Origin: a virus
Length of the DNA: 44,407 nt
IMG/VR virus record: IMGVR_UViG_3300022701_000269
Location: 1 to 44,407 of that record
Direction: 5' to 3' (one strand)
The translations under genes and the position numbers were made by a program. Of the stretch, positions 1-44,407 are shown piece by piece. The notes beneath the pieces are model-generated. The model saw nothing but the letters and a program-made list of their open reading frames with translations. It ran no database searches and had not been told where the DNA came from. How positions within the stretch are numbered: position 1 is the first letter of the stretch; every line of letters starts with the position of its first letter.

Positions 1-53
1 CAAATATTTATTGTCGCTAAGTTTCGATACATCATTCTCTTGTCTTTCTCCAT
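1..53 (-). CDS. 5' fragment of the gene at 43510-44361 (duplicated by the overlap)
   Basis: The ATG on the minus strand at 53-51 and the next 50 bases duplicate the start of the gene at 43510-44361. After circularisation this is the same gene, so it should not be counted twice. Confidence 0.9.
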   Translation of the reverse strand, partial: MEKDKRMMYRNLATINI

Positions 54-99
54 TGCCTTTCCTCCGTGTTGAGGAAACTGGGCCACGGAGGATAACCCA
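1..99. repeat. Left copy of 99-bp terminal overlap
   Basis: These 99 bases are identical to 44309-44407. They show that the contig closes into a circle of 44308 bp. The length of exactly 99 suggests a k-mer overlap left by a de Bruijn assembler, not a packaged terminal repeat. The copy holds the first 53 bases of the coding region that continues at the other end. Confidence 0.95.
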
Positions 100-107
100 G
101 TTTCCTC
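60..107 (-). promoter_or_regulatory. Two-state RNA fold over a ribosome binding site
   Basis: In the minus-strand transcript a perfect 12-bp stem forms (96-107 with 71-82: GAGGAAACTGGG against CCCAGTTTCCTC) with a 13-nt loop. The loop holds UCCUCCGUG (92-84), perfectly complementary over 9 bases to CACGGAGGA (68-60), the SD region of the gene starting at 53 (= 44361). Only 2 nt link the stem to the SD, too few for a pseudoknot across 12 bp, so the two pairings look mutually exclusive: SD exposed or SD masked. No ligand or protein partner is visible. No U-tract follows, so this is not a standard terminator. Confidence 0.6.
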
Positions 108-131
108 GATTGGCAACCACAGTATGGCCGC

Positions 132-743
132 CTAAACTGAGTTTTGAGACTCCACCTCCGAGATCAATTTCCGATGAACTTCTTCGCAAGCATCGACTTC
201 CCAAGCAAACTCAATCCCAAGAAGCTTGATTTCGCCTCCGGATGCGCTACCAAGACTATTACATTCAATACTAATCCCCATAAGCACGTCAGTACTTGCA
301 GCATAGTCATCAAAGCTCAGATCTGTCCATTTAGTAACTTCTAATGAGGGATCAGTTGTCGAGCAAGTATGCGCGTCAAACGTAGTTACCTTATCGGCAT
401 TTGCCTGACACTCAGCAAAACTCGCTTGCTTACCATAAAACAGCACTCCAACTTTCCACTCGGGTGTGTCCGCTGCACCCGCCGCATGTTCAAAGTAAAT
501 CCTTGCCAAAACCTTGTCTGTTCTGCTCCAAGTCCTCGGCACCGGCCACAGAAAATGAACCTCGTCTCCGGCTGAGGCCATTAGCCAGCCTACGCTTTCT
601 ACTGCATCCAACGGATCAAGAATTGGGGTTCCATTAGCCGGACTCAGTGTATCAGTTCCATCAGAATAAGCACCCATCATTGGAGCGCCAATCCACAGCC
701 GCTCTTCTTTCCAGGCCATTAGCCTGTCTGTAATTCCTCCCAT
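132..743 (-). CDS. Probable virion protein (203 aa), function unknown
   Basis: I do not recognise a family. The 203-residue product has no membrane segment or signal peptide and is rich in aromatic and beta-forming segments, such as the stretches around residues 40-90 and 160-190. It follows the major capsid gene in transcription order, which suggests a head decoration or neck protein by position only. The ATG at 743 has AAGGAGAAG ten bases upstream. A TGTTC palindrome (773-789) separates it from the capsid gene, and a switch-like hairpin follows its stop. Confidence 0.75.
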   Translation of the reverse strand: MGGITDRLMAWKEERLWIGAPMMGAYSDGTDTLSPANGTPILDPLDAVESVGWLMASAGDEVHFLWPVPRTWSRTDKVLARIYFEHAAGAADTPEWKVGVLFYGKQASFAECQANADKVTTFDAHTCSTTDPSLEVTKWTDLSFDDYAASTDVLMGISIECNSLGSASGGEIKLLGIEFAWEVDACEEVHRKLISEVESQNSV

Positions 744-772
744 AGCGTCTTCTCCTTATAAATTGGAGCGGA

Positions 773-789
773 TGTTCAATTTTCGAACA
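773..789. promoter_or_regulatory. Dispersed palindrome copy (TGTTCAATTTTCGAACA)
   Basis: 17-bp TGTTC-N7-GAACA site, 15 bp past the capsid stop and before the next gene on the minus strand. One of 21 copies in the genome. Confidence 0.85.
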
Positions 790-804
790 CCCACTCCGTT
801 AGGA

Positions 805-2181
805 TTAATCATACAGAATGTCACAAAGAACCGCGTGAGACTGACGACTACGACAGCCAAGTTCCGCGTAGCGAAACAGAACTGCTTCATACGCATCGTA
901 GCCGGTAATCCGAGCCAGAACTGATCCGTCTTTCTCCATCCAAGCGTAGTCACTCATCCGGTAGATTTGCAGATCACTCGTGGTCAGAAAATACATCTCA
1001 CCGTCGATGGCATCGTTGTCGACTAGAATTGGAATACCACTAAATTCCAGTCCTTTCCAACCTCCATCGAGTTCCATCATGTTCACAGACCGACGGTTGG
1101 CCTCGCAAAGCTCTGCGTATTCTCGACGAATCGCCCGAGTGGTTAGAATAACATTCGGTCCAGCACTAGTTCCCACTTTCTCTTCGACCTTGTCAAAACA
1201 CTTCTGCATCTCTTTGAAGCTCAGCGCGACTTGTCCACTGTAACGAGTTCCACTTAGCGCATTGACATATGAGTTCCACCAGCTGTAAACATCTGAGTCA
1301 AGCCCTTGGAGAAAGTCAGTTGTAGGTACTGTATTTGTTCCATCAACTAGTGCAATTTCATCCAGATCTTGATTAGTCACAATACCTCTGAGACCCACCA
1401 TTTCCAGACGCGATCCGCCCGAGTTATTACTTGCATCGTATGTAACAAAACTCGAAGGTCTTACCAGAAATGTTCCTACAGCCTCAGTCACTGTCGGGTT
1501 AGTCGCTCTGGTACAAGTGTCATAATAAGTTCCCTCAGTTACCGCTCCAGTAAATGCATAACTCGTATTAGTAATCGTTGCAGAAACAATCGCACCACCA
1601 GAGTCAGCCAACACTACCGGCTCAGCTCCACCATTTTCCTTGATGTACTTTCCACCAAAAGTTGAACCAAATGCACTTGGCTCAACCGCATTATCACTAT
1701 AACGCTTTTGCAATACCATATTACCAGAACCATCACCAGAGTACCATCTTCCAATAATACCGTAGCCACAGCCCCACAGCTGACGGTTGACTTCCTTCTG
1801 CAGATCTTTCACAATTCCGTTGATTTCTGTGTCGATCACCCGAGCATATGCGCCCTTTTCATCTCGAGTCGCAGCAATCGTAGGACCACTAAAGGTCACT
1901 CGACCATAGTGATACTTCATCGGTACGGTGGCCGTCTTGTGTGCCTGGTAACCAGCATCCGGCAGCGCTCCGCCATCAGCTCTGGAACCTGTACCAGTAT
2001 TCCGACCATAGTGCATCTCAATCGTAGCGTTTTTACCGCTAACATCCATCTCATTAGTATCAATCAGGTCCGCCAGAATCGTATCCTGATTGAGTTGTTC
2101 CTGAATTGCTGGAAGATAAAAGGTCTTCAGCACCTCGTCGTAATTTTCCAAAATACCCGCAGTCGATCCTGTGTAAGCCAT
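805..2181 (-). CDS. Major capsid protein
   Basis: The 458-residue product fits a major capsid protein of the N4-gp56-like or P22-like group: N-terminal arm, a long middle with Gly/Asn-rich loops, and a C-terminal region built around segments like SGIPILVDNDAIDGEMYFLTT and ARITGYDAYEAVLFRYAELG. The first sequence is typical of capsid P-domains. Position is decisive: portal, small protein, scaffold, then this gene, in the usual head-gene order. AAGGAG lies ahead of the ATG at 2181. The family call is from sequence feel and context; the role is fairly secure. Confidence 0.88.
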   Translation of the reverse strand: MAYTGSTAGILENYDEVLKTFYLPAIQEQLNQDTILADLIDTNEMDVSGKNATIEMHYGRNTGTGSRADGGALPDAGYQAHKTATVPMKYHYGRVTFSGPTIAATRDEKGAYARVIDTEINGIVKDLQKEVNRQLWGCGYGIIGRWYSGDGSGNMVLQKRYSDNAVEPSAFGSTFGGKYIKENGGAEPVVLADSGGAIVSATITNTSYAFTGAVTEGTYYDTCTRATNPTVTEAVGTFLVRPSSFVTYDASNNSGGSRLEMVGLRGIVTNQDLDEIALVDGTNTVPTTDFLQGLDSDVYSWWNSYVNALSGTRYSGQVALSFKEMQKCFDKVEEKVGTSAGPNVILTTRAIRREYAELCEANRRSVNMMELDGGWKGLEFSGIPILVDNDAIDGEMYFLTTSDLQIYRMSDYAWMEKDGSVLARITGYDAYEAVLFRYAELGCRSRQSHAVLCDILYD

Positions 2182-2192
2182 TTTGTTTCTCC

Positions 2193-2948
2193 TTATTGAT
2201 TAGCAATCTTGAAATATTGCTCTGTTGCTTCCCTTGGGGTAACAGTATTTTCGTCACCCTTCTTAAACGAAACCTTCTTACCCTCAGTCAATGCTTGTCC
2301 AATTCCTCCTTCTTTGCTCTTCATCTCATTAAGTCGATTGATTTCTTCCATGTTAATATTATTCTTCTTTGCGAAGTTATCAACTTGGCTTTGAATCACC
2401 CCACTTAATTTTTCCGCTCGAGCCTTAGCAACCTCCCAAACATCCTTTTTCTGTGTCACTGCCTGTGACATAATAATGTCAATCTCCTCATCGTCCAGGT
2501 TCGGAAAAGCTTTCTTCATCTGCCCATTCAGAATAGCTTTACCAATTCGCTGTTGCGACTGTTGAATACTCTGAATTTGCTTCTGAAAATCTCCCAGCCT
2601 ACCTTCTACCTTTCCGAGAGCGATTGACGCGATGTCATCTGCATTTGGCACAGACCCAGGATTAGGATTGGAATCAGGGTTACTCGGAGGATTACCTTCA
2701 GAAGCCTTTGGCGTAGCCGCCTTCGGTTCCTGCCTAATCACATTTCCATCTTGATCAATCACACCGCTTTCTTGCAGTCCAACCAACGCTCCAAAAGCAT
2801 TCTGCGACTGCTGCACAAACTCCCCCACGTCCAGCCCATATTTCTCCGTCACCTCCTTTACGACTTTGAGTTCTTCTTGAGCCCTCGATCCTTGCTCAAC
2901 CAGTTGAGTTACCTCTTCTTCTGTGTACTCTTTGTCTCCAATTTTCAT
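2193..2948 (-). CDS. Scaffolding protein
   Basis: 251 residues, strongly charged, mostly helical, with a Pro/Asn-rich hinge (about residues 84-104) between an acidic N-terminal helical part and a long coiled-coil-like middle (about 110-215). The C-terminus is basic (VSFKKGDE region). This layout and the place directly before the capsid gene match phage scaffolding proteins, which shape the procapsid and leave before DNA packaging. GGAGGAAG precedes the ATG. The start overlaps the previous stop by 4 bases (ATGA), so translation is likely coupled. Confidence 0.85.
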   Translation of the reverse strand: MKIGDKEYTEEEVTQLVEQGSRAQEELKVVKEVTEKYGLDVGEFVQQSQNAFGALVGLQESGVIDQDGNVIRQEPKAATPKASEGNPPSNPDSNPNPGSVPNADDIASIALGKVEGRLGDFQKQIQSIQQSQQRIGKAILNGQMKKAFPNLDDEEIDIIMSQAVTQKKDVWEVAKARAEKLSGVIQSQVDNFAKKNNINMEEINRLNEMKSKEGGIGQALTEGKKVSFKKGDENTVTPREATEQYFKIANQ

Positions 2949-3229
2949 TTGTCTTCCTCCGTTTTAATCTTAAGTTGATCCAAACCTAACCTCACATAAC
3001 GTTTCATAAAGTCCAGCATAAACTCAAATTTCTGCTTATGCACCACATGAGCGAAAACTCTTTGAGCTTCAGGCGGAAGCTCCGCAAGTTTAGCCACACC
3101 CATCTTCTGATGTCTTTTCCAAAGAACCTGCAGTCGTTCCATCTGTTCAACCACGTCATTCCAAGTATCAATAACCGTGGGTTCCTTTTTAATTACCTTA
3201 ATTACTTTCTTACTTTCTTGCTCTGCCAT
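2945..3229 (-). CDS. Small helical protein between portal and scaffold (94 aa)
   Basis: Unrecognised helical protein. It starts with a Lys-rich segment (residues 7-16) and continues with amphipathic helices rich in Met, Gln, Lys and Arg. The ATG at 3229 has GGAGGAA at good spacing; the ATG at 3235 lies too close to that SD. It overlaps the end of the portal gene and the start of the scaffold gene, so all three are probably translated together. A head-assembly helper role is inferred from position only. Confidence 0.75.
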   Translation of the reverse strand: MAEQESKKVIKVIKKEPTVIDTWNDVVEQMERLQVLWKRHQKMGVAKLAELPPEAQRVFAHVVHKQKFEFMLDFMKRYVRLGLDQLKIKTEEDK

Positions 3230-5108
3230 TTTCATTTCCTCCGTTTTGCATAGCCATTTGTTTCTTCAATAACTCAGCCAAAAAATTCTGATGAACCTGC
3301 AGATGCTGATAAAATATCAGTTCCAGCCTTTGATACGCCTCTGGATTCTGCAGCTTCAGTCGTTGAATCTTCTGTCCTTTGAGAAACCTTTCGTGCTCAG
3401 CCAGATGAATCCCATGATTATCATAAGGATTAGGCAGAACAGGCTTGCCCTGAACCAATACCCGATTCTCCATCTGAGCGTTTTCTTCATCTTGCTTCTC
3501 ACCAGAGAATATATCATCCACTATATTCGCATCAATCATCCGAAGAACACGTCGCCTTGTCCTCGGGTCTGCTGGATCACCATAAAGTCCCTGTTGATAC
3601 CTCCTCTCTACTCTCATCGTCTGCGTTGCTTCAGACTCCGGCAAACTTGACTGTTTTACAATCTTCACATCAGTGTTATTCTTCAGATCAACTCCTTGAA
3701 ACGAAATTACTTCAAAGTCATCTATCGTTTCACCAAGCTTAAGCAATCTCGGACCTCTATAACCTTCCTGCATACGAATGAGAATTCTTCTCATATGATT
3801 CTCAAGCGCCTCTTCGAAAATCGCATGAGGCATTAGCCCGCCATGAGCGTCTTGTTCAAGTAACAATTCCACCATGTCACCAGACCGAATATCCGACCGA
3901 TTTGTTCCCCGGCTCACTTCATGCTGCGAGAATAAATTCTCCAAAGAGAGCATAATCCGGCTTTGGTTCCGGTCAAGACTCGGACTTGTCGTAGGCATAG
4001 AAAGAAAGTCCGGCTTGTGTCCAAGAACTGGTGTATACTCAATAATCTCCCCGTGCTCGTTTGTCGGTGTGACTTCAATATTACTCCCCTTAGGCACACC
4101 AAGCTTAGCCCGAGCCACATCCTTATTAAACTCTTCAACCGAACTGACATCATTGTTCCAGCTTCTTTGTAGTGGAATTGCATGAGTCACCCGACAGTCG
4201 CCGTAAAATACTCCAGGAAGTTCCAGATCCTTAAAGTGTTCTAACGAAAATTCAGCATAAGGAAACTCTCGTTTTTCTTCCACTATCCCATTTGAAGCCA
4301 CAAAATATGCTCCTTTTGGATAATCCTTACAGGGCTTAATATAAAGATTAATTACATAAGCCGATTCGACTCGATCTATATCAGTTGCTCCAGCAAACTT
4401 ACTCATCAGATTTTCTAATGAAACTACTGACGAAGCAATATCCTCCGGCTCAACTTCGTTTCCTCTTTTAAAATTTTCTCTAATCCATTCGATATTCTTC
4501 CTTTGTCTTTTCATAATCCAAGGCATATCTTGATGATTCTCAACTCCATAACCTATCGGAAAAAGCATATCAAATGGACTCCAAACATCTGCATCAACAT
4601 CTCCAGCATAGACTATTTTTCCATTCGACTTGTCCATTGCCATCGGTCCGCTCTTAGGATTCCACCTGTCATCCAGAAAACAATTTCCCGTAGCGTACAT
4701 CCAGACAGCAATCTGTCGAATCTTAGCCTTCGTCAGTTTCGTCCTGAAGTACCATTCCGCCGCCTTCTTTCCCAACTTCGCAGCCAGAATATCTTCCTCA
4801 GTTGTCGAGTTTGGAATCACTCCAATCTCCGGCCGCATCTTAATCAGATCGCTTACCAGTCTCAACCACTTCGGCAGAATAATATTATCCACACTATGAA
4901 TTCGCCCATTGGTTCCTCTCAGATGCTGCAGCCTGTGCGCAGAGTCATTCCAAAAGACATACTGATTCCCAGTGAGAAATGCAATATTCATTATCCACTG
5001 GCGTTCAAACGGACGTCTTAGTTCGAGACCCATATCAACTTTATCTCGAATCTCAGTCCAATGATCATCAATTCGATTTTTTCTTTTTACTTTCTTCAGT
5101 AGTCTCAT
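3210..5108 (-). CDS. Portal protein
   Basis: A 632-residue protein with the look of P22-type portals: an N-terminal segment with FLTGNQYVFW and SVDNIILPKWLRLVSDL, a WM-x-ATGNCFL core strand, the DADVWSPFDMLFP segment, and a long helical C-terminal tail ending in Gln/Asn/Lys-rich sequence. The portal is the dodecameric ring at the packaging vertex through which DNA enters and leaves. It is larger than typical siphovirus portals, as expected for podoviruses. The ATG at 5108 follows AAGGAGAG. The gene sits upstream of scaffold and capsid. Confidence 0.92.
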   Translation of the reverse strand: MRLLKKVKRKNRIDDHWTEIRDKVDMGLELRRPFERQWIMNIAFLTGNQYVFWNDSAHRLQHLRGTNGRIHSVDNIILPKWLRLVSDLIKMRPEIGVIPNSTTEEDILAAKLGKKAAEWYFRTKLTKAKIRQIAVWMYATGNCFLDDRWNPKSGPMAMDKSNGKIVYAGDVDADVWSPFDMLFPIGYGVENHQDMPWIMKRQRKNIEWIRENFKRGNEVEPEDIASSVVSLENLMSKFAGATDIDRVESAYVINLYIKPCKDYPKGAYFVASNGIVEEKREFPYAEFSLEHFKDLELPGVFYGDCRVTHAIPLQRSWNNDVSSVEEFNKDVARAKLGVPKGSNIEVTPTNEHGEIIEYTPVLGHKPDFLSMPTTSPSLDRNQSRIMLSLENLFSQHEVSRGTNRSDIRSGDMVELLLEQDAHGGLMPHAIFEEALENHMRRILIRMQEGYRGPRLLKLGETIDDFEVISFQGVDLKNNTDVKIVKQSSLPESEATQTMRVERRYQQGLYGDPADPRTRRRVLRMIDANIVDDIFSGEKQDEENAQMENRVLVQGKPVLPNPYDNHGIHLAEHERFLKGQKIQRLKLQNPEAYQRLELIFYQHLQVHQNFLAELLKKQMAMQNGGNENGRARK

Positions 5109-5117
5109 CGACTCTCC

Positions 5118-5330
5118 TTAAGGCCAAAGCTCTCCAGGCACAGGATATACTTCCGGCTCTTTAGAATCAGACATTTCCTCTTGTTTCTTTAAATCCACCT
5201 GGGTAAAATTTCCTTTCGACTGCATCAACGCATTAAGCAACTCGCCAATTACTCTCTCACGTTCTTGCAACGCCTCCTCAAGTCTTTTCACATGCCGTTC
5301 TAGTGTTATTACAACTTTACTTTCTCTCAT
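5118..5330 (-). CDS. Small coiled-coil protein (70 aa)
   Basis: Residues 9-38 form a heptad-like charged helix (LERHVKRLEEALQERERVIG), followed by a short polar tail ending in Pro-Val-Pro-Gly. There is no known family. The ATG at 5330 has GGAGGGA upstream. It is the first gene after a TGTTC palindrome (5348-5364) and lies 9 bp before the portal gene, so it belongs to the head block. It could be a small assembly factor or virion linker. Confidence 0.7.
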   Translation of the reverse strand: MRESKVVITLERHVKRLEEALQERERVIGELLNALMQSKGNFTQVDLKKQEEMSDSKEPEVYPVPGELWP

Positions 5331-5347
5331 AATCCCTCCGTAGTGGG

Positions 5348-5364
5348 TGTTCGAAATTTGAACA
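5348..5364. promoter_or_regulatory. Dispersed palindrome copy (TGTTCGAAATTTGAACA)
   Basis: Sits 4 bp after the stop of the 594-aa gene and 17 bp before the next start on the minus strand. One of 21 copies. Confidence 0.85.
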
Positions 5365-5368
5365 TAAA

Positions 5369-7153
5369 CTATTTATGCCATATATCGTCTAGTACGCCGA
5401 GAAGGTCTCCTTGAGCATCAGCATATTCCTGCTGTTTATTTTTAAATATTATCTTTGCAGTTGAGTTATTTTGTAATATTGGTTTTGTCAACATATTATC
5501 TTTAAACTTTTTGGTACTTTTCGCTAACGCTTCAAGCTTTGCCAACTTCTCTCCAAGTAATTTAGCCTCCGGTGTATTTACTTTTTCCAACTTCTTATAA
5601 ATATCCATATTAAACGAGGTATTAATGAGTAATTCTTCCGACGACATAGACCCTAATCCAAATACTTTGTCTTTTAAGTCTCCAGGAACAGCAGGAGTTT
5701 TAACTTTAGCAGCTTTAGCACTTTCAAGTATCCAGTCATTATAAGCTTCAATAAGTTTTCCCTTTGTCGAATCAACCATAGAAGAGGCTTTACTCTGTGA
5801 GTACATTAACTGATTTGAAATAGGTTTATTTGCTGACGCAACCATATCACTTATGTTCGCAGCAGCTTCCAGACTATTGTCATAATCAAGAATCGCATGA
5901 CCAAGAGTTATTTCAGCCTTACTTGGTAGATAGCCCGGAGCAAGCATTTTATCAAACCAAGCATTTTTAACTTTCTCTGTCTTTTCATATAATGTCTTTG
6001 GATGAGCAACAGTAACTATAAGATTTTGCAAAGCCTCCTCAGGAGATTTTATTTCTTCTGCTATTTCTTCTCCCACTTCTCCCTTCCACCCAAGTTCCTT
6101 GGCAATTCTTTCAGTCACCTTTTGTTCCTGATAAAGTGTCCTCAGACTTCCTGTTTTCCTTTCATCAATAGTATTCATATCCGTAGTCCGTCGGACATTT
6201 CTCTCATATTGTGCCTCTTTACCCAGGTCATAACGTGATGGCACTACCTCTTTACCTTTCAGATCGTCATAAGCGCTATATTTTCTCTTATCCAGCATCA
6301 TCACATCCTGCGGATCAAACAGCTTCAGTTCTGCTTCTCCACCAACGCCCGAAGCCTGATAATGTGCTCCTCGATAGGGATGATAAAGCCAGCCTTTGTA
6401 ACCTTTATCCTGAAATGCTTGAGTATATAACTGATTAAAACGATCAGGTGAAATATTTAAAAACTCTTTAACCTTTTGCGGTGTAACTCCGCCAGGACCA
6501 AAATCAATCCCTCGCTTTTTAATCATATTAACAGCCGTATCTACATAAGTATCACCAATAATTTTCTGATGCTCAGGATTAGCCAGATCAAGAAGCATAT
6601 CCTCCGGTCTTCCTCTATACATCGGCATCATACGGCCAAGCATTCCTTTTCCACTTTTATCAAAACGCTTGGAAATATTCGGTCTCGCACTCAGTGAAAT
6701 TCCGTTCGGTTCTCCAAGATGCATCTGTTGCTTTTGTACCGCGCGCATATCAGGAAAACGAATTTCCTTCTTTCCATAATGCCTAACTTTAGGTATCGCC
6801 GGTAATCGCTCTGCAGGATATACTTCTGGCATAGTCTTCCTTCCATGCCACCAAGTCCCACGCATCAGTTTTCCTGCTTCATCCAGTGCCTTGCCACGGG
6901 ACTTTTGCTCTGCCTGCATAACCTTACGAATAACTTTTGCCAACGACTTAGGTAAATTCAACTCCATCTTCATCGCATCAAAATCAACCATAGGTCTTGG
7001 CGCAAAGATACTTGGCTCATGCCCAGGCTTCACATAGGCTATAGGATTCCCTTCGAGCGTTGTCATTCGCCGCTCCAGTGCACGAAGAACCTCCTTCGTG
7101 TTCTCCGGCCCATAGCCACTTTCTTTAATTATCTGTTTAGTTGATTTTCCCAT
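5369..7153 (-). CDS. ADP-ribosyltransferase-like (ART-PolyVal type) protein, 594 aa
   Basis: Residues about 100-288 show the order of elements seen in phage ART-PolyVal domains: TWWHG (100-104), a GISLSARP strand (151-158), a PMYRGRPEDMLLDL segment (177-190), GYKGWLYHPYRG (251-262) and GEAELKLFDPQDVMMLD (272-288). ART domains of this kind transfer ADP-ribose from NAD+ and are often carried in virions. The rest (about 300-594) is helical, Lys-rich and unrecognised. The gene sits between the holin-like pair and the head genes, so injection with the DNA is possible. Catalytic residues cannot be assigned surely. The ATG at 7153 follows AAGGAC. The domain call is motif-level only. Confidence 0.5.
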   Translation of the reverse strand: MGKSTKQIIKESGYGPENTKEVLRALERRMTTLEGNPIAYVKPGHEPSIFAPRPMVDFDAMKMELNLPKSLAKVIRKVMQAEQKSRGKALDEAGKLMRGTWWHGRKTMPEVYPAERLPAIPKVRHYGKKEIRFPDMRAVQKQQMHLGEPNGISLSARPNISKRFDKSGKGMLGRMMPMYRGRPEDMLLDLANPEHQKIIGDTYVDTAVNMIKKRGIDFGPGGVTPQKVKEFLNISPDRFNQLYTQAFQDKGYKGWLYHPYRGAHYQASGVGGEAELKLFDPQDVMMLDKRKYSAYDDLKGKEVVPSRYDLGKEAQYERNVRRTTDMNTIDERKTGSLRTLYQEQKVTERIAKELGWKGEVGEEIAEEIKSPEEALQNLIVTVAHPKTLYEKTEKVKNAWFDKMLAPGYLPSKAEITLGHAILDYDNSLEAAANISDMVASANKPISNQLMYSQSKASSMVDSTKGKLIEAYNDWILESAKAAKVKTPAVPGDLKDKVFGLGSMSSEELLINTSFNMDIYKKLEKVNTPEAKLLGEKLAKLEALAKSTKKFKDNMLTKPILQNNSTAKIIFKNKQQEYADAQGDLLGVLDDIWHK

Positions 7154-7159
7154 AGTCCT

Positions 7160-7176
7160 TGTTCATTTTTCGAACA
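7160..7176. promoter_or_regulatory. Dispersed palindrome copy (TGTTCATTTTTCGAACA)
   Basis: Lies 7 bp after the stop of the small holin-like gene and before the ATG at 7153. One of 21 copies. Confidence 0.85.
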
Positions 7177-7183
7177 TCATGAG

Positions 7184-7342
7184 TTATTTCGTTTTAGTCG
7201 TCTTGGTCCAATAGCCTAAGATTCCTCCGGCGATAAGCTCCCGAAGGTCTGGCGTAAGCACTGCAATAATAAATAAAACATAAAGAGCCACATTGTGATC
7301 GTCAAGAAGATCTTGGATAATAGCTAAAATTGTTTCCTTCAT
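7184..7342 (-). CDS. Holin-like small membrane protein (52 aa)
   Basis: Reading the minus strand gives a 52-residue product: a short acidic N-terminal helix, one hydrophobic segment (about residues 17-30: NVALYVLFIIAVLT), a second weaker one (LIAGGILGYW) and a Lys/Thr tail. Size and layout match small holins, which form the inner-membrane lesion at lysis. Its ATG overlaps the stop of the upstream gene by 4 bases (ATGA), showing coupled translation. No endolysin was recognised nearby, so the holin role is tentative. Confidence 0.6.
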   Translation of the reverse strand: MKETILAIIQDLLDDHNVALYVLFIIAVLTPDLRELIAGGILGYWTKTTKTK

Positions 7343-7641
7343 TGTGATAGTCTTTCTTCTCTTGAGTTTTCAATTATCACTCTTATTCGTTTGACTTCTT
7401 TACTCATTTCCTCAAGCGACTTAGACACATGCGGAATTTCAGTCTCAAGAATAATCACTCGATTCTCTATAAAATCAATTTTCCTTGTGTTTTCCTTAAT
7501 AACTTTTGCACAGTTCATATCTTGTTCACTCATAGCTTGTAGCTTATCTTGAGCAAGGAAACCCAAAATAGTCAAAATTGCTATAACAGCTACATTAGAC
7601 CAGTGCTGCTCAAATAACGACAATGACATTTTCTTCTCCAT
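7339..7641 (-). CDS. Membrane-anchored coiled-coil protein (100 aa), possible lysis accessory
   Basis: The N-terminus has one transmembrane helix (about residues 15-31: NVAVIAILTILGFLAQ) followed by a long charged coiled coil (about 45-97). This is the layout of Rz-type i-spanins and of some holin accessory proteins. It starts at the A of a TAATG, sharing a base with the stop of the preceding gene, and ends overlapping the 52-aa holin-like gene. The context supports a lysis cassette, but no o-spanin or endolysin was identified. Confidence 0.65.
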   Translation of the reverse strand: MEKKMSLSLFEQHWSNVAVIAILTILGFLAQDKLQAMSEQDMNCAKVIKENTRKIDFIENRVIILETEIPHVSKSLEEMSKEVKRIRVIIENSREERLSQ

Positions 7642-7973
7642 TATATCGTCACAAATTCTATGTCAACATAGTCCCAAATAAAGCCATTGGTTCTCGCCGC
7701 ATCATAGATTTTCACATAACAGGTATAAGTTCCAGCAGACACACTTTGTCCTGCAAAATCAAAGATCACCTCCCCTGGTTTTGCTTCTGTAGCCCAATCA
7801 AAAGCAGTCGCCGCAGAATTACTATCTATCGTCCAGCCACCGTCTTCATCTGCTACGATCATTCGAGTAATCGTAGATAAACTACCGTACGGCGCCCAGC
7901 TACCGCTTTTATTTGTCTCCAGAATAACTGACAAACTATTGTCAAGTCCATTATAAAATGTTCCTATGAACAT
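7641..7973 (-). CDS. Small beta-sandwich-like virion protein (110 aa)
   Basis: The product is almost wholly beta-type. Its C-terminal half (GEVIFDF, AGTYTCYVKIYD, WDYVDIEFV) resembles the N-terminal Ig-like domain of phage upper baseplate and fibre proteins. No catalytic motif is visible. GAGGAGTTAGG precedes the ATG at 7973. It follows the glycosyltransferase/methyltransferase genes and precedes the lysis-like pair. A surface or fibre role is inferred. Confidence 0.65.
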   Translation of the reverse strand: MFIGTFYNGLDNSLSVILETNKSGSWAPYGSLSTITRMIVADEDGGWTIDSNSAATAFDWATEAKPGEVIFDFAGQSVSAGTYTCYVKIYDAARTNGFIWDYVDIEFVTI

Positions 7974-7976
7974 TTC

Positions 7977-8606
7977 CTAACTCCTCTTTTGAAGAATTGC
8001 TGTTCGATAGTCAACAGTCTTACGATTTTCAGGCAAATAAAACATAGCATAATCTTTATCTGCCACAAATTCATTCACAGCCTTATAAACTCCAGGAAAG
8101 CCGTTGTTACTATAATCATGAACTATCATTATGCCATAAGGCCTAAGCCATTTATCACAAATAGTCATATCGTTCTTGGCATATTCATACGAGTGATCAC
8201 CGTCAATAAAAGCTAGGTCTATTGGTCTTCCTTCTAATAGGCCTTTCATTCGAATATCTTTTGAATCTGCAACCACAACTCTATGTGTTATCGGCAGATT
8301 TTTCGTTTGTCGTCTACTTTTGTCCGCATTTGACTGTTTAATATCAATAGACACCAACAAACCATCTTTTCCTACGTTAGTGGTCAATGCTTTTCCAAGA
8401 AGCTTTGAGCTAAATCCTTGCCATAGGCCTATTTCAACTACCGTTTTACAGTCAAATCCGCAGATCATAGCCGCAGCAATTATTCCAATCTGCTTTGTCG
8501 CTCCAGACAACTTCCAATCATGCCCAGCAAAAAGCCAAAATAAAGGATACTCAGAATTTTCAACACAGCTTTTATGCGGTTTTTCTATTGTAGTTATCCA
8601 ACTCAT
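7977..8606 (-). CDS. Class I SAM-dependent methyltransferase (Methyltransf_24 type)
   Basis: Motif I is TVVEIGLWQGFSSKLL (about residues 55-70), an acidic residue follows in LLVSIDIK (83-90), and AFIDGDHSYEYAKNDM (132-147) plus IMIVHDYSN (159-167) are hallmarks of small O-methyltransferases often found with glycan genes. It would move a methyl group from S-adenosylmethionine to a sugar or similar acceptor; the substrate is unknown. The ATG at 8606 has AAAAGG upstream and is preferred over a TTG at 8621. The start lies inside the preceding glycosyltransferase gene, whose stop is at 8572, so the genes overlap by 35 bases and are probably coupled. Confidence 0.82.
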   Translation of the reverse strand: MSWITTIEKPHKSCVENSEYPLFWLFAGHDWKLSGATKQIGIIAAAMICGFDCKTVVEIGLWQGFSSKLLGKALTTNVGKDGLLVSIDIKQSNADKSRRQTKNLPITHRVVVADSKDIRMKGLLEGRPIDLAFIDGDHSYEYAKNDMTICDKWLRPYGIMIVHDYSNNGFPGVYKAVNEFVADKDYAMFYLPENRKTVDYRTAILQKRS

Positions 8607-9315
8607 CTTTTGCCTTTTCAATACGTTGCCAGTAATGTTTTAAACTCACTCGTTCAATCGGCGCACAGTTTCCATGATCAGTATTCTTTCGTTTCCAGCG
8701 ATCTGTTCGTGCCAATGTTGTTTCTCGACTCAAATCATTCTTATTCAAAGAACCTGAAATTCTAATAAGCCCAGAACCTAAACGGTAAACATAGGAAGGC
8801 TCAACATCACCCTTGACAATTCCACCAAGAGACTTTAATCCTCGTTCAAGCGAATTATGTTCGTTTCCTCCGGAGCATTCTAAATACTGAAACTTCAGTG
8901 CCACGTCTCGTCGAACAGTCCACGAGGCTTCATATTTGTTTCCGCTTAAATACATCTTGTCTTTTTCGACATTCCATCCCCAGCCATATAACGGTTTCCA
9001 CGCAGGGGCGTCACCTATATTTTCAACTCCTTGTGAAATTGCAAAAGGTAAGTAAAGATCATCATCATCCCAGGTTCGAATAAATTCACCACGAGCAGCA
9101 CCAATTAATCTATTTCTACAGTCTCCAAGAGTCTCATAATAAGGTTCATTAAGAACAAGAACATTCGAATACTCACACACAATCGGTACTGGATGATTAT
9201 TAAGGATAATTAATTCTTTTTCAGGATAATCCTGAGCCAAGAAGCAAGACACAGCCTCTGTCAAAAACTTATATCTACCATATGTTGCCGTAAGACAGCT
9301 AACGAAAGGACTCAT
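8572..9315 (-). CDS. GT2-family glycosyltransferase (247 aa)
   Basis: The N-terminus carries the GT-A start FVSCLTATYGRYKFLTEAV and LAQDYPEKELIILNN. The metal/nucleotide-binding DXD motif is TWDDDD (81-86). The GDCRNRLIGAARGEFI segment before it is typical of family 2. It would transfer a sugar from a nucleotide-sugar donor; the acceptor is unknown. Only weak SD-like purines precede the ATG at 9315, which overlaps the previous stop by 4 bases, so coupling probably drives translation. With the second glycosyltransferase at 9511 it forms a phage glycosylation cassette. Confidence 0.88.
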   Translation of the reverse strand: MSPFVSCLTATYGRYKFLTEAVSCFLAQDYPEKELIILNNHPVPIVCEYSNVLVLNEPYYETLGDCRNRLIGAARGEFIRTWDDDDLYLPFAISQGVENIGDAPAWKPLYGWGWNVEKDKMYLSGNKYEASWTVRRDVALKFQYLECSGGNEHNSLERGLKSLGGIVKGDVEPSYVYRLGSGLIRISGSLNKNDLSRETTLARTDRWKRKNTDHGNCAPIERVSLKHYWQRIEKAKDELDNYNRKTA

Positions 9316-9539
9316 ATTTCTTCTTTCTCTTTACTATAATAATAATTAAGTCGATCCGTCATTTTCTTTGCCATCGCCATTGCAACTCGCATATTCATTT
9401 TAACTTGCTCATTATTAGTCAACCTATAACTTTCCCTTAACACACCGCATATTGTCCCAGGAAATGTCTTTCGTTCAATAAGTTCTAACGAAACAGGCCT
9501 TACCTGCTCTTTAACTAAGTTTTTGTTCCAGGGCGGCAA
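9312..9539 (-). CDS. Small basic helical protein between two glycosyltransferases (about 75 aa)
   Basis: Unrecognised. The reading frame runs upstream to 9608 with ATG codons at 9608 and 9563, but neither has an SD. A TTG at 9539 has GGGAGAG seven bases upstream and is preferred, giving a 28-base overlap with the preceding gene. The product has a PGTICGVLRE segment and a Met/Lys-rich helix. It is conserved in frame and tightly packed between both glycosyltransferases, so it may assist them. Confidence 0.6.
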   Translation of the reverse strand: MPPWNKNLVKEQVRPVSLELIERKTFPGTICGVLRESYRLTNNEQVKMNMRVAMAMAKKMTDRLNYYYSKEKEEI

Positions 9540-10296
9540 CTTTTTCTCTCCCAAAATGCTCATACAACACTGATTTATCCATTTCAAGTTCATTAAACCC
9601 AAGCACAAAATTTCTAATCCGATCTTGTAATACCAGTGGATACTTTACTGCCTCTCCTTCTGGTCTAAATCTGTGTACCCATTTAAGAAAAGGAAGACTT
9701 AAAACTGCTCTTCCATTTTTTCTATACTTCTCATGAATAACTCCTTCAACACCAGCAAAACCTCTGATTCCATCAGCAAATCTAAGCCAGGAGTCTTTTC
9801 GACAACCAAACAGTCCACATCCCATCAGCTCAATTTCAATTTCATTCTTAATCAGCTCCGGTGGTGTCAACTCTCCCCATGTTCCCCACATCTCTGCGCG
9901 CCACTCATTATTATAATACCTAACCGCATTTTCAAGCGAAGACATAACAAGAGGACCGTGAATTAAATTCTTGGCTTTGTCCCAATTTTCAGCTAACCAA
10001 AACTTAAGTTTCTTAATCGCTCCTGGCCAAAGCAACACATGACTATCAATAACCAACACAAATGGATTTTCTGCCAAATCAAAAATCTTATTCCTAACAG
10101 GTCCTGTGCCATTAACCTTATTCCAAAGCTCATATCTAACCTTACAATCTCTACAAACTTTCTTAACAGCCTCGCCTCCAAGATTATCCACAACGAGAAT
10201 TTCAACATCATCTACATCTTGATACATGCGCAAACTTTGCAACGTGAACCACAGCTCACAAGAATTAGCATATGTCGGCATTCCGATAGTAATCAT
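9511..10296 (-). CDS. Glycosyltransferase resembling polypeptide GalNAc-transferases (261 aa)
   Basis: The GT-A fold begins with ITIGMPTYANSCELW and VEILVVDNLGG. The metal site reads VIDSHVLLWPGAIKKL, with D84-S85-H86, the DXH form typical of polypeptide GalNAc-transferases (GT27) and unlike the usual DXD. A later GFAGVEGVIHEKYRKNG (179-195) and LKWVHRF (204-210) parallel their acceptor-side motif and late His. No lectin domain is present. The substrate is unknown, but the Thr/Ser-rich fibre two genes upstream is an obvious candidate acceptor. GGTAGGTAA precedes the ATG. Confidence 0.8.
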   Translation of the reverse strand: MITIGMPTYANSCELWFTLQSLRMYQDVDDVEILVVDNLGGEAVKKVCRDCKVRYELWNKVNGTGPVRNKIFDLAENPFVLVIDSHVLLWPGAIKKLKFWLAENWDKAKNLIHGPLVMSSLENAVRYYNNEWRAEMWGTWGELTPPELIKNEIEIELMGCGLFGCRKDSWLRFADGIRGFAGVEGVIHEKYRKNGRAVLSLPFLKWVHRFRPEGEAVKYPLVLQDRIRNFVLGFNELEMDKSVLYEHFGREKVAALEQKLS

Positions 10297-10312
10297 TTAT
10301 GTTACCTACCCA

Positions 10313-10329
10313 TGTTCAATTATTGAACA
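10313..10329. promoter_or_regulatory. Dispersed palindrome copy (TGTTCAATTATTGAACA)
   Basis: Fully symmetric copy overlapping the stop codon of the 63-aa gene and lying before the glycosyltransferase. One of 21 copies. Confidence 0.85.
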
Positions 10330-10511
10330 ACCACTACAAAATCGTGAAAACAACTATCGTCTTTTCCTGTCTTAGGCCAGACAATTCGAAATTCCATACC
10401 CTCGTAAATTGTCGCAACAGTAGCTTGCGGACCGTGTGCTTTGCAAAGACCAAAATCGGTGTCTGAGTCTCTTTCCCAACAGCGACAAATTTCACATCTT
10501 CTTTCATTCAT
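10320..10511 (-). CDS. Small Cys-rich, probably metal-binding protein (63 aa)
   Basis: The N-terminus has CEICRCW (residues 6-12) and a later C-K-A-H (about 23-26), with another Cys/His pair near residue 54 (CFHDF). This spacing suggests a bound zinc ion or iron. The beta-rich C-terminal half ends in FVVVVQ. CGGAGGAAG precedes the ATG at 10511. The role is unknown. Its place between the Thr-rich fibre and the glycosyltransferases suggests a structural or fibre-assembly part. Confidence 0.65.
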   Translation of the reverse strand: MNERRCEICRCWERDSDTDFGLCKAHGPQATVATIYEGMEFRIVWPKTGKDDSCFHDFVVVVQ

Positions 10512-10527
10512 TTGTACTTCCTCCGTG

Positions 10528-12078
10528 TTAAGTTATACGATATTTTATGGTTGAATCAATTGCACGATAAAGTGTAGTTGAATTAATTATTCTTAATTCG
10601 TATTTAAAATTGTCAGCAGGAGCTGACGTAGTTGTAGTCGTAGTCGTAGTCGTAGTTGTACTCGTAGTTGTCGTTGTCGTGGTTGAAGTGGATGTTGTCG
10701 TCGAAGTAGAAGTAGTTGTACTCGTACTTGTAGTAGTAGTTGTACTTGTTGAGGTTGTAGTAGTAGAGGTCGTGGTTGTTGAAGTAGAAGTTGTAGTAGA
10801 AGTCGTGCTCGTAGTTGACGTTGTAGAAGTAGTCGTTGTAGTAGTTGAGGTAGTTGTAGTAGTAGGCGCTACAGTAGTAGTTGTAGTTGTAGTTGGAGCT
10901 GCTGTTGTTGTAGTTGTAGAAGTTGTAGTCGTAGTAGTAGTTGTAGTAGTACTTGTCGTACTCGTAGTAGTACTGGTTGTCGATGTTGTACTGGTTGTAG
11001 TACTAGTAGTAGTTGTAGAAGTTGTGGTCGAGGTTGTAGTAGTTGTAGAAGTCGTGGAAGTAGATGTAGTAGTGGATGTAGTAGATGTGGAAGTAGTCGA
11101 CGTTGTAGTTGTAGTTGAGGTTGTAGTTGTGGTTGTGGAAGTAGACGTGGTCGTACTCGTTGTAGTTGTACTCGTAGTGCTCGTAGTGCTCGTTGTCGAA
11201 GTAGTGGTCGAAGTAGTCGAGGTAGACGTGGTCGTACTTCCCGCAGCTCCCGACGGAAAACTGTAGATAGTCGGCGCATATGGCTGAAGCATGCCGTAGG
11301 GGTCGTCGTAAAGGAGGGCTACTTGGTCTTCAGTGTATCCTGTGAGCGTTATTAAAAAAGACGATACTGTGCCACCCCACTCATCCTCTGCAAGGATGGT
11401 TTGCTCTGCAAGCCCTAAGTTTGATCCCATGGTATTAGGATTTACAGACCCCGAAAGTGACGTTGTAATGTCAAAAGCATCATCTAAACAAACTGCGAGC
11501 GTAGTACCATCCCATGTTGCACCAAGTTGTCGAACGACACTATCCGGCGTGAGCGTAGAGTTGCTTTCCAAACTCGTATCTAGAAAAGAATCACTGTTAA
11601 CCTCAACTTGAATAGTATTCGGGGAGGTTTTATATTTTAAACCAAACCCGTTGCCGGAACCACCATATTCCGCGATGCCAAGGGGACCACCATCATCAGA
11701 CGTAAACGTTGTTCTCACTAACGATGTAAAGCCTGAAAATGCTGTCGTGTATGGCGAAAAACCGTTTCCGTGTGTTTGTCCCGTAGGTCTTACTAAATAA
11801 CTATCGCCTAAATTTTGGCTGTTATCAAAATATAAACCCAAGCCCTCTGGCATGGTTGCCCAGGAAGGACCTATAGAAGCGTCTATTTCCCACGTATCTG
11901 CTGCCCACCCAAGGTTGTAAAGCGTTAAGCCCGTCCCTTCCCAAAGAGGAAGAAACACCATAGGTGCAATGGCTCCCAAACGCTTCTCAAAATAATCCTG
12001 TACCCCTGCCCGGACAATCTTCACCGGCCCCCATTGACGAGGTTTCTGCTTCCAGCGTCGGCGAAGGAAAATACTCAT
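10528..12078 (-). CDS. LamG-like fibre protein with a ~210-residue Thr/Ser mucin-like tract
   Basis: Residues about 35-270 resemble a concanavalin/LamG-type jelly roll (FLPLWEGTGLTLYN; LLYDDPYGMLQP near the end is frequent in such phage proteins). Residues about 277-485 are nearly pure Thr and Ser, with two short breaks carrying Ala-Pro (AAPTT, VAPTT). A 30-residue C-terminal cap follows (FKYELRI). The tract resembles a mucin stalk and is a dense O-glycosylation target. Codons are built on trinucleotide steps, so length variation by slippage or recombination is likely. The ATG overlaps the previous stop. A head fibre or tail appendage is inferred. Confidence 0.78.
   Translation of the reverse strand: MSIFLRRRWKQKPRQWGPVKIVRAGVQDYFEKRLGAIAPMVFLPLWEGTGLTLYNLGWAADTWEIDASIGPSWATMPEGLGLYFDNSQNLGDSYLVRPTGQTHGNGFSPYTTAFSGFTSLVRTTFTSDDGGPLGIAEYGGSGNGFGLKYKTSPNTIQVEVNSDSFLDTSLESNSTLTPDSVVRQLGATWDGTTLAVCLDDAFDITTSLSGSVNPNTMGSNLGLAEQTILAEDEWGGTVSSFLITLTGYTEDQVALLYDDPYGMLQPYAPTIYSFPSGAAGSTTTSTSTTSTTTSTTSTTSTTSTTTTSTTTSTSTTTTTTSTTTTTSTTSTSTTSTTTSTSTTSTTTTTSTTTSTTTTSTTTSTTSTTSTTTSTTSTTTTTTTTTTSTTTTTAAPTTTTTTTVAPTTTTTSTTTTTTSTTSTTSTTSTTTSTSTTTTSTTTTSTSTTTTTSTSTTTSTSTTTSTSTTTTTTTSTTTTTTTTTTTSAPADNFKYELRIINSTTLYRAIDSTIKYRIT
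10620..11250. repeat. Low-complexity trinucleotide tract coding Thr/Ser
   Basis: About 630 bp read as GTAGTTGTAGTCGTAG-type steps on the plus strand, coding Thr and Ser on the minus strand. All four Thr codons are used, so selection acts on the protein, not on one DNA unit. The assembled length may be wrong, because short reads collapse such tracts. Confidence 0.9.
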
Positions 12079-12518
12079 TATTGGACTTCCAGCAGTTTGG
12101 GATACGCCATCAAGGTACAGTCAACAATATCATAATCAACAGCGTTGACAGCCAGCTTTGTGTACTGGGCAGTGAGAACAAATATGCCAGCGTCGTAGTA
12201 GTAATCATCGGTCGTGCTGATAGCATCACCAACCGTGTGGCTGTATCGATACCGGGTATAATTTGTCCCGTCTTCGGATTCAGAATACCAAATCTGAGCA
12301 CCGCCTTCTGTCGCTGGCGCATCATCCACAAATAAAATCAGATTTAAATAATCAGCCCCTTGAGCATTCTCAGACCCACCATCATATGTGTTGTCAATAA
12401 CGGTAGGCGTGCCACCCGTATACGACCCGTCATTAGGATCATAGCTTGCGTCCAGGCTCGACGAGTTGTCTTGTGCAGTAATCGCCGCTCGGCTCTTGAC
12501 TAAAATTTCATTCGCCAT
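12078..12518 (-). CDS. Probable virion structural protein (146 aa)
   Basis: Acidic, Asp/Tyr/Thr-rich, beta-type protein without a membrane segment. Stretches such as NLILFVDDAP and ENGTNYTRYRY-like Tyr-rich strands fit phage head-decoration or fibre-attachment proteins. AGGAGCG precedes the ATG at 12518, and its TAA overlaps the ATG of the fibre gene (TAATG), so the two are likely made together. The family was not recognised. Confidence 0.7.
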   Translation of the reverse strand: MANEILVKSRAAITAQDNSSSLDASYDPNDGSYTGGTPTVIDNTYDGGSENAQGADYLNLILFVDDAPATEGGAQIWYSESEDGTNYTRYRYSHTVGDAISTTDDYYYDAGIFVLTAQYTKLAVNAVDYDIVDCTLMAYPKLLEVQ

Positions 12519-12519
12519 T

Positions 12520-12846
12520 TTACGCTCCTATCAGACCAGCGGACTTGTAGGCCGTTGCCAAATTATGGAAGGCATCGCCAGTGATTATAACATACTCAAT
12601 GTCACTTTCACCGACCGCCGTATCGCTGTCGATATCTGCCCCAATCGTAGAATTAGTGGCTACAATACGAGCCATGTCTTCGGTCTTTACCTGCCCTGCC
12701 CACAACGCCTTTGCCAAGAGTAAATCATCGGCGTCTGGTGTCTCTTGGTCAAACACAGCCGCTGCTTTTTGATGCATATACCAGTAGCACCGATCCTGGA
12801 ATGATTTGTCTTTTGTTTTCGCAATTCTTTTAAATGCGTCAGCCAT
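12520..12846 (-). CDS. Small conserved phage protein (108 aa), probable virion component
   Basis: The helical N-terminal half (KDRCYWYMHQKAA-like segment, LLLAKALWAGQV) is followed by MARIVATNSTIG and SDIEYVIITGDAFHNLA. This pattern recalls a small protein common among marine and freshwater podo- and siphophages (the vltN-ti...DsDieF type), of unknown role. AAGGAGAAAAAC precedes the ATG. It lies in the run of four small genes after TerL. Confidence 0.7.
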   Translation of the reverse strand: MADAFKRIAKTKDKSFQDRCYWYMHQKAAAVFDQETPDADDLLLAKALWAGQVKTEDMARIVATNSTIGADIDSDTAVGESDIEYVIITGDAFHNLATAYKSAGLIGA

Positions 12847-12856
12847 GTTTTTCTCC

Positions 12857-13114
12857 TTATTTTATTTCTTTCTCAAAGTAACAAACCTTACCATTTTTAA
12901 TTCGTTCCCAGGACCCCAGTAAATAACCAGCATCTTTCAAAACCCGCTGCACTTCCCTGGCGTCGGTCAGTGTAAACCGTCCCGATAGTCCTTTAATATG
13001 TACCGCATCTCCGTCGATGCAAAGCGTGGCGGACCAGGCATAGGGATCGCCAAATTTCTCATGTCCTGGCCCTCCGCGTATAATCTTTGTAATCGGTTCA
13101 AGGGTTACTCCCAT
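12857..13114 (-). CDS. Small protein, unknown (85 aa)
   Basis: Alpha/beta protein with DGDAVHIKGLSGRFTL followed by a helix, TDAREVQRVLKDAGY. The frame extends upstream to 13171, but that part overlaps the preceding gene; the ATG at 13114, three bases after the previous stop, is the natural start even though its SD is weak (GAGATGG). No family was recognised. It is in the block between terminase and fibre. Confidence 0.65.
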   Translation of the reverse strand: MGVTLEPITKIIRGGPGHEKFGDPYAWSATLCIDGDAVHIKGLSGRFTLTDAREVQRVLKDAGYLLGSWERIKNGKVCYFEKEIK

Positions 13115-13119
13115 TAAAT

Positions 13120-13434
13120 TTAAACCATCTCGAAAATAACAACAATACTCGCAAGTGTATCCTTGGTCCATTCACTCACGTCAAAATATGGATGAATCCA
13201 TTTCGGAGGATTAAAAACATACCTCTCACCCTTGGCTGTCAACACGCCAGTATGAATAATCGCTGCTCCGTCAAGCGCACCTTCTCTAATAATAACCACA
13301 TCATTTGCAGCGCTTGCCACAATCGTAATAGCTGAAACAAGCATCCCCGAGAATCCATCATCCGCATAATCCCAGTCAGCGTCCAACGCTGTAACTTCAT
13401 GAAATCTACCATTTGTTGTTGTTGTCGTAGCCAT
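13120..13434 (-). CDS. Small beta-rich virion-type protein (104 aa)
   Basis: It begins with poly-Thr (MATTTTTNGRF), then beta strands with Val/Ile/Ala repeats (GMLVSAITIVASAANDVVIIREG), ending in ASIVVIFEMV. Proteins like this are frequent in podovirus structural modules, but their function is unclear. AAGGAAGGAT upstream of the ATG lies inside the end of the TerL gene. Confidence 0.68.
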   Translation of the reverse strand: MATTTTTNGRFHEVTALDADWDYADDGFSGMLVSAITIVASAANDVVIIREGALDGAAIIHTGVLTAKGERYVFNPPKWIHPYFDVSEWTKDTLASIVVIFEMV

Positions 13435-13435
13435 G

Positions 13436-15388
13436 TTATAATCCTTCCTTCCAGTCTTTGTTCAAATTTTGAACATCCGAAGATAAATTATTATCTCTTC
13501 TCATCTGTTGTGCCGTAGCCCAACAACGAGATTGAATATCCTGTGGCTCAGAATCATTACGAAAGTCCTCGATGTGAAAGACATTGTCAGGGAGTCCGTC
13601 AGCACGCCTAATAACCGGAGGTTTATATTCACCTCCAGGCATGATTTCATCCGCAGCAAGAGCCATGCCCCAGGCCATGACCTCATCATCGTGAGCACCG
13701 CCAGCGGCCTCAGGTCGATTGGCCGAAGAGTAAGTAAACGAAGTCATTTCTCCAACGCAACGTGTGTCTACCCAGCCGACGGACTCATTAAGCCAGCGTT
13801 TGACACAACCGACAAGCTTACGACGAGACGATGAAGTCGTGCGCCAACCCTTTTGGTGAAAGATACACTCGCGTGCCGAGTCATACTGAGGCATCATAAA
13901 AAGATTAGTCATGCCCCATTCGACACAAAGATCAAATGTCGAAAGTCCCGGACCAATGGTTTCTATGACCCACCAAGGAGTAGTTTCAGGATTGACTTTA
14001 GTTTCCATAAGCCACTGGTTAATCCACATAATCATCTTGGCAAGAACAACTTCATCTGCACGAGTATAAAGTGTAAAGGAGCAGGATTTAGTTTCCCGAC
14101 AGAGCGCTTTGATTACTGCATAGTCTCCTTCCTCCCGACCTTCGACTACGTCAACACCAATGATTTCTGTTGTTCGCTTAGTCGGAACAGAGTAAACAAT
14201 CAGAAGCGATTCAAGATCCCTTGGCGAATCGGAGAGCTTTTCAAATTTCTCCGACCCAAATTGATATTCCCAAAGCTCCTGGGGCTTTTTCTCGCTGCGC
14301 AGAAGTGTCATCATGCGGCTTGCCGCAGCACCTACAAACACAGGAGAACCTGCTCCAATGTAATCAATGTCAAGTTCCTGAGCAATAGTTTTCGCATCAC
14401 GTCTCTGGCATTCTTTGTCATACCAAGGCGAGCGTAGCCAAGCCTTTTCACCTTTCCAACTGAGCCAATTAGCGGCCTTACCGTCAGTCATATCCGGAGG
14501 TTTCGGCCAAGGACAGTAAAGGCCTTCGCCCTTAAGTGGGTGAAGACTCCAGTGAATCGTAAGTTTCTTCGTCTTTCCGTCGGAGATCGTATTAAAATAC
14601 TGCCCAAATGCACCAAAAGGCGTACTTACTGGCATACGACATGGAGTCGCATCTGCGGTAGCCGTCCAAGCAGCCGTGTCCGTATCTTTCCATTTGGCAA
14701 ACTCATCCATGAAAATTGAACGATAGCGACCACCAGTTGAAAAGTTCGCGTTATTTGACTCCCCGGTTATAGACGAGAATGACTCAGGATTAATCAACTT
14801 CATATAATTATCATGCTTCTTTTTATTAAATCCCTGAGGCAGCAACCAAGGCGGCATTCGATAAAGCAGATAACGAAATTTTTCAAACAGCGTCCGCATG
14901 TCGCCCTTTTTGTCAACATAATCTTGAATACGACTCCCGAGCAAGAAGTCATATCCACCCTCAGGCTTAAGCCAGAACCATGCAAAGACAGCTATGCCTA
15001 TCCAACTTGCTCCCATATCACGAGACTTCTCATCGGCAAGGTCTTCTCCTCGCTCAATATGATCACACTTCGTGAGAATCATAAGATCTTGATAAGGATA
15101 AGTTGTAAAAGGCCTGTGATGTCTGGGTCTGCGACGAACGTCAAGAGTATAAAAGAAAGCATTAAATGCAAAGAGGGGATCTGAGTGAAAAAGCTTTTTG
15201 ACTTTAGCCCGATAGAGACTGTCCGTTTTGCATCTGCGATTAATCTTCAGACGCCATCGTAAGTTTTCTTCATAGTCTTTCGGATAAGGCGAAAGCAGTG
15301 ATTTCCCAGTGGCAAGATAATAACTCATTATCTGGTCAAGATTGTCAACTGTCCACTCGGGAGTGACCCCGGACGAGCCGTTGTTCAT
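13436..15388 (-). CDS. terL: Terminase large subunit (ATPase-nuclease)
   Basis: Packaging motor. The adenosine-binding P-loop variant is KSRDMGAS (residues 121-128), Walker B is IFMDE (225-229), and the RNase H-like nuclease has D413 in GVDVVEG and HDDE near residue 563. The start is uncertain. The ATG at 15388 lies inside a TGTTC palindrome with no close SD. The frame also allows GTG at 15415 (AAGGAG four bases upstream) and TTG at 15436, both overlapping TerS. Its 3' end also carries a palindrome copy (13459-13475). The full length of about 650 aa is on the large side of the family. Confidence 0.93.
   Translation of the reverse strand: MNNGSSGVTPEWTVDNLDQIMSYYLATGKSLLSPYPKDYEENLRWRLKINRRCKTDSLYRAKVKKLFHSDPLFAFNAFFYTLDVRRRPRHHRPFTTYPYQDLMILTKCDHIERGEDLADEKSRDMGASWIGIAVFAWFWLKPEGGYDFLLGSRIQDYVDKKGDMRTLFEKFRYLLYRMPPWLLPQGFNKKKHDNYMKLINPESFSSITGESNNANFSTGGRYRSIFMDEFAKWKDTDTAAWTATADATPCRMPVSTPFGAFGQYFNTISDGKTKKLTIHWSLHPLKGEGLYCPWPKPPDMTDGKAANWLSWKGEKAWLRSPWYDKECQRRDAKTIAQELDIDYIGAGSPVFVGAAASRMMTLLRSEKKPQELWEYQFGSEKFEKLSDSPRDLESLLIVYSVPTKRTTEIIGVDVVEGREEGDYAVIKALCRETKSCSFTLYTRADEVVLAKMIMWINQWLMETKVNPETTPWWVIETIGPGLSTFDLCVEWGMTNLFMMPQYDSARECIFHQKGWRTTSSSRRKLVGCVKRWLNESVGWVDTRCVGEMTSFTYSSANRPEAAGGAHDDEVMAWGMALAADEIMPGGEYKPPVIRRADGLPDNVFHIEDFRNDSEPQDIQSRCWATAQQMRRDNNLSSDVQNLNKDWKEGL
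13459..13475. promoter_or_regulatory. Dispersed palindrome copy (TGTTCAAATTTTGAACA)
   Basis: Fully symmetric copy inside the last codons of TerL (DVQNLN), 22 bp before its stop and just ahead of the next start. It is the only copy wholly inside coding sequence. One of 21 copies. Confidence 0.85.
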
Positions 15389-15398
15389 TTTTTGAACA
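15382..15398. promoter_or_regulatory. Dispersed palindrome copy over the TerL start (TGTTCATTTTTTGAACA)
   Basis: Abuts the TerS stop at 15399 and contains the ATG at 15388. One of 21 copies. Confidence 0.85.
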
Positions 15399-15911
15399 TC
15401 ATGAGTAAGCGCCACAAGGCTCCTTAGTGAGTTCAATTAACTCATCTCGAATTTCATCCTCCGAAAGATGTTCTACTTCTTTCTGAGACACGTTATTATC
15501 AATCTTAATTAAAGTTGTATTACCTCCGGTTTTGCGTATCCCTGCCATGCCAAGAACTTCGAGCGCAGTCGAATTACGCAAACGCCTCATTTCCATGTTC
15601 ATTGGAGTTTCATTAAGGTCTTCGTCCAGAATTTCTAACGCCGACTCAGTCATAACCTTAAGATCTTTGGCAAGGTCATGTCCGATTGTTAAATCAAACT
15701 GTTCTTCGAGCCGTGCTACTTCCGCTTGAAACATCGGAGATCCCATGATACGGCTAATTTGCCCCGGAGTCATATGAAAAATTTCACTGAGCTCCGTTGG
15801 CCTTCTATTGCCCAGGGCTACTGCCCGAGCCATACCACGATGATGTGGCCGCAGATGCTCAATATGTGGACTTAGTCCTACTCCGTTTGGTCCTTGTTGA
15901 AATCGTCCCAT
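15399..15911 (-). CDS. terS: Terminase small subunit
   Basis: 170 residues. Residues about 27-60 form a helix-turn-helix (ARAVALGNRRPTELSEIF, MTPGQISRIMGSP), followed by a helical oligomerisation region and an acidic C-terminal tail. This is the layout of small terminase subunits, which recognise phage DNA and recruit TerL. It sits directly upstream of TerL. AGGAAT precedes the ATG at 15911. Confidence 0.85.
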   Translation of the reverse strand: MGRFQQGPNGVGLSPHIEHLRPHHRGMARAVALGNRRPTELSEIFHMTPGQISRIMGSPMFQAEVARLEEQFDLTIGHDLAKDLKVMTESALEILDEDLNETPMNMEMRRLRNSTALEVLGMAGIRKTGGNTTLIKIDNNVSQKEVEHLSEDEIRDELIELTKEPCGAYS

Positions 15912-15929
15912 GACAAGTATTCCTATTGG

Positions 15930-16835
15930 TTAAAACCAGCTTGTTATTTCATCCCAAACATCTTCTGCTGCGTCTCCTATTGCACTTCCTATGTCCTCAA
16001 ATGCATCGCCTATGCCCTCGAAAATATCACCTGTAGTATCCCATACCCACTCTGCGGCATCTTCTGTTATATCCCAAAGCCCCTCTGCAAGCTCTACGTT
16101 CTTATCAATAAGCCAGTCCATTGGTTCTTCTAACAGGCTTCCCGCTGCGCCTCCTAACATTCCACCGAAAGGACCGCCGAGCATATAACCAGCGACAGTT
16201 CCAAAAGATGAGCCAGGCTGGAATTTTCCTCCGCCTATCGTATAAGCAGTGGCAAGAACATTTCCAACAGCTGGCAAAGACTGTCCTAACGCATGAAGTG
16301 TGTCACTGCCGAGACCCTTTAAATAACTAAAAGAATCAATAACACCCGCGTCTTGGGCTGTTGTCATTAGCGAAGCTTGCTCAACTTGATCCAGCTGCGC
16401 GAAGGTCTGTGCCGCCGAGATGCTCAGTTCTGTTTCTCCGAGAGCATTAGCAGCAACAACTGCTTTCGTTGCTTCGTCAATTCCCATGGACTTAATTAAC
16501 TGCGACGCATGTGTGTTTCCGCTCATCGCAGCATAAGCCAAGCCCATTCCGGCATTAACTGTCACATCTTCGAGCTGCCCTGTTGCAAGCAGGGATGACA
16601 CATCCGCAGGCTGTCCACCGATCATATGATCAATAAGTTGTTCTAATGGACTTTTCTGCTTCTCTTGCATAGCCATTCTGTATAACTTATCGGCCTTGTC
16701 CGAGCGTGGAGTCGCATTAACTAATCCTATTGGATCAATATCCCTTGCTCCGCTTTGCGCAAGCATCCCTCCGAGAGTTCCCCAAACATTGTCCGGAATC
16801 GTGTCACTTAACAGGTCATAAGAAACTGGGTCCAT
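15930..16835 (-). CDS. Gly-rich, amphipathic protein (301 aa), possibly membrane-active
   Basis: First gene of the late arm. The N-terminal two thirds are Ala/Gly-rich and helical. Residues about 200-240 hold a hydrophobic Gly-rich segment (GTVAGYMLGGPFGGMLGGAAG), and the last 60 form acidic amphipathic repeats with regular Trp and Ile (EDAAEWVWDTTGDIF, GDAFEDIGSAIGDAA). This resembles membrane-perturbing ejection proteins more than enzymes. The family is unknown. AAAGGTAA precedes the ATG at 16835. It is served by the minus-strand promoter at 17020-17048 with a leader of about 175 nt. Confidence 0.75.
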   Translation of the reverse strand: MDPVSYDLLSDTIPDNVWGTLGGMLAQSGARDIDPIGLVNATPRSDKADKLYRMAMQEKQKSPLEQLIDHMIGGQPADVSSLLATGQLEDVTVNAGMGLAYAAMSGNTHASQLIKSMGIDEATKAVVAANALGETELSISAAQTFAQLDQVEQASLMTTAQDAGVIDSFSYLKGLGSDTLHALGQSLPAVGNVLATAYTIGGGKFQPGSSFGTVAGYMLGGPFGGMLGGAAGSLLEEPMDWLIDKNVELAEGLWDITEDAAEWVWDTTGDIFEGIGDAFEDIGSAIGDAAEDVWDEITSWF

Positions 16836-17019
16836 AATGTTTACCTTTTAATTTGGGCCTTGCCCTTGGCGCCTGTTGGCCCAGCCGAAAGACAATTCGG
16901 TTGCCCAGACCGAACTGCCCTTCGTGCTGTTACGAGGAATAATAAGTTACCTTCCGGTTTCCGCTGCGCGCCTGCGGTTCCTCGTTGCCTACGTCAAAAT
17001 TAAATCTTTGATTATCCTA

Positions 17020-17048
17020 AGCATACTACCTTTTCCCCGATGGGTCAA
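17020..17048 (-). promoter_or_regulatory. Late-arm promoter, minus strand
   Basis: On the minus strand: TTGACC (17048-17043), 17 bp, TATGCT (17025-17020). It reads into the gene starting at 16835 and is the best candidate to drive the whole late arm. Its -35 is 5 bp from the upstream block of the opposing early promoter, so the two could compete. Confidence 0.6.
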
Positions 17049-17053
17049 TAAAA

Positions 17054-17097
17054 TAATTCCTTGAATCCTTGACATCCGAATACAGAATTGAAATTAT
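17054..17097 (+). promoter_or_regulatory. Early promoter P1 with upstream TAATTCCT block
   Basis: TAATTCCTTGAA (17054-17065), TTGACA (17069-17074), 17 bp, AATTAT (17092-17097) with an extended -10 TG at 17089-17090. The same block at the same spacing recurs at two other promoters (19256, 22624). A TGTTC palindrome begins at 17111, about 7 bases after the expected transcript start. Confidence 0.65.
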
Positions 17098-17110
17098 TTC
17101 GGCCTTTCGG

Positions 17111-17127
17111 TGTTCAATATTTGAACA
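17111..17127. promoter_or_regulatory. Dispersed palindrome copy (TGTTCAATATTTGAACA)
   Basis: Just downstream of the predicted P1 transcript start, where a bound protein would block elongation. One of 21 copies. Confidence 0.85.
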
Positions 17128-17159
17128 TCCCGAGTCATATTGCCTTTTTGGTCTCCCGG

Positions 17160-17176
17160 TGTTCATTTTTCGAACA
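17160..17176. promoter_or_regulatory. Dispersed palindrome copy (TGTTCATTTTTCGAACA)
   Basis: 49 bp after the previous copy, both in the P1 leader. One of 21 copies. Confidence 0.85.
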
Positions 17177-17372
17177 CCTTCTGGTCATATCACCTCACAC
17201 CTTCTGGTCATTTAATGCCTCCGGCCTTTTGGCCTCCCGACACATCCTCTGGCCTTTGGCCTTTGGCCCCCTGTTCCGTCCGTCGGGCTAAAGCCCGCCG
17301 TCCGGCTCCGGCGCCCCGGCTGCTAATATTATTTCTCTAGTTAAAAGGTTCAAAATTTTCGTAGCTCATTTT

Positions 17373-17410
17373 GGGGGCTTTTTACCGCCGGCCGACAAGT
17401 AAAACCCCCC
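17373..17410. other. Strong imperfect hairpin in the control region
   Basis: GGGGG (17373-17377) and TTTTAC (17380-17385) pair with GTAAAA (17399-17404) and CCCCC (17405-17409), around a GC-rich loop. It could be an origin structure or a transcript hairpin. There is no U-run of terminator type after it. Confidence 0.55.
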
Positions 17411-17502
17411 ATCGACTGTGCACAAAAGTGCAAATTCAGCGTTGTGAACCGAGGTTTATGATAATGAACCTTGGAATGGTAATGATTTCAATGGGTTGTG
17501 GT

Positions 17503-17531
17503 TTGTGTTCAAGATATTGAACAATTATAAT
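17503..17531 (+). promoter_or_regulatory. Promoter P2 with a palindrome in the spacer
   Basis: TTGTGT (17503-17508), 17 bp, perfect TATAAT (17526-17531). The TGTTC palindrome at 17506-17523 fills the spacer and overlaps the -35, the classic place for a repressor operator. The first early gene starts 290 bp downstream. Confidence 0.55.
17506..17523. promoter_or_regulatory. Dispersed palindrome, N8 variant (TGTTCAAGATATTGAACA)
   Basis: The only copy with 8 instead of 7 bases between the arms. It lies within the P2 promoter. One of 21 copies. Confidence 0.75.
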
Positions 17532-17824
17532 TGGAAAATGGAATTATAATGGAGGGCCAACCGGCCCGACAAATTATTATTGTTAATCATTCCGGCTGGT
17601 TATAAATTTATTATCATTTTGGCATGGGTGGTGCATCACTAATTGTCAACCAACCGGGGGGAAACCGGAACACATTAACCAAGGGCCATGCCCGCAAAAG
17701 TGATCTTTGAAAAACCGAAATTGGTAATAGGCGCAAGCCGAAACGGGGACAAGCCCTAATTGCCAATGCGAATGTCAGGTTCTTGTGTAAGGCCAGGAAT
17801 CTTCCGATTATAAAGGAGACAGTT

Positions 17825-18400
17825 ATGGCCGAAAACAAGACCCGTAAGATTTACACTTTCCCTGCACCTGTTGACAACCCGTTTGCCAGTCGTGGCGAAA
17901 AAGGCTACTGTGTCCAAAGCCTTTCGTTCGGCAAAAAGGCGGATGGAAACATGAGCACGCTAACGCCGATTGAAATCGACGGTGAAGCCTATGACGGATT
18001 CAAGTTCGAGCTCTGGGTCCGCCTACCTCAGATCCCTGAGGAATGCGCCGAGGCGTTGAATGACGAACTGCGGGAGCAACTGGGACCAGAAATGGATTGG
18101 CTCACACTGATCGAAAGAGGAATCAAAACCTGTATGTACGGTTGTTCTGTGAGCGATTTCGATTCCGTTATGAAACCGTATGCTGATGGTGACTACGAAG
18201 CCGCCCAGGCGGCCGCCCAGCAGGTTTACAATGACTACGCCGTCGGCCGCAAGGCCACTGGCGGGGGAGGAACAACCCAAAAGGTGAAAGCCAAGAAGCT
18301 GTCCGAAATGGAAAAGCAGGCAGCCGAACTCGGCATGACTGCCGAAGAAATCTTCAAGGCTGCCGTGGCCGCCAAACGCGCCGAAATGGGGCTGGAATAA
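17825..18400 (+). CDS. First early gene, unknown (191 aa)
   Basis: The ATG at 17825 follows AAAGGAGAC. The product is acidic. An N-terminal half with FKFELWVRLPQIP and a helix GPEMDWLTLIERGIKTCMYG is followed by an Ala/Gln-rich helix, a Gly-rich linker (residues about 152-157) and a C-terminal Lys/Ala helix (LSEMEKQAAELGMTAEEIFKAAV) like those in DNA-associated proteins. No family was recognised. As the first gene after the divergent control region it is probably the earliest and most strongly expressed. Confidence 0.8.
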   Translation: MAENKTRKIYTFPAPVDNPFASRGEKGYCVQSLSFGKKADGNMSTLTPIEIDGEAYDGFKFELWVRLPQIPEECAEALNDELREQLGPEMDWLTLIERGIKTCMYGCSVSDFDSVMKPYADGDYEAAQAAAQQVYNDYAVGRKATGGGGTTQKVKAKKLSEMEKQAAELGMTAEEIFKAAVAAKRAEMGLE

Positions 18401-18411
18401 CCGCCAGAGCA

Positions 18412-18428
18412 TGTTCAATTTTCGAACA
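18412..18428. promoter_or_regulatory. Dispersed palindrome copy (TGTTCAATTTTCGAACA)
   Basis: 11 bp after the stop of the first early gene. One of 21 copies. Confidence 0.85.
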
Positions 18429-18555
18429 AATTGAGTTAACATAAACTTTCGTTCCTGGCCTTTCATAAGAATCTGACAGCTGTGCCGAAGGCCCTGCCTG
18501 CGGCATTTATTTTGCAGCAATGCTCTACGCGTCGATTCCACGATTCAATTTCGAT

Positions 18556-18834
18556 TCCTACCAACTGTAGAGTAGTCGCGACCGGCGCGGTCGGTCGGAA
18601 TGAACATCGGCAGGCTGATTTAAAGGTTGGTCTGGATTTCTGTGGCGGTTGGTCTGGAGATCTGTAAAAAAGGAGTTTTTTTTTTTTTTTTCTTTTTAAC
18701 TACAAAAGAACAAGACCACAGGCGCGAAGCGCAACTGAAGCGCAACCGCCAAAAGGCGCAACCGAACTAAAACCAACTCCAAATGTTCACGCCGGACGGC
18801 CACCGGGGAGGGACCTACTCTACAGTTGGTAGGA
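18556..18834. repeat. 20-bp inverted repeat enclosing a 239-bp poly-T segment
   Basis: TCCTACCAACTGTAGAGTAG (18556-18575) is perfectly complementary to 18815-18834. The enclosed 239 bp hold 16 Ts (18676-18691) and an inner pair GGCGGTTG (about 18642) with CAACCGCC (about 18752). A third partial copy (GTAGAGTAG) is at about 18890. It could fold into a long RNA hairpin or be a small mobile or recombination element. Confidence 0.6.
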
Positions 18835-18938
18835 GGCCGGGCGGCCGGGCGGCGGCAACGCCGGACGGAATAATCGAATAATTGAATGGTAGAGTAGGCC
18901 CGTTGGCAACAAACAACAACTATGAAAGGAGAAGAACA

Positions 18939-19121
18939 ATGTTAAACGAAACACAAAAACGGCGTATGCTCGCGCAACGGGCGCAACGTCTGATGGAAAG
19001 ACAACAAGACGCCTGGCTGGACAGAGGCGCAGACGAAGAAGAAGACTTTTATTCAGATTGGCTGATATACCATCTGGACCATATAACATGGCAACATGAG
19101 TGCGCCGACAGGCACAACTGA
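18939..19121 (+). CDS. Small charged helical early protein (60 aa)
   Basis: AAAGGAGAAG precedes the ATG at 18939; the frame runs further upstream but without an SD. The N-terminal half is basic (QKRRMLAQRAQRLMERQQ) and the C-terminal half acidic with Trp/His (EEEDFYSDWLIYHLD). It could bind a nucleic acid or a protein. No family known. Confidence 0.65.
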   Translation: MLNETQKRRMLAQRAQRLMERQQDAWLDRGADEEEDFYSDWLIYHLDHITWQHECADRHN

Positions 19122-19221
19122 AGCGCAAAGCGCAAAGCAGCTCACATTATAACTCAATCGGCATCCGCCCACGGCCAGTGACAATAGCGTAAGACCTCGG
19201 AATGAAAACATCACGAGTCCA

Positions 19222-19238
19222 TGTTCATATTTCGAACA
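19222..19238. promoter_or_regulatory. Dispersed palindrome copy (TGTTCATATTTCGAACA)
   Basis: Lies 33 bp before the -35 of P3. AACATCACGAG occurs both just before and just after it. One of 21 copies. Confidence 0.85.
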
Positions 19239-19255
19239 TCACGAGGGCACAATGT

Positions 19256-19299
19256 TAATTCCTCGAAAAGTTGACACACCGATGGAATTATGCAATTAT
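19256..19299 (+). promoter_or_regulatory. Early promoter P3 with upstream TAATTCCT block
   Basis: TAATTCCTCGAA (19256-19267), TTGACA (19271-19276), 17 bp, AATTAT (19294-19299) with an extended -10 TG. The -10 lies in the middle of three tandem AATTATGC units (19286-19309), so unit gain or loss would shift the spacing. It reads into the gene at 19351. Confidence 0.68.
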
Positions 19300-19350
19300 G
19301 CAATTATGCAATCGGGCCAACATGACCAAACGAAAGCCAAGGAGGCAATC

Positions 19351-19611
19351 ATGCCAAGCGTAGCCGAATTACTTGACAAAAAGCACCAGTTGTATTTGCA
19401 ATTAAAAACCCAGAAAGTCAAACTTTTCAATCTGTATCAAGAATACGAAGCCCAGAAGACTTACGTCGCTGCGATGCGCCAAGCATACGAGGCACTCGAC
19501 AGAGAACTGTTCGAGGCCAAGGCCAAAGCCGACGAAGTGAGCAAGCTCACATCTCAGTATTCCCTCGAACAACTCGAGGCGGAAGCCGCCAGGCGAGGAA
19601 TTAAAATTTAA
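19351..19611 (+). CDS. Coiled-coil early protein (86 aa)
   Basis: The ATG at 19351 has AAGGAGG upstream; the frame begins earlier but that part overlaps promoter P3. The product is almost one continuous helix with heptad character (residues 8-65), then LTSQYSLEQLEAEAARRGIKI, a short helix seen in small DNA-associated phage proteins. It may dimerise. Function unknown. Confidence 0.72.
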   Translation: MPSVAELLDKKHQLYLQLKTQKVKLFNLYQEYEAQKTYVAAMRQAYEALDRELFEAKAKADEVSKLTSQYSLEQLEAEAARRGIKI

Positions 19612-19621
19612 AGGAGCCAAA

Positions 19622-19972
19622 ATGATTAAAATCAAAAAGTCATTAGATTATAACGAGCAAAGTTATGAATTACCAAGCAAACGTAACGGACATTTGACAG
19701 TTAATCTTCATGCTGGCGAAAACGGAATAATAGAATTATTAAATGAGGTTCACACAACAACGCTTCGTTGGTATGAACTCTCGTTAATTTACATTGCCAA
19801 GCACAAGACACCAATTTATAAATTGGTATTAATTTCCTGGGGATTGAACGAAGGTTACTGGGAGCCAACACCAAGTCAATATCAGAACAACATACTTTAC
19901 TTTGACGACGCGAGAACCTTGGTGTCATATCTCGGTTATGTTTGTTTAATCTTCAGACAATGGCAAATTTAA
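19622..19972 (+). CDS. Small early protein, unknown (116 aa)
   Basis: AAAGGAGCC precedes the ATG. An alpha/beta protein with LTVNLHAGENGIIELLNE, a hydrophobic strand (YKLVLISWGL) and a C-terminal hydrophobic helix (LVSYLGYVCLIF). No family was recognised. It is cotranscribed with the previous gene from P3. Confidence 0.68.
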   Translation: MIKIKKSLDYNEQSYELPSKRNGHLTVNLHAGENGIIELLNEVHTTTLRWYELSLIYIAKHKTPIYKLVLISWGLNEGYWEPTPSQYQNNILYFDDARTLVSYLGYVCLIFRQWQI

Positions 19973-19981
19973 CCCAGATTG

Positions 19982-19998
19982 TGTTCGAAAAATGAACA
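19982..19998. promoter_or_regulatory. Dispersed palindrome copy (TGTTCGAAAAATGAACA)
   Basis: 10 bp after the previous stop. One of 21 copies. Confidence 0.85.
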
Positions 19999-20048
19999 AC
20001 CGAAGCTAACGTAAGCCAAACTCAAACAGGAGAGGAGGGACTCATAAG

Positions 20049-20345
20049 ATGAGCAAAGTAACAACCTTTGACGACTGTTATGAACAAGTACTGGAAAACT
20101 TTTACAAACCCAGAATGATTGAGTTTCTCAACCAGCAATTGCCAACATTCAGTTTTGTTCCCGATCGACGCATAGACCATAGGTTACGCCGAGTAATCAG
20201 TCGTGAGTCAAATTATGTCATTCGTCGAGCGCTGCGTGCTCGTGCTCGCAGTGGATGGAAATTAGACCTGTTTTCAACCCAGCTGTCAAGGCAATCGTGC
20301 CTTGAGGCAAGTGTTGGAAAATACAGATTGTGGAAATTACCTTAA
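20049..20345 (+). CDS. Small basic early protein (98 aa)
   Basis: Preceded by AGGAGAGGAGGG. The middle is strongly basic (RRIDHRLRRVISRES, RRALRARARSGWK), suggesting nucleic-acid binding. The N-terminus is acidic and helical. Unknown family. Confidence 0.65.
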   Translation: MSKVTTFDDCYEQVLENFYKPRMIEFLNQQLPTFSFVPDRRIDHRLRRVISRESNYVIRRALRARARSGWKLDLFSTQLSRQSCLEASVGKYRLWKLP

Positions 20346-20357
20346 GGAGGCAGAATT

Positions 20358-20642
20358 ATGGCAATTACACACAAAGCAACACTGCTGAGAATCAAACAAA
20401 TGCTCGAAGTTAGAGGAAGACTTACAGATGGTGGTTATTGTCCCTGGACAAAGGATAAGTTATATCCTTGGGATAATTCTATAATTAAACCTAGGCATTG
20501 TAAATCCTGCGCCACGGTCATGGAGTCAATAGAATATTTTTTCTCAGGTAATAATTATCGTTGCCCCTGTTGTTATTATAACGACAGAGATTTGAACGCA
20601 TTTGAAATAGCAAAACGAAAAGTCAAAGAGGCAGAATTATGA
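20358..20642 (+). CDS. Zinc-ribbon early protein (94 aa)
   Basis: AAGGAGG precedes the ATG. CKSC (about residues 49-52) and CPCC (about 70-73) form two Cys pairs about 20 residues apart, the spacing of a zinc ribbon. The C-terminus is a Lys-rich helix. It may bind DNA, RNA or a host enzyme such as RNA polymerase. It ends inside the next start (ATGA). Confidence 0.7.
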   Translation: MAITHKATLLRIKQMLEVRGRLTDGGYCPWTKDKLYPWDNSIIKPRHCKSCATVMESIEYFFSGNNYRCPCCYYNDRDLNAFEIAKRKVKEAEL

Positions 20643-20827
20643 TAACTCTTTACGAAATTCGATTTCCCTCGGCGGATCCTTGGGAGCCGAAGGCAGAATA
20701 TGTCTGCCGAAGTTGCATCGAAGATCTCCCAAGTTTCTTTTTCCCGGCTGAGGTCGAATATGACCTCGCCTGTGGGAAAACTTTGGCGGCAGCCCGCTGC
20801 CCAAACTGTGGAAAGGAGAATGACTAA
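20639..20827 (+). CDS. Zinc-ribbon early protein (62 aa)
   Basis: CRSC (about residues 23-26) and CPNC (about 54-57) make a second compact zinc ribbon. It overlaps the previous gene by 4 bases and the next by 1, so the three are translated together. Unknown family. Confidence 0.7.
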   Translation: MITLYEIRFPSADPWEPKAEYVCRSCIEDLPSFFFPAEVEYDLACGKTLAAARCPNCGKEND

Positions 20828-21039
20828 TGGCAAAACAAGTAATTGAAACCAAGTATATCGACGAAGAACTCGGAATAGAAATAAAGGTTCTGCGTACGCC
20901 AAAGCCTCGGCGGCGTGGACCAAGTACCAGTGTCAAGGTCTTCCATACCATCGGAGAAACACTTGATGTTAGCGCTTGTAAAGAACATCGTATTGCTTCG
21001 CTATCAATGAGCAAGCGCGCCAACGACAAGGGAAACTAA
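20827..21039 (+). CDS. Small early protein (70 aa)
   Basis: It begins at the last base of the preceding stop (TAATG), with AAAGGAG ten bases upstream. A beta-rich start is followed by a basic Arg/Pro stretch (PKPRRRGP). Function unknown. Confidence 0.6.
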   Translation: MAKQVIETKYIDEELGIEIKVLRTPKPRRRGPSTSVKVFHTIGETLDVSACKEHRIASLSMSKRANDKGN

Positions 21040-21052
21040 AGGGAGAATAATA

Positions 21053-21265
21053 ATGAGGCCTCTGGAATTCGCATTAATAATTATAACTATCGCTGTGCTC
21101 TTGTGGCAAAACGTGTTTCTCAAAGAACAACTTGAAAAACAGCGAGAAAACATAACCCTAATCAATCAAGAACTTCATCTGCTAAACGAACAAACACTTG
21201 GCATTAATCGTAATTTAAAGAGCCTCGGTGTCTTTTACGAGGTCACCCCAAAAGGAGACAAATAA
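21053..21265 (+). CDS. Single-pass membrane protein with coiled coil (70 aa)
   Basis: Residues 5-22 form one transmembrane helix (EFALIIITIAVLLWQNVF) and residues 25-55 an amphipathic helix. GGGAG precedes the ATG. It resembles small inner-membrane phage proteins; it could be a membrane tether for replication, superinfection exclusion or a lysis part. The context is early genes. Confidence 0.65.
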   Translation: MRPLEFALIIITIAVLLWQNVFLKEQLEKQRENITLINQELHLLNEQTLGINRNLKSLGVFYEVTPKGDK

Positions 21266-21267
21266 TC

Positions 21268-21459
21268 ATGACTACAGAAGGGACATACTATCTTGGTCGA
21301 TCTTTGTATCTTCTACGAAACCAAAGGAAAAACAGACAAGCGGGAATGGTCAAACAAATTCTTTGGGATTGGTTTTGGTCTGGCGCAGCTATTCTTTGGG
21401 CCATCGCACTTGCTGATGCATGGAATATTGTGACAACCGGAAGCAGTCTATTTTCTTAA
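21268..21459 (+). CDS. Small membrane-associated protein (63 aa)
   Basis: AAAGGAGAC precedes the ATG. A basic N-terminal half (RNQRKNRQ) is followed by a Trp-rich hydrophobic segment (ILWDWFWSGAAILWAIALADAW, split here as two helices or one). It is directly after another membrane gene, so the two may act together. Confidence 0.6.
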   Translation: MTTEGTYYLGRSLYLLRNQRKNRQAGMVKQILWDWFWSGAAILWAIALADAWNIVTTGSSLFS

Positions 21460-21480
21460 CATAGTTTTATTGGAGGGAAA

Positions 21481-21672
21481 ATGCGACCTTGTAATTGCAA
21501 AGATATGTATGAGGCAAAAAAGTTAAATCACCAAGGGATTAGTTTCAATGAATACAGCATCACAGTAAAACCAATGGGGGTCATTATTGAAGTGTATCCA
21601 CACTATCGGATTCGACTGCCAATGACAATATTTAAACGCTTTGCCAAATGGTACTTGGAGGATCAAGAATAA
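21481..21672 (+). CDS. Small early protein (63 aa)
   Basis: GGAGGG precedes the ATG. It starts with a Cys pair (CNC) and is otherwise a beta-beta-alpha-like small fold with a Trp at the end (FKRFAKWYLE). Unknown. Confidence 0.6.
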   Translation: MRPCNCKDMYEAKKLNHQGISFNEYSITVKPMGVIIEVYPHYRIRLPMTIFKRFAKWYLEDQE

Positions 21673-21723
21673 AAAAAATAAATATTTATATAAACGAAAG
21701 GATGGTACGAAAGGAGCCAAATT

Positions 21724-21876
21724 ATGGCATCTTACTCACCCACGCACATTTGTCCTGAGTGCGGCAAGCCCTGCAATAAAAATGATCTCATTAAGGCAGG
21801 TTATACATCCGCTGAGATCAGATATGGAAGCTGGCAAGAAAAACTAGTCATCGTAAAATTCAAAGGAGACAAGTAA
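21724..21876 (+). CDS. Very small zinc-finger-like protein (50 aa)
   Basis: The reading begins at the ATG at 21724 after AAAGGAGCC and ends at TAA 21874-21876. CPECGKPC (about residues 11-18) gives three Cys in a zinc-knuckle layout. A short Lys-rich tail follows. Unknown. Confidence 0.6.
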   Translation: MASYSPTHICPECGKPCNKNDLIKAGYTSAEIRYGSWQEKLVIVKFKGDK

Positions 21877-21878
21877 TC

Positions 21879-22076
21879 ATGACTACAGAATCAGTAAAAC
21901 AAATCCTCATGCAACGAGACAATCTGTCTTCCTCTGACGCAGACGCCGTCATCGAAGATTTCATCGCAGATCTCAACAACCTGCTCGACGATCCAGATTG
22001 TACTCTTATGGAAGCCGAACAGCTTGTCAAAAGTCACTTCGGCCTCGAACCAGATTACTTAATGGAATTTATATAG
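21879..22076 (+). CDS. Acidic small early protein (65 aa)
   Basis: AAAGGAGAC precedes the ATG. It is strongly acidic with an Asp-rich helix (SDADAVIEDFIADLNNLLDD) and no Cys. Acidic small phage proteins are often inhibitors or DNA mimics, but nothing here proves that. Confidence 0.65.
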   Translation: MTTESVKQILMQRDNLSSSDADAVIEDFIADLNNLLDDPDCTLMEAEQLVKSHFGLEPDYLMEFI

Positions 22077-22080
22077 TCCA

Positions 22081-22097
22081 TGTTCATTTTTCGAACA
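22081..22097. promoter_or_regulatory. Dispersed palindrome copy (TGTTCATTTTTCGAACA)
   Basis: 4 bp after the previous stop. One of 21 copies. Confidence 0.85.
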
Positions 22098-22111
22098 AAG
22101 GGAGATTAAAA

Positions 22112-22327
22112 ATGAAAAGATACAAAGGACGAACAGTTATCTGCGAATGTGATACAGGCATAACCGAGCTTGAAAAACAAGGAATAATGTCTAATTGGCC
22201 TGAATCACGAGACATCACTAAACCAAGGTATGATTATCCATCAAGTGGAAAATATGATGAACGCTGTCCTAAATGCGGTTATTATCCTGTTGTGTTAATT
22301 AAACCAGGTGATGATTTCATCGCCTAA
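22112..22327 (+). CDS. Small early protein with zinc-finger-like Cys pairs (71 aa)
   Basis: GGGAG precedes the ATG at 22112. There is a C-x-C pair near residues 11-13 and CPKC near residues 52-55. It may bind a metal. Unknown family. Confidence 0.62.
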   Translation: MKRYKGRTVICECDTGITELEKQGIMSNWPESRDITKPRYDYPSSGKYDERCPKCGYYPVVLIKPGDDFIA

Positions 22328-22340
22328 GGGAGACCAAATT

Positions 22341-22592
22341 ATGTTATCATCTCGAAGTTCTATCGACCGTAGTCTCATGGTAATTTCAAGCTTAGCTAAA
22401 GAATACGAAAATCTTACCGGCTGGGACACAAGCATTGAGCCTAATGCCCATTCTTGGCGCTGGGACAACCCATTTATTCGTCTATGGTTCAACGTGCCAA
22501 GTATGACTTACGGTATTAGCCATCATTTCAGCTGTTCCGCAGAGCTCATGGCACATTTCCAGCGATTGGAAATCCTTTGGAGAAAATTCTGA
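22341..22592 (+). CDS. Small early protein (83 aa)
   Basis: GGGAGACC precedes the ATG at 22341; the earlier ATG at 22308 lies inside the previous gene. A helix-strand-helix protein rich in Trp and Ser. Function unknown. Confidence 0.62.
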   Translation: MLSSRSSIDRSLMVISSLAKEYENLTGWDTSIEPNAHSWRWDNPFIRLWFNVPSMTYGISHHFSCSAELMAHFQRLEILWRKF

Positions 22593-22623
22593 GGTTAAAT
22601 ATGACCTTGCCTACCGGCAAAGT

Positions 22624-22667
22624 TAATTCCTCGAAAATTTGACATTTCCATTGTTCCATGATATGAT
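22624..22667 (+). promoter_or_regulatory. Early promoter P4 with upstream TAATTCCT block
   Basis: TAATTCCTCGAA (22624-22635), TTGACA (22639-22644), 17 bp, TATGAT (22662-22667) with an extended -10 TG. It is the closest of the three to consensus. The predicted transcript start is about 22674. Confidence 0.78.
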
Positions 22668-22701
22668 TGGTCCATAGAAAATGAAAGGAACATGTCACGT
22701 T

Positions 22702-22959
22702 ATGAAAACTATGACAATCAAAGAAAACGAAAAAATAGTCGAGATTCCGATAACTTGTATCTCATGTAGATATTACGAGATGAGTTTAGATCAAACTCCT
22801 TATTCTTCTTGGACAGGCCCTGATCCAGCAAGTGAAGGCTGCATAAAATTGCACTGGAACAAATATCTTGACGACAGCCATTGGGTCTCAAGAATGATCA
22901 AGTTAATGTCCGCACAAACCTGTAAAGATTATAAATTTTATAAGGAGCCTCAATCATGA
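22702..22959 (+). CDS. Cys-rich small early protein (85 aa)
   Basis: The ATG at 22702 has AAAGGAACA upstream and lies 28 bases after the P4 transcript start. An ATG at 22681 would leave almost no leader. CISC (about residues 20-23) and two later Cys form a probable metal site. Trp/Tyr-rich. Unknown family. Confidence 0.65.
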   Translation: MKTMTIKENEKIVEIPITCISCRYYEMSLDQTPYSSWTGPDPASEGCIKLHWNKYLDDSHWVSRMIKLMSAQTCKDYKFYKEPQS

Positions 22960-23354
22960 CCTATCCTACCCAATTTTCCGAGCGACAACAGGCCCTTCTG
23001 AGTCCAATTATAAGTCAGATTGACTCAGGCTCAGAAGAAATTGAAATCAAACATCAGTCGGTCGCACTTGTCAGCGAACTTCGACATCTCATTTATGCAT
23101 ATTTAAGTCCTATGCACAGCAATCTCAAATCACTTTTCGTGCTCAAACAACTTAGCCCAACACGGCTTATTCTCCGTCGCAGATCAATCGACGCGCCAAT
23201 CGTCACAGCGTCAGTTGACCCTTCGGCAGAGTTTTTCAAAAGACATCTTCTCGAAGTCGAAACCGAATCCGAAGCCATTCGTCTTGCCGAGAAGCACGAA
23301 TCCGACCGAGGCCTCCGGCTGAGTCATTTGGAATACTGGAGATCAAGGCAATAG
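22956..23354 (+). CDS. Small early protein (132 aa)
   Basis: It overlaps the previous stop by 4 bases, with AAGGAGCC upstream. Helical, with a basic middle (LILRRRSIDAP) and a charged C-terminal helix (ESEAIRLAEKHESDRGL). Unrecognised. A short GGCCC-repeat tract follows it (23355-23378). Confidence 0.65.
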   Translation: MTYPTQFSERQQALLSPIISQIDSGSEEIEIKHQSVALVSELRHLIYAYLSPMHSNLKSLFVLKQLSPTRLILRRRSIDAPIVTASVDPSAEFFKRHLLEVETESEAIRLAEKHESDRGLRLSHLEYWRSRQ

Positions 23355-23408
23355 GCCCGAGGCCCAAGGCCCAAGGCCCTAATCATTAATCCCTAATCAC
23401 TAATTCCT

Positions 23409-23696
23409 ATGCGACCAGCTAATCGTTTTCATAACATAACCTGCAAAAGCGAAGCACTCGGCATCAGTCTTCCGCCAGACGCAAATCCCACAGAAGTCAA
23501 GGGCATGATTCTTGACTACGAAGACGTCGATTCCGAGCGTGAATTCACCTGTCCCAATTACAGTCGTTGCCTTGCTTACGCAGCAGATAACCATTGGTCC
23601 ACTTTTATCTGCTCTATGTGTCCAAAGTCGTCAAATTACGATCCTACGAAAGCACTAAATGAACTCGAAGAATTATTAAAAGGAGCCTTCTCATGA
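23409..23696 (+). CDS. Small Cys-rich protein before the ligase (95 aa)
   Basis: Cysteines at TCPNYSRC (about residues 48-55) and CSMC (about 69-72) suggest a metal site. The C-terminus is a short helix. No clear SD was seen before the ATG. Its end overlaps the ligase start by 4 bases, so the two are coupled. Confidence 0.6.
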   Translation: MRPANRFHNITCKSEALGISLPPDANPTEVKGMILDYEDVDSEREFTCPNYSRCLAYAADNHWSTFICSMCPKSSNYDPTKALNELEELLKGAFS

Positions 23697-24583
23697 CTTC
23701 AGTCCGCCCAACTCAAGTCGGCATAATGAAAGCTAAACCGGTAACTCCAAAGCTCATCACACAGCTTGGACCTTATTGCTTTGCCCAGCCGAAGCTTCGC
23801 GGCCAGCGAGCTCACGTATCCTACCCCACAGAAGGGGAGCCGGTTCTTGTATCTTCCTATGGTATCCCCTTCTCCTTCCTTGGTCACATAATCGAAGATC
23901 TTCGCACCTTGCCTCCTCTTCGTTACGATGGCGAACTTTATGTTCATTCTCCCGAGTTCACCCAAGAACGTCTCAATGGTATTCTCAATCGCACAGCCAA
24001 TGCTCATCCAGACTCATCTGCGATTCAATTCCATATCTTCGATGTAATCTCCCCTGAGCCACAGTGGGCACGTCTTATGGAACTTGACCAAGCATTAGCC
24101 AGTGTCTTATCAACTTCTTCTATTAAAAAGGTTCCCTATGAGGCCATTTCTACTTCCCTGTGGCAATCCCAAGCTCAAGACTATCTTGCCCAGGGCTACG
24201 AAGGCATAATTCTTCGCAAAGACGCCGGCTCTTATTCTCCACTTAACCCTCTCACTCAGGCCAAACGTCCATCTTGCCTTCTCAAATTCAAACCAACAGA
24301 GCGTGACGAATATCTCATAGTCAATTACAAAGAAGGCACAGGGCAATATGCCAATGCCCTCGGCGCGCTTCGCGTAAGCTCTCCTGATGGCTCTGGCGTC
24401 TTCTGGGTAGGCACAGGTCCGGTTTTCACCAAAGCTCAGCGCTTTGCCCTCTGGCCTCAACGTAACAATCTCATTGGTCAAACCCTAATCGTCAAGCACG
24501 AACCAATCCGAACAGTAAACAATTTACCCATCTGTACAACTGCGATTAAAATCGTAGATAGGAGTCCTAATACGTCCACTTAA
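23693..24583 (+). CDS. ATP-dependent DNA ligase
   Basis: A nucleotidyltransferase core of 296 residues. Motif I is PKLRGQR with Lys34 as the AMP-accepting residue, motif III YDGELYV (E81), IIIa FHIFDV (113-118), IV YEGIILRK (E170) and V LLKFKP (K198, K200), then an OB-fold part with GALRV and GQTLIVKHEPIR. It seals nicks in phage replication. Motif I is usually K-x-D-G; here the third residue is Arg (R36), an odd change. AAGGAGCC precedes the ATG. Confidence 0.88.
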   Translation: MTSVRPTQVGIMKAKPVTPKLITQLGPYCFAQPKLRGQRAHVSYPTEGEPVLVSSYGIPFSFLGHIIEDLRTLPPLRYDGELYVHSPEFTQERLNGILNRTANAHPDSSAIQFHIFDVISPEPQWARLMELDQALASVLSTSSIKKVPYEAISTSLWQSQAQDYLAQGYEGIILRKDAGSYSPLNPLTQAKRPSCLLKFKPTERDEYLIVNYKEGTGQYANALGALRVSSPDGSGVFWVGTGPVFTKAQRFALWPQRNNLIGQTLIVKHEPIRTVNNLPICTTAIKIVDRSPNTST

Positions 24584-24611
24584 ATTAAAAACAATTATTA
24601 GAGATGGAAAA

Positions 24612-24890
24612 ATGGCAATTATAGAAAATATGACCGAAGAAAATATAGAACGTATGAAAGAACTTGTTGCTGAAATGCAAACTAAAAATCCAGACATCAG
24701 CATGAAAGTTATGCCAATGGAACAACTCGTAAAAGAAAGATTTTCAAAAACTGACCCAATCCATGACCGCCTTGATAAAATAGAACAAGAATTAACTTCA
24801 ATTAAAGATACACTGAATCATATTTTCGCTGGACATGTTCTTATAAACGGAGAGTTTATACAAATATTAAGTAATGTTAATAACCCATAA
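24612..24890 (+). CDS. Small coiled-coil protein (92 aa)
   Basis: Helical acidic protein with EENIERMKELVAEMQ and a leucine-type helix (DRLDKIEQELTSIKDTLNHIF). Only a weak SD (GAGATGGAAA) precedes the ATG at 24612. Unknown, placed between ligase and nuclease. Confidence 0.62.
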   Translation: MAIIENMTEENIERMKELVAEMQTKNPDISMKVMPMEQLVKERFSKTDPIHDRLDKIEQELTSIKDTLNHIFAGHVLINGEFIQILSNVNNP

Positions 24891-24947
24891 CTCCGAGGAG
24901 GTGATGCCTAACGAAGCACATCGGTCGAATTGACATCTGATGGGACA

Positions 24948-24981
24948 GGAAGGGTTGGAAACAAGCGCTACCAACCCTTCC
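24948..24981 (+). other. Perfect 11-bp hairpin before the nuclease gene
   Basis: GGAAGGGTTGG (24948-24958) pairs with CCAACCCTTCC (24971-24981); the loop holds AGCGCT. There is no U-run, so it is not a standard terminator. A TGTTC palindrome follows at 24990. Confidence 0.7.
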
Positions 24982-24989
24982 ACTCACCG

Positions 24990-25006
24990 TGTTCGAAAAT
25001 TGAACA
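24990..25006. promoter_or_regulatory. Dispersed palindrome copy (TGTTCGAAAATTGAACA)
   Basis: 9 bp after the hairpin, ahead of the nuclease gene. One of 21 copies. Confidence 0.85.
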
Positions 25007-25032
25007 CCAACTTGGAAAGGAACCGAATCGCT

Positions 25033-25971
25033 ATGAATCATAAACAACTTTACGCAAGTGGCATGCCCCGCATCTTCGATAACACGATGCGTTGTATGCT
25101 TGGCCAATGCCCACGCAAGCTTTATTATTTTCTTCGCAGGTTTGACTATCCTCCCGGAGCTGTTCCGTCATATTTCATCTGGGGCAGAGCCTTTCATCAA
25201 GCCCTGCGCGAATGGTACACAGTAGACATCACCGATCCTCTCGAACGCCAGCGCAACGCCATAGCCGCAGGTCTGATCCTCTGGGAGGACGAAGGCGGAG
25301 TCGACAGGGCCAATGACACTCGAGATAATCTCATTGCCAAGCTCACTCGTTATTTCGAAGAAAATCCTTTCGAAGAATGGGAATTTGTCCCTCACGGAGA
25401 TGAAGCCGGATTTATCTATCCGATTTCTTCCGACTGGGAATACGCCGGTGCTATGGACGGATATGTTAACTGGCCAGGCAAAGGCCACATGGTCCTTGAA
25501 CATAAAACTACCGGAAGTTATATCACTGCCAACTATCGCCAACAATGGCACTTTGCTTCCCAGGTTCTCGGTTATGTCTGGTATCTCCATCAGATTCTCG
25601 ACCCAGCCTCTGTCTACGGAGCTGTTGTCAACATGATAGCCAAGCCCAAAAAGACTCCCACGAGCCGTTGGACAACCCCAGAATTCGCCCGTGAGCACAT
25701 TCGAGTCCTTCCGTATCATCTCGACGAGTTTCAGCGTGACTTGTTCCATCAGCTTAATCTTTTCCGTGACTATTGGACTGACAACTACTGGCCCAAACTT
25801 GGTGTCACAGATCCTGCAATGTGCGCCGGAGGCCCAGGCAAAAGTCCTTGTCTCTTCCGAGGCATTTGCCAAACACCTATTAAACATGACGAAGTCGATG
25901 CTCGAAATTTCCTCGGCATAGTCGAATCCGACATTCCTTGGGAGCCTTGGAAGCGTCAATCAGAATCATAA
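25033..25971 (+). CDS. PD-(D/E)XK nuclease, Cas4/RecB-like with Fe-S cysteines
   Basis: 312 residues. The RecB/Cas4 core shows GRAFHQALREWY (H55), MDGYV (D142), LEHKTT (E156, K158) and QVLGY (Q177-Y181). Cysteines C21, C26, C264, C273 and C279 flank the core, as in 4Fe-4S Cas4 and AddB nucleases (one Cys early, three late). It probably digests or resects DNA for recombination with the next gene. The ATG at 25033 with GGAAAGGAACC upstream is preferred to the upstream ATG at 24940, which would span the hairpin and palindrome. Confidence 0.88.
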   Translation: MNHKQLYASGMPRIFDNTMRCMLGQCPRKLYYFLRRFDYPPGAVPSYFIWGRAFHQALREWYTVDITDPLERQRNAIAAGLILWEDEGGVDRANDTRDNLIAKLTRYFEENPFEEWEFVPHGDEAGFIYPISSDWEYAGAMDGYVNWPGKGHMVLEHKTTGSYITANYRQQWHFASQVLGYVWYLHQILDPASVYGAVVNMIAKPKKTPTSRWTTPEFAREHIRVLPYHLDEFQRDLFHQLNLFRDYWTDNYWPKLGVTDPAMCAGGPGKSPCLFRGICQTPIKHDEVDARNFLGIVESDIPWEPWKRQSES

Positions 25972-25983
25972 TTCATCTCCCCA

Positions 25984-26000
25984 TGTTCATTTTTCGAACA
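25984..26000. promoter_or_regulatory. Dispersed palindrome copy (TGTTCATTTTTCGAACA)
   Basis: 12 bp after the nuclease stop. One of 21 copies. Confidence 0.85.
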
Positions 26001-26019
26001 TGCACAGAAAGGAACCCTC

Positions 26020-26904
26020 ATGCCTAAGCCTCCGCCCCCGAAAGGAAGACCAACGTCTCCTTCAGAACCGACAAAAAGTATTCTCGCCTTGGCCACTTCT
26101 GCCGAGTCTGCGACCAAGGAACATTATAGTTTTCTTCTCCTCGGTCAGTCCAAGACAGGTAAAACCACAGCCTTCGGTACTATGCCTGGCAATAAACTTG
26201 CTATTGCCTTAACAACTCGTACCGCTCCTGCTCTTCGTGGTACATCCAACTGTCAAATTATTACTCTCCATGAAGACCAGCCCAAAAAGAAACGTGACCC
26301 TAAAAGCGGCAATGAAAACTACGGCGTCACTCCTCACGCTTGGGACGATCTTTGGACTTTGCTCAACGAGCTTTGGGCACTCAAAGATTCCCCCGAACCA
26401 TTTCCTTACGACGCCATAATGCTCGACGATCTTAGCGCAGCCAACGATTTTGCTATGAACAATGTTCTCAATTTAAACAAAGGCGATGGCTCCGCTATGT
26501 CCTCTGGCCTCGCAGGCGCCCCTGCCGAGCATCATTACGTCCCTCAGATGTTTCTTATTCAACAACTTATTTATTCCATTCTCCTTCCGCTTCCTTGTCA
26601 TATCGTTGTCTGTGGTCACACAGAACTCCGCGAAGACAAGACCTCGGGTCGTTTTTATTACTTCCCCATTGTCTTCGGTAATCTTCGCACTAAAATTGCC
26701 AGTTGGTTCGACGAAGTCTACGAGACAGACAAAGTCGCCAAAGCAGGCGAACCAACTCGCTACGTCTGGAAAACCGAAGGTTCTGGTCAAAAACGTATCT
26801 TCGGTTCAACCATTAACAAACAGAACTCTCTTTGGCAGTCACCGCTTGACGTGACCTTGGGTCAATCTCCCTGTGGCTTTGCCAAAGTACTCGAAAGGAG
26901 GTGA
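26020..26904 (+). CDS. Sak4-like RecA-fold ATPase (single-strand annealing/recombination)
   Basis: 294 residues. Walker A is GQSKTGKTT (42-50) and Walker B DAIMLDD (131-137), followed by a HIVVCGHTEL strand with the Asn/Ser/His sensor-type end. This is the short RecA-core layout of the phage Sak4 family, which promotes annealing or strand exchange with a cognate SSB. A Pro/Lys-rich N-terminal extension of about 20 residues is present. AAAGGAACC precedes the ATG. The neighbouring nuclease and SSB-like genes support the call. Confidence 0.82.
   Translation: MPKPPPPKGRPTSPSEPTKSILALATSAESATKEHYSFLLLGQSKTGKTTAFGTMPGNKLAIALTTRTAPALRGTSNCQIITLHEDQPKKKRDPKSGNENYGVTPHAWDDLWTLLNELWALKDSPEPFPYDAIMLDDLSAANDFAMNNVLNLNKGDGSAMSSGLAGAPAEHHYVPQMFLIQQLIYSILLPLPCHIVVCGHTELREDKTSGRFYYFPIVFGNLRTKIASWFDEVYETDKVAKAGEPTRYVWKTEGSGQKRIFGSTINKQNSLWQSPLDVTLGQSPCGFAKVLERR
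26892..26903 (+). other. Perfect 12-base SD match without a gene (AAAGGAGGTGAT)
   Basis: Full complement of the 16S rRNA 3' tail, over the end of the ATPase gene. The next open frame is 9 codons starting at ATT 26907 or so. The same core (AGGAGGTGAT) occurs at about 24896, followed by ATG and a 9-codon frame. Confidence 0.5.
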
Positions 26905-27017
26905 TAATTAATCCTAATTTCTTGGCCATAGCGTAAGAACAAGTAAACTCAAAATTTCACTCAAAATTTCACTCACATTGAACCGAGTCGATCCGACTCA
27001 AATCGAAAGGAATTATT

Positions 27018-27575
27018 ATGAAATTTCAAGCACCGAAAACTCTCAATGAAATCCAGGAAGCTCAACTTCTCCCCGAAGATTGGTATGAATTGAGAATTGC
27101 AAAGGAGCCGCCCATTCGAGCGAACAAAGTTCTTCGTGACTATGCCAAGGCCAATGGCCTCAAAATGAACGATGTCGAGGCCATGCAAGAAGCCCTGGCC
27201 CAGGCCAACGAAGAAAATTTCCGCAACGATATGGGAAAATATCCCAGCCTCAACATCATGCTTCCGCTCCGCGTTGTCGCTCCTGGTGATCCTCTAATCG
27301 ACGGCAGAGCATTCCAGGTTTACCTTCCGCTTCCTCATAGCCGTGACAACGAGCGTTCGACGCCTCTGGGCCAACTCGAAATTGACTCCAAGATGGAACG
27401 CATCGCAGCACATATGAGTGCCTTCTGGGGAGACGAATACAATCCGGCCTCTGCCGAAATCGAATTCCAGCCCGGTCAGTCGGCTTATTTCTACATCGAG
27501 TCAGCGTATGACGATTACTTCAAGCAAAATCGTAACAACATCTCGATGAACGAACCGCCCAGACCCGTGGAATAA
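27018..27575 (+). CDS. Probable single-strand DNA-binding protein (185 aa)
   Basis: It starts with a beta-type domain (LLPEDWYELRIAKEP), has a helix region (about 35-70), then a beta-strand block (NIMLPLRVVAP, RAFQVYLPLP) and an acidic-aromatic C-terminal half. The general look fits DUF669/DUF2815-like phage SSBs, and the gene follows the Sak4-like ATPase, the usual partner arrangement. Acidic C-terminal tips bind partners in SSBs; here the last residues are MNEPPRPVE. GAAAGGAATT precedes the ATG. Confidence 0.6.
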   Translation: MKFQAPKTLNEIQEAQLLPEDWYELRIAKEPPIRANKVLRDYAKANGLKMNDVEAMQEALAQANEENFRNDMGKYPSLNIMLPLRVVAPGDPLIDGRAFQVYLPLPHSRDNERSTPLGQLEIDSKMERIAAHMSAFWGDEYNPASAEIEFQPGQSAYFYIESAYDDYFKQNRNNISMNEPPRPVE

Positions 27576-27586
27576 CCTTCTCATCA

Positions 27587-27603
27587 TGTTCGAAATTTGA
27601 ACA
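27587..27603. promoter_or_regulatory. Dispersed palindrome copy (TGTTCGAAATTTGAACA)
   Basis: 11 bp after the SSB-like stop. One of 21 copies. Confidence 0.85.
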
Positions 27604-27608
27604 TAAAC

Positions 27609-27652
27609 TGGTGCGAAGGGAACCAAGTTAAGTCAAATTTCCCTTCGCGCCA
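27609..27652 (+). other. 14-bp hairpin before the next gene
   Basis: GGTGCGAAGGGAA (27610-27622) pairs with TTCCCTTCGCGCC (27639-27651), one G-T wobble, plus one outer pair. The loop is 16 nt. It sits just before an AAAGGAG SD and could affect translation. There is no U-run. Confidence 0.68.
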
Positions 27653-27669
27653 ATTAAAGGAGAACAAAG

Positions 27670-27948
27670 TTGTCATTCCAGAATCTTAGTCTAATCATTG
27701 GTCCAGCGCCGTCGGAACTACCGAATGAGGAGCTTCTTGCTAAACTTGCTGCCGAGCGTGACCGAGTTCGAAGGACATTCGTCTGGTATCGAAATGAAAA
27801 CCAGGTCAAGCAAAAGGCACCGAAGGCCAAGAAAACGTCCGCGCCCTGCCGTGGCAAAGCTCTTCTTGCTAAAGCAAAAGCCCTTGGACTTTCAGTCGAA
27901 GACATTGAAAAAACTATTGCAGTTCTTAAATCTTCGAAAGGAGCCTAA
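27670..27948 (+). CDS. Small basic helical protein (92 aa)
   Basis: A TTG start at 27670 with AAAGGAG upstream. A charged helix (EELLAKLAAERDRVRRTF), a Lys-rich linker and a C-terminal helix (LLAKAKALGLSVEDIEKTIAVL) suggest a small DNA-associated protein. Unknown family. Confidence 0.65.
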   Translation: MSFQNLSLIIGPAPSELPNEELLAKLAAERDRVRRTFVWYRNENQVKQKAPKAKKTSAPCRGKALLAKAKALGLSVEDIEKTIAVLKSSKGA

Positions 27949-27950
27949 CA

Positions 27951-29480
27951 TTGTCAGATTGCAATTTAGTCTCATGCGACACAGTCTATGAGATCGACCC
28001 AAACGAGATTGTTATTCCGCCCAAACGCCAGCGACAAAAAATCGACATTAGCAAAGTCAATGTCCTTGCCACTTCTGTTGAGCAAATCGGCCAGCAACAG
28101 CCGGGCGTATGTCGTCTCGAAGATGACAACGTAGTTCTCATCGTAGGTCACCGGCGCTTGCTTGCCTGTCGCCAACTCAAAATTCCCTATCAATACATTC
28201 TCAAAGAAAATATTTCCGACCCGAGGCTTCTTCATCAAATTGAACTCGAAGAAAACGTCTGCCGTGAAAACCTGACTTTTCTCGAAGAGTCCCAGGCTCG
28301 AGCTGAGCTTCACAAACTTTACGAGCAAACTAAGGGTTCCCAGGTTCGAGGTTCTTCAGACCGCTGGAATATGCGCAAATCCGCTTCCGAAATGCACGTT
28401 GCCCTCGGCACATTAGCAGATGATATTAAAATCACTCAGTGGGCAGAAAAGATCCCTGAGGTTGCCGGTGCCAAAACTCGAAGCGAAGCCAAAAAGATTA
28501 TTAAGCGTCACGAGCAAACTGTTATTCAACATAAGAAACTTGAACAGATTGCACAAAAGCAAAAGTCTGTGGCGCCTGCAGCGCCTGCGGCTACAGCTAC
28601 AGCTACTCCTTCTCTTGCCGAAGCCGCCTCTGCTGCTCTCGACGAATTCAACAAGCATATTCATCAAGTCCCTATGGAAGAATTCCTTGCCGAGCGACAC
28701 GAAATCTATGACATAGTCTTTTTCGACCCTCCTTGGGGAGTCAACTTTAATACTAACTTCCAACTCGACGGATCGAGGAAACCTTATGACGACTCGGCAG
28801 AAAAATTCTTTAGCGATTTGCCAAGATGGCTTGAACTTATCTATCAGTCTATGTCCGCAAACTCTCACCTTTACCTTAAATTTGGCATCATACATTCAGA
28901 CTTTGTCTATTCCTCTCTCACCAGAGCAGGATTCCGCGTTGAGGGAATTCCTATCATCTGGCATAAACGTGGAGCACATCGCACACGACAGCCTCACCTG
29001 TGGCCAGGACGTTCATACGAACCCATAGCTTTCGCTCACAAAGGCTCCAAGGACCTTTCTATCCAAGGCGCACCTAATTTAATTGAAACTCCAGTGCCTT
29101 CTCCTAAGCTCAAATCCATTCATCCCTCGGCTATGCATCCCAAGCTCCCGTTTGAACTTCTCCGTCGTAGTGGCTTCCCTGGCAATCGAGTCCTTGACCC
29201 CATGTGCGGCTCCGGTATGACCGCCGTTGCCTGCGAAGCACATCAAAAAGACTTTGGTTTTTCCTACGACGTCTGTGAAATCGACCCAGACTTTTGTGAC
29301 CTCACTCGTACTAATCTCCTCAAAGGCTACGACAGCATCTGCTCCGAGCCAGTTGAACTCGACGAATCAGCCGATTATCACTCGGTTACTCCCGGTTCGC
29401 CCCAGTGGATGAAAATCTGGACAGCTCATCCTGAACTCCACGATGAGATGATGGCTTACTCGAAAGGGGAAAATCAATAG
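27951..29480 (+). CDS. ParB-HTH domain fused to a DNA methyltransferase (509 aa)
   Basis: Residues about 12-115 are a ParB/Srx-type domain: IVGHRRLLACR (64-74) and ELEENVCRENLTFLEES (98-114). Residues about 138-186 match the ParB helix-turn-helix (RWNMRKSASEMHVALGTLADDIKI, then AKTRSEAKKIIKR). An Ala/Thr/Pro linker (206-222) leads to a methyltransferase: DPPW (259-262) as motif IV and VLDPMCGSGMT (about 413-423) as motif I, so N6-adenine or N4-cytosine. A TTG start with AAAGGAGCC. It may bind specific sites and methylate DNA nearby. Phage ParB-methylase fusions are known; its target is not. Confidence 0.85.
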   Translation: MSDCNLVSCDTVYEIDPNEIVIPPKRQRQKIDISKVNVLATSVEQIGQQQPGVCRLEDDNVVLIVGHRRLLACRQLKIPYQYILKENISDPRLLHQIELEENVCRENLTFLEESQARAELHKLYEQTKGSQVRGSSDRWNMRKSASEMHVALGTLADDIKITQWAEKIPEVAGAKTRSEAKKIIKRHEQTVIQHKKLEQIAQKQKSVAPAAPAATATATPSLAEAASAALDEFNKHIHQVPMEEFLAERHEIYDIVFFDPPWGVNFNTNFQLDGSRKPYDDSAEKFFSDLPRWLELIYQSMSANSHLYLKFGIIHSDFVYSSLTRAGFRVEGIPIIWHKRGAHRTRQPHLWPGRSYEPIAFAHKGSKDLSIQGAPNLIETPVPSPKLKSIHPSAMHPKLPFELLRRSGFPGNRVLDPMCGSGMTAVACEAHQKDFGFSYDVCEIDPDFCDLTRTNLLKGYDSICSEPVELDESADYHSVTPGSPQWMKIWTAHPELHDEMMAYSKGENQ

Positions 29481-29484
29481 CCTT

Positions 29485-29501
29485 TGTTCATTTTTCGAAC
29501 A
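29485..29501. promoter_or_regulatory. Dispersed palindrome copy (TGTTCATTTTTCGAACA)
   Basis: 4 bp after the methyltransferase stop. One of 21 copies. Confidence 0.85.
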
Positions 29502-29513
29502 CACGGAGGAATT

Positions 29514-29720
29514 ATGAAACTTTTCGCTATAGCTTGTGCAAATTTACTCGACAATGAAATAGAAATTTATCTTAAAAGAGACAGTCATTGGCTTCTCGCA
29601 CTTAAACAAACAGGTCTTCTTGATGACTTCGATACGTTTCCAGATCACATTGAGGAGATGAAAAATCATTTCTTGGACTACGATATGCTTCTCGAAATTG
29701 TGGAGGTAACTAATGCCTGA
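29514..29720 (+). CDS. Small acidic protein before the polymerase (68 aa)
   Basis: CGGAGG precedes the ATG at 29514. Helical and acidic (DTFPDHIEEMKNHFLDYDMLLEI). It overlaps the polymerase start by 8 bases. A possible accessory factor; unknown family. Confidence 0.62.
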   Translation: MKLFAIACANLLDNEIEIYLKRDSHWLLALKQTGLLDDFDTFPDHIEEMKNHFLDYDMLLEIVEVTNA

Positions 29721-32289
29721 ACGTCTCACCTCAACCATTGTTCCACCTTGTGGTCCACTCGACGCCAAGCTTTGTTTCATTGGCGAAGCCCCTGGCGAAG
29801 AAGAAGACCTTTCGGGAGAACCTTTTGTTGGCTCCGCCGGACAATTTCTCAATAATGTCTTTCGACAAGTTGGCATAACTCGTTCTCTGGTCCTTCTAAA
29901 TAACGTCTTTAACCAGCGGCCTCCGGCCAATGACATAACTTATTTCTATGAAAATAAGACATTTGGCCCTCGGTCTAAGTTTGTTTACACTTGGGAGGGC
30001 CAGGAACATATCGACAATCTTAAGTGGTGGCTTGACAATCTTAAGCCAAGACCTAATCTTCTTGTTGCCCTTGGCAAGCATGCAATTTATGCCCTTACTG
30101 GCAAGAAGCGCGTTTGGCGCTGGCGCGGAAGCATATTACCTTGCACGCTTAGTCCCAATTATAAAGTTTATTGTTCCCTTCATCCCAGCGCCGTTATGAG
30201 GCTTATTAATGAACCAGAAGAAGAACTCCAAGGACACAAAAAAGATCAAGCTCGAAATGCTCTTCCCCTTTTCATCAATGATCTTGAACGATGTGTTATT
30301 CAATCCGAGTTTCCGGAATTCGAACCTCCTAAGCGTCAATTTGACATTTCTCTTTCGTTTGAGGAGCTATGCAATAAACTTCGATATATCAAAGAAAGCC
30401 GTATTGACTGTGCTATCGACATTGAAACTATTCCATTTGGTCCAGAAGGACCAATTCTCTGGTGCATCGGCTTCGGACTCAAACCAAGTTATGCTTTCAT
30501 AGTTCCATTTATCTACCGCCAGCGTTTCGCATGGACCTTACCACAGGAAGCTTTGCTTCTTAAGCTGATTTCTGAATACTTTCTCTGTCCTGCCAAGAAG
30601 ATATTTCAATACGGTAACTATGATCTAAGTGTCCTTGGCCGTTATTATGGTCTCCGAGTCGCCGATGGCACTTACGAAGACACCATGTGGTGCTTCCATT
30701 CGGCATTTCCTCAGCTCATGAAAGGCCTTCATGTTCTTACTTCGATGTACACCTGGGAGCCTTATTATAAAGATGAGGGCAAGATTAACTACGGCAGACG
30801 AACAGACGACAATGCCGAGTTTATCTACAACGGTAAAGATTGCTGCGTAACTCGTGAATGCTTCCCAGCTTTGGCCAAACAAGCCCGTGAGATGGACACA
30901 TGGTCTGGCTACCGCAGATCAATGTCATATCTCCCCTCGCTTTTTGCTATGATAATCAAAGGAGTCAAATGTGACCTCAGTAAGAAAGAACGCCTTGGAG
31001 AAGACTATGCTCGCCAAGTCGAATTCCACAAAAATCAAATCTCAGAAATCGAAGGAGAACCAATCAACCCTAATTCTCCAAAACAACTTACTCAACTATT
31101 ATACTACAAACATCAGTTCAAAGAACAGCGAAAACGAAATCGTGCTCGCACACTCACAGCTGACAAAAATGCACTTAATAACCTTCGGCGGCTGTATCCA
31201 AATGAACCTGTCATAAATCACATTGTCGAGTTCAAAAAGTTTTCCAAACTTGTTTCTCAATATACTAAGATGAAAGTCGACTGCGATGACCGTATTCACA
31301 CGTCCTATGGCTTCGTCTCTACGTGGAGGCTCAATTCCTCCGAGTCCCCGTTCGGTAGTGGAGGCAACTTACAAAACATTCCAGGTCGAACACCTGAAGG
31401 CCGAGCCATTCGCGAACTCTTTATTACTGATGATATGCCAGCTTATTCAGACTCCGAATGGCCAAAAGTTCTTGATCACGTTACCAAAGTCACAAATGGA
31501 GCTGTTACTCCAGTCAATGGCCGAATGCTTATGGTCGCTCGAGATCTCTCACAAGCTGAAGCTCGATTTGTCGTTTGGGATGCAGAAGATATGCGAACTA
31601 TGGAACTCTTCCTCGACGGAAGTATTGACGTACACTGGGAACGAACCAAAGAAATCTTCGGGATAAATCACTCCTATGATCCACATGAAGAAATCGAAGT
31701 TCCTCTTATCCATGACTTTATCAACATGAAAGACCTTCGGACACTCGGCAAGACAGCCAAGCACGCCGGTAACTATGGCATGGGACCCATGCGCTTTATG
31801 ATGATTCTCAATCTCCAGGGATTTCATCTTCCCTATGCCCAGTGTCGTAAAATTCTAAAAGCCACAGTCGATAACGATCCTTATCTTCAGGCCTGGCATC
31901 AGCGTATTCGTGAGGAAGTCAAAGCCACTCGTTATCTCGTCACTCCTCCACCATTCAGTCGAAAGAGATTTTTCCATGGCAGATTCAACGAAAATCTCTA
32001 TCGTGCAGCCTATGCCTTCAAACCACAGTCGACAGTTGGCGAGCTTATCACCGAAGCAATTCAAAATATCTTTACTCGTTGTGCTCACTATCTCGACATT
32101 CTTCTCAATGTTCACGACGAAGTCATTTATCAAGTCCCTCCGCATCTCCTTGGCCAAAGCCTTGTTGACACTCGCGAAGAACTTGAAATTCCAATCGAAC
32201 TTAACTCCCGTACATTAGTCATTCCAGCTGAAGCCAAAGCCGGACTCAACTGGGGACAACTCGAAGAATTCAAACCGAATCTTTCCTAA
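29713..32289 (+). CDS. DNA polymerase A with N-terminal UDG-like and 3'-5' exonuclease domains
   Basis: An 858-residue replicase. Residues about 17-165 resemble a family-4-type uracil-DNA glycosylase (GEAPGEEEDLSGEPFVGSAG from 24; LHPSAV near 156). A DnaQ-like exonuclease follows: AIDIET near 233, QYGNYDLSVLG near 299, GKDCCVTRE near 374. The polymerase has motif A ARDLSQAEAR near 611, motif B R676-x3-K680-x3-H684-x3-Y688 and motif C VHDE (800-803). UDG-like N-termini are known on SPO1-type phage polymerases. His684 aligns with E. coli Pol I Phe762, an unusual residue there. GGAGG precedes the ATG. Confidence 0.92.
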   Translation: MPERLTSTIVPPCGPLDAKLCFIGEAPGEEEDLSGEPFVGSAGQFLNNVFRQVGITRSLVLLNNVFNQRPPANDITYFYENKTFGPRSKFVYTWEGQEHIDNLKWWLDNLKPRPNLLVALGKHAIYALTGKKRVWRWRGSILPCTLSPNYKVYCSLHPSAVMRLINEPEEELQGHKKDQARNALPLFINDLERCVIQSEFPEFEPPKRQFDISLSFEELCNKLRYIKESRIDCAIDIETIPFGPEGPILWCIGFGLKPSYAFIVPFIYRQRFAWTLPQEALLLKLISEYFLCPAKKIFQYGNYDLSVLGRYYGLRVADGTYEDTMWCFHSAFPQLMKGLHVLTSMYTWEPYYKDEGKINYGRRTDDNAEFIYNGKDCCVTRECFPALAKQAREMDTWSGYRRSMSYLPSLFAMIIKGVKCDLSKKERLGEDYARQVEFHKNQISEIEGEPINPNSPKQLTQLLYYKHQFKEQRKRNRARTLTADKNALNNLRRLYPNEPVINHIVEFKKFSKLVSQYTKMKVDCDDRIHTSYGFVSTWRLNSSESPFGSGGNLQNIPGRTPEGRAIRELFITDDMPAYSDSEWPKVLDHVTKVTNGAVTPVNGRMLMVARDLSQAEARFVVWDAEDMRTMELFLDGSIDVHWERTKEIFGINHSYDPHEEIEVPLIHDFINMKDLRTLGKTAKHAGNYGMGPMRFMMILNLQGFHLPYAQCRKILKATVDNDPYLQAWHQRIREEVKATRYLVTPPPFSRKRFFHGRFNENLYRAAYAFKPQSTVGELITEAIQNIFTRCAHYLDILLNVHDEVIYQVPPHLLGQSLVDTREELEIPIELNSRTLVIPAEAKAGLNWGQLEEFKPNLS

Positions 32290-32297
32290 GGCTCCTT

Positions 32298-33518
32298 ATG
32301 ACTTCCGAAACACGCAAGTCCTCAAATTGGCTCCAAAGTCTTTTAACTTATGTTGAAGAATCCGAGTCACCTCGAAACTTTTGGGTCTGGAGCGGAATTT
32401 TCTGTCTCTGCGCTGCTCTCGAACGTAAATGCTGGTTCAACTACGGCTTCGATCCGATCTATCCTAATATTTATATTCTCATAGTCGCTCCGCCGGGTCG
32501 CTGTCGCAAAGGCTCCCCAGTCGGTTTTTGCAAAAAGATCCTAAGTGACAACGGAATCCAGTCTCACGTTTTTGCGGACTCTCCAACCAAACGAGCATTT
32601 ACCAAGGCCCTGGCCGAAATCAATCAGACTTCTGGTTTTTCATACAAAGACCCAGAAGGCCAAAATCATTACTGTTCCCAAGCGCCTCTTGTCGTCGTCT
32701 CCAAGGAACTAAGTTCTTTCCTTGCAGTCAACAACAAAGAGATGATCGAAGTCCTAACCGACCTTTTTGACTCCCACGATGTCTGGGAATATGTCACCTC
32801 TGACAAAGGCAAAGACATAGTCTACGGTCCCTGCGTTAACGCAGTTTTTGCCTCAACTCCTGGCTGGATCGCAGAAAATCTCCCTGCCGCCGCAGTTGGC
32901 TCCGGTTGGACTTCTCGTATAATAGTTTCCTTCGGAGACGAAAAGTACAAATTCGTTCCTATTCCTCCAACTCCAAATTCTTCTTTGTTCCAGGACCTCG
33001 TCCATGACCTTGCCATTGTCAAATCCCTCAAGGGTGAATTCCATATGACCCCAGAAGCTCAATCTCACTTTGAGTCCTGGTATGCCTCAATCGAAGACAT
33101 GGTCAAACGAACTCACGACGAACGACTTCATGCTTACCTCGCTCGTATTCACATCCACGCAATCAAAGTTGCCATGGGCATAACAGTAGCCCAATCCAAC
33201 AAGCTTCTTATTACCGAAAAAAATCTCATGACGGCCATCTCCCTCTGCGAAACCGTCCTTGACGAAGCCCCTAAAGCCTTCGGCGCCTATGGCCGATCCA
33301 ACACAGCTCTTATCACCGACGAAGTTCGACGACAAATCCGAGTTCTCCGTCAAACCACCTTCGGTGAACTCTTCACCTTTAATTATCACAATGCATCTCG
33401 TTCGGATTTACGTGAGACTCTCTATGGTCTCCGAGACATGGGCCAGATCGAGATCGAAGTTAATTACTCCTCGTCTGGCCAAGAACGAATGAAAATCTAT
33501 TGGAAGGGAACACGATAG
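32298..33518 (+). CDS. DUF3987-like ATPase, probable replication helicase/primase part (406 aa)
   Basis: APPGRCRKGSP (64-74) is a degenerate P-loop typical of DUF3987-like phage replication ATPases. VVVSKELSSFL (about 135-145), NAVFASTPGWIAENLP and GSGWTSRIIVSFG follow in the order seen in that family. The C-terminal part (about 330-406) looks like a winged-helix (TFGELFTFNYHNASRSDLRETLYGLRDMGQI). Its place after the polymerase supports a role in DNA unwinding or primer loading. There is no clear primase catalytic motif. GGCTCC-rich spacing gives only a weak SD before the ATG. Confidence 0.75.
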   Translation: MTSETRKSSNWLQSLLTYVEESESPRNFWVWSGIFCLCAALERKCWFNYGFDPIYPNIYILIVAPPGRCRKGSPVGFCKKILSDNGIQSHVFADSPTKRAFTKALAEINQTSGFSYKDPEGQNHYCSQAPLVVVSKELSSFLAVNNKEMIEVLTDLFDSHDVWEYVTSDKGKDIVYGPCVNAVFASTPGWIAENLPAAAVGSGWTSRIIVSFGDEKYKFVPIPPTPNSSLFQDLVHDLAIVKSLKGEFHMTPEAQSHFESWYASIEDMVKRTHDERLHAYLARIHIHAIKVAMGITVAQSNKLLITEKNLMTAISLCETVLDEAPKAFGAYGRSNTALITDEVRRQIRVLRQTTFGELFTFNYHNASRSDLRETLYGLRDMGQIEIEVNYSSSGQERMKIYWKGTR

Positions 33519-33522
33519 CGCA

Positions 33523-33539
33523 TGTTCGAAATTTGAACA
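33523..33539. promoter_or_regulatory. Dispersed palindrome copy (TGTTCGAAATTTGAACA)
   Basis: 4 bp after the ATPase stop. One of 21 copies. Confidence 0.85.
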
Positions 33540-33577
33540 AAGGTAGGTAATATTAATTCAAACTAAGGAGAATGCTC

Positions 33578-33796
33578 ATGGACTTTGCAAAAATTATCGC
33601 ACGTTACACAGAGACAAAAACGCAGGCAGAAGCAATCGGAGTTACTATCGAACCAAACGAGGCGGAGGATAAAATTCTTATCAGTGGCATGGGAGCATCA
33701 CAGGATAAAAGTCGTGAGTTCACTACAATTCAAGAACTCATGAACTTTGTCGACGGGTTTACTCTTGGTTATCAGCATCCGCATTCGGACAGTTGA
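33578..33796 (+). CDS. Last early gene, small (72 aa)
   Basis: AAGGAGAA precedes the ATG at 33578. A helix with ETKTQAEAIG, then short strands (IEPNEAEDKILISG) and a helix (TIQELMNFVDGFTLGYQ). Unknown. It ends right at the convergent junction. Confidence 0.65.
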   Translation: MDFAKIIARYTETKTQAEAIGVTIEPNEAEDKILISGMGASQDKSREFTTIQELMNFVDGFTLGYQHPHSDS

Positions 33797-33813
33797 TGTT
33801 CAAATTTCGAACA
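33797..33813. promoter_or_regulatory. Dispersed palindrome copy at the convergent junction (TGTTCAAATTTCGAACA)
   Basis: Begins at the base after the plus-strand stop and ends 7 bp before the minus-strand stop, filling most of the 24 bp between the two arms. One of 21 copies. Confidence 0.88.
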
Positions 33814-33820
33814 AACGTAG

Positions 33821-36800
33821 TTAACGACCGAGCCACCCAAATAGTGGTTTGAATTCTTCTGGATTATAACCAGTCATTCCGCTCACTCCGCGTTTCGCAA
33901 ACTGCTGAGCAGCAAGTCCGCCGGGAATAAATAGAGCAGCTGATTTCATTGACTCTTGAAATTGTCGGTAGGCTTGTTGCCTGGCAGCTCCGTCTTTATA
34001 ACTTACCCCTTCGCCAAAGTCTTTCGCTGCTGCCAACAGATGCCACACCGGCTTAATCGCCGGAGGCATTCCGAGATCACCAAGAGGCAGTGGACCAAAG
34101 AACATACTTCGTCGTGCCGGTCCTGGCCCAGCATAAAGCTCCAGTGCTTGTTCTGCAAGCAGTCCAGTACCCATGAACGTAAGTGCTCGTTTGAGCCGGG
34201 CATCTGCATCACCAGTGAAAAACCAACGGCCCAGGTTCGAGCCGTAGGCCATCCACCAGGAGTTGAACATTGTAACTAGCCTTTCGGCCCCTCCGCTTCC
34301 CATTGCCTGTGGCATGTCGAGCGCACCGTAAAGATACTGAGTATTATCAATGACTGAGCGAACATAAAGCTTTTTGGCCATGTCATAATTCTCAGCCTCA
34401 AATGCCCGTTCAACTTCTTTTCTAACCCACGGCTGCAAATTTTTAAATCCTGCTTTGTCAGCAAATTTTTTCAAATTCCCTGGCCCGATTACATTCATCA
34501 CGTTGTCCCACTTGTCTACAGCCGCACCGCCAGACCAATAACGATTAAATCTGTCAGAAAACCTGAACATACTCATTGTGAAATCTTTGAGCACATTCAA
34601 CTTGGCAAACTTTCCAACCCGAGGCAGAATCGGTCCTACCTCCTGGTCCGGCAGAAACTCTGCTATCGCCCCGATAGACTTAATATATTCCCTGTGCTCC
34701 TTTGTTGCTGCTTTGCCAAGGCCGGCGATTAAACTTGCCAAGTCCTTGATTCCTCCGCCTAACTCCGCTGGTACTGATATAGGCGGCTGAGTTAAATTCC
34801 TTAGCGCTGTAAAAGGCCTTAGCCCCAGCATTCCTGTATAACCCATGCCAGTTATCATGCGAGCTATATTCATTGCTCGATATGGGTCCATCCGCTTTCC
34901 GAACATGGCCTCAACAGAGGTTGCCACCTTTGCGTCCCACTCTGTTGGCCGACTCAATACTCGCCCTAAGGTAAAATCTACTTGTTTCTTCCAGTCATCT
35001 GGCAGCTTCCTTGCAAACTTAACTACCTCATCTGCTTCGTCATAGAAAAATAATTGCTTTGCCTGTGCCGCTGTTCGATGTTCAATTGCCTCGAAAAGTG
35101 AATTAACCTGTGGCCCGCTGACATCTTGAGTTCTGCCTTTCATAAAACTTGCAGTCGATTTCCCTGTCAGTGTCGTATGCCATCTACTCTCATAAGAAAG
35201 TCCTCTTTGTGCTACGCGAGGCATATAACCTTCAAGATACGCTGGCATTGAACTTGGATGCTTGCCTGCATATGTCAGTCGGGCTTTCAGCTCATTAACC
35301 AAGCCCTCTAATTGTTTTCCTCTTAGTTTAAATATTTTCTCTGGATCTTTGAGCAACTCACTGTATTCCCCAAGCATTTTCTTTACTTCTTTAATTCGTT
35401 CAGCTGTGTTTCCTCCACTGTCTTGAAAAACTTTATCTAACAGTCTTCCCCACTTCTCAGCCATTCCTTCTACTGCTGCTCTGCCTTCCGGCGTAAGCTC
35501 GTCTATTTTATTAAACAGTCCGAGGGGAAACTTATTTGCCAGATCTTTATACAATATGTCTGTATAATCCCTCATTGCACTTACAATCTGCGATACTATC
35601 GGAGTACGTTCTTTTGTCTGTGCAACAAGTTCCTCAACCAATTTTCTTCCTGCCTCCGAAACTGCTCCGCCTTTGCGATAGCTCTCTGAGATGCTATCAA
35701 TTTTCTGCAACACCGTGTGAGCATCTTTCAGATTCTGCTCATTCAGTATCGCCCTGTTTGCTTTAAAACCTTTTTCAGTTAGCTCTCCAAATCCTCGTTC
35801 TCCAAACATCCGCATCAGACTATTCAACATATCAGTTCGATAAATATTCGACTGTTCTAGTGCCTCTGCAATCTTGTCATAAACATGCGTTTTAGTCCCC
35901 AAGGTTGCTTCTCCAGCACCATAAATTTCTCTCGACGGATGAATATAAGGAATGCGATACATACTATGAGCCAACTTATGCCACGAGCTTACCGCCTTTT
36001 TTCCTCCTCGTTCAAACACTGAGCTTAGCAGATTACTCATCAACTCGTCAGTTGCTGTTCCCATGTTAAAGTTCTTCGCTACGTCCTCTCCAAAGACTTT
36101 ACCTACGTGCCACTTGGCTATTTTGTCAAGATTCGGCACATTAATTCCACGATCAACAACGCGCAGATTATCCAAATACAGCTTCCTGTAATGAATATAT
36201 CTTACCTTTTCTCTACTCAGTCCAAGTTCTTTAATAAACTCCTGAGCTACCTTTGGTCCTCCATAAGGCGTTGCGCCTCCACCTATAATCGCCTTTTGCC
36301 AAGACTTGCTTAAGTTCCCTTGGTTTTCCCAGGCGTAAGACTTCAGCAGTACTGGGTCTTGTCCTGCCAAGACTTTTGAAATTATATTAGCTTCTTCAGC
36401 TTTAAACTTTCTTCCTCTTAGAATTTCCTCCGCCTTAATCTGATAATCAAATTTTCTCCAGACGCCTTTGGTCGAACCCAGTTTCGACAGTGCCTGTTCT
36501 ACCGGCTCAATTTCCATCAGGCTTCTATTTCTCACAAACTGCTGCAGCTTATTAAGTCCTTTGCCTCCATACTTAACCAACAGCCCTCCGCCTAAAACTG
36601 TCGCAGCTGCGAAACTTTCCCAGGCAATTGACTTAATCTTTTCATCAGAACTCATTTGCCGCCAAGCTTCTTGTTCCTGCGGAAGCATGTACTTAGCAAA
36701 AGGAACTAAACTTACCCCAAACGAACCAATTTGATCCAGTGTCGAAAGCTGGGGAATTTGTCTAACTTGTCCCATATCCCAGTTAACATTAGGATTAACC

Positions 36801-36886
36801 ACAGACAGCATTGGTGTTCTTGCCTGCTCTTCTGGGTCAAGTCTCAGCGTCGGAACCGCTCTATTTGCTAAAGGAAAGTTATTCAT
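33821..36886 (-). CDS. Large internal/ejection protein (1021 aa)
   Basis: The last and largest late gene, in the position of T7 gp16 (ejected internal core protein). The protein is mostly helical. The C-terminal part holds VTMFNSWWMAYGSNLGRWFF, a Gly/Ala-rich hydrophobic stretch (ALTFMGTGLLAEQALELYAG) and a final GYNPEEFKPLFGWLGR, features seen in large podovirus ejection proteins. No transglycosylase motif was found. AGGTAAAA precedes the ATG. Its function is inferred from order, size and composition. Confidence 0.75.
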   Translation of the reverse strand: MNNFPLANRAVPTLRLDPEEQARTPMLSVVNPNVNWDMGQVRQIPQLSTLDQIGSFGVSLVPFAKYMLPQEQEAWRQMSSDEKIKSIAWESFAAATVLGGGLLVKYGGKGLNKLQQFVRNRSLMEIEPVEQALSKLGSTKGVWRKFDYQIKAEEILRGRKFKAEEANIISKVLAGQDPVLLKSYAWENQGNLSKSWQKAIIGGGATPYGGPKVAQEFIKELGLSREKVRYIHYRKLYLDNLRVVDRGINVPNLDKIAKWHVGKVFGEDVAKNFNMGTATDELMSNLLSSVFERGGKKAVSSWHKLAHSMYRIPYIHPSREIYGAGEATLGTKTHVYDKIAEALEQSNIYRTDMLNSLMRMFGERGFGELTEKGFKANRAILNEQNLKDAHTVLQKIDSISESYRKGGAVSEAGRKLVEELVAQTKERTPIVSQIVSAMRDYTDILYKDLANKFPLGLFNKIDELTPEGRAAVEGMAEKWGRLLDKVFQDSGGNTAERIKEVKKMLGEYSELLKDPEKIFKLRGKQLEGLVNELKARLTYAGKHPSSMPAYLEGYMPRVAQRGLSYESRWHTTLTGKSTASFMKGRTQDVSGPQVNSLFEAIEHRTAAQAKQLFFYDEADEVVKFARKLPDDWKKQVDFTLGRVLSRPTEWDAKVATSVEAMFGKRMDPYRAMNIARMITGMGYTGMLGLRPFTALRNLTQPPISVPAELGGGIKDLASLIAGLGKAATKEHREYIKSIGAIAEFLPDQEVGPILPRVGKFAKLNVLKDFTMSMFRFSDRFNRYWSGGAAVDKWDNVMNVIGPGNLKKFADKAGFKNLQPWVRKEVERAFEAENYDMAKKLYVRSVIDNTQYLYGALDMPQAMGSGGAERLVTMFNSWWMAYGSNLGRWFFTGDADARLKRALTFMGTGLLAEQALELYAGPGPARRSMFFGPLPLGDLGMPPAIKPVWHLLAAAKDFGEGVSYKDGAARQQAYRQFQESMKSAALFIPGGLAAQQFAKRGVSGMTGYNPEEFKPLFGWLGR

Positions 36887-36889
36887 ATT

Positions 36890-38356
36890 TTACCTATTCT
36901 TAATTCTCTTAGCTGCTTCTTTTCGTTTTTCATTCCAGTTGCCAGCTCCCTTATAAGCATCTGTGATTACTTTACTAATCGGATGCTCTGCTCCCTCTCC
37001 AATATTACCCGGTACCACTGTTTGCTTTCCAATTATCTCATCATACGTATGACTCATAATAAAGTCCGGTGTTACAGGAATTAAAAAGTCTGGGTCATTT
37101 CGATCCTTGCTCCAGTCTGCCATAACACCATATCCACTGTTATCTAAATACTTATTTTCCCCTTGTTGAATCAGCCAAATAGTTCTATTGTCTTTAGTTG
37201 TCACAGGAACTTGCCTTCCTTTAATCAGCGCAAGAAACGAGCCATCTGCCATTTCATATTTTCTACTAAACCATCCATGCTCTTCATAAGTTATTTCTTC
37301 CTTATTAGGCACAGCTCTTACAAGATACCCACTCAAGGCAGGATATCGACTTTCTACTAGTTTCGTAAGCCTGTTCTCCATGTCTTCTTCATTAGCCGAG
37401 TTGTCCATAAGATTCTGTGCTGTTTTTGCAAACATACTTGCCGCGTCTGTCTTATCCTCAGGCACCGACTTTGTCGCAAGCATATTAAAAGCTGTATTTA
37501 ATTCCTGCGGAAACTTATCAACAGCTTTGCTTCTAGCTCCAGCTCCAGTTCTTGCTGCCATCGACCTCCCTTGTACCGATCTTTTAACTTTCAGTGGCCT
37601 ATTTCCAACTAAATCTTGTTCAATCGTAGTCATAACATGATTAATATTTCCATTAGCGTCTTTTTCAGTTGACCAACTTACAGATGGAAAACCATAACCA
37701 CCTCTGGCTCTTAGCTGTCCTACTGTCATATTAACTTTCTTAGCAGTCAAATCAAGCTGTTTCTCTCGTTCCTCAATAGTCAGCACCTGAATATTTCCCT
37801 GAGTATCTCTAATTGAAACCCTATCATCTCCAACCGGAATCTCCATAGGATACTGATGCTCTACTCCGTAAATTTTATTAATCTTAGCATCATAGTCTTC
37901 TCCAGACCACAGTGCTTTAGCTATTCCAACATAATTTTTTTGCTCAATATCAAAAGCCTTTGGCGTAGGTCTCGGTCCAAGCTGCTTTCTTACTTCTTGT
38001 TCTCTAATCTTCCTCGGATTAAGTTGACTCATACTAACAATTTGCTTTGCCAGTTGACCCATCTGTGGATGCCGAGTCATTTGTTTTACAAAATCTTTAT
38101 TATTCTTAATAATCAGCTGACGTTCTGTCGGAGAATTTGTGTTCTGAATCCTTTCCGCCAGCATATTCAATGTTCCCAGCTGCACTTGAAACTGTTGCCG
38201 CTGCATCTGCATAGACTTTTGCATCTCCTGGCGTTTCAAATACTCCTGCCAGTCCAGCTCTCTTCGTCTCTTTTCCTCTCGTCTTGCCAGTGCCAGCTCC
38301 AACAACGGAGAGCCTCTTCTTTCTCCTGCCAAGCTAACCGCACTCATGCCTCTCAT
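36890..38356 (-). CDS. Internal/ejection protein (488 aa)
   Basis: It has the position and general character of a T7 gp15-like core protein. Residues about 15-110 form a long Arg/Gln/Met-rich coiled coil (ARREEKRRRELDWQEYLKRQ). The rest is mixed, with beta-rich stretches and a Lys-rich C-terminal helix (NEKRKEAAKRIKNR). GGGGG precedes the ATG at 38356; a second ATG nine bases later is possible. A palindrome (38374-38390) separates it from the previous gene. Confidence 0.7.
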   Translation of the reverse strand: MRGMSAVSLAGERRGSPLLELALARREEKRRRELDWQEYLKRQEMQKSMQMQRQQFQVQLGTLNMLAERIQNTNSPTERQLIIKNNKDFVKQMTRHPQMGQLAKQIVSMSQLNPRKIREQEVRKQLGPRPTPKAFDIEQKNYVGIAKALWSGEDYDAKINKIYGVEHQYPMEIPVGDDRVSIRDTQGNIQVLTIEEREKQLDLTAKKVNMTVGQLRARGGYGFPSVSWSTEKDANGNINHVMTTIEQDLVGNRPLKVKRSVQGRSMAARTGAGARSKAVDKFPQELNTAFNMLATKSVPEDKTDAASMFAKTAQNLMDNSANEEDMENRLTKLVESRYPALSGYLVRAVPNKEEITYEEHGWFSRKYEMADGSFLALIKGRQVPVTTKDNRTIWLIQQGENKYLDNSGYGVMADWSKDRNDPDFLIPVTPDFIMSHTYDEIIGKQTVVPGNIGEGAEHPISKVITDAYKGAGNWNEKRKEAAKRIKNR

Positions 38357-38373
38357 ATTTTACCCCCAGTTGT

Positions 38374-38390
38374 TGTTCGAAATTTGAACA
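38374..38390. promoter_or_regulatory. Dispersed palindrome copy (TGTTCGAAATTTGAACA)
   Basis: 8 bp after the stop of the 170-aa gene on the minus strand. One of 21 copies. Confidence 0.85.
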
Positions 38391-38398
38391 TCCACTAA

Positions 38399-38911
38399 TC
38401 ATCCTTCCCAAAGACCAGAAAGCGCATCCCAAAGCTTTGGAACACCTTTAACTATGTCCAGTATCATTCCATCCTCTCCGAGAAGTAAATCTGCACCTCC
38501 AGCAATTTGAGCATAGTAATCTAACATTGATTCTTGTTCTCTAATATCTGCCATTCGACCTGCTATATCAAGCTCTTGTTCCGAAAGTCCTGTGTTTACG
38601 TCAAACTGTTTTTGGTTTTCCTCAAAAATATCTTGCGATAAGTCATAGCCCAAATCAAATTGTCTTGTGGACTCGGCAAGTTTCTCCCCCTGAAAAGCTA
38701 ATTTCTCTTGCTCAAGACCGAATTCATCTCTCTTAAGATCTAAGCTAAGATCAAATTGCCTTGCATCTTCTTCCAGCTTTTTATAAAACGCATCCATGTT
38801 AGACATATAAGTTGCGTTTTGATAGGCCAATGAACGCTGAGTTGTTTCATACTCTCCCGGATTAGTGTAAGCAGACTTACTTGGCATAAACTGACTCATG
38901 TCATAAGGCAT
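38399..38911 (-). CDS. Small internal virion protein with RQFDL repeats (170 aa)
   Basis: Position and size fit a T7 gp14-like internal protein. Three imperfect repeats carry RQFDLSLDL, RQFDLGYDL and KQFDVNTGL within a continuous coiled coil (about residues 40-125). A Gly/Ala/Leu-rich hydrophobic tail follows (AQIAGGADLLLG; VPKLWDALSGLW). AGGAGAATAATT precedes the ATG at 38911; an upstream frame to 38926 lacks an SD and overlaps the nozzle gene. Confidence 0.72.
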   Translation of the reverse strand: MPYDMSQFMPSKSAYTNPGEYETTQRSLAYQNATYMSNMDAFYKKLEEDARQFDLSLDLKRDEFGLEQEKLAFQGEKLAESTRQFDLGYDLSQDIFEENQKQFDVNTGLSEQELDIAGRMADIREQESMLDYYAQIAGGADLLLGEDGMILDIVKGVPKLWDALSGLWEG

Positions 38912-38922
38912 AATTATTCTCC

Positions 38923-41331
38923 TCATTCATACGTAAGCAATTGATCATAATGATAGTCAAATGAATAAATCTCCATCTTCTGGTTTAAAGTTGAAGATGC
39001 AAACTTAAGTTGAAAACAATTTATTTCTGTTGAGCTCATATCAAAACGCTGAATAATCACTGAGACATCCGAATTACTAAGACTTGGCGCTAAAGGTGTT
39101 GACAACTCTGATCCAGTTGTTTCTCTATTTGTATAAAGAGTTATTATTATAGCACCAGTGTCCTCAAGCATTTCCGTCCAAATTTCTCTAAGTGTTCCAG
39201 TAACTGCGTTAAAATTTTCTTCGGATAAAAATATTGGTCGAGTTTTAATCTCATGCTCTATTTTCGTAGCAGCATTTGAAGTGCTTCTATCTGTCGTCAC
39301 TTCGTCAGCTATTAAAATATGCCCTTCGTCAGTTCCGTAAAGTAAAATATTATCGTCACTCGGGCCAACACAACTAAGTCCACAGGTCGGAACAAGTGCA
39401 TAATCCCAATAGGGATACCATTCATCAGTGCCTATGCTATAAACCAGTGTCCTATCAGATAAAAATAATCTATACGTATCCGAAACTGGCTCATATTCAG
39501 CAGACAGATCATTGATATAACTATCGCCAATATAAGCTGACTTTGCAGGCTTAAAGTAATCAGCAATCTGTTCACTTACTTTTGTAATAAGATAGGAATC
39601 AGTACTCACAGAAAGCTTATAAACCCCATCCTTATTTTGAAACATAACAATAGATCTAACTTCATCTTCTTTTAATGTCTTGTCACCACTTGTAATTAAC
39701 TTTGCAGTATGCGGTCCACCAATACCAATAGTATTATTTATTACTAAAGGCTTATCTGCAACACCGTCCCAAAGATAAATACCTGTTTCCTTGAAAACTA
39801 CAAGATAATCTCCCGTAGTTACAACACAGCGAATAATCTCACTTCCACCAAATGGCGGACTATATCTTTCCTCGATGTTAGCAAAAACGTCAGGCTTATT
39901 TGGATCAGACAACAGAAGCCTATTTGGATACAACTCATCACCCCACAAAACAAGTTTTCCTGCGAGCTCCACACAGCCACTAAAATAACTTAACTCAGAC
40001 GGCCCAGCAGCATAAGCTATTTCACCTATTTTAACATCAGAAGAAAGTGTGTTATTCACAATAATCTTATACCAATAACCAGGAACATCATCACCAAAAA
40101 GAGTTGTTAATGACGTATAACCTGTAATTGTTCGCCAAATCACTCCGTCTTGTACAAAGCCATCATTACCACTTCTTGTTCCATCTGTAAACGGTTGCGT
40201 TGTCCAACCAACACTTTGGTCATAGCTATAAATATTAGCTATTCTTGCGTTCGCTGTCGTATTAAAATAGTTATCAACAAACTTAATAGCAAAGCCAAGT
40301 GGCGGACTAAGTGTTTTTATATAAAGTCCATCAAAAATAGTCATCGAACTTATATCAAGATATGTAGTCTGCAATCCATCTGTTACAGAACCCAATGCCT
40401 CTACAGTATCACCAGTAGACTGATCATAAAACATTACACTCAAAGGAATTCTAAATTCTCCGTCCCATTTATTAGAAAGTGTATGTATATCTCGTATCAC
40501 AGTCACAGACGTAATAGTCGAGGAACTTAAAACTCCGCTGAAACTAAATTCATACCAATAAAGCTGCCTATTAAGCAGTGGTGTCATTTGGTCGCCTGTT
40601 GAGGCATCCCAAGTAATTGTTCCACTTTGATCATGTGTCGTTGAGTTACTTGTTCCATCACTGAGATTACTAACAGCAGCCCAGCTACCGCTTCTCCATG
40701 CTTTTACAGTAAGTGTTCTTGAACCTGTACTATTTGCAGTACCTATAGTAACCTTTACTCCCTTTATCGGTTCTTTAGCACCTATGTAATATTTAAAAGT
40801 ATCGCCACTGCTATTACCTATTTGTAATGCAATCGGACCTGAAGCTAACTTAATATCATTAGTTATATCCACATAGCCTGCATTCGTTGAATTATAACAA
40901 AGCACACCATCTGCAAACGGATCAGTCCCTCCCCAAATAAAAGGCAAGTTTGCGTCGTCACAGTAAACAAACTCGGTTCCAACGTGACAGCTGAATCCTT
41001 TATCACTCCCTACTTCAATAATCGAAGATCCAAGTGTCGTCGTTTGAGTAATATTTGACATCCTATAAAGATAAGTCGAACCAGCGCTATTTCTTTGAGC
41101 AAATAAAAAATACTCGCTGCGAGAAGAGACTTTAAAATTATGCAGCGTGAGTATTTCTTGCCCAGATGCAACTGTCGTATTATAAAGAGTATATCCCTTC
41201 CTTGGAGTCCATCCACCTAACGGGCCTCGCCGCATCATATTTTTTCCTTCAACTATCGTTCCTTCAGGAAGTGCTGAAAGAGGCTCAAATGGAAGATACT
41301 TTCCAATCATTCTTTCTTTAACAATGGACAT
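38923..41331 (-). CDS. Nozzle-like tail protein (802 aa)
   Basis: The length matches T7 gp12 (794 aa), the beta-propeller tail nozzle, and the gene follows an adaptor. The N-terminal part has PEGTIVEGKNMMRRGPLGGWTPRKGY, typical of nozzle and stabilisation proteins. Repeated beta-strand segments (ELAGKLVLWGD, GDYLVVFKETGIYLWDG, SIGTDEWYPYW) indicate propeller blades. It forms the tail end that holds back DNA and contacts the cell surface. TAGGAGAG precedes the ATG. Confidence 0.82.
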   Translation of the reverse strand: MSIVKERMIGKYLPFEPLSALPEGTIVEGKNMMRRGPLGGWTPRKGYTLYNTTVASGQEILTLHNFKVSSRSEYFLFAQRNSAGSTYLYRMSNITQTTTLGSSIIEVGSDKGFSCHVGTEFVYCDDANLPFIWGGTDPFADGVLCYNSTNAGYVDITNDIKLASGPIALQIGNSSGDTFKYYIGAKEPIKGVKVTIGTANSTGSRTLTVKAWRSGSWAAVSNLSDGTSNSTTHDQSGTITWDASTGDQMTPLLNRQLYWYEFSFSGVLSSSTITSVTVIRDIHTLSNKWDGEFRIPLSVMFYDQSTGDTVEALGSVTDGLQTTYLDISSMTIFDGLYIKTLSPPLGFAIKFVDNYFNTTANARIANIYSYDQSVGWTTQPFTDGTRSGNDGFVQDGVIWRTITGYTSLTTLFGDDVPGYWYKIIVNNTLSSDVKIGEIAYAAGPSELSYFSGCVELAGKLVLWGDELYPNRLLLSDPNKPDVFANIEERYSPPFGGSEIIRCVVTTGDYLVVFKETGIYLWDGVADKPLVINNTIGIGGPHTAKLITSGDKTLKEDEVRSIVMFQNKDGVYKLSVSTDSYLITKVSEQIADYFKPAKSAYIGDSYINDLSAEYEPVSDTYRLFLSDRTLVYSIGTDEWYPYWDYALVPTCGLSCVGPSDDNILLYGTDEGHILIADEVTTDRSTSNAATKIEHEIKTRPIFLSEENFNAVTGTLREIWTEMLEDTGAIIITLYTNRETTGSELSTPLAPSLSNSDVSVIIQRFDMSSTEINCFQLKFASSTLNQKMEIYSFDYHYDQLLTYE

Positions 41332-41339
41332 AATCTCTC

Positions 41340-41855
41340 CTACGAATTATAACCATAACCAGCTAAATAAATATAAACTGTTTCATTATCCATATTAGTT
41401 ATAAAATAAAGATCAAACTGAGCAGAATTTACAGGAATATAAACAAAGGAAACATCTCCAACATAACGTACAAAGCCAGCTTGTCCGCCAACTCTTAGGG
41501 CATTTACCATCGTAGTTAAACCGAAAATCAAAGAGCTTCCTTGTCTTCTTGCATAGGTCAAACAGTAATTCGAGTCGGTATCATTATCAGAAGCGTAAGC
41601 ATAAAATTTAACTAAAATCCAATCGACGTCTGTTGGAACCGAATCAAGTGCTGTCCACGTATTATCTGCTCCTCCGCCGGTTGGCCCTACGCTTTCCCAT
41701 GCAGCCCCAATATTACCAGAAACTGAAAAATATGTACTATCAATATATGGTCCTCCGTCCGAAGCATTAATAAACGTGCCAACGCCAGCTTCAAGCATTG
41801 CAAGTCTTTTCTTAACTTCCTCTTCAAACGGCAGCGTTAACTTAAATCCAGTCAC
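41340..41855 (-). CDS. Beta-rich tail-associated virion protein (171 aa)
   Basis: A GTG start at 41855 overlaps the adaptor stop (GTGA), with GGAGG upstream. The short helical N-terminus is followed by beta-rich sequence (IDWILVKFYAY-like strands, DVSFVYIPVNSAQFDLYFITN). This resembles a tail fibre or a small tail-attached protein. The family was not recognised. It lies between adaptor and nozzle. Confidence 0.65.
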   Translation of the reverse strand: MTGFKLTLPFEEEVKKRLAMLEAGVGTFINASDGGPYIDSTYFSVSGNIGAAWESVGPTGGGADNTWTALDSVPTDVDWILVKFYAYASDNDTDSNYCLTYARRQGSSLIFGLTTMVNALRVGGQAGFVRYVGDVSFVYIPVNSAQFDLYFITNMDNETVYIYLAGYGYNS

Positions 41856-42682
41856 AGTACGCCTCCAATGCGACTAACATTCTTAATCCTTGTACTAATC
41901 CATTCAAATAGCAACTTCTCTGCTTCCTTTGCATCATCTCTCAGCAATGTCACATAATCCATCTTAATCACTCCGGCCGGCTTCACTGATGCCATATAAG
42001 CACTCCGGGCTATCCAAGCATCATAAGCTTCCTGCGGCAAATCCGGCACCGAGCCATACTTATAACTTGCTCCAAAACTACCTGTCGCCAGTGTCAACAC
42101 TCTTGTTGTAGCATCGTAATCACTTACTTCCGCCTGTTCCCAGCCGCCATCCTCATCTCCAATTTCCATCATAATTCCATTGTAATAATCATCTTCTGGC
42201 GAATGATCCATATTATTCTCAAGAGTCAAACTTGTTGCTCCACCCGCAGTACTAATCCCTGCTATTGGCCGCACAAGTCTTTTGTCATACCAAAGTGTAC
42301 AAGCCGTTGCATAAGCTGTGTCACTAAATTTAATATAATCTCCCATAACATAAGCTTCAACAGGAAAGTCCGACAGCGAAGCTCCGGTCGTAAGTATCTT
42401 CTCCCGATCCCTTACTGTTGCCCTAAGTGGAATCTGATAATTCGTACTTGTCACCTCAAGATAAACCGGCTTTGCACAGTCACTTGGCAGCGCAACGCTT
42501 CCTGCACTTGGACTCAAACTTGCCTGTTTCACGAACCAGTCACCTCGAGTCATACTCATCTTCATATAAAATCGCATAGCAGTTCGAGCCAAACAGCTTA
42601 CAATCAATCTGTCTGACCAGTGACTCTCAATACTTTCCCCAAGAATCTCCCTAACCTGAACCAATGCTTCATATGTATTCAT
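41852..42682 (-). CDS. Head-tail adaptor protein (276 aa)
   Basis: The N-terminal half carries TYEALVQVREILGES, SDRLIVSCLARTAMRFYMKM and SGSVALPSDCAKPVYLEV, the pattern of podovirus adaptor proteins that sit between portal and tail (P22 gp4, T7 gp11 type). The C-terminal half has helices with ARSAYMASVKPAG. AAGGACTT precedes the ATG at 42682. It comes just before the nozzle-like gene. Confidence 0.75.
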   Translation of the reverse strand: MNTYEALVQVREILGESIESHWSDRLIVSCLARTAMRFYMKMSMTRGDWFVKQASLSPSAGSVALPSDCAKPVYLEVTSTNYQIPLRATVRDREKILTTGASLSDFPVEAYVMGDYIKFSDTAYATACTLWYDKRLVRPIAGISTAGGATSLTLENNMDHSPEDDYYNGIMMEIGDEDGGWEQAEVSDYDATTRVLTLATGSFGASYKYGSVPDLPQEAYDAWIARSAYMASVKPAGVIKMDYVTLLRDDAKEAEKLLFEWISTRIKNVSRIGGVL

Positions 42683-42694
42683 AACCCAAGTCCT

Positions 42695-42711
42695 TGTTCA
42701 ATTTTCGAACA
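42695..42711. promoter_or_regulatory. Dispersed palindrome copy (TGTTCAATTTTCGAACA)
   Basis: 4 bp after the stop of the 128-aa gene on the minus strand. One of 21 copies. Confidence 0.85.
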
Positions 42712-42714
42712 ACC

Positions 42715-43101
42715 TTAGTAATTAATCTGCAAGTCGAGTTCCATATTTGGTTGCAGATCCAGATCAGGTTCCTTCGGATCAGCCCGATTGAGAAGCATTT
42801 CCTTTTGCTGCTGAATACCAAATAACGCTTGTCGCAGGCGTTCCAGCTCCCCTCCATGATATACAATTCCCTTTTTGAGCATTCCAGAAACTTTCGCTGC
42901 CTTGCCATAAGCCTTACTGATTTCCATCAGCTCCGGAGAAATCTTGTATTTCTCAACTGGAGCCGGCTTGTTTCTGTGACGCTTGCCTCTATATTTCGCC
43001 TCATTTTCTGCCGCATGATGCGAATCAGCTACGTCATTCATGTTCTTAGATTGCCAATTATTAGTTAGATGAAATTTTTCAAAATCAGCGATTGTTGGCA
43101 T
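42715..43101 (-). CDS. Small late protein (128 aa), unknown
   Basis: Basic and helical, with EAKYRGKRHRNKPAPVEKY in the middle, followed by a helix (ELMEISKAYGKAAKVSGML) and a Gln-rich helix. AAGGATGG precedes the ATG at 43101, whose A is also the last base of the previous stop (TGATG). It may be a virion or assembly factor, by position only. Confidence 0.65.
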   Translation of the reverse strand: MPTIADFEKFHLTNNWQSKNMNDVADSHHAAENEAKYRGKRHRNKPAPVEKYKISPELMEISKAYGKAAKVSGMLKKGIVYHGGELERLRQALFGIQQQKEMLLNRADPKEPDLDLQPNMELDLQINY

Positions 43102-43601
43102 CAGCTCACCATCCTTTCGATAGCATACTTCTGTGGCACTTGAATAAACTTACAGTGAATATTAATAAAACTATCCCAGGCAATATCCTTCATCCTTTGT
43201 CTAAAGTCAAGTTCTTTCCGTCTGCGCTCCTGTGCATCTGCCTCATCCAAGTAATCACAAATCTGCTTCGCGGTCATATTATTCTGCATAAAGACACTTT
43301 GCTTGAGTCCCAGCAGAACATCAGCACTAAGTTCTTTATAACTCTTTCCTATTGCGCTTACTCTTGTCACGCAATAGGGATCACTTCCGTCCTTGGGAAA
43401 ATCCCAAATTTCCCAGAAGCAACCAACACAGTCCCAGACTGGCTCAAATGTATCTTTTAGTTTCTTCAGTTGCTTCACAAAACCTCGATCAGGCACGATA
43501 CTTGCATCATTAGTTCTCTTCCAAGGTTTCAATGAGCGGTTGTTCTTTTCCACCAGTTTGTCCAACACGTCCTTCTTGGTTGGCTGAGCTATCAAGTCCA
43601 T
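43101..43601 (-). CDS. Late protein (166 aa), unknown
   Basis: An alpha/beta protein with CVGCFWEIWDF (two Cys, about residues 58-68) and a charged helical C-terminal half (DEADAQERRRKELDFRQRMKDI-like). AAAGGATAATC precedes the ATG at 43601. Its first 92 bases overlap the end of the previous gene in another frame, a long overlap for a phage; both have good ribosome sites or clean frames. Confidence 0.68.
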   Translation of the reverse strand: MDLIAQPTKKDVLDKLVEKNNRSLKPWKRTNDASIVPDRGFVKQLKKLKDTFEPVWDCVGCFWEIWDFPKDGSDPYCVTRVSAIGKSYKELSADVLLGLKQSVFMQNNMTAKQICDYLDEADAQERRRKELDFRQRMKDIAWDSFINIHCKFIQVPQKYAIERMVS

Positions 43602-44361
43602 GATTATCCTTTCTATACATACTTAGCGGAACGACTAAGTCAATGTCACAAAAGTCTTTATAAGTCTGATCTCCATATTTCGCTGCATGTTCGATCCAAC
43701 TTTGAAGTGTGTCAACTATTTGCCAGTTAGGCTTGTCAAAGTTTCTCACGTCGTTGAATACAAAGATTTCCGTCAGTTGCGCTTCTTTTATTTTCATAAC
43801 TTCCGTTATTACTTCTTCCCATTTTTCACTCGGCTTTCCAAAAACATTTCTTGTCCACATTTCCATTTCAGTGCAACCACGTTTTAACTTCAGTTCCTTC
43901 CCGAGAGCATTAGAAAGTAACTCTGTGTTTCGTCTTGCTTCGTTAATGCTACATCCGAGAGGATTATACCAGAATGCAGCATAACCACCGAGATTTCCCG
44001 TAAATACTCTTCGTTCGATTCCACATTTACAGGCAATATCCACAACTCGCTTTGACTCATTCTTTTGAAACTCATAAATTTCATAAAGTTCTCTTAACGT
44101 GTCAACTCGACAAAAAGTTTTCCAGCAGCCAAGACAATTTTCAGGCAAAATATTAAAATGCTTAAATAATACATGAAGCCAAAACAAACAACTTCGATTA
44201 TCCTTTTCCCTGTTACTGTGCAACCAAGGATTTTCTGTGCCTACTACATCTGGAATTTCAACTTTTCCATCTGAATTAACCTGAAACCCAGCCTTTCTCA
44301 AATCAGGACAAATATTTATTGTCGCTAAGTTTCGATACATCATTCTCTTGTCTTTCTCCAT
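43510..44361 (-). CDS. Late protein with Cys clusters (283 aa), unknown
   Basis: The ATG at 44361 follows GGAGGAAAGG. CLGCWKTFC (near residues 81-89) and ACKCG (near 113) suggest a bound metal. The middle (LGGYAAFWYNPLGCSINEARRNTELL) and ITEVMKIKEAQLTEIFVFND are mixed alpha/beta. The last 35 residues, rich in Gln, Gly and Glu, are the part that overlaps the next gene. Its SD is covered by the two-state RNA fold (described at 60-107 and repeated here up to 44407), so translation may be controlled. No family recognised. Confidence 0.72.
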   Translation of the reverse strand: MEKDKRMMYRNLATINICPDLRKAGFQVNSDGKVEIPDVVGTENPWLHSNREKDNRSCLFWLHVLFKHFNILPENCLGCWKTFCRVDTLRELYEIYEFQKNESKRVVDIACKCGIERRVFTGNLGGYAAFWYNPLGCSINEARRNTELLSNALGKELKLKRGCTEMEMWTRNVFGKPSEKWEEVITEVMKIKEAQLTEIFVFNDVRNFDKPNWQIVDTLQSWIEHAAKYGDQTYKDFCDIDLVVPLSMYRKDNHGLDSSANQEGRVGQTGGKEQPLIETLEEN

Positions 44362-44407
44362 TGCCTTTCCTCCGTGTTGAGGAAACTGGGCCACGGAGGA
44401 TAACCCA
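44309..44407. repeat. Right copy of 99-bp terminal overlap
   Basis: Identical to 1-99; one copy should be dropped when the genome is circularised. It contains the start codon and ribosome binding site of the minus-strand gene at 44361 and part of the hairpin described at 60-107. Confidence 0.95.

Follow-up and report, generated by a model that had tools for sequence, protein, structure and literature searches.

The phage protein described here joins a ParB-type fold, a helix-turn-helix (HTH) and an adenine methyltransferase-type domain in a single chain, and we consider it very probable, judging from sequence comparisons across many phages, that it docks, as a dimer and through its ParB-type HTH, on the palindromes dispersed over its own phage's genome. 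The original prediction had linked the fusion to the palindromes by their shared symmetry and presence in one genome. The link is strongly supported by the co-occurrence of fusion and palindrome and by the co-variation of recognition helix and half-site, the half-site being lineage-specific. Our starting point was a window of 44,407 nucleotides (IMG/VR record IMGVR_UViG_3300022701_000269, the whole stretch analysed). It carries an identical direct terminal repeat of 99 bp (1-99 = 44309-44407), and is therefore probably a complete phage genome of about 44.3 kb.

Architecture of the fusion protein

The ParB_N-HTH-adenine methyltransferase fusion gene lies on the plus strand (27951..29480), begins with a TTG start and encodes 509 amino acids. 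Residues 11-130 (27981..28340) are assigned a ParB-CTPase-type fold on the basis of motif conservation, the modelled fold, the PHROG ParB-like family phrog_3264 (residues 12-208, E 1e-14) and the match of a 15-sequence profile of the fusion family to solved Spo0J/Noc/ParB structures (E 1e-21 to 1e-23); the Pfam match is weak (residues 11-95 versus ParB_N, PF02195, E 8e-4, under Pfam's cut-off). A ParB-type HTH follows at residues 136-200 (28356..28550), placed by alignment and with helices at 141-147 and 152-167 in the model. The beta-class N6-adenine-type DNA methyltransferase domain, which adjoins the HTH in the same chain, occupies residues 241-460 (28671..29330) and was assigned by profile (N6_N4_Mtase, PF01555, residues 254-451, E 2e-9) and by fold.

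The ParB motifs comprise Box II GHRR (66-69) and Box III E98..E101-N102..R105, and in the methyltransferase motif IV (DPPW, 259-262) precedes motif I (GSG, 420-422). In the AlphaFold2 model (mean pLDDT 87) the N-terminal half resembles Noc (Foldseek, 7nfu, E 1.2e-7), and the C-terminal half M.MboIIA, M1.HpyAVI, CcrM and M.BceJIV. A peptide search with the window protein as single query gave no match, and relatives were gathered with clade alignments. In 228 distinct relatives the ParB residues G66, R68, R69, E98, E101, N102 and R105 and the methyltransferase motifs are near-invariant, whereas the reader residues of the recognition helix are otherwise highly variable. By motifs and N-terminal fold the window protein is a member of the ParB-CTPase-fold superfamily, for which an NTP-dependent clamp is predicted, and its C-terminal half is by motifs and fold a beta-class N6-adenine DNA methyltransferase with predicted adenine methylation. 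The reading of ParB-type motifs and an HTH followed by an amino-methyltransferase, made in the original prediction, is thereby borne out by phrog_3264, the family profile, PF01555 and the motifs.

Directly upstream of the fusion lies a short ORF (27670-27948) that has no family match and is a possible partner; in two of three annotated fusion relatives a hypothetical gene of similar size is likewise found just upstream. Elsewhere in the window, a DNA polymerase A with a fused N-terminal domain of the uracil-DNA-glycosylase superfamily is encoded at 29713-32289, the two parts being separate ORFs in the relatives G001, G005, G052 and G055. The ORF at 10528-12078 contains, at 10612-11100 and onward, a dense low-complexity repeat of triplet type in which over 40 copies overlap (periods 9-21). 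Two pairs of near-identical short repeats (19250-19276/22618-22644 and 21251-21279/21862-21890) lie near the starts of small genes and are unrelated to the palindrome.

Palindromes of the window genome

A palindrome search found 20 exact TGTTC-N7-GAACA sites in the window, where 0.15 would be expected, and 23 TGTTC...GAACA matches (0.79 expected) if all spacers of 0-14 are allowed. The set is sharply defined, since only one further site appears when a single mismatch is permitted. The most frequent form, TGTTCATTTTTCGAACA, is present at 7160..7176, 17160..17176, 22081..22097, 25984..26000 and, immediately 3' of the fusion gene, at 29485..29501. TGTTCGAAATTTGAACA occurs at 5348..5364, 27587..27603 (5' of the small gene preceding the fusion), 33523..33539 and 38374..38390, and TGTTCAATTTTCGAACA at 773..789, 18412..18428 and 42695..42711. 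The remaining forms are single: TGTTCAATTATTGAACA (10313..10329), TGTTCAAATTTTGAACA (13459..13475), TGTTCATTTTTTGAACA (15382..15398), TGTTCAATATTTGAACA (17111..17127), TGTTCATATTTCGAACA (19222..19238), TGTTCGAAAAATGAACA (19982..19998), TGTTCGAAAATTGAACA (24990..25006) and TGTTCAAATTTCGAACA (33797..33813), the last in a convergent gap, where a promoter is not expected. Nearly all window palindromes fall within short intergenic gaps, and a start codon often follows closely.

The 21 palindromes counted originally correspond to these 20 exact sites, and the number 21 is reached only with a variant that has an N8 spacer. This 18-bp variant, TGTTCAAGATATTGAACA (17506-17523), adjoins two normal sites in an ORF-poor stretch near 17 kb.

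Co-occurrence of fusion and palindrome

IMG/VR was scanned with two forms of the palindrome as query and without use of the protein. The palindrome-richest contigs (10, 9, 9, 9, 7 and 7 copies) all encode the fusion (E 1e-24 to 1e-33). Where several palindromes occur without the fusion, the contig is either a short fragment (G009, G010, G014) or devoid of the replication module (G003). In G003, a contig of 40 kb, there are three perfect copies of TGTTCAAAATTTGAACA (L458 6108 and 17786; L459 8336) and two near copies; neither the fusion nor replication genes were detected in it, which makes it an exception to the co-occurrence.

Phages with the same fusion and no such repeats had been named beforehand as evidence against the link. 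Fusion phages devoid of the TGTTC palindrome do exist, but they often carry a palindrome of their own with the same geometry. TGTTC-N7-GAACA is absent from all three annotated fusion phages; we dropped this as a refutation because one of them, OP947158, has its own palindrome, GTCCCAA-N-TTGGGAC. In roughly half of the genome sets with a fusion no palindrome was detected; many of these sets are only partly sampled, and some are complete (e.g., PP438425). A fusion without a detected palindrome is also encoded by a cultured relative, Microcystis phage Mel-JY34. In the clade with a SAMSVSR or SPMSVSR helix (L261-L276 and related loci) the fusion is intact, and no repeated palindrome was detected. 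As a negative control, fusion-free close relatives were sought through the primase, and no clean ones were found: the fusion was present in 72 of 80 loci of the primase-reached family, and the eight others are taken to be cut contigs.

Geometry and half-sites in related phages

Of 151 fusion loci, 38 proved to hold a repeated palindrome (p<1e-6) in an inverted-repeat scan that was unbiased as to the word, compared with 1 of 151 after shuffling, and the spacer was odd in 33 of the 38. With fuller contigs, 35 fusion genome sets showed an odd-length palindrome with one centre base and a lineage-specific half-site. In a second set, reached via the primase, 20 of 72 fusion loci had an odd palindrome and none an even one only. 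The half-sites seen were TGTTCA, GTCCCA, TGTCCA, TGTGCC, GTAACA, TGTAAA, TGTTTA, CGTCAA, GGTCAA, ATTCAA and GATTCA, and the centre is A/T with all of them. In one clade (G002, G004, G069, G077, OP947158 and others) a conserved CT lengthens the palindrome to positions -11/-10, so that the sites measure about 23 bp.

Phages with different half-sites were also compared at orthologous gene junctions, where their sites coincided much more frequently than by chance. A site was found in both phages at 14 junctions, in one only at 43 and in neither at 409 (odds ratio 12.6, p 1e-8); at one and the same junction, for example, different phages carry TGTAACAATTTGTTACG, TGTCCCAAATTGGGACA and TGTAAAAAATTTTTACA. 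Because sites coincide at junctions in spite of the half-site switch, they are probably functionally equivalent and change in step with the protein. A role as RNA hairpins or terminators was set aside: as RNA the half-sites often fail to pair internally (A/C at -3/+3), and the set has the symmetry of a DNA site.

Co-variation of recognition helix and half-site

In the aligned HTHs the residues that open the recognition helix track the half-site across clades. S-V/I/L-G is found with TTCA, P/A-M with GTAAC or GTAAA and K/R-G/A with GTCAA, and S-K-S occurs with GTCCC in two unrelated clades (OP947158, G052). The corresponding residues of the window protein are A151-L152-G153 (28401..28409, plus strand), and its recognition helix aligns with the GKSRPHIAN helix of Spo0J.

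Across 33 genomes helix and half-site were correlated (Mantel r 0.535; p 5e-4, the lowest value that the test can give), whereas ParB_N, the rest of the HTH and the methyltransferase, as well as DNA polymerase, primase, Sak4 and the PD-(D/E)XK nuclease, did not (r <= 0.12, not significant). The helix columns had been spotted by eye ahead of this test, and as an unbiased check we scanned 390 fusion columns with a correction for distance in the methyltransferase; G153, L152 and A151 took ranks 1-3. When the set was enlarged to 50 genomes the partial r was 0.468 (p 2e-4), with G153 again first and A151 and L152 dropping. Among 23 representatives with less than 45% methyltransferase identity the partial r was 0.61 (p 5e-4), and G153 was first of 386 columns; over all tests the partial Mantel r of helix and half-site lay between 0.45 and 0.61 (p<=5e-4). 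G153 was also first among 2334 columns of eight shared proteins, at a single-column family-wise significance that is marginal (0.631 versus a 95% null of 0.647).

Out-of-sample loci, a few of which come from contigs already used, were then grouped by helix. The TTCA class contained 40 TTCA palindromes (7.7 expected) and about none of the other motifs, the GTCAA class 21 palindromes (0.3 expected) and the GTCC class, with weaker enrichment, 11 (2.2 expected); in the "xM" helix class GTAA palindromes were absent from most loci. Exceptions are G004 and L491, with a PS helix and a TGTTCA site, and L541, with an SVG helix and a TTGTAA site. The helix-to-half-site code appears predictive, if imperfect. 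In ParB and Noc, specificity is set partly by the recognition helix, and four residues, one of them R173, suffice (PMC7383237). The co-variation of residues 151-153 with the half-site suggests that the recognition helix of the fusion likewise sets its predicted site specificity.

Only five families are encoded in essentially all 26 palindrome genomes, namely the fusion, DNA polymerase, DUF3987 primase, Sak4 ATPase and PD-(D/E)XK nuclease, and among these a recognised sequence-reading HTH is present only in the fusion. Of these 26 genomes, 17 also encode a TerS-like protein. A LexA-like or host regulator was rejected as reader of the palindromes, the half-sites varying between phages and tracking a phage protein.

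Placement of the sites

With simple ORF calls taken as genes, 231 of 304 sites lie between genes, where about 51 would be expected. Among gaps of at least 20 bp, a site is present in 30% of those between convergent genes, in 33% of the tandem ones and in 20% of the divergent ones; the sites do not avoid convergent gaps, as a promoter operator set of the KorB or stoperator kind would be expected to. This distribution, in which convergent and tandem gaps are used alike and divergent gaps rank below both, speaks against promoter operators. In 11 genomes, with a mean site spacing of 2-8 kb, the spacing is more even than chance (combined p 7e-8 under a uniform null and 8e-15 under a random-gap null); these two nulls were used in place of a random-intergenic-base null, which is too lenient. 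A ParA of PF13614 gave no match in the window genome or in 22 relatives. Given the even spacing, the equal use of convergent and tandem gaps and the lack of a ParA match, genome-wide loading stations would fit better than promoters or a centromere. A canonical ParABS partition system was rejected on three grounds: no parA partner was found (PF13614, 23 genomes), the C-terminal dimerisation domain is replaced by the methyltransferase domain, and the sites are dispersed evenly over whole genomes instead of being clustered as a centromere.

Discussion

We propose as a whole model, which we regard as somewhat probable, that the fusion loads as a clamp at its own palindromes and methylates neighbouring phage DNA in cis. 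The HTH of a dimeric fusion would dock on the palindromes of its own phage, which would serve as loading stations at even intervals. With CTP or ATP as the gating nucleotide, the ParB fold would close round the DNA at the palindrome, and the closed clamp might slide outwards, bearing the adenine methyltransferase over the adjacent kilobases. Clamp closure, sliding and cis-methylation are modelled on the ParB and KorB families and might equally well hold or fail for the fusion. Only DNA bearing the right sites, and hence only the phage's own genome, would be methylated. Since half-sites and recognition helix would switch jointly between lineages, each system might be private to its phage, and with all sites switching together with the helix, co-infecting relatives and host DNA would be left out. 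Such cis-acting self-marking, in which a nucleotide-gated clamp at private palindromes restricts methylation to the phage's own genome, is an attractive idea that we hold tentatively, at slightly below even expectation.

The fusion might instead be a global transcription regulator with the palindromes as operators, comparable to KorB on RK2 or to phage stoperators, and with methylation as a secondary trait. Such a role would agree with the intergenic excess of the sites, which often lie just 5' of a start codon, with the conservation of some positions at orthologous junctions and with the silencing of promoters at a distance by KorB, itself a ParB-family clamp (PMC11790492). We nevertheless consider it unlikely, as operators would be expected neither to be evenly spaced nor to occupy convergent gaps as freely as the sites do, and as the ParB-HTH part is always joined to a methyltransferase whose catalytic motifs are near-invariant. 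The invariance of these motifs also speaks against the view that the sites organise, segregate or package phage DNA in a nucleoid- or centromere-like manner and that methylation is a side function; a ParB fold with an HTH and evenly spaced genome-wide sites would suit it, but the sites are dispersed, unlike clustered centromere sites, and no ParA was found, and we judge this role improbable.

A little less doubtful than DNA organisation, though still a minor candidate, is the palindrome itself as the methylation target, with the HTH making the methyltransferase highly specific for these sites. An adenine could be within reach in the A/T centre kept with all half-sites, and the HTH stands beside the methyltransferase; yet a 17-bp target with 5-20 sites per genome would protect little DNA, and the beta-class enzymes that the domain resembles recognise their targets by themselves. 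It is very improbable that another protein reads the palindromes and that their tie to the fusion reflects mere shared ancestry. The replication module is indeed common to the palindrome phages, and a correlation with the half-site is seen for one column of the TerS-like protein as well (0.551, 21 genomes). Half-site differences, however, track the recognition helix only, even below 45% methyltransferase identity, and are followed neither by DNA polymerase, primase, Sak4 or the nuclease nor by the rest of the fusion.

Phage fusions of a ParB-CTPase fold with an N6_N4 methyltransferase have been surveyed and are enriched in phages (PMC12704722, PNAS 2025), and the window protein shares their architecture of a PF02195-type domain and PF01555. 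In the accessible part of that survey, diverse NTP binding is reported for ParB-fold fusions, related fusions may bind CTP, ATP, GTP or nothing, and a role for the N6_N4 methyltransferase fusions is only suggested; 17 of 28 ParB-fold proteins assayed bound no nucleotide, which counts against an NTP-gated clamp (PMC12704722). DNA sites or a mechanism are not given for these fusions in that part of the survey, whereas we propose a lineage-specific genome-wide palindrome and specificity residues. A text search of the literature for these palindromes found no paper. The fusion type is already published; its DNA sites, forming with it a protein-site system of the ParB-parS kind, appear to be new as far as the accessible part of the survey goes.

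With ParB-parS and Noc-NBS the window system has in common a ParB fold, an HTH and palindromic sites, and the co-varying residues of the fusion fall at the S-R-P position of Spo0J. Unlike these systems, it has a methyltransferase instead of the C-terminal dimerisation domain, no ParA was found, and its sites are odd-length, evenly spread over the genome and for the most part intergenic. KorB-OB of plasmid RK2 is similar in being a ParB-family CTPase clamp that slides from several dispersed operator palindromes (PMC11790492). KorB, however, is a promoter repressor acting with KorA (PMC11790492), whereas the window system includes a fused methyltransferase and makes free use of convergent gaps. 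The beta-class N6-adenine methyltransferases M.MboIIA, M1.HpyAVI, CcrM and M.BceJIV share fold and motif order with the C-terminal half of the fusion; in contrast to them, the window methyltransferase shares its chain with a ParB-HTH module that has predicted DNA sites of its own.

Previously, judging by the accessible part of the survey, these fusions were an architecture without known DNA sites or function; our analysis now provides proposed cognate sites in dozens of phages, together with candidate specificity residues, a code that relates helix to half-site and an evolutionary indication that sites switch in concert over whole genomes. The fusion and its palindromes suggest a means by which a virus may mark or arrange its own DNA while leaving other DNA alone. 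Should the effect prove to be regulatory, the fusions would still form a large family of ParB-type regulators whose specificity can be read, and one well suited to the study of co-evolution between a protein and its many sites. If the clamp-and-methylate model is true, they would represent a site-directed, spreading and self-only DNA modification, with a logic comparable to epigenetic spreading, and a new way of telling self from non-self during infection.
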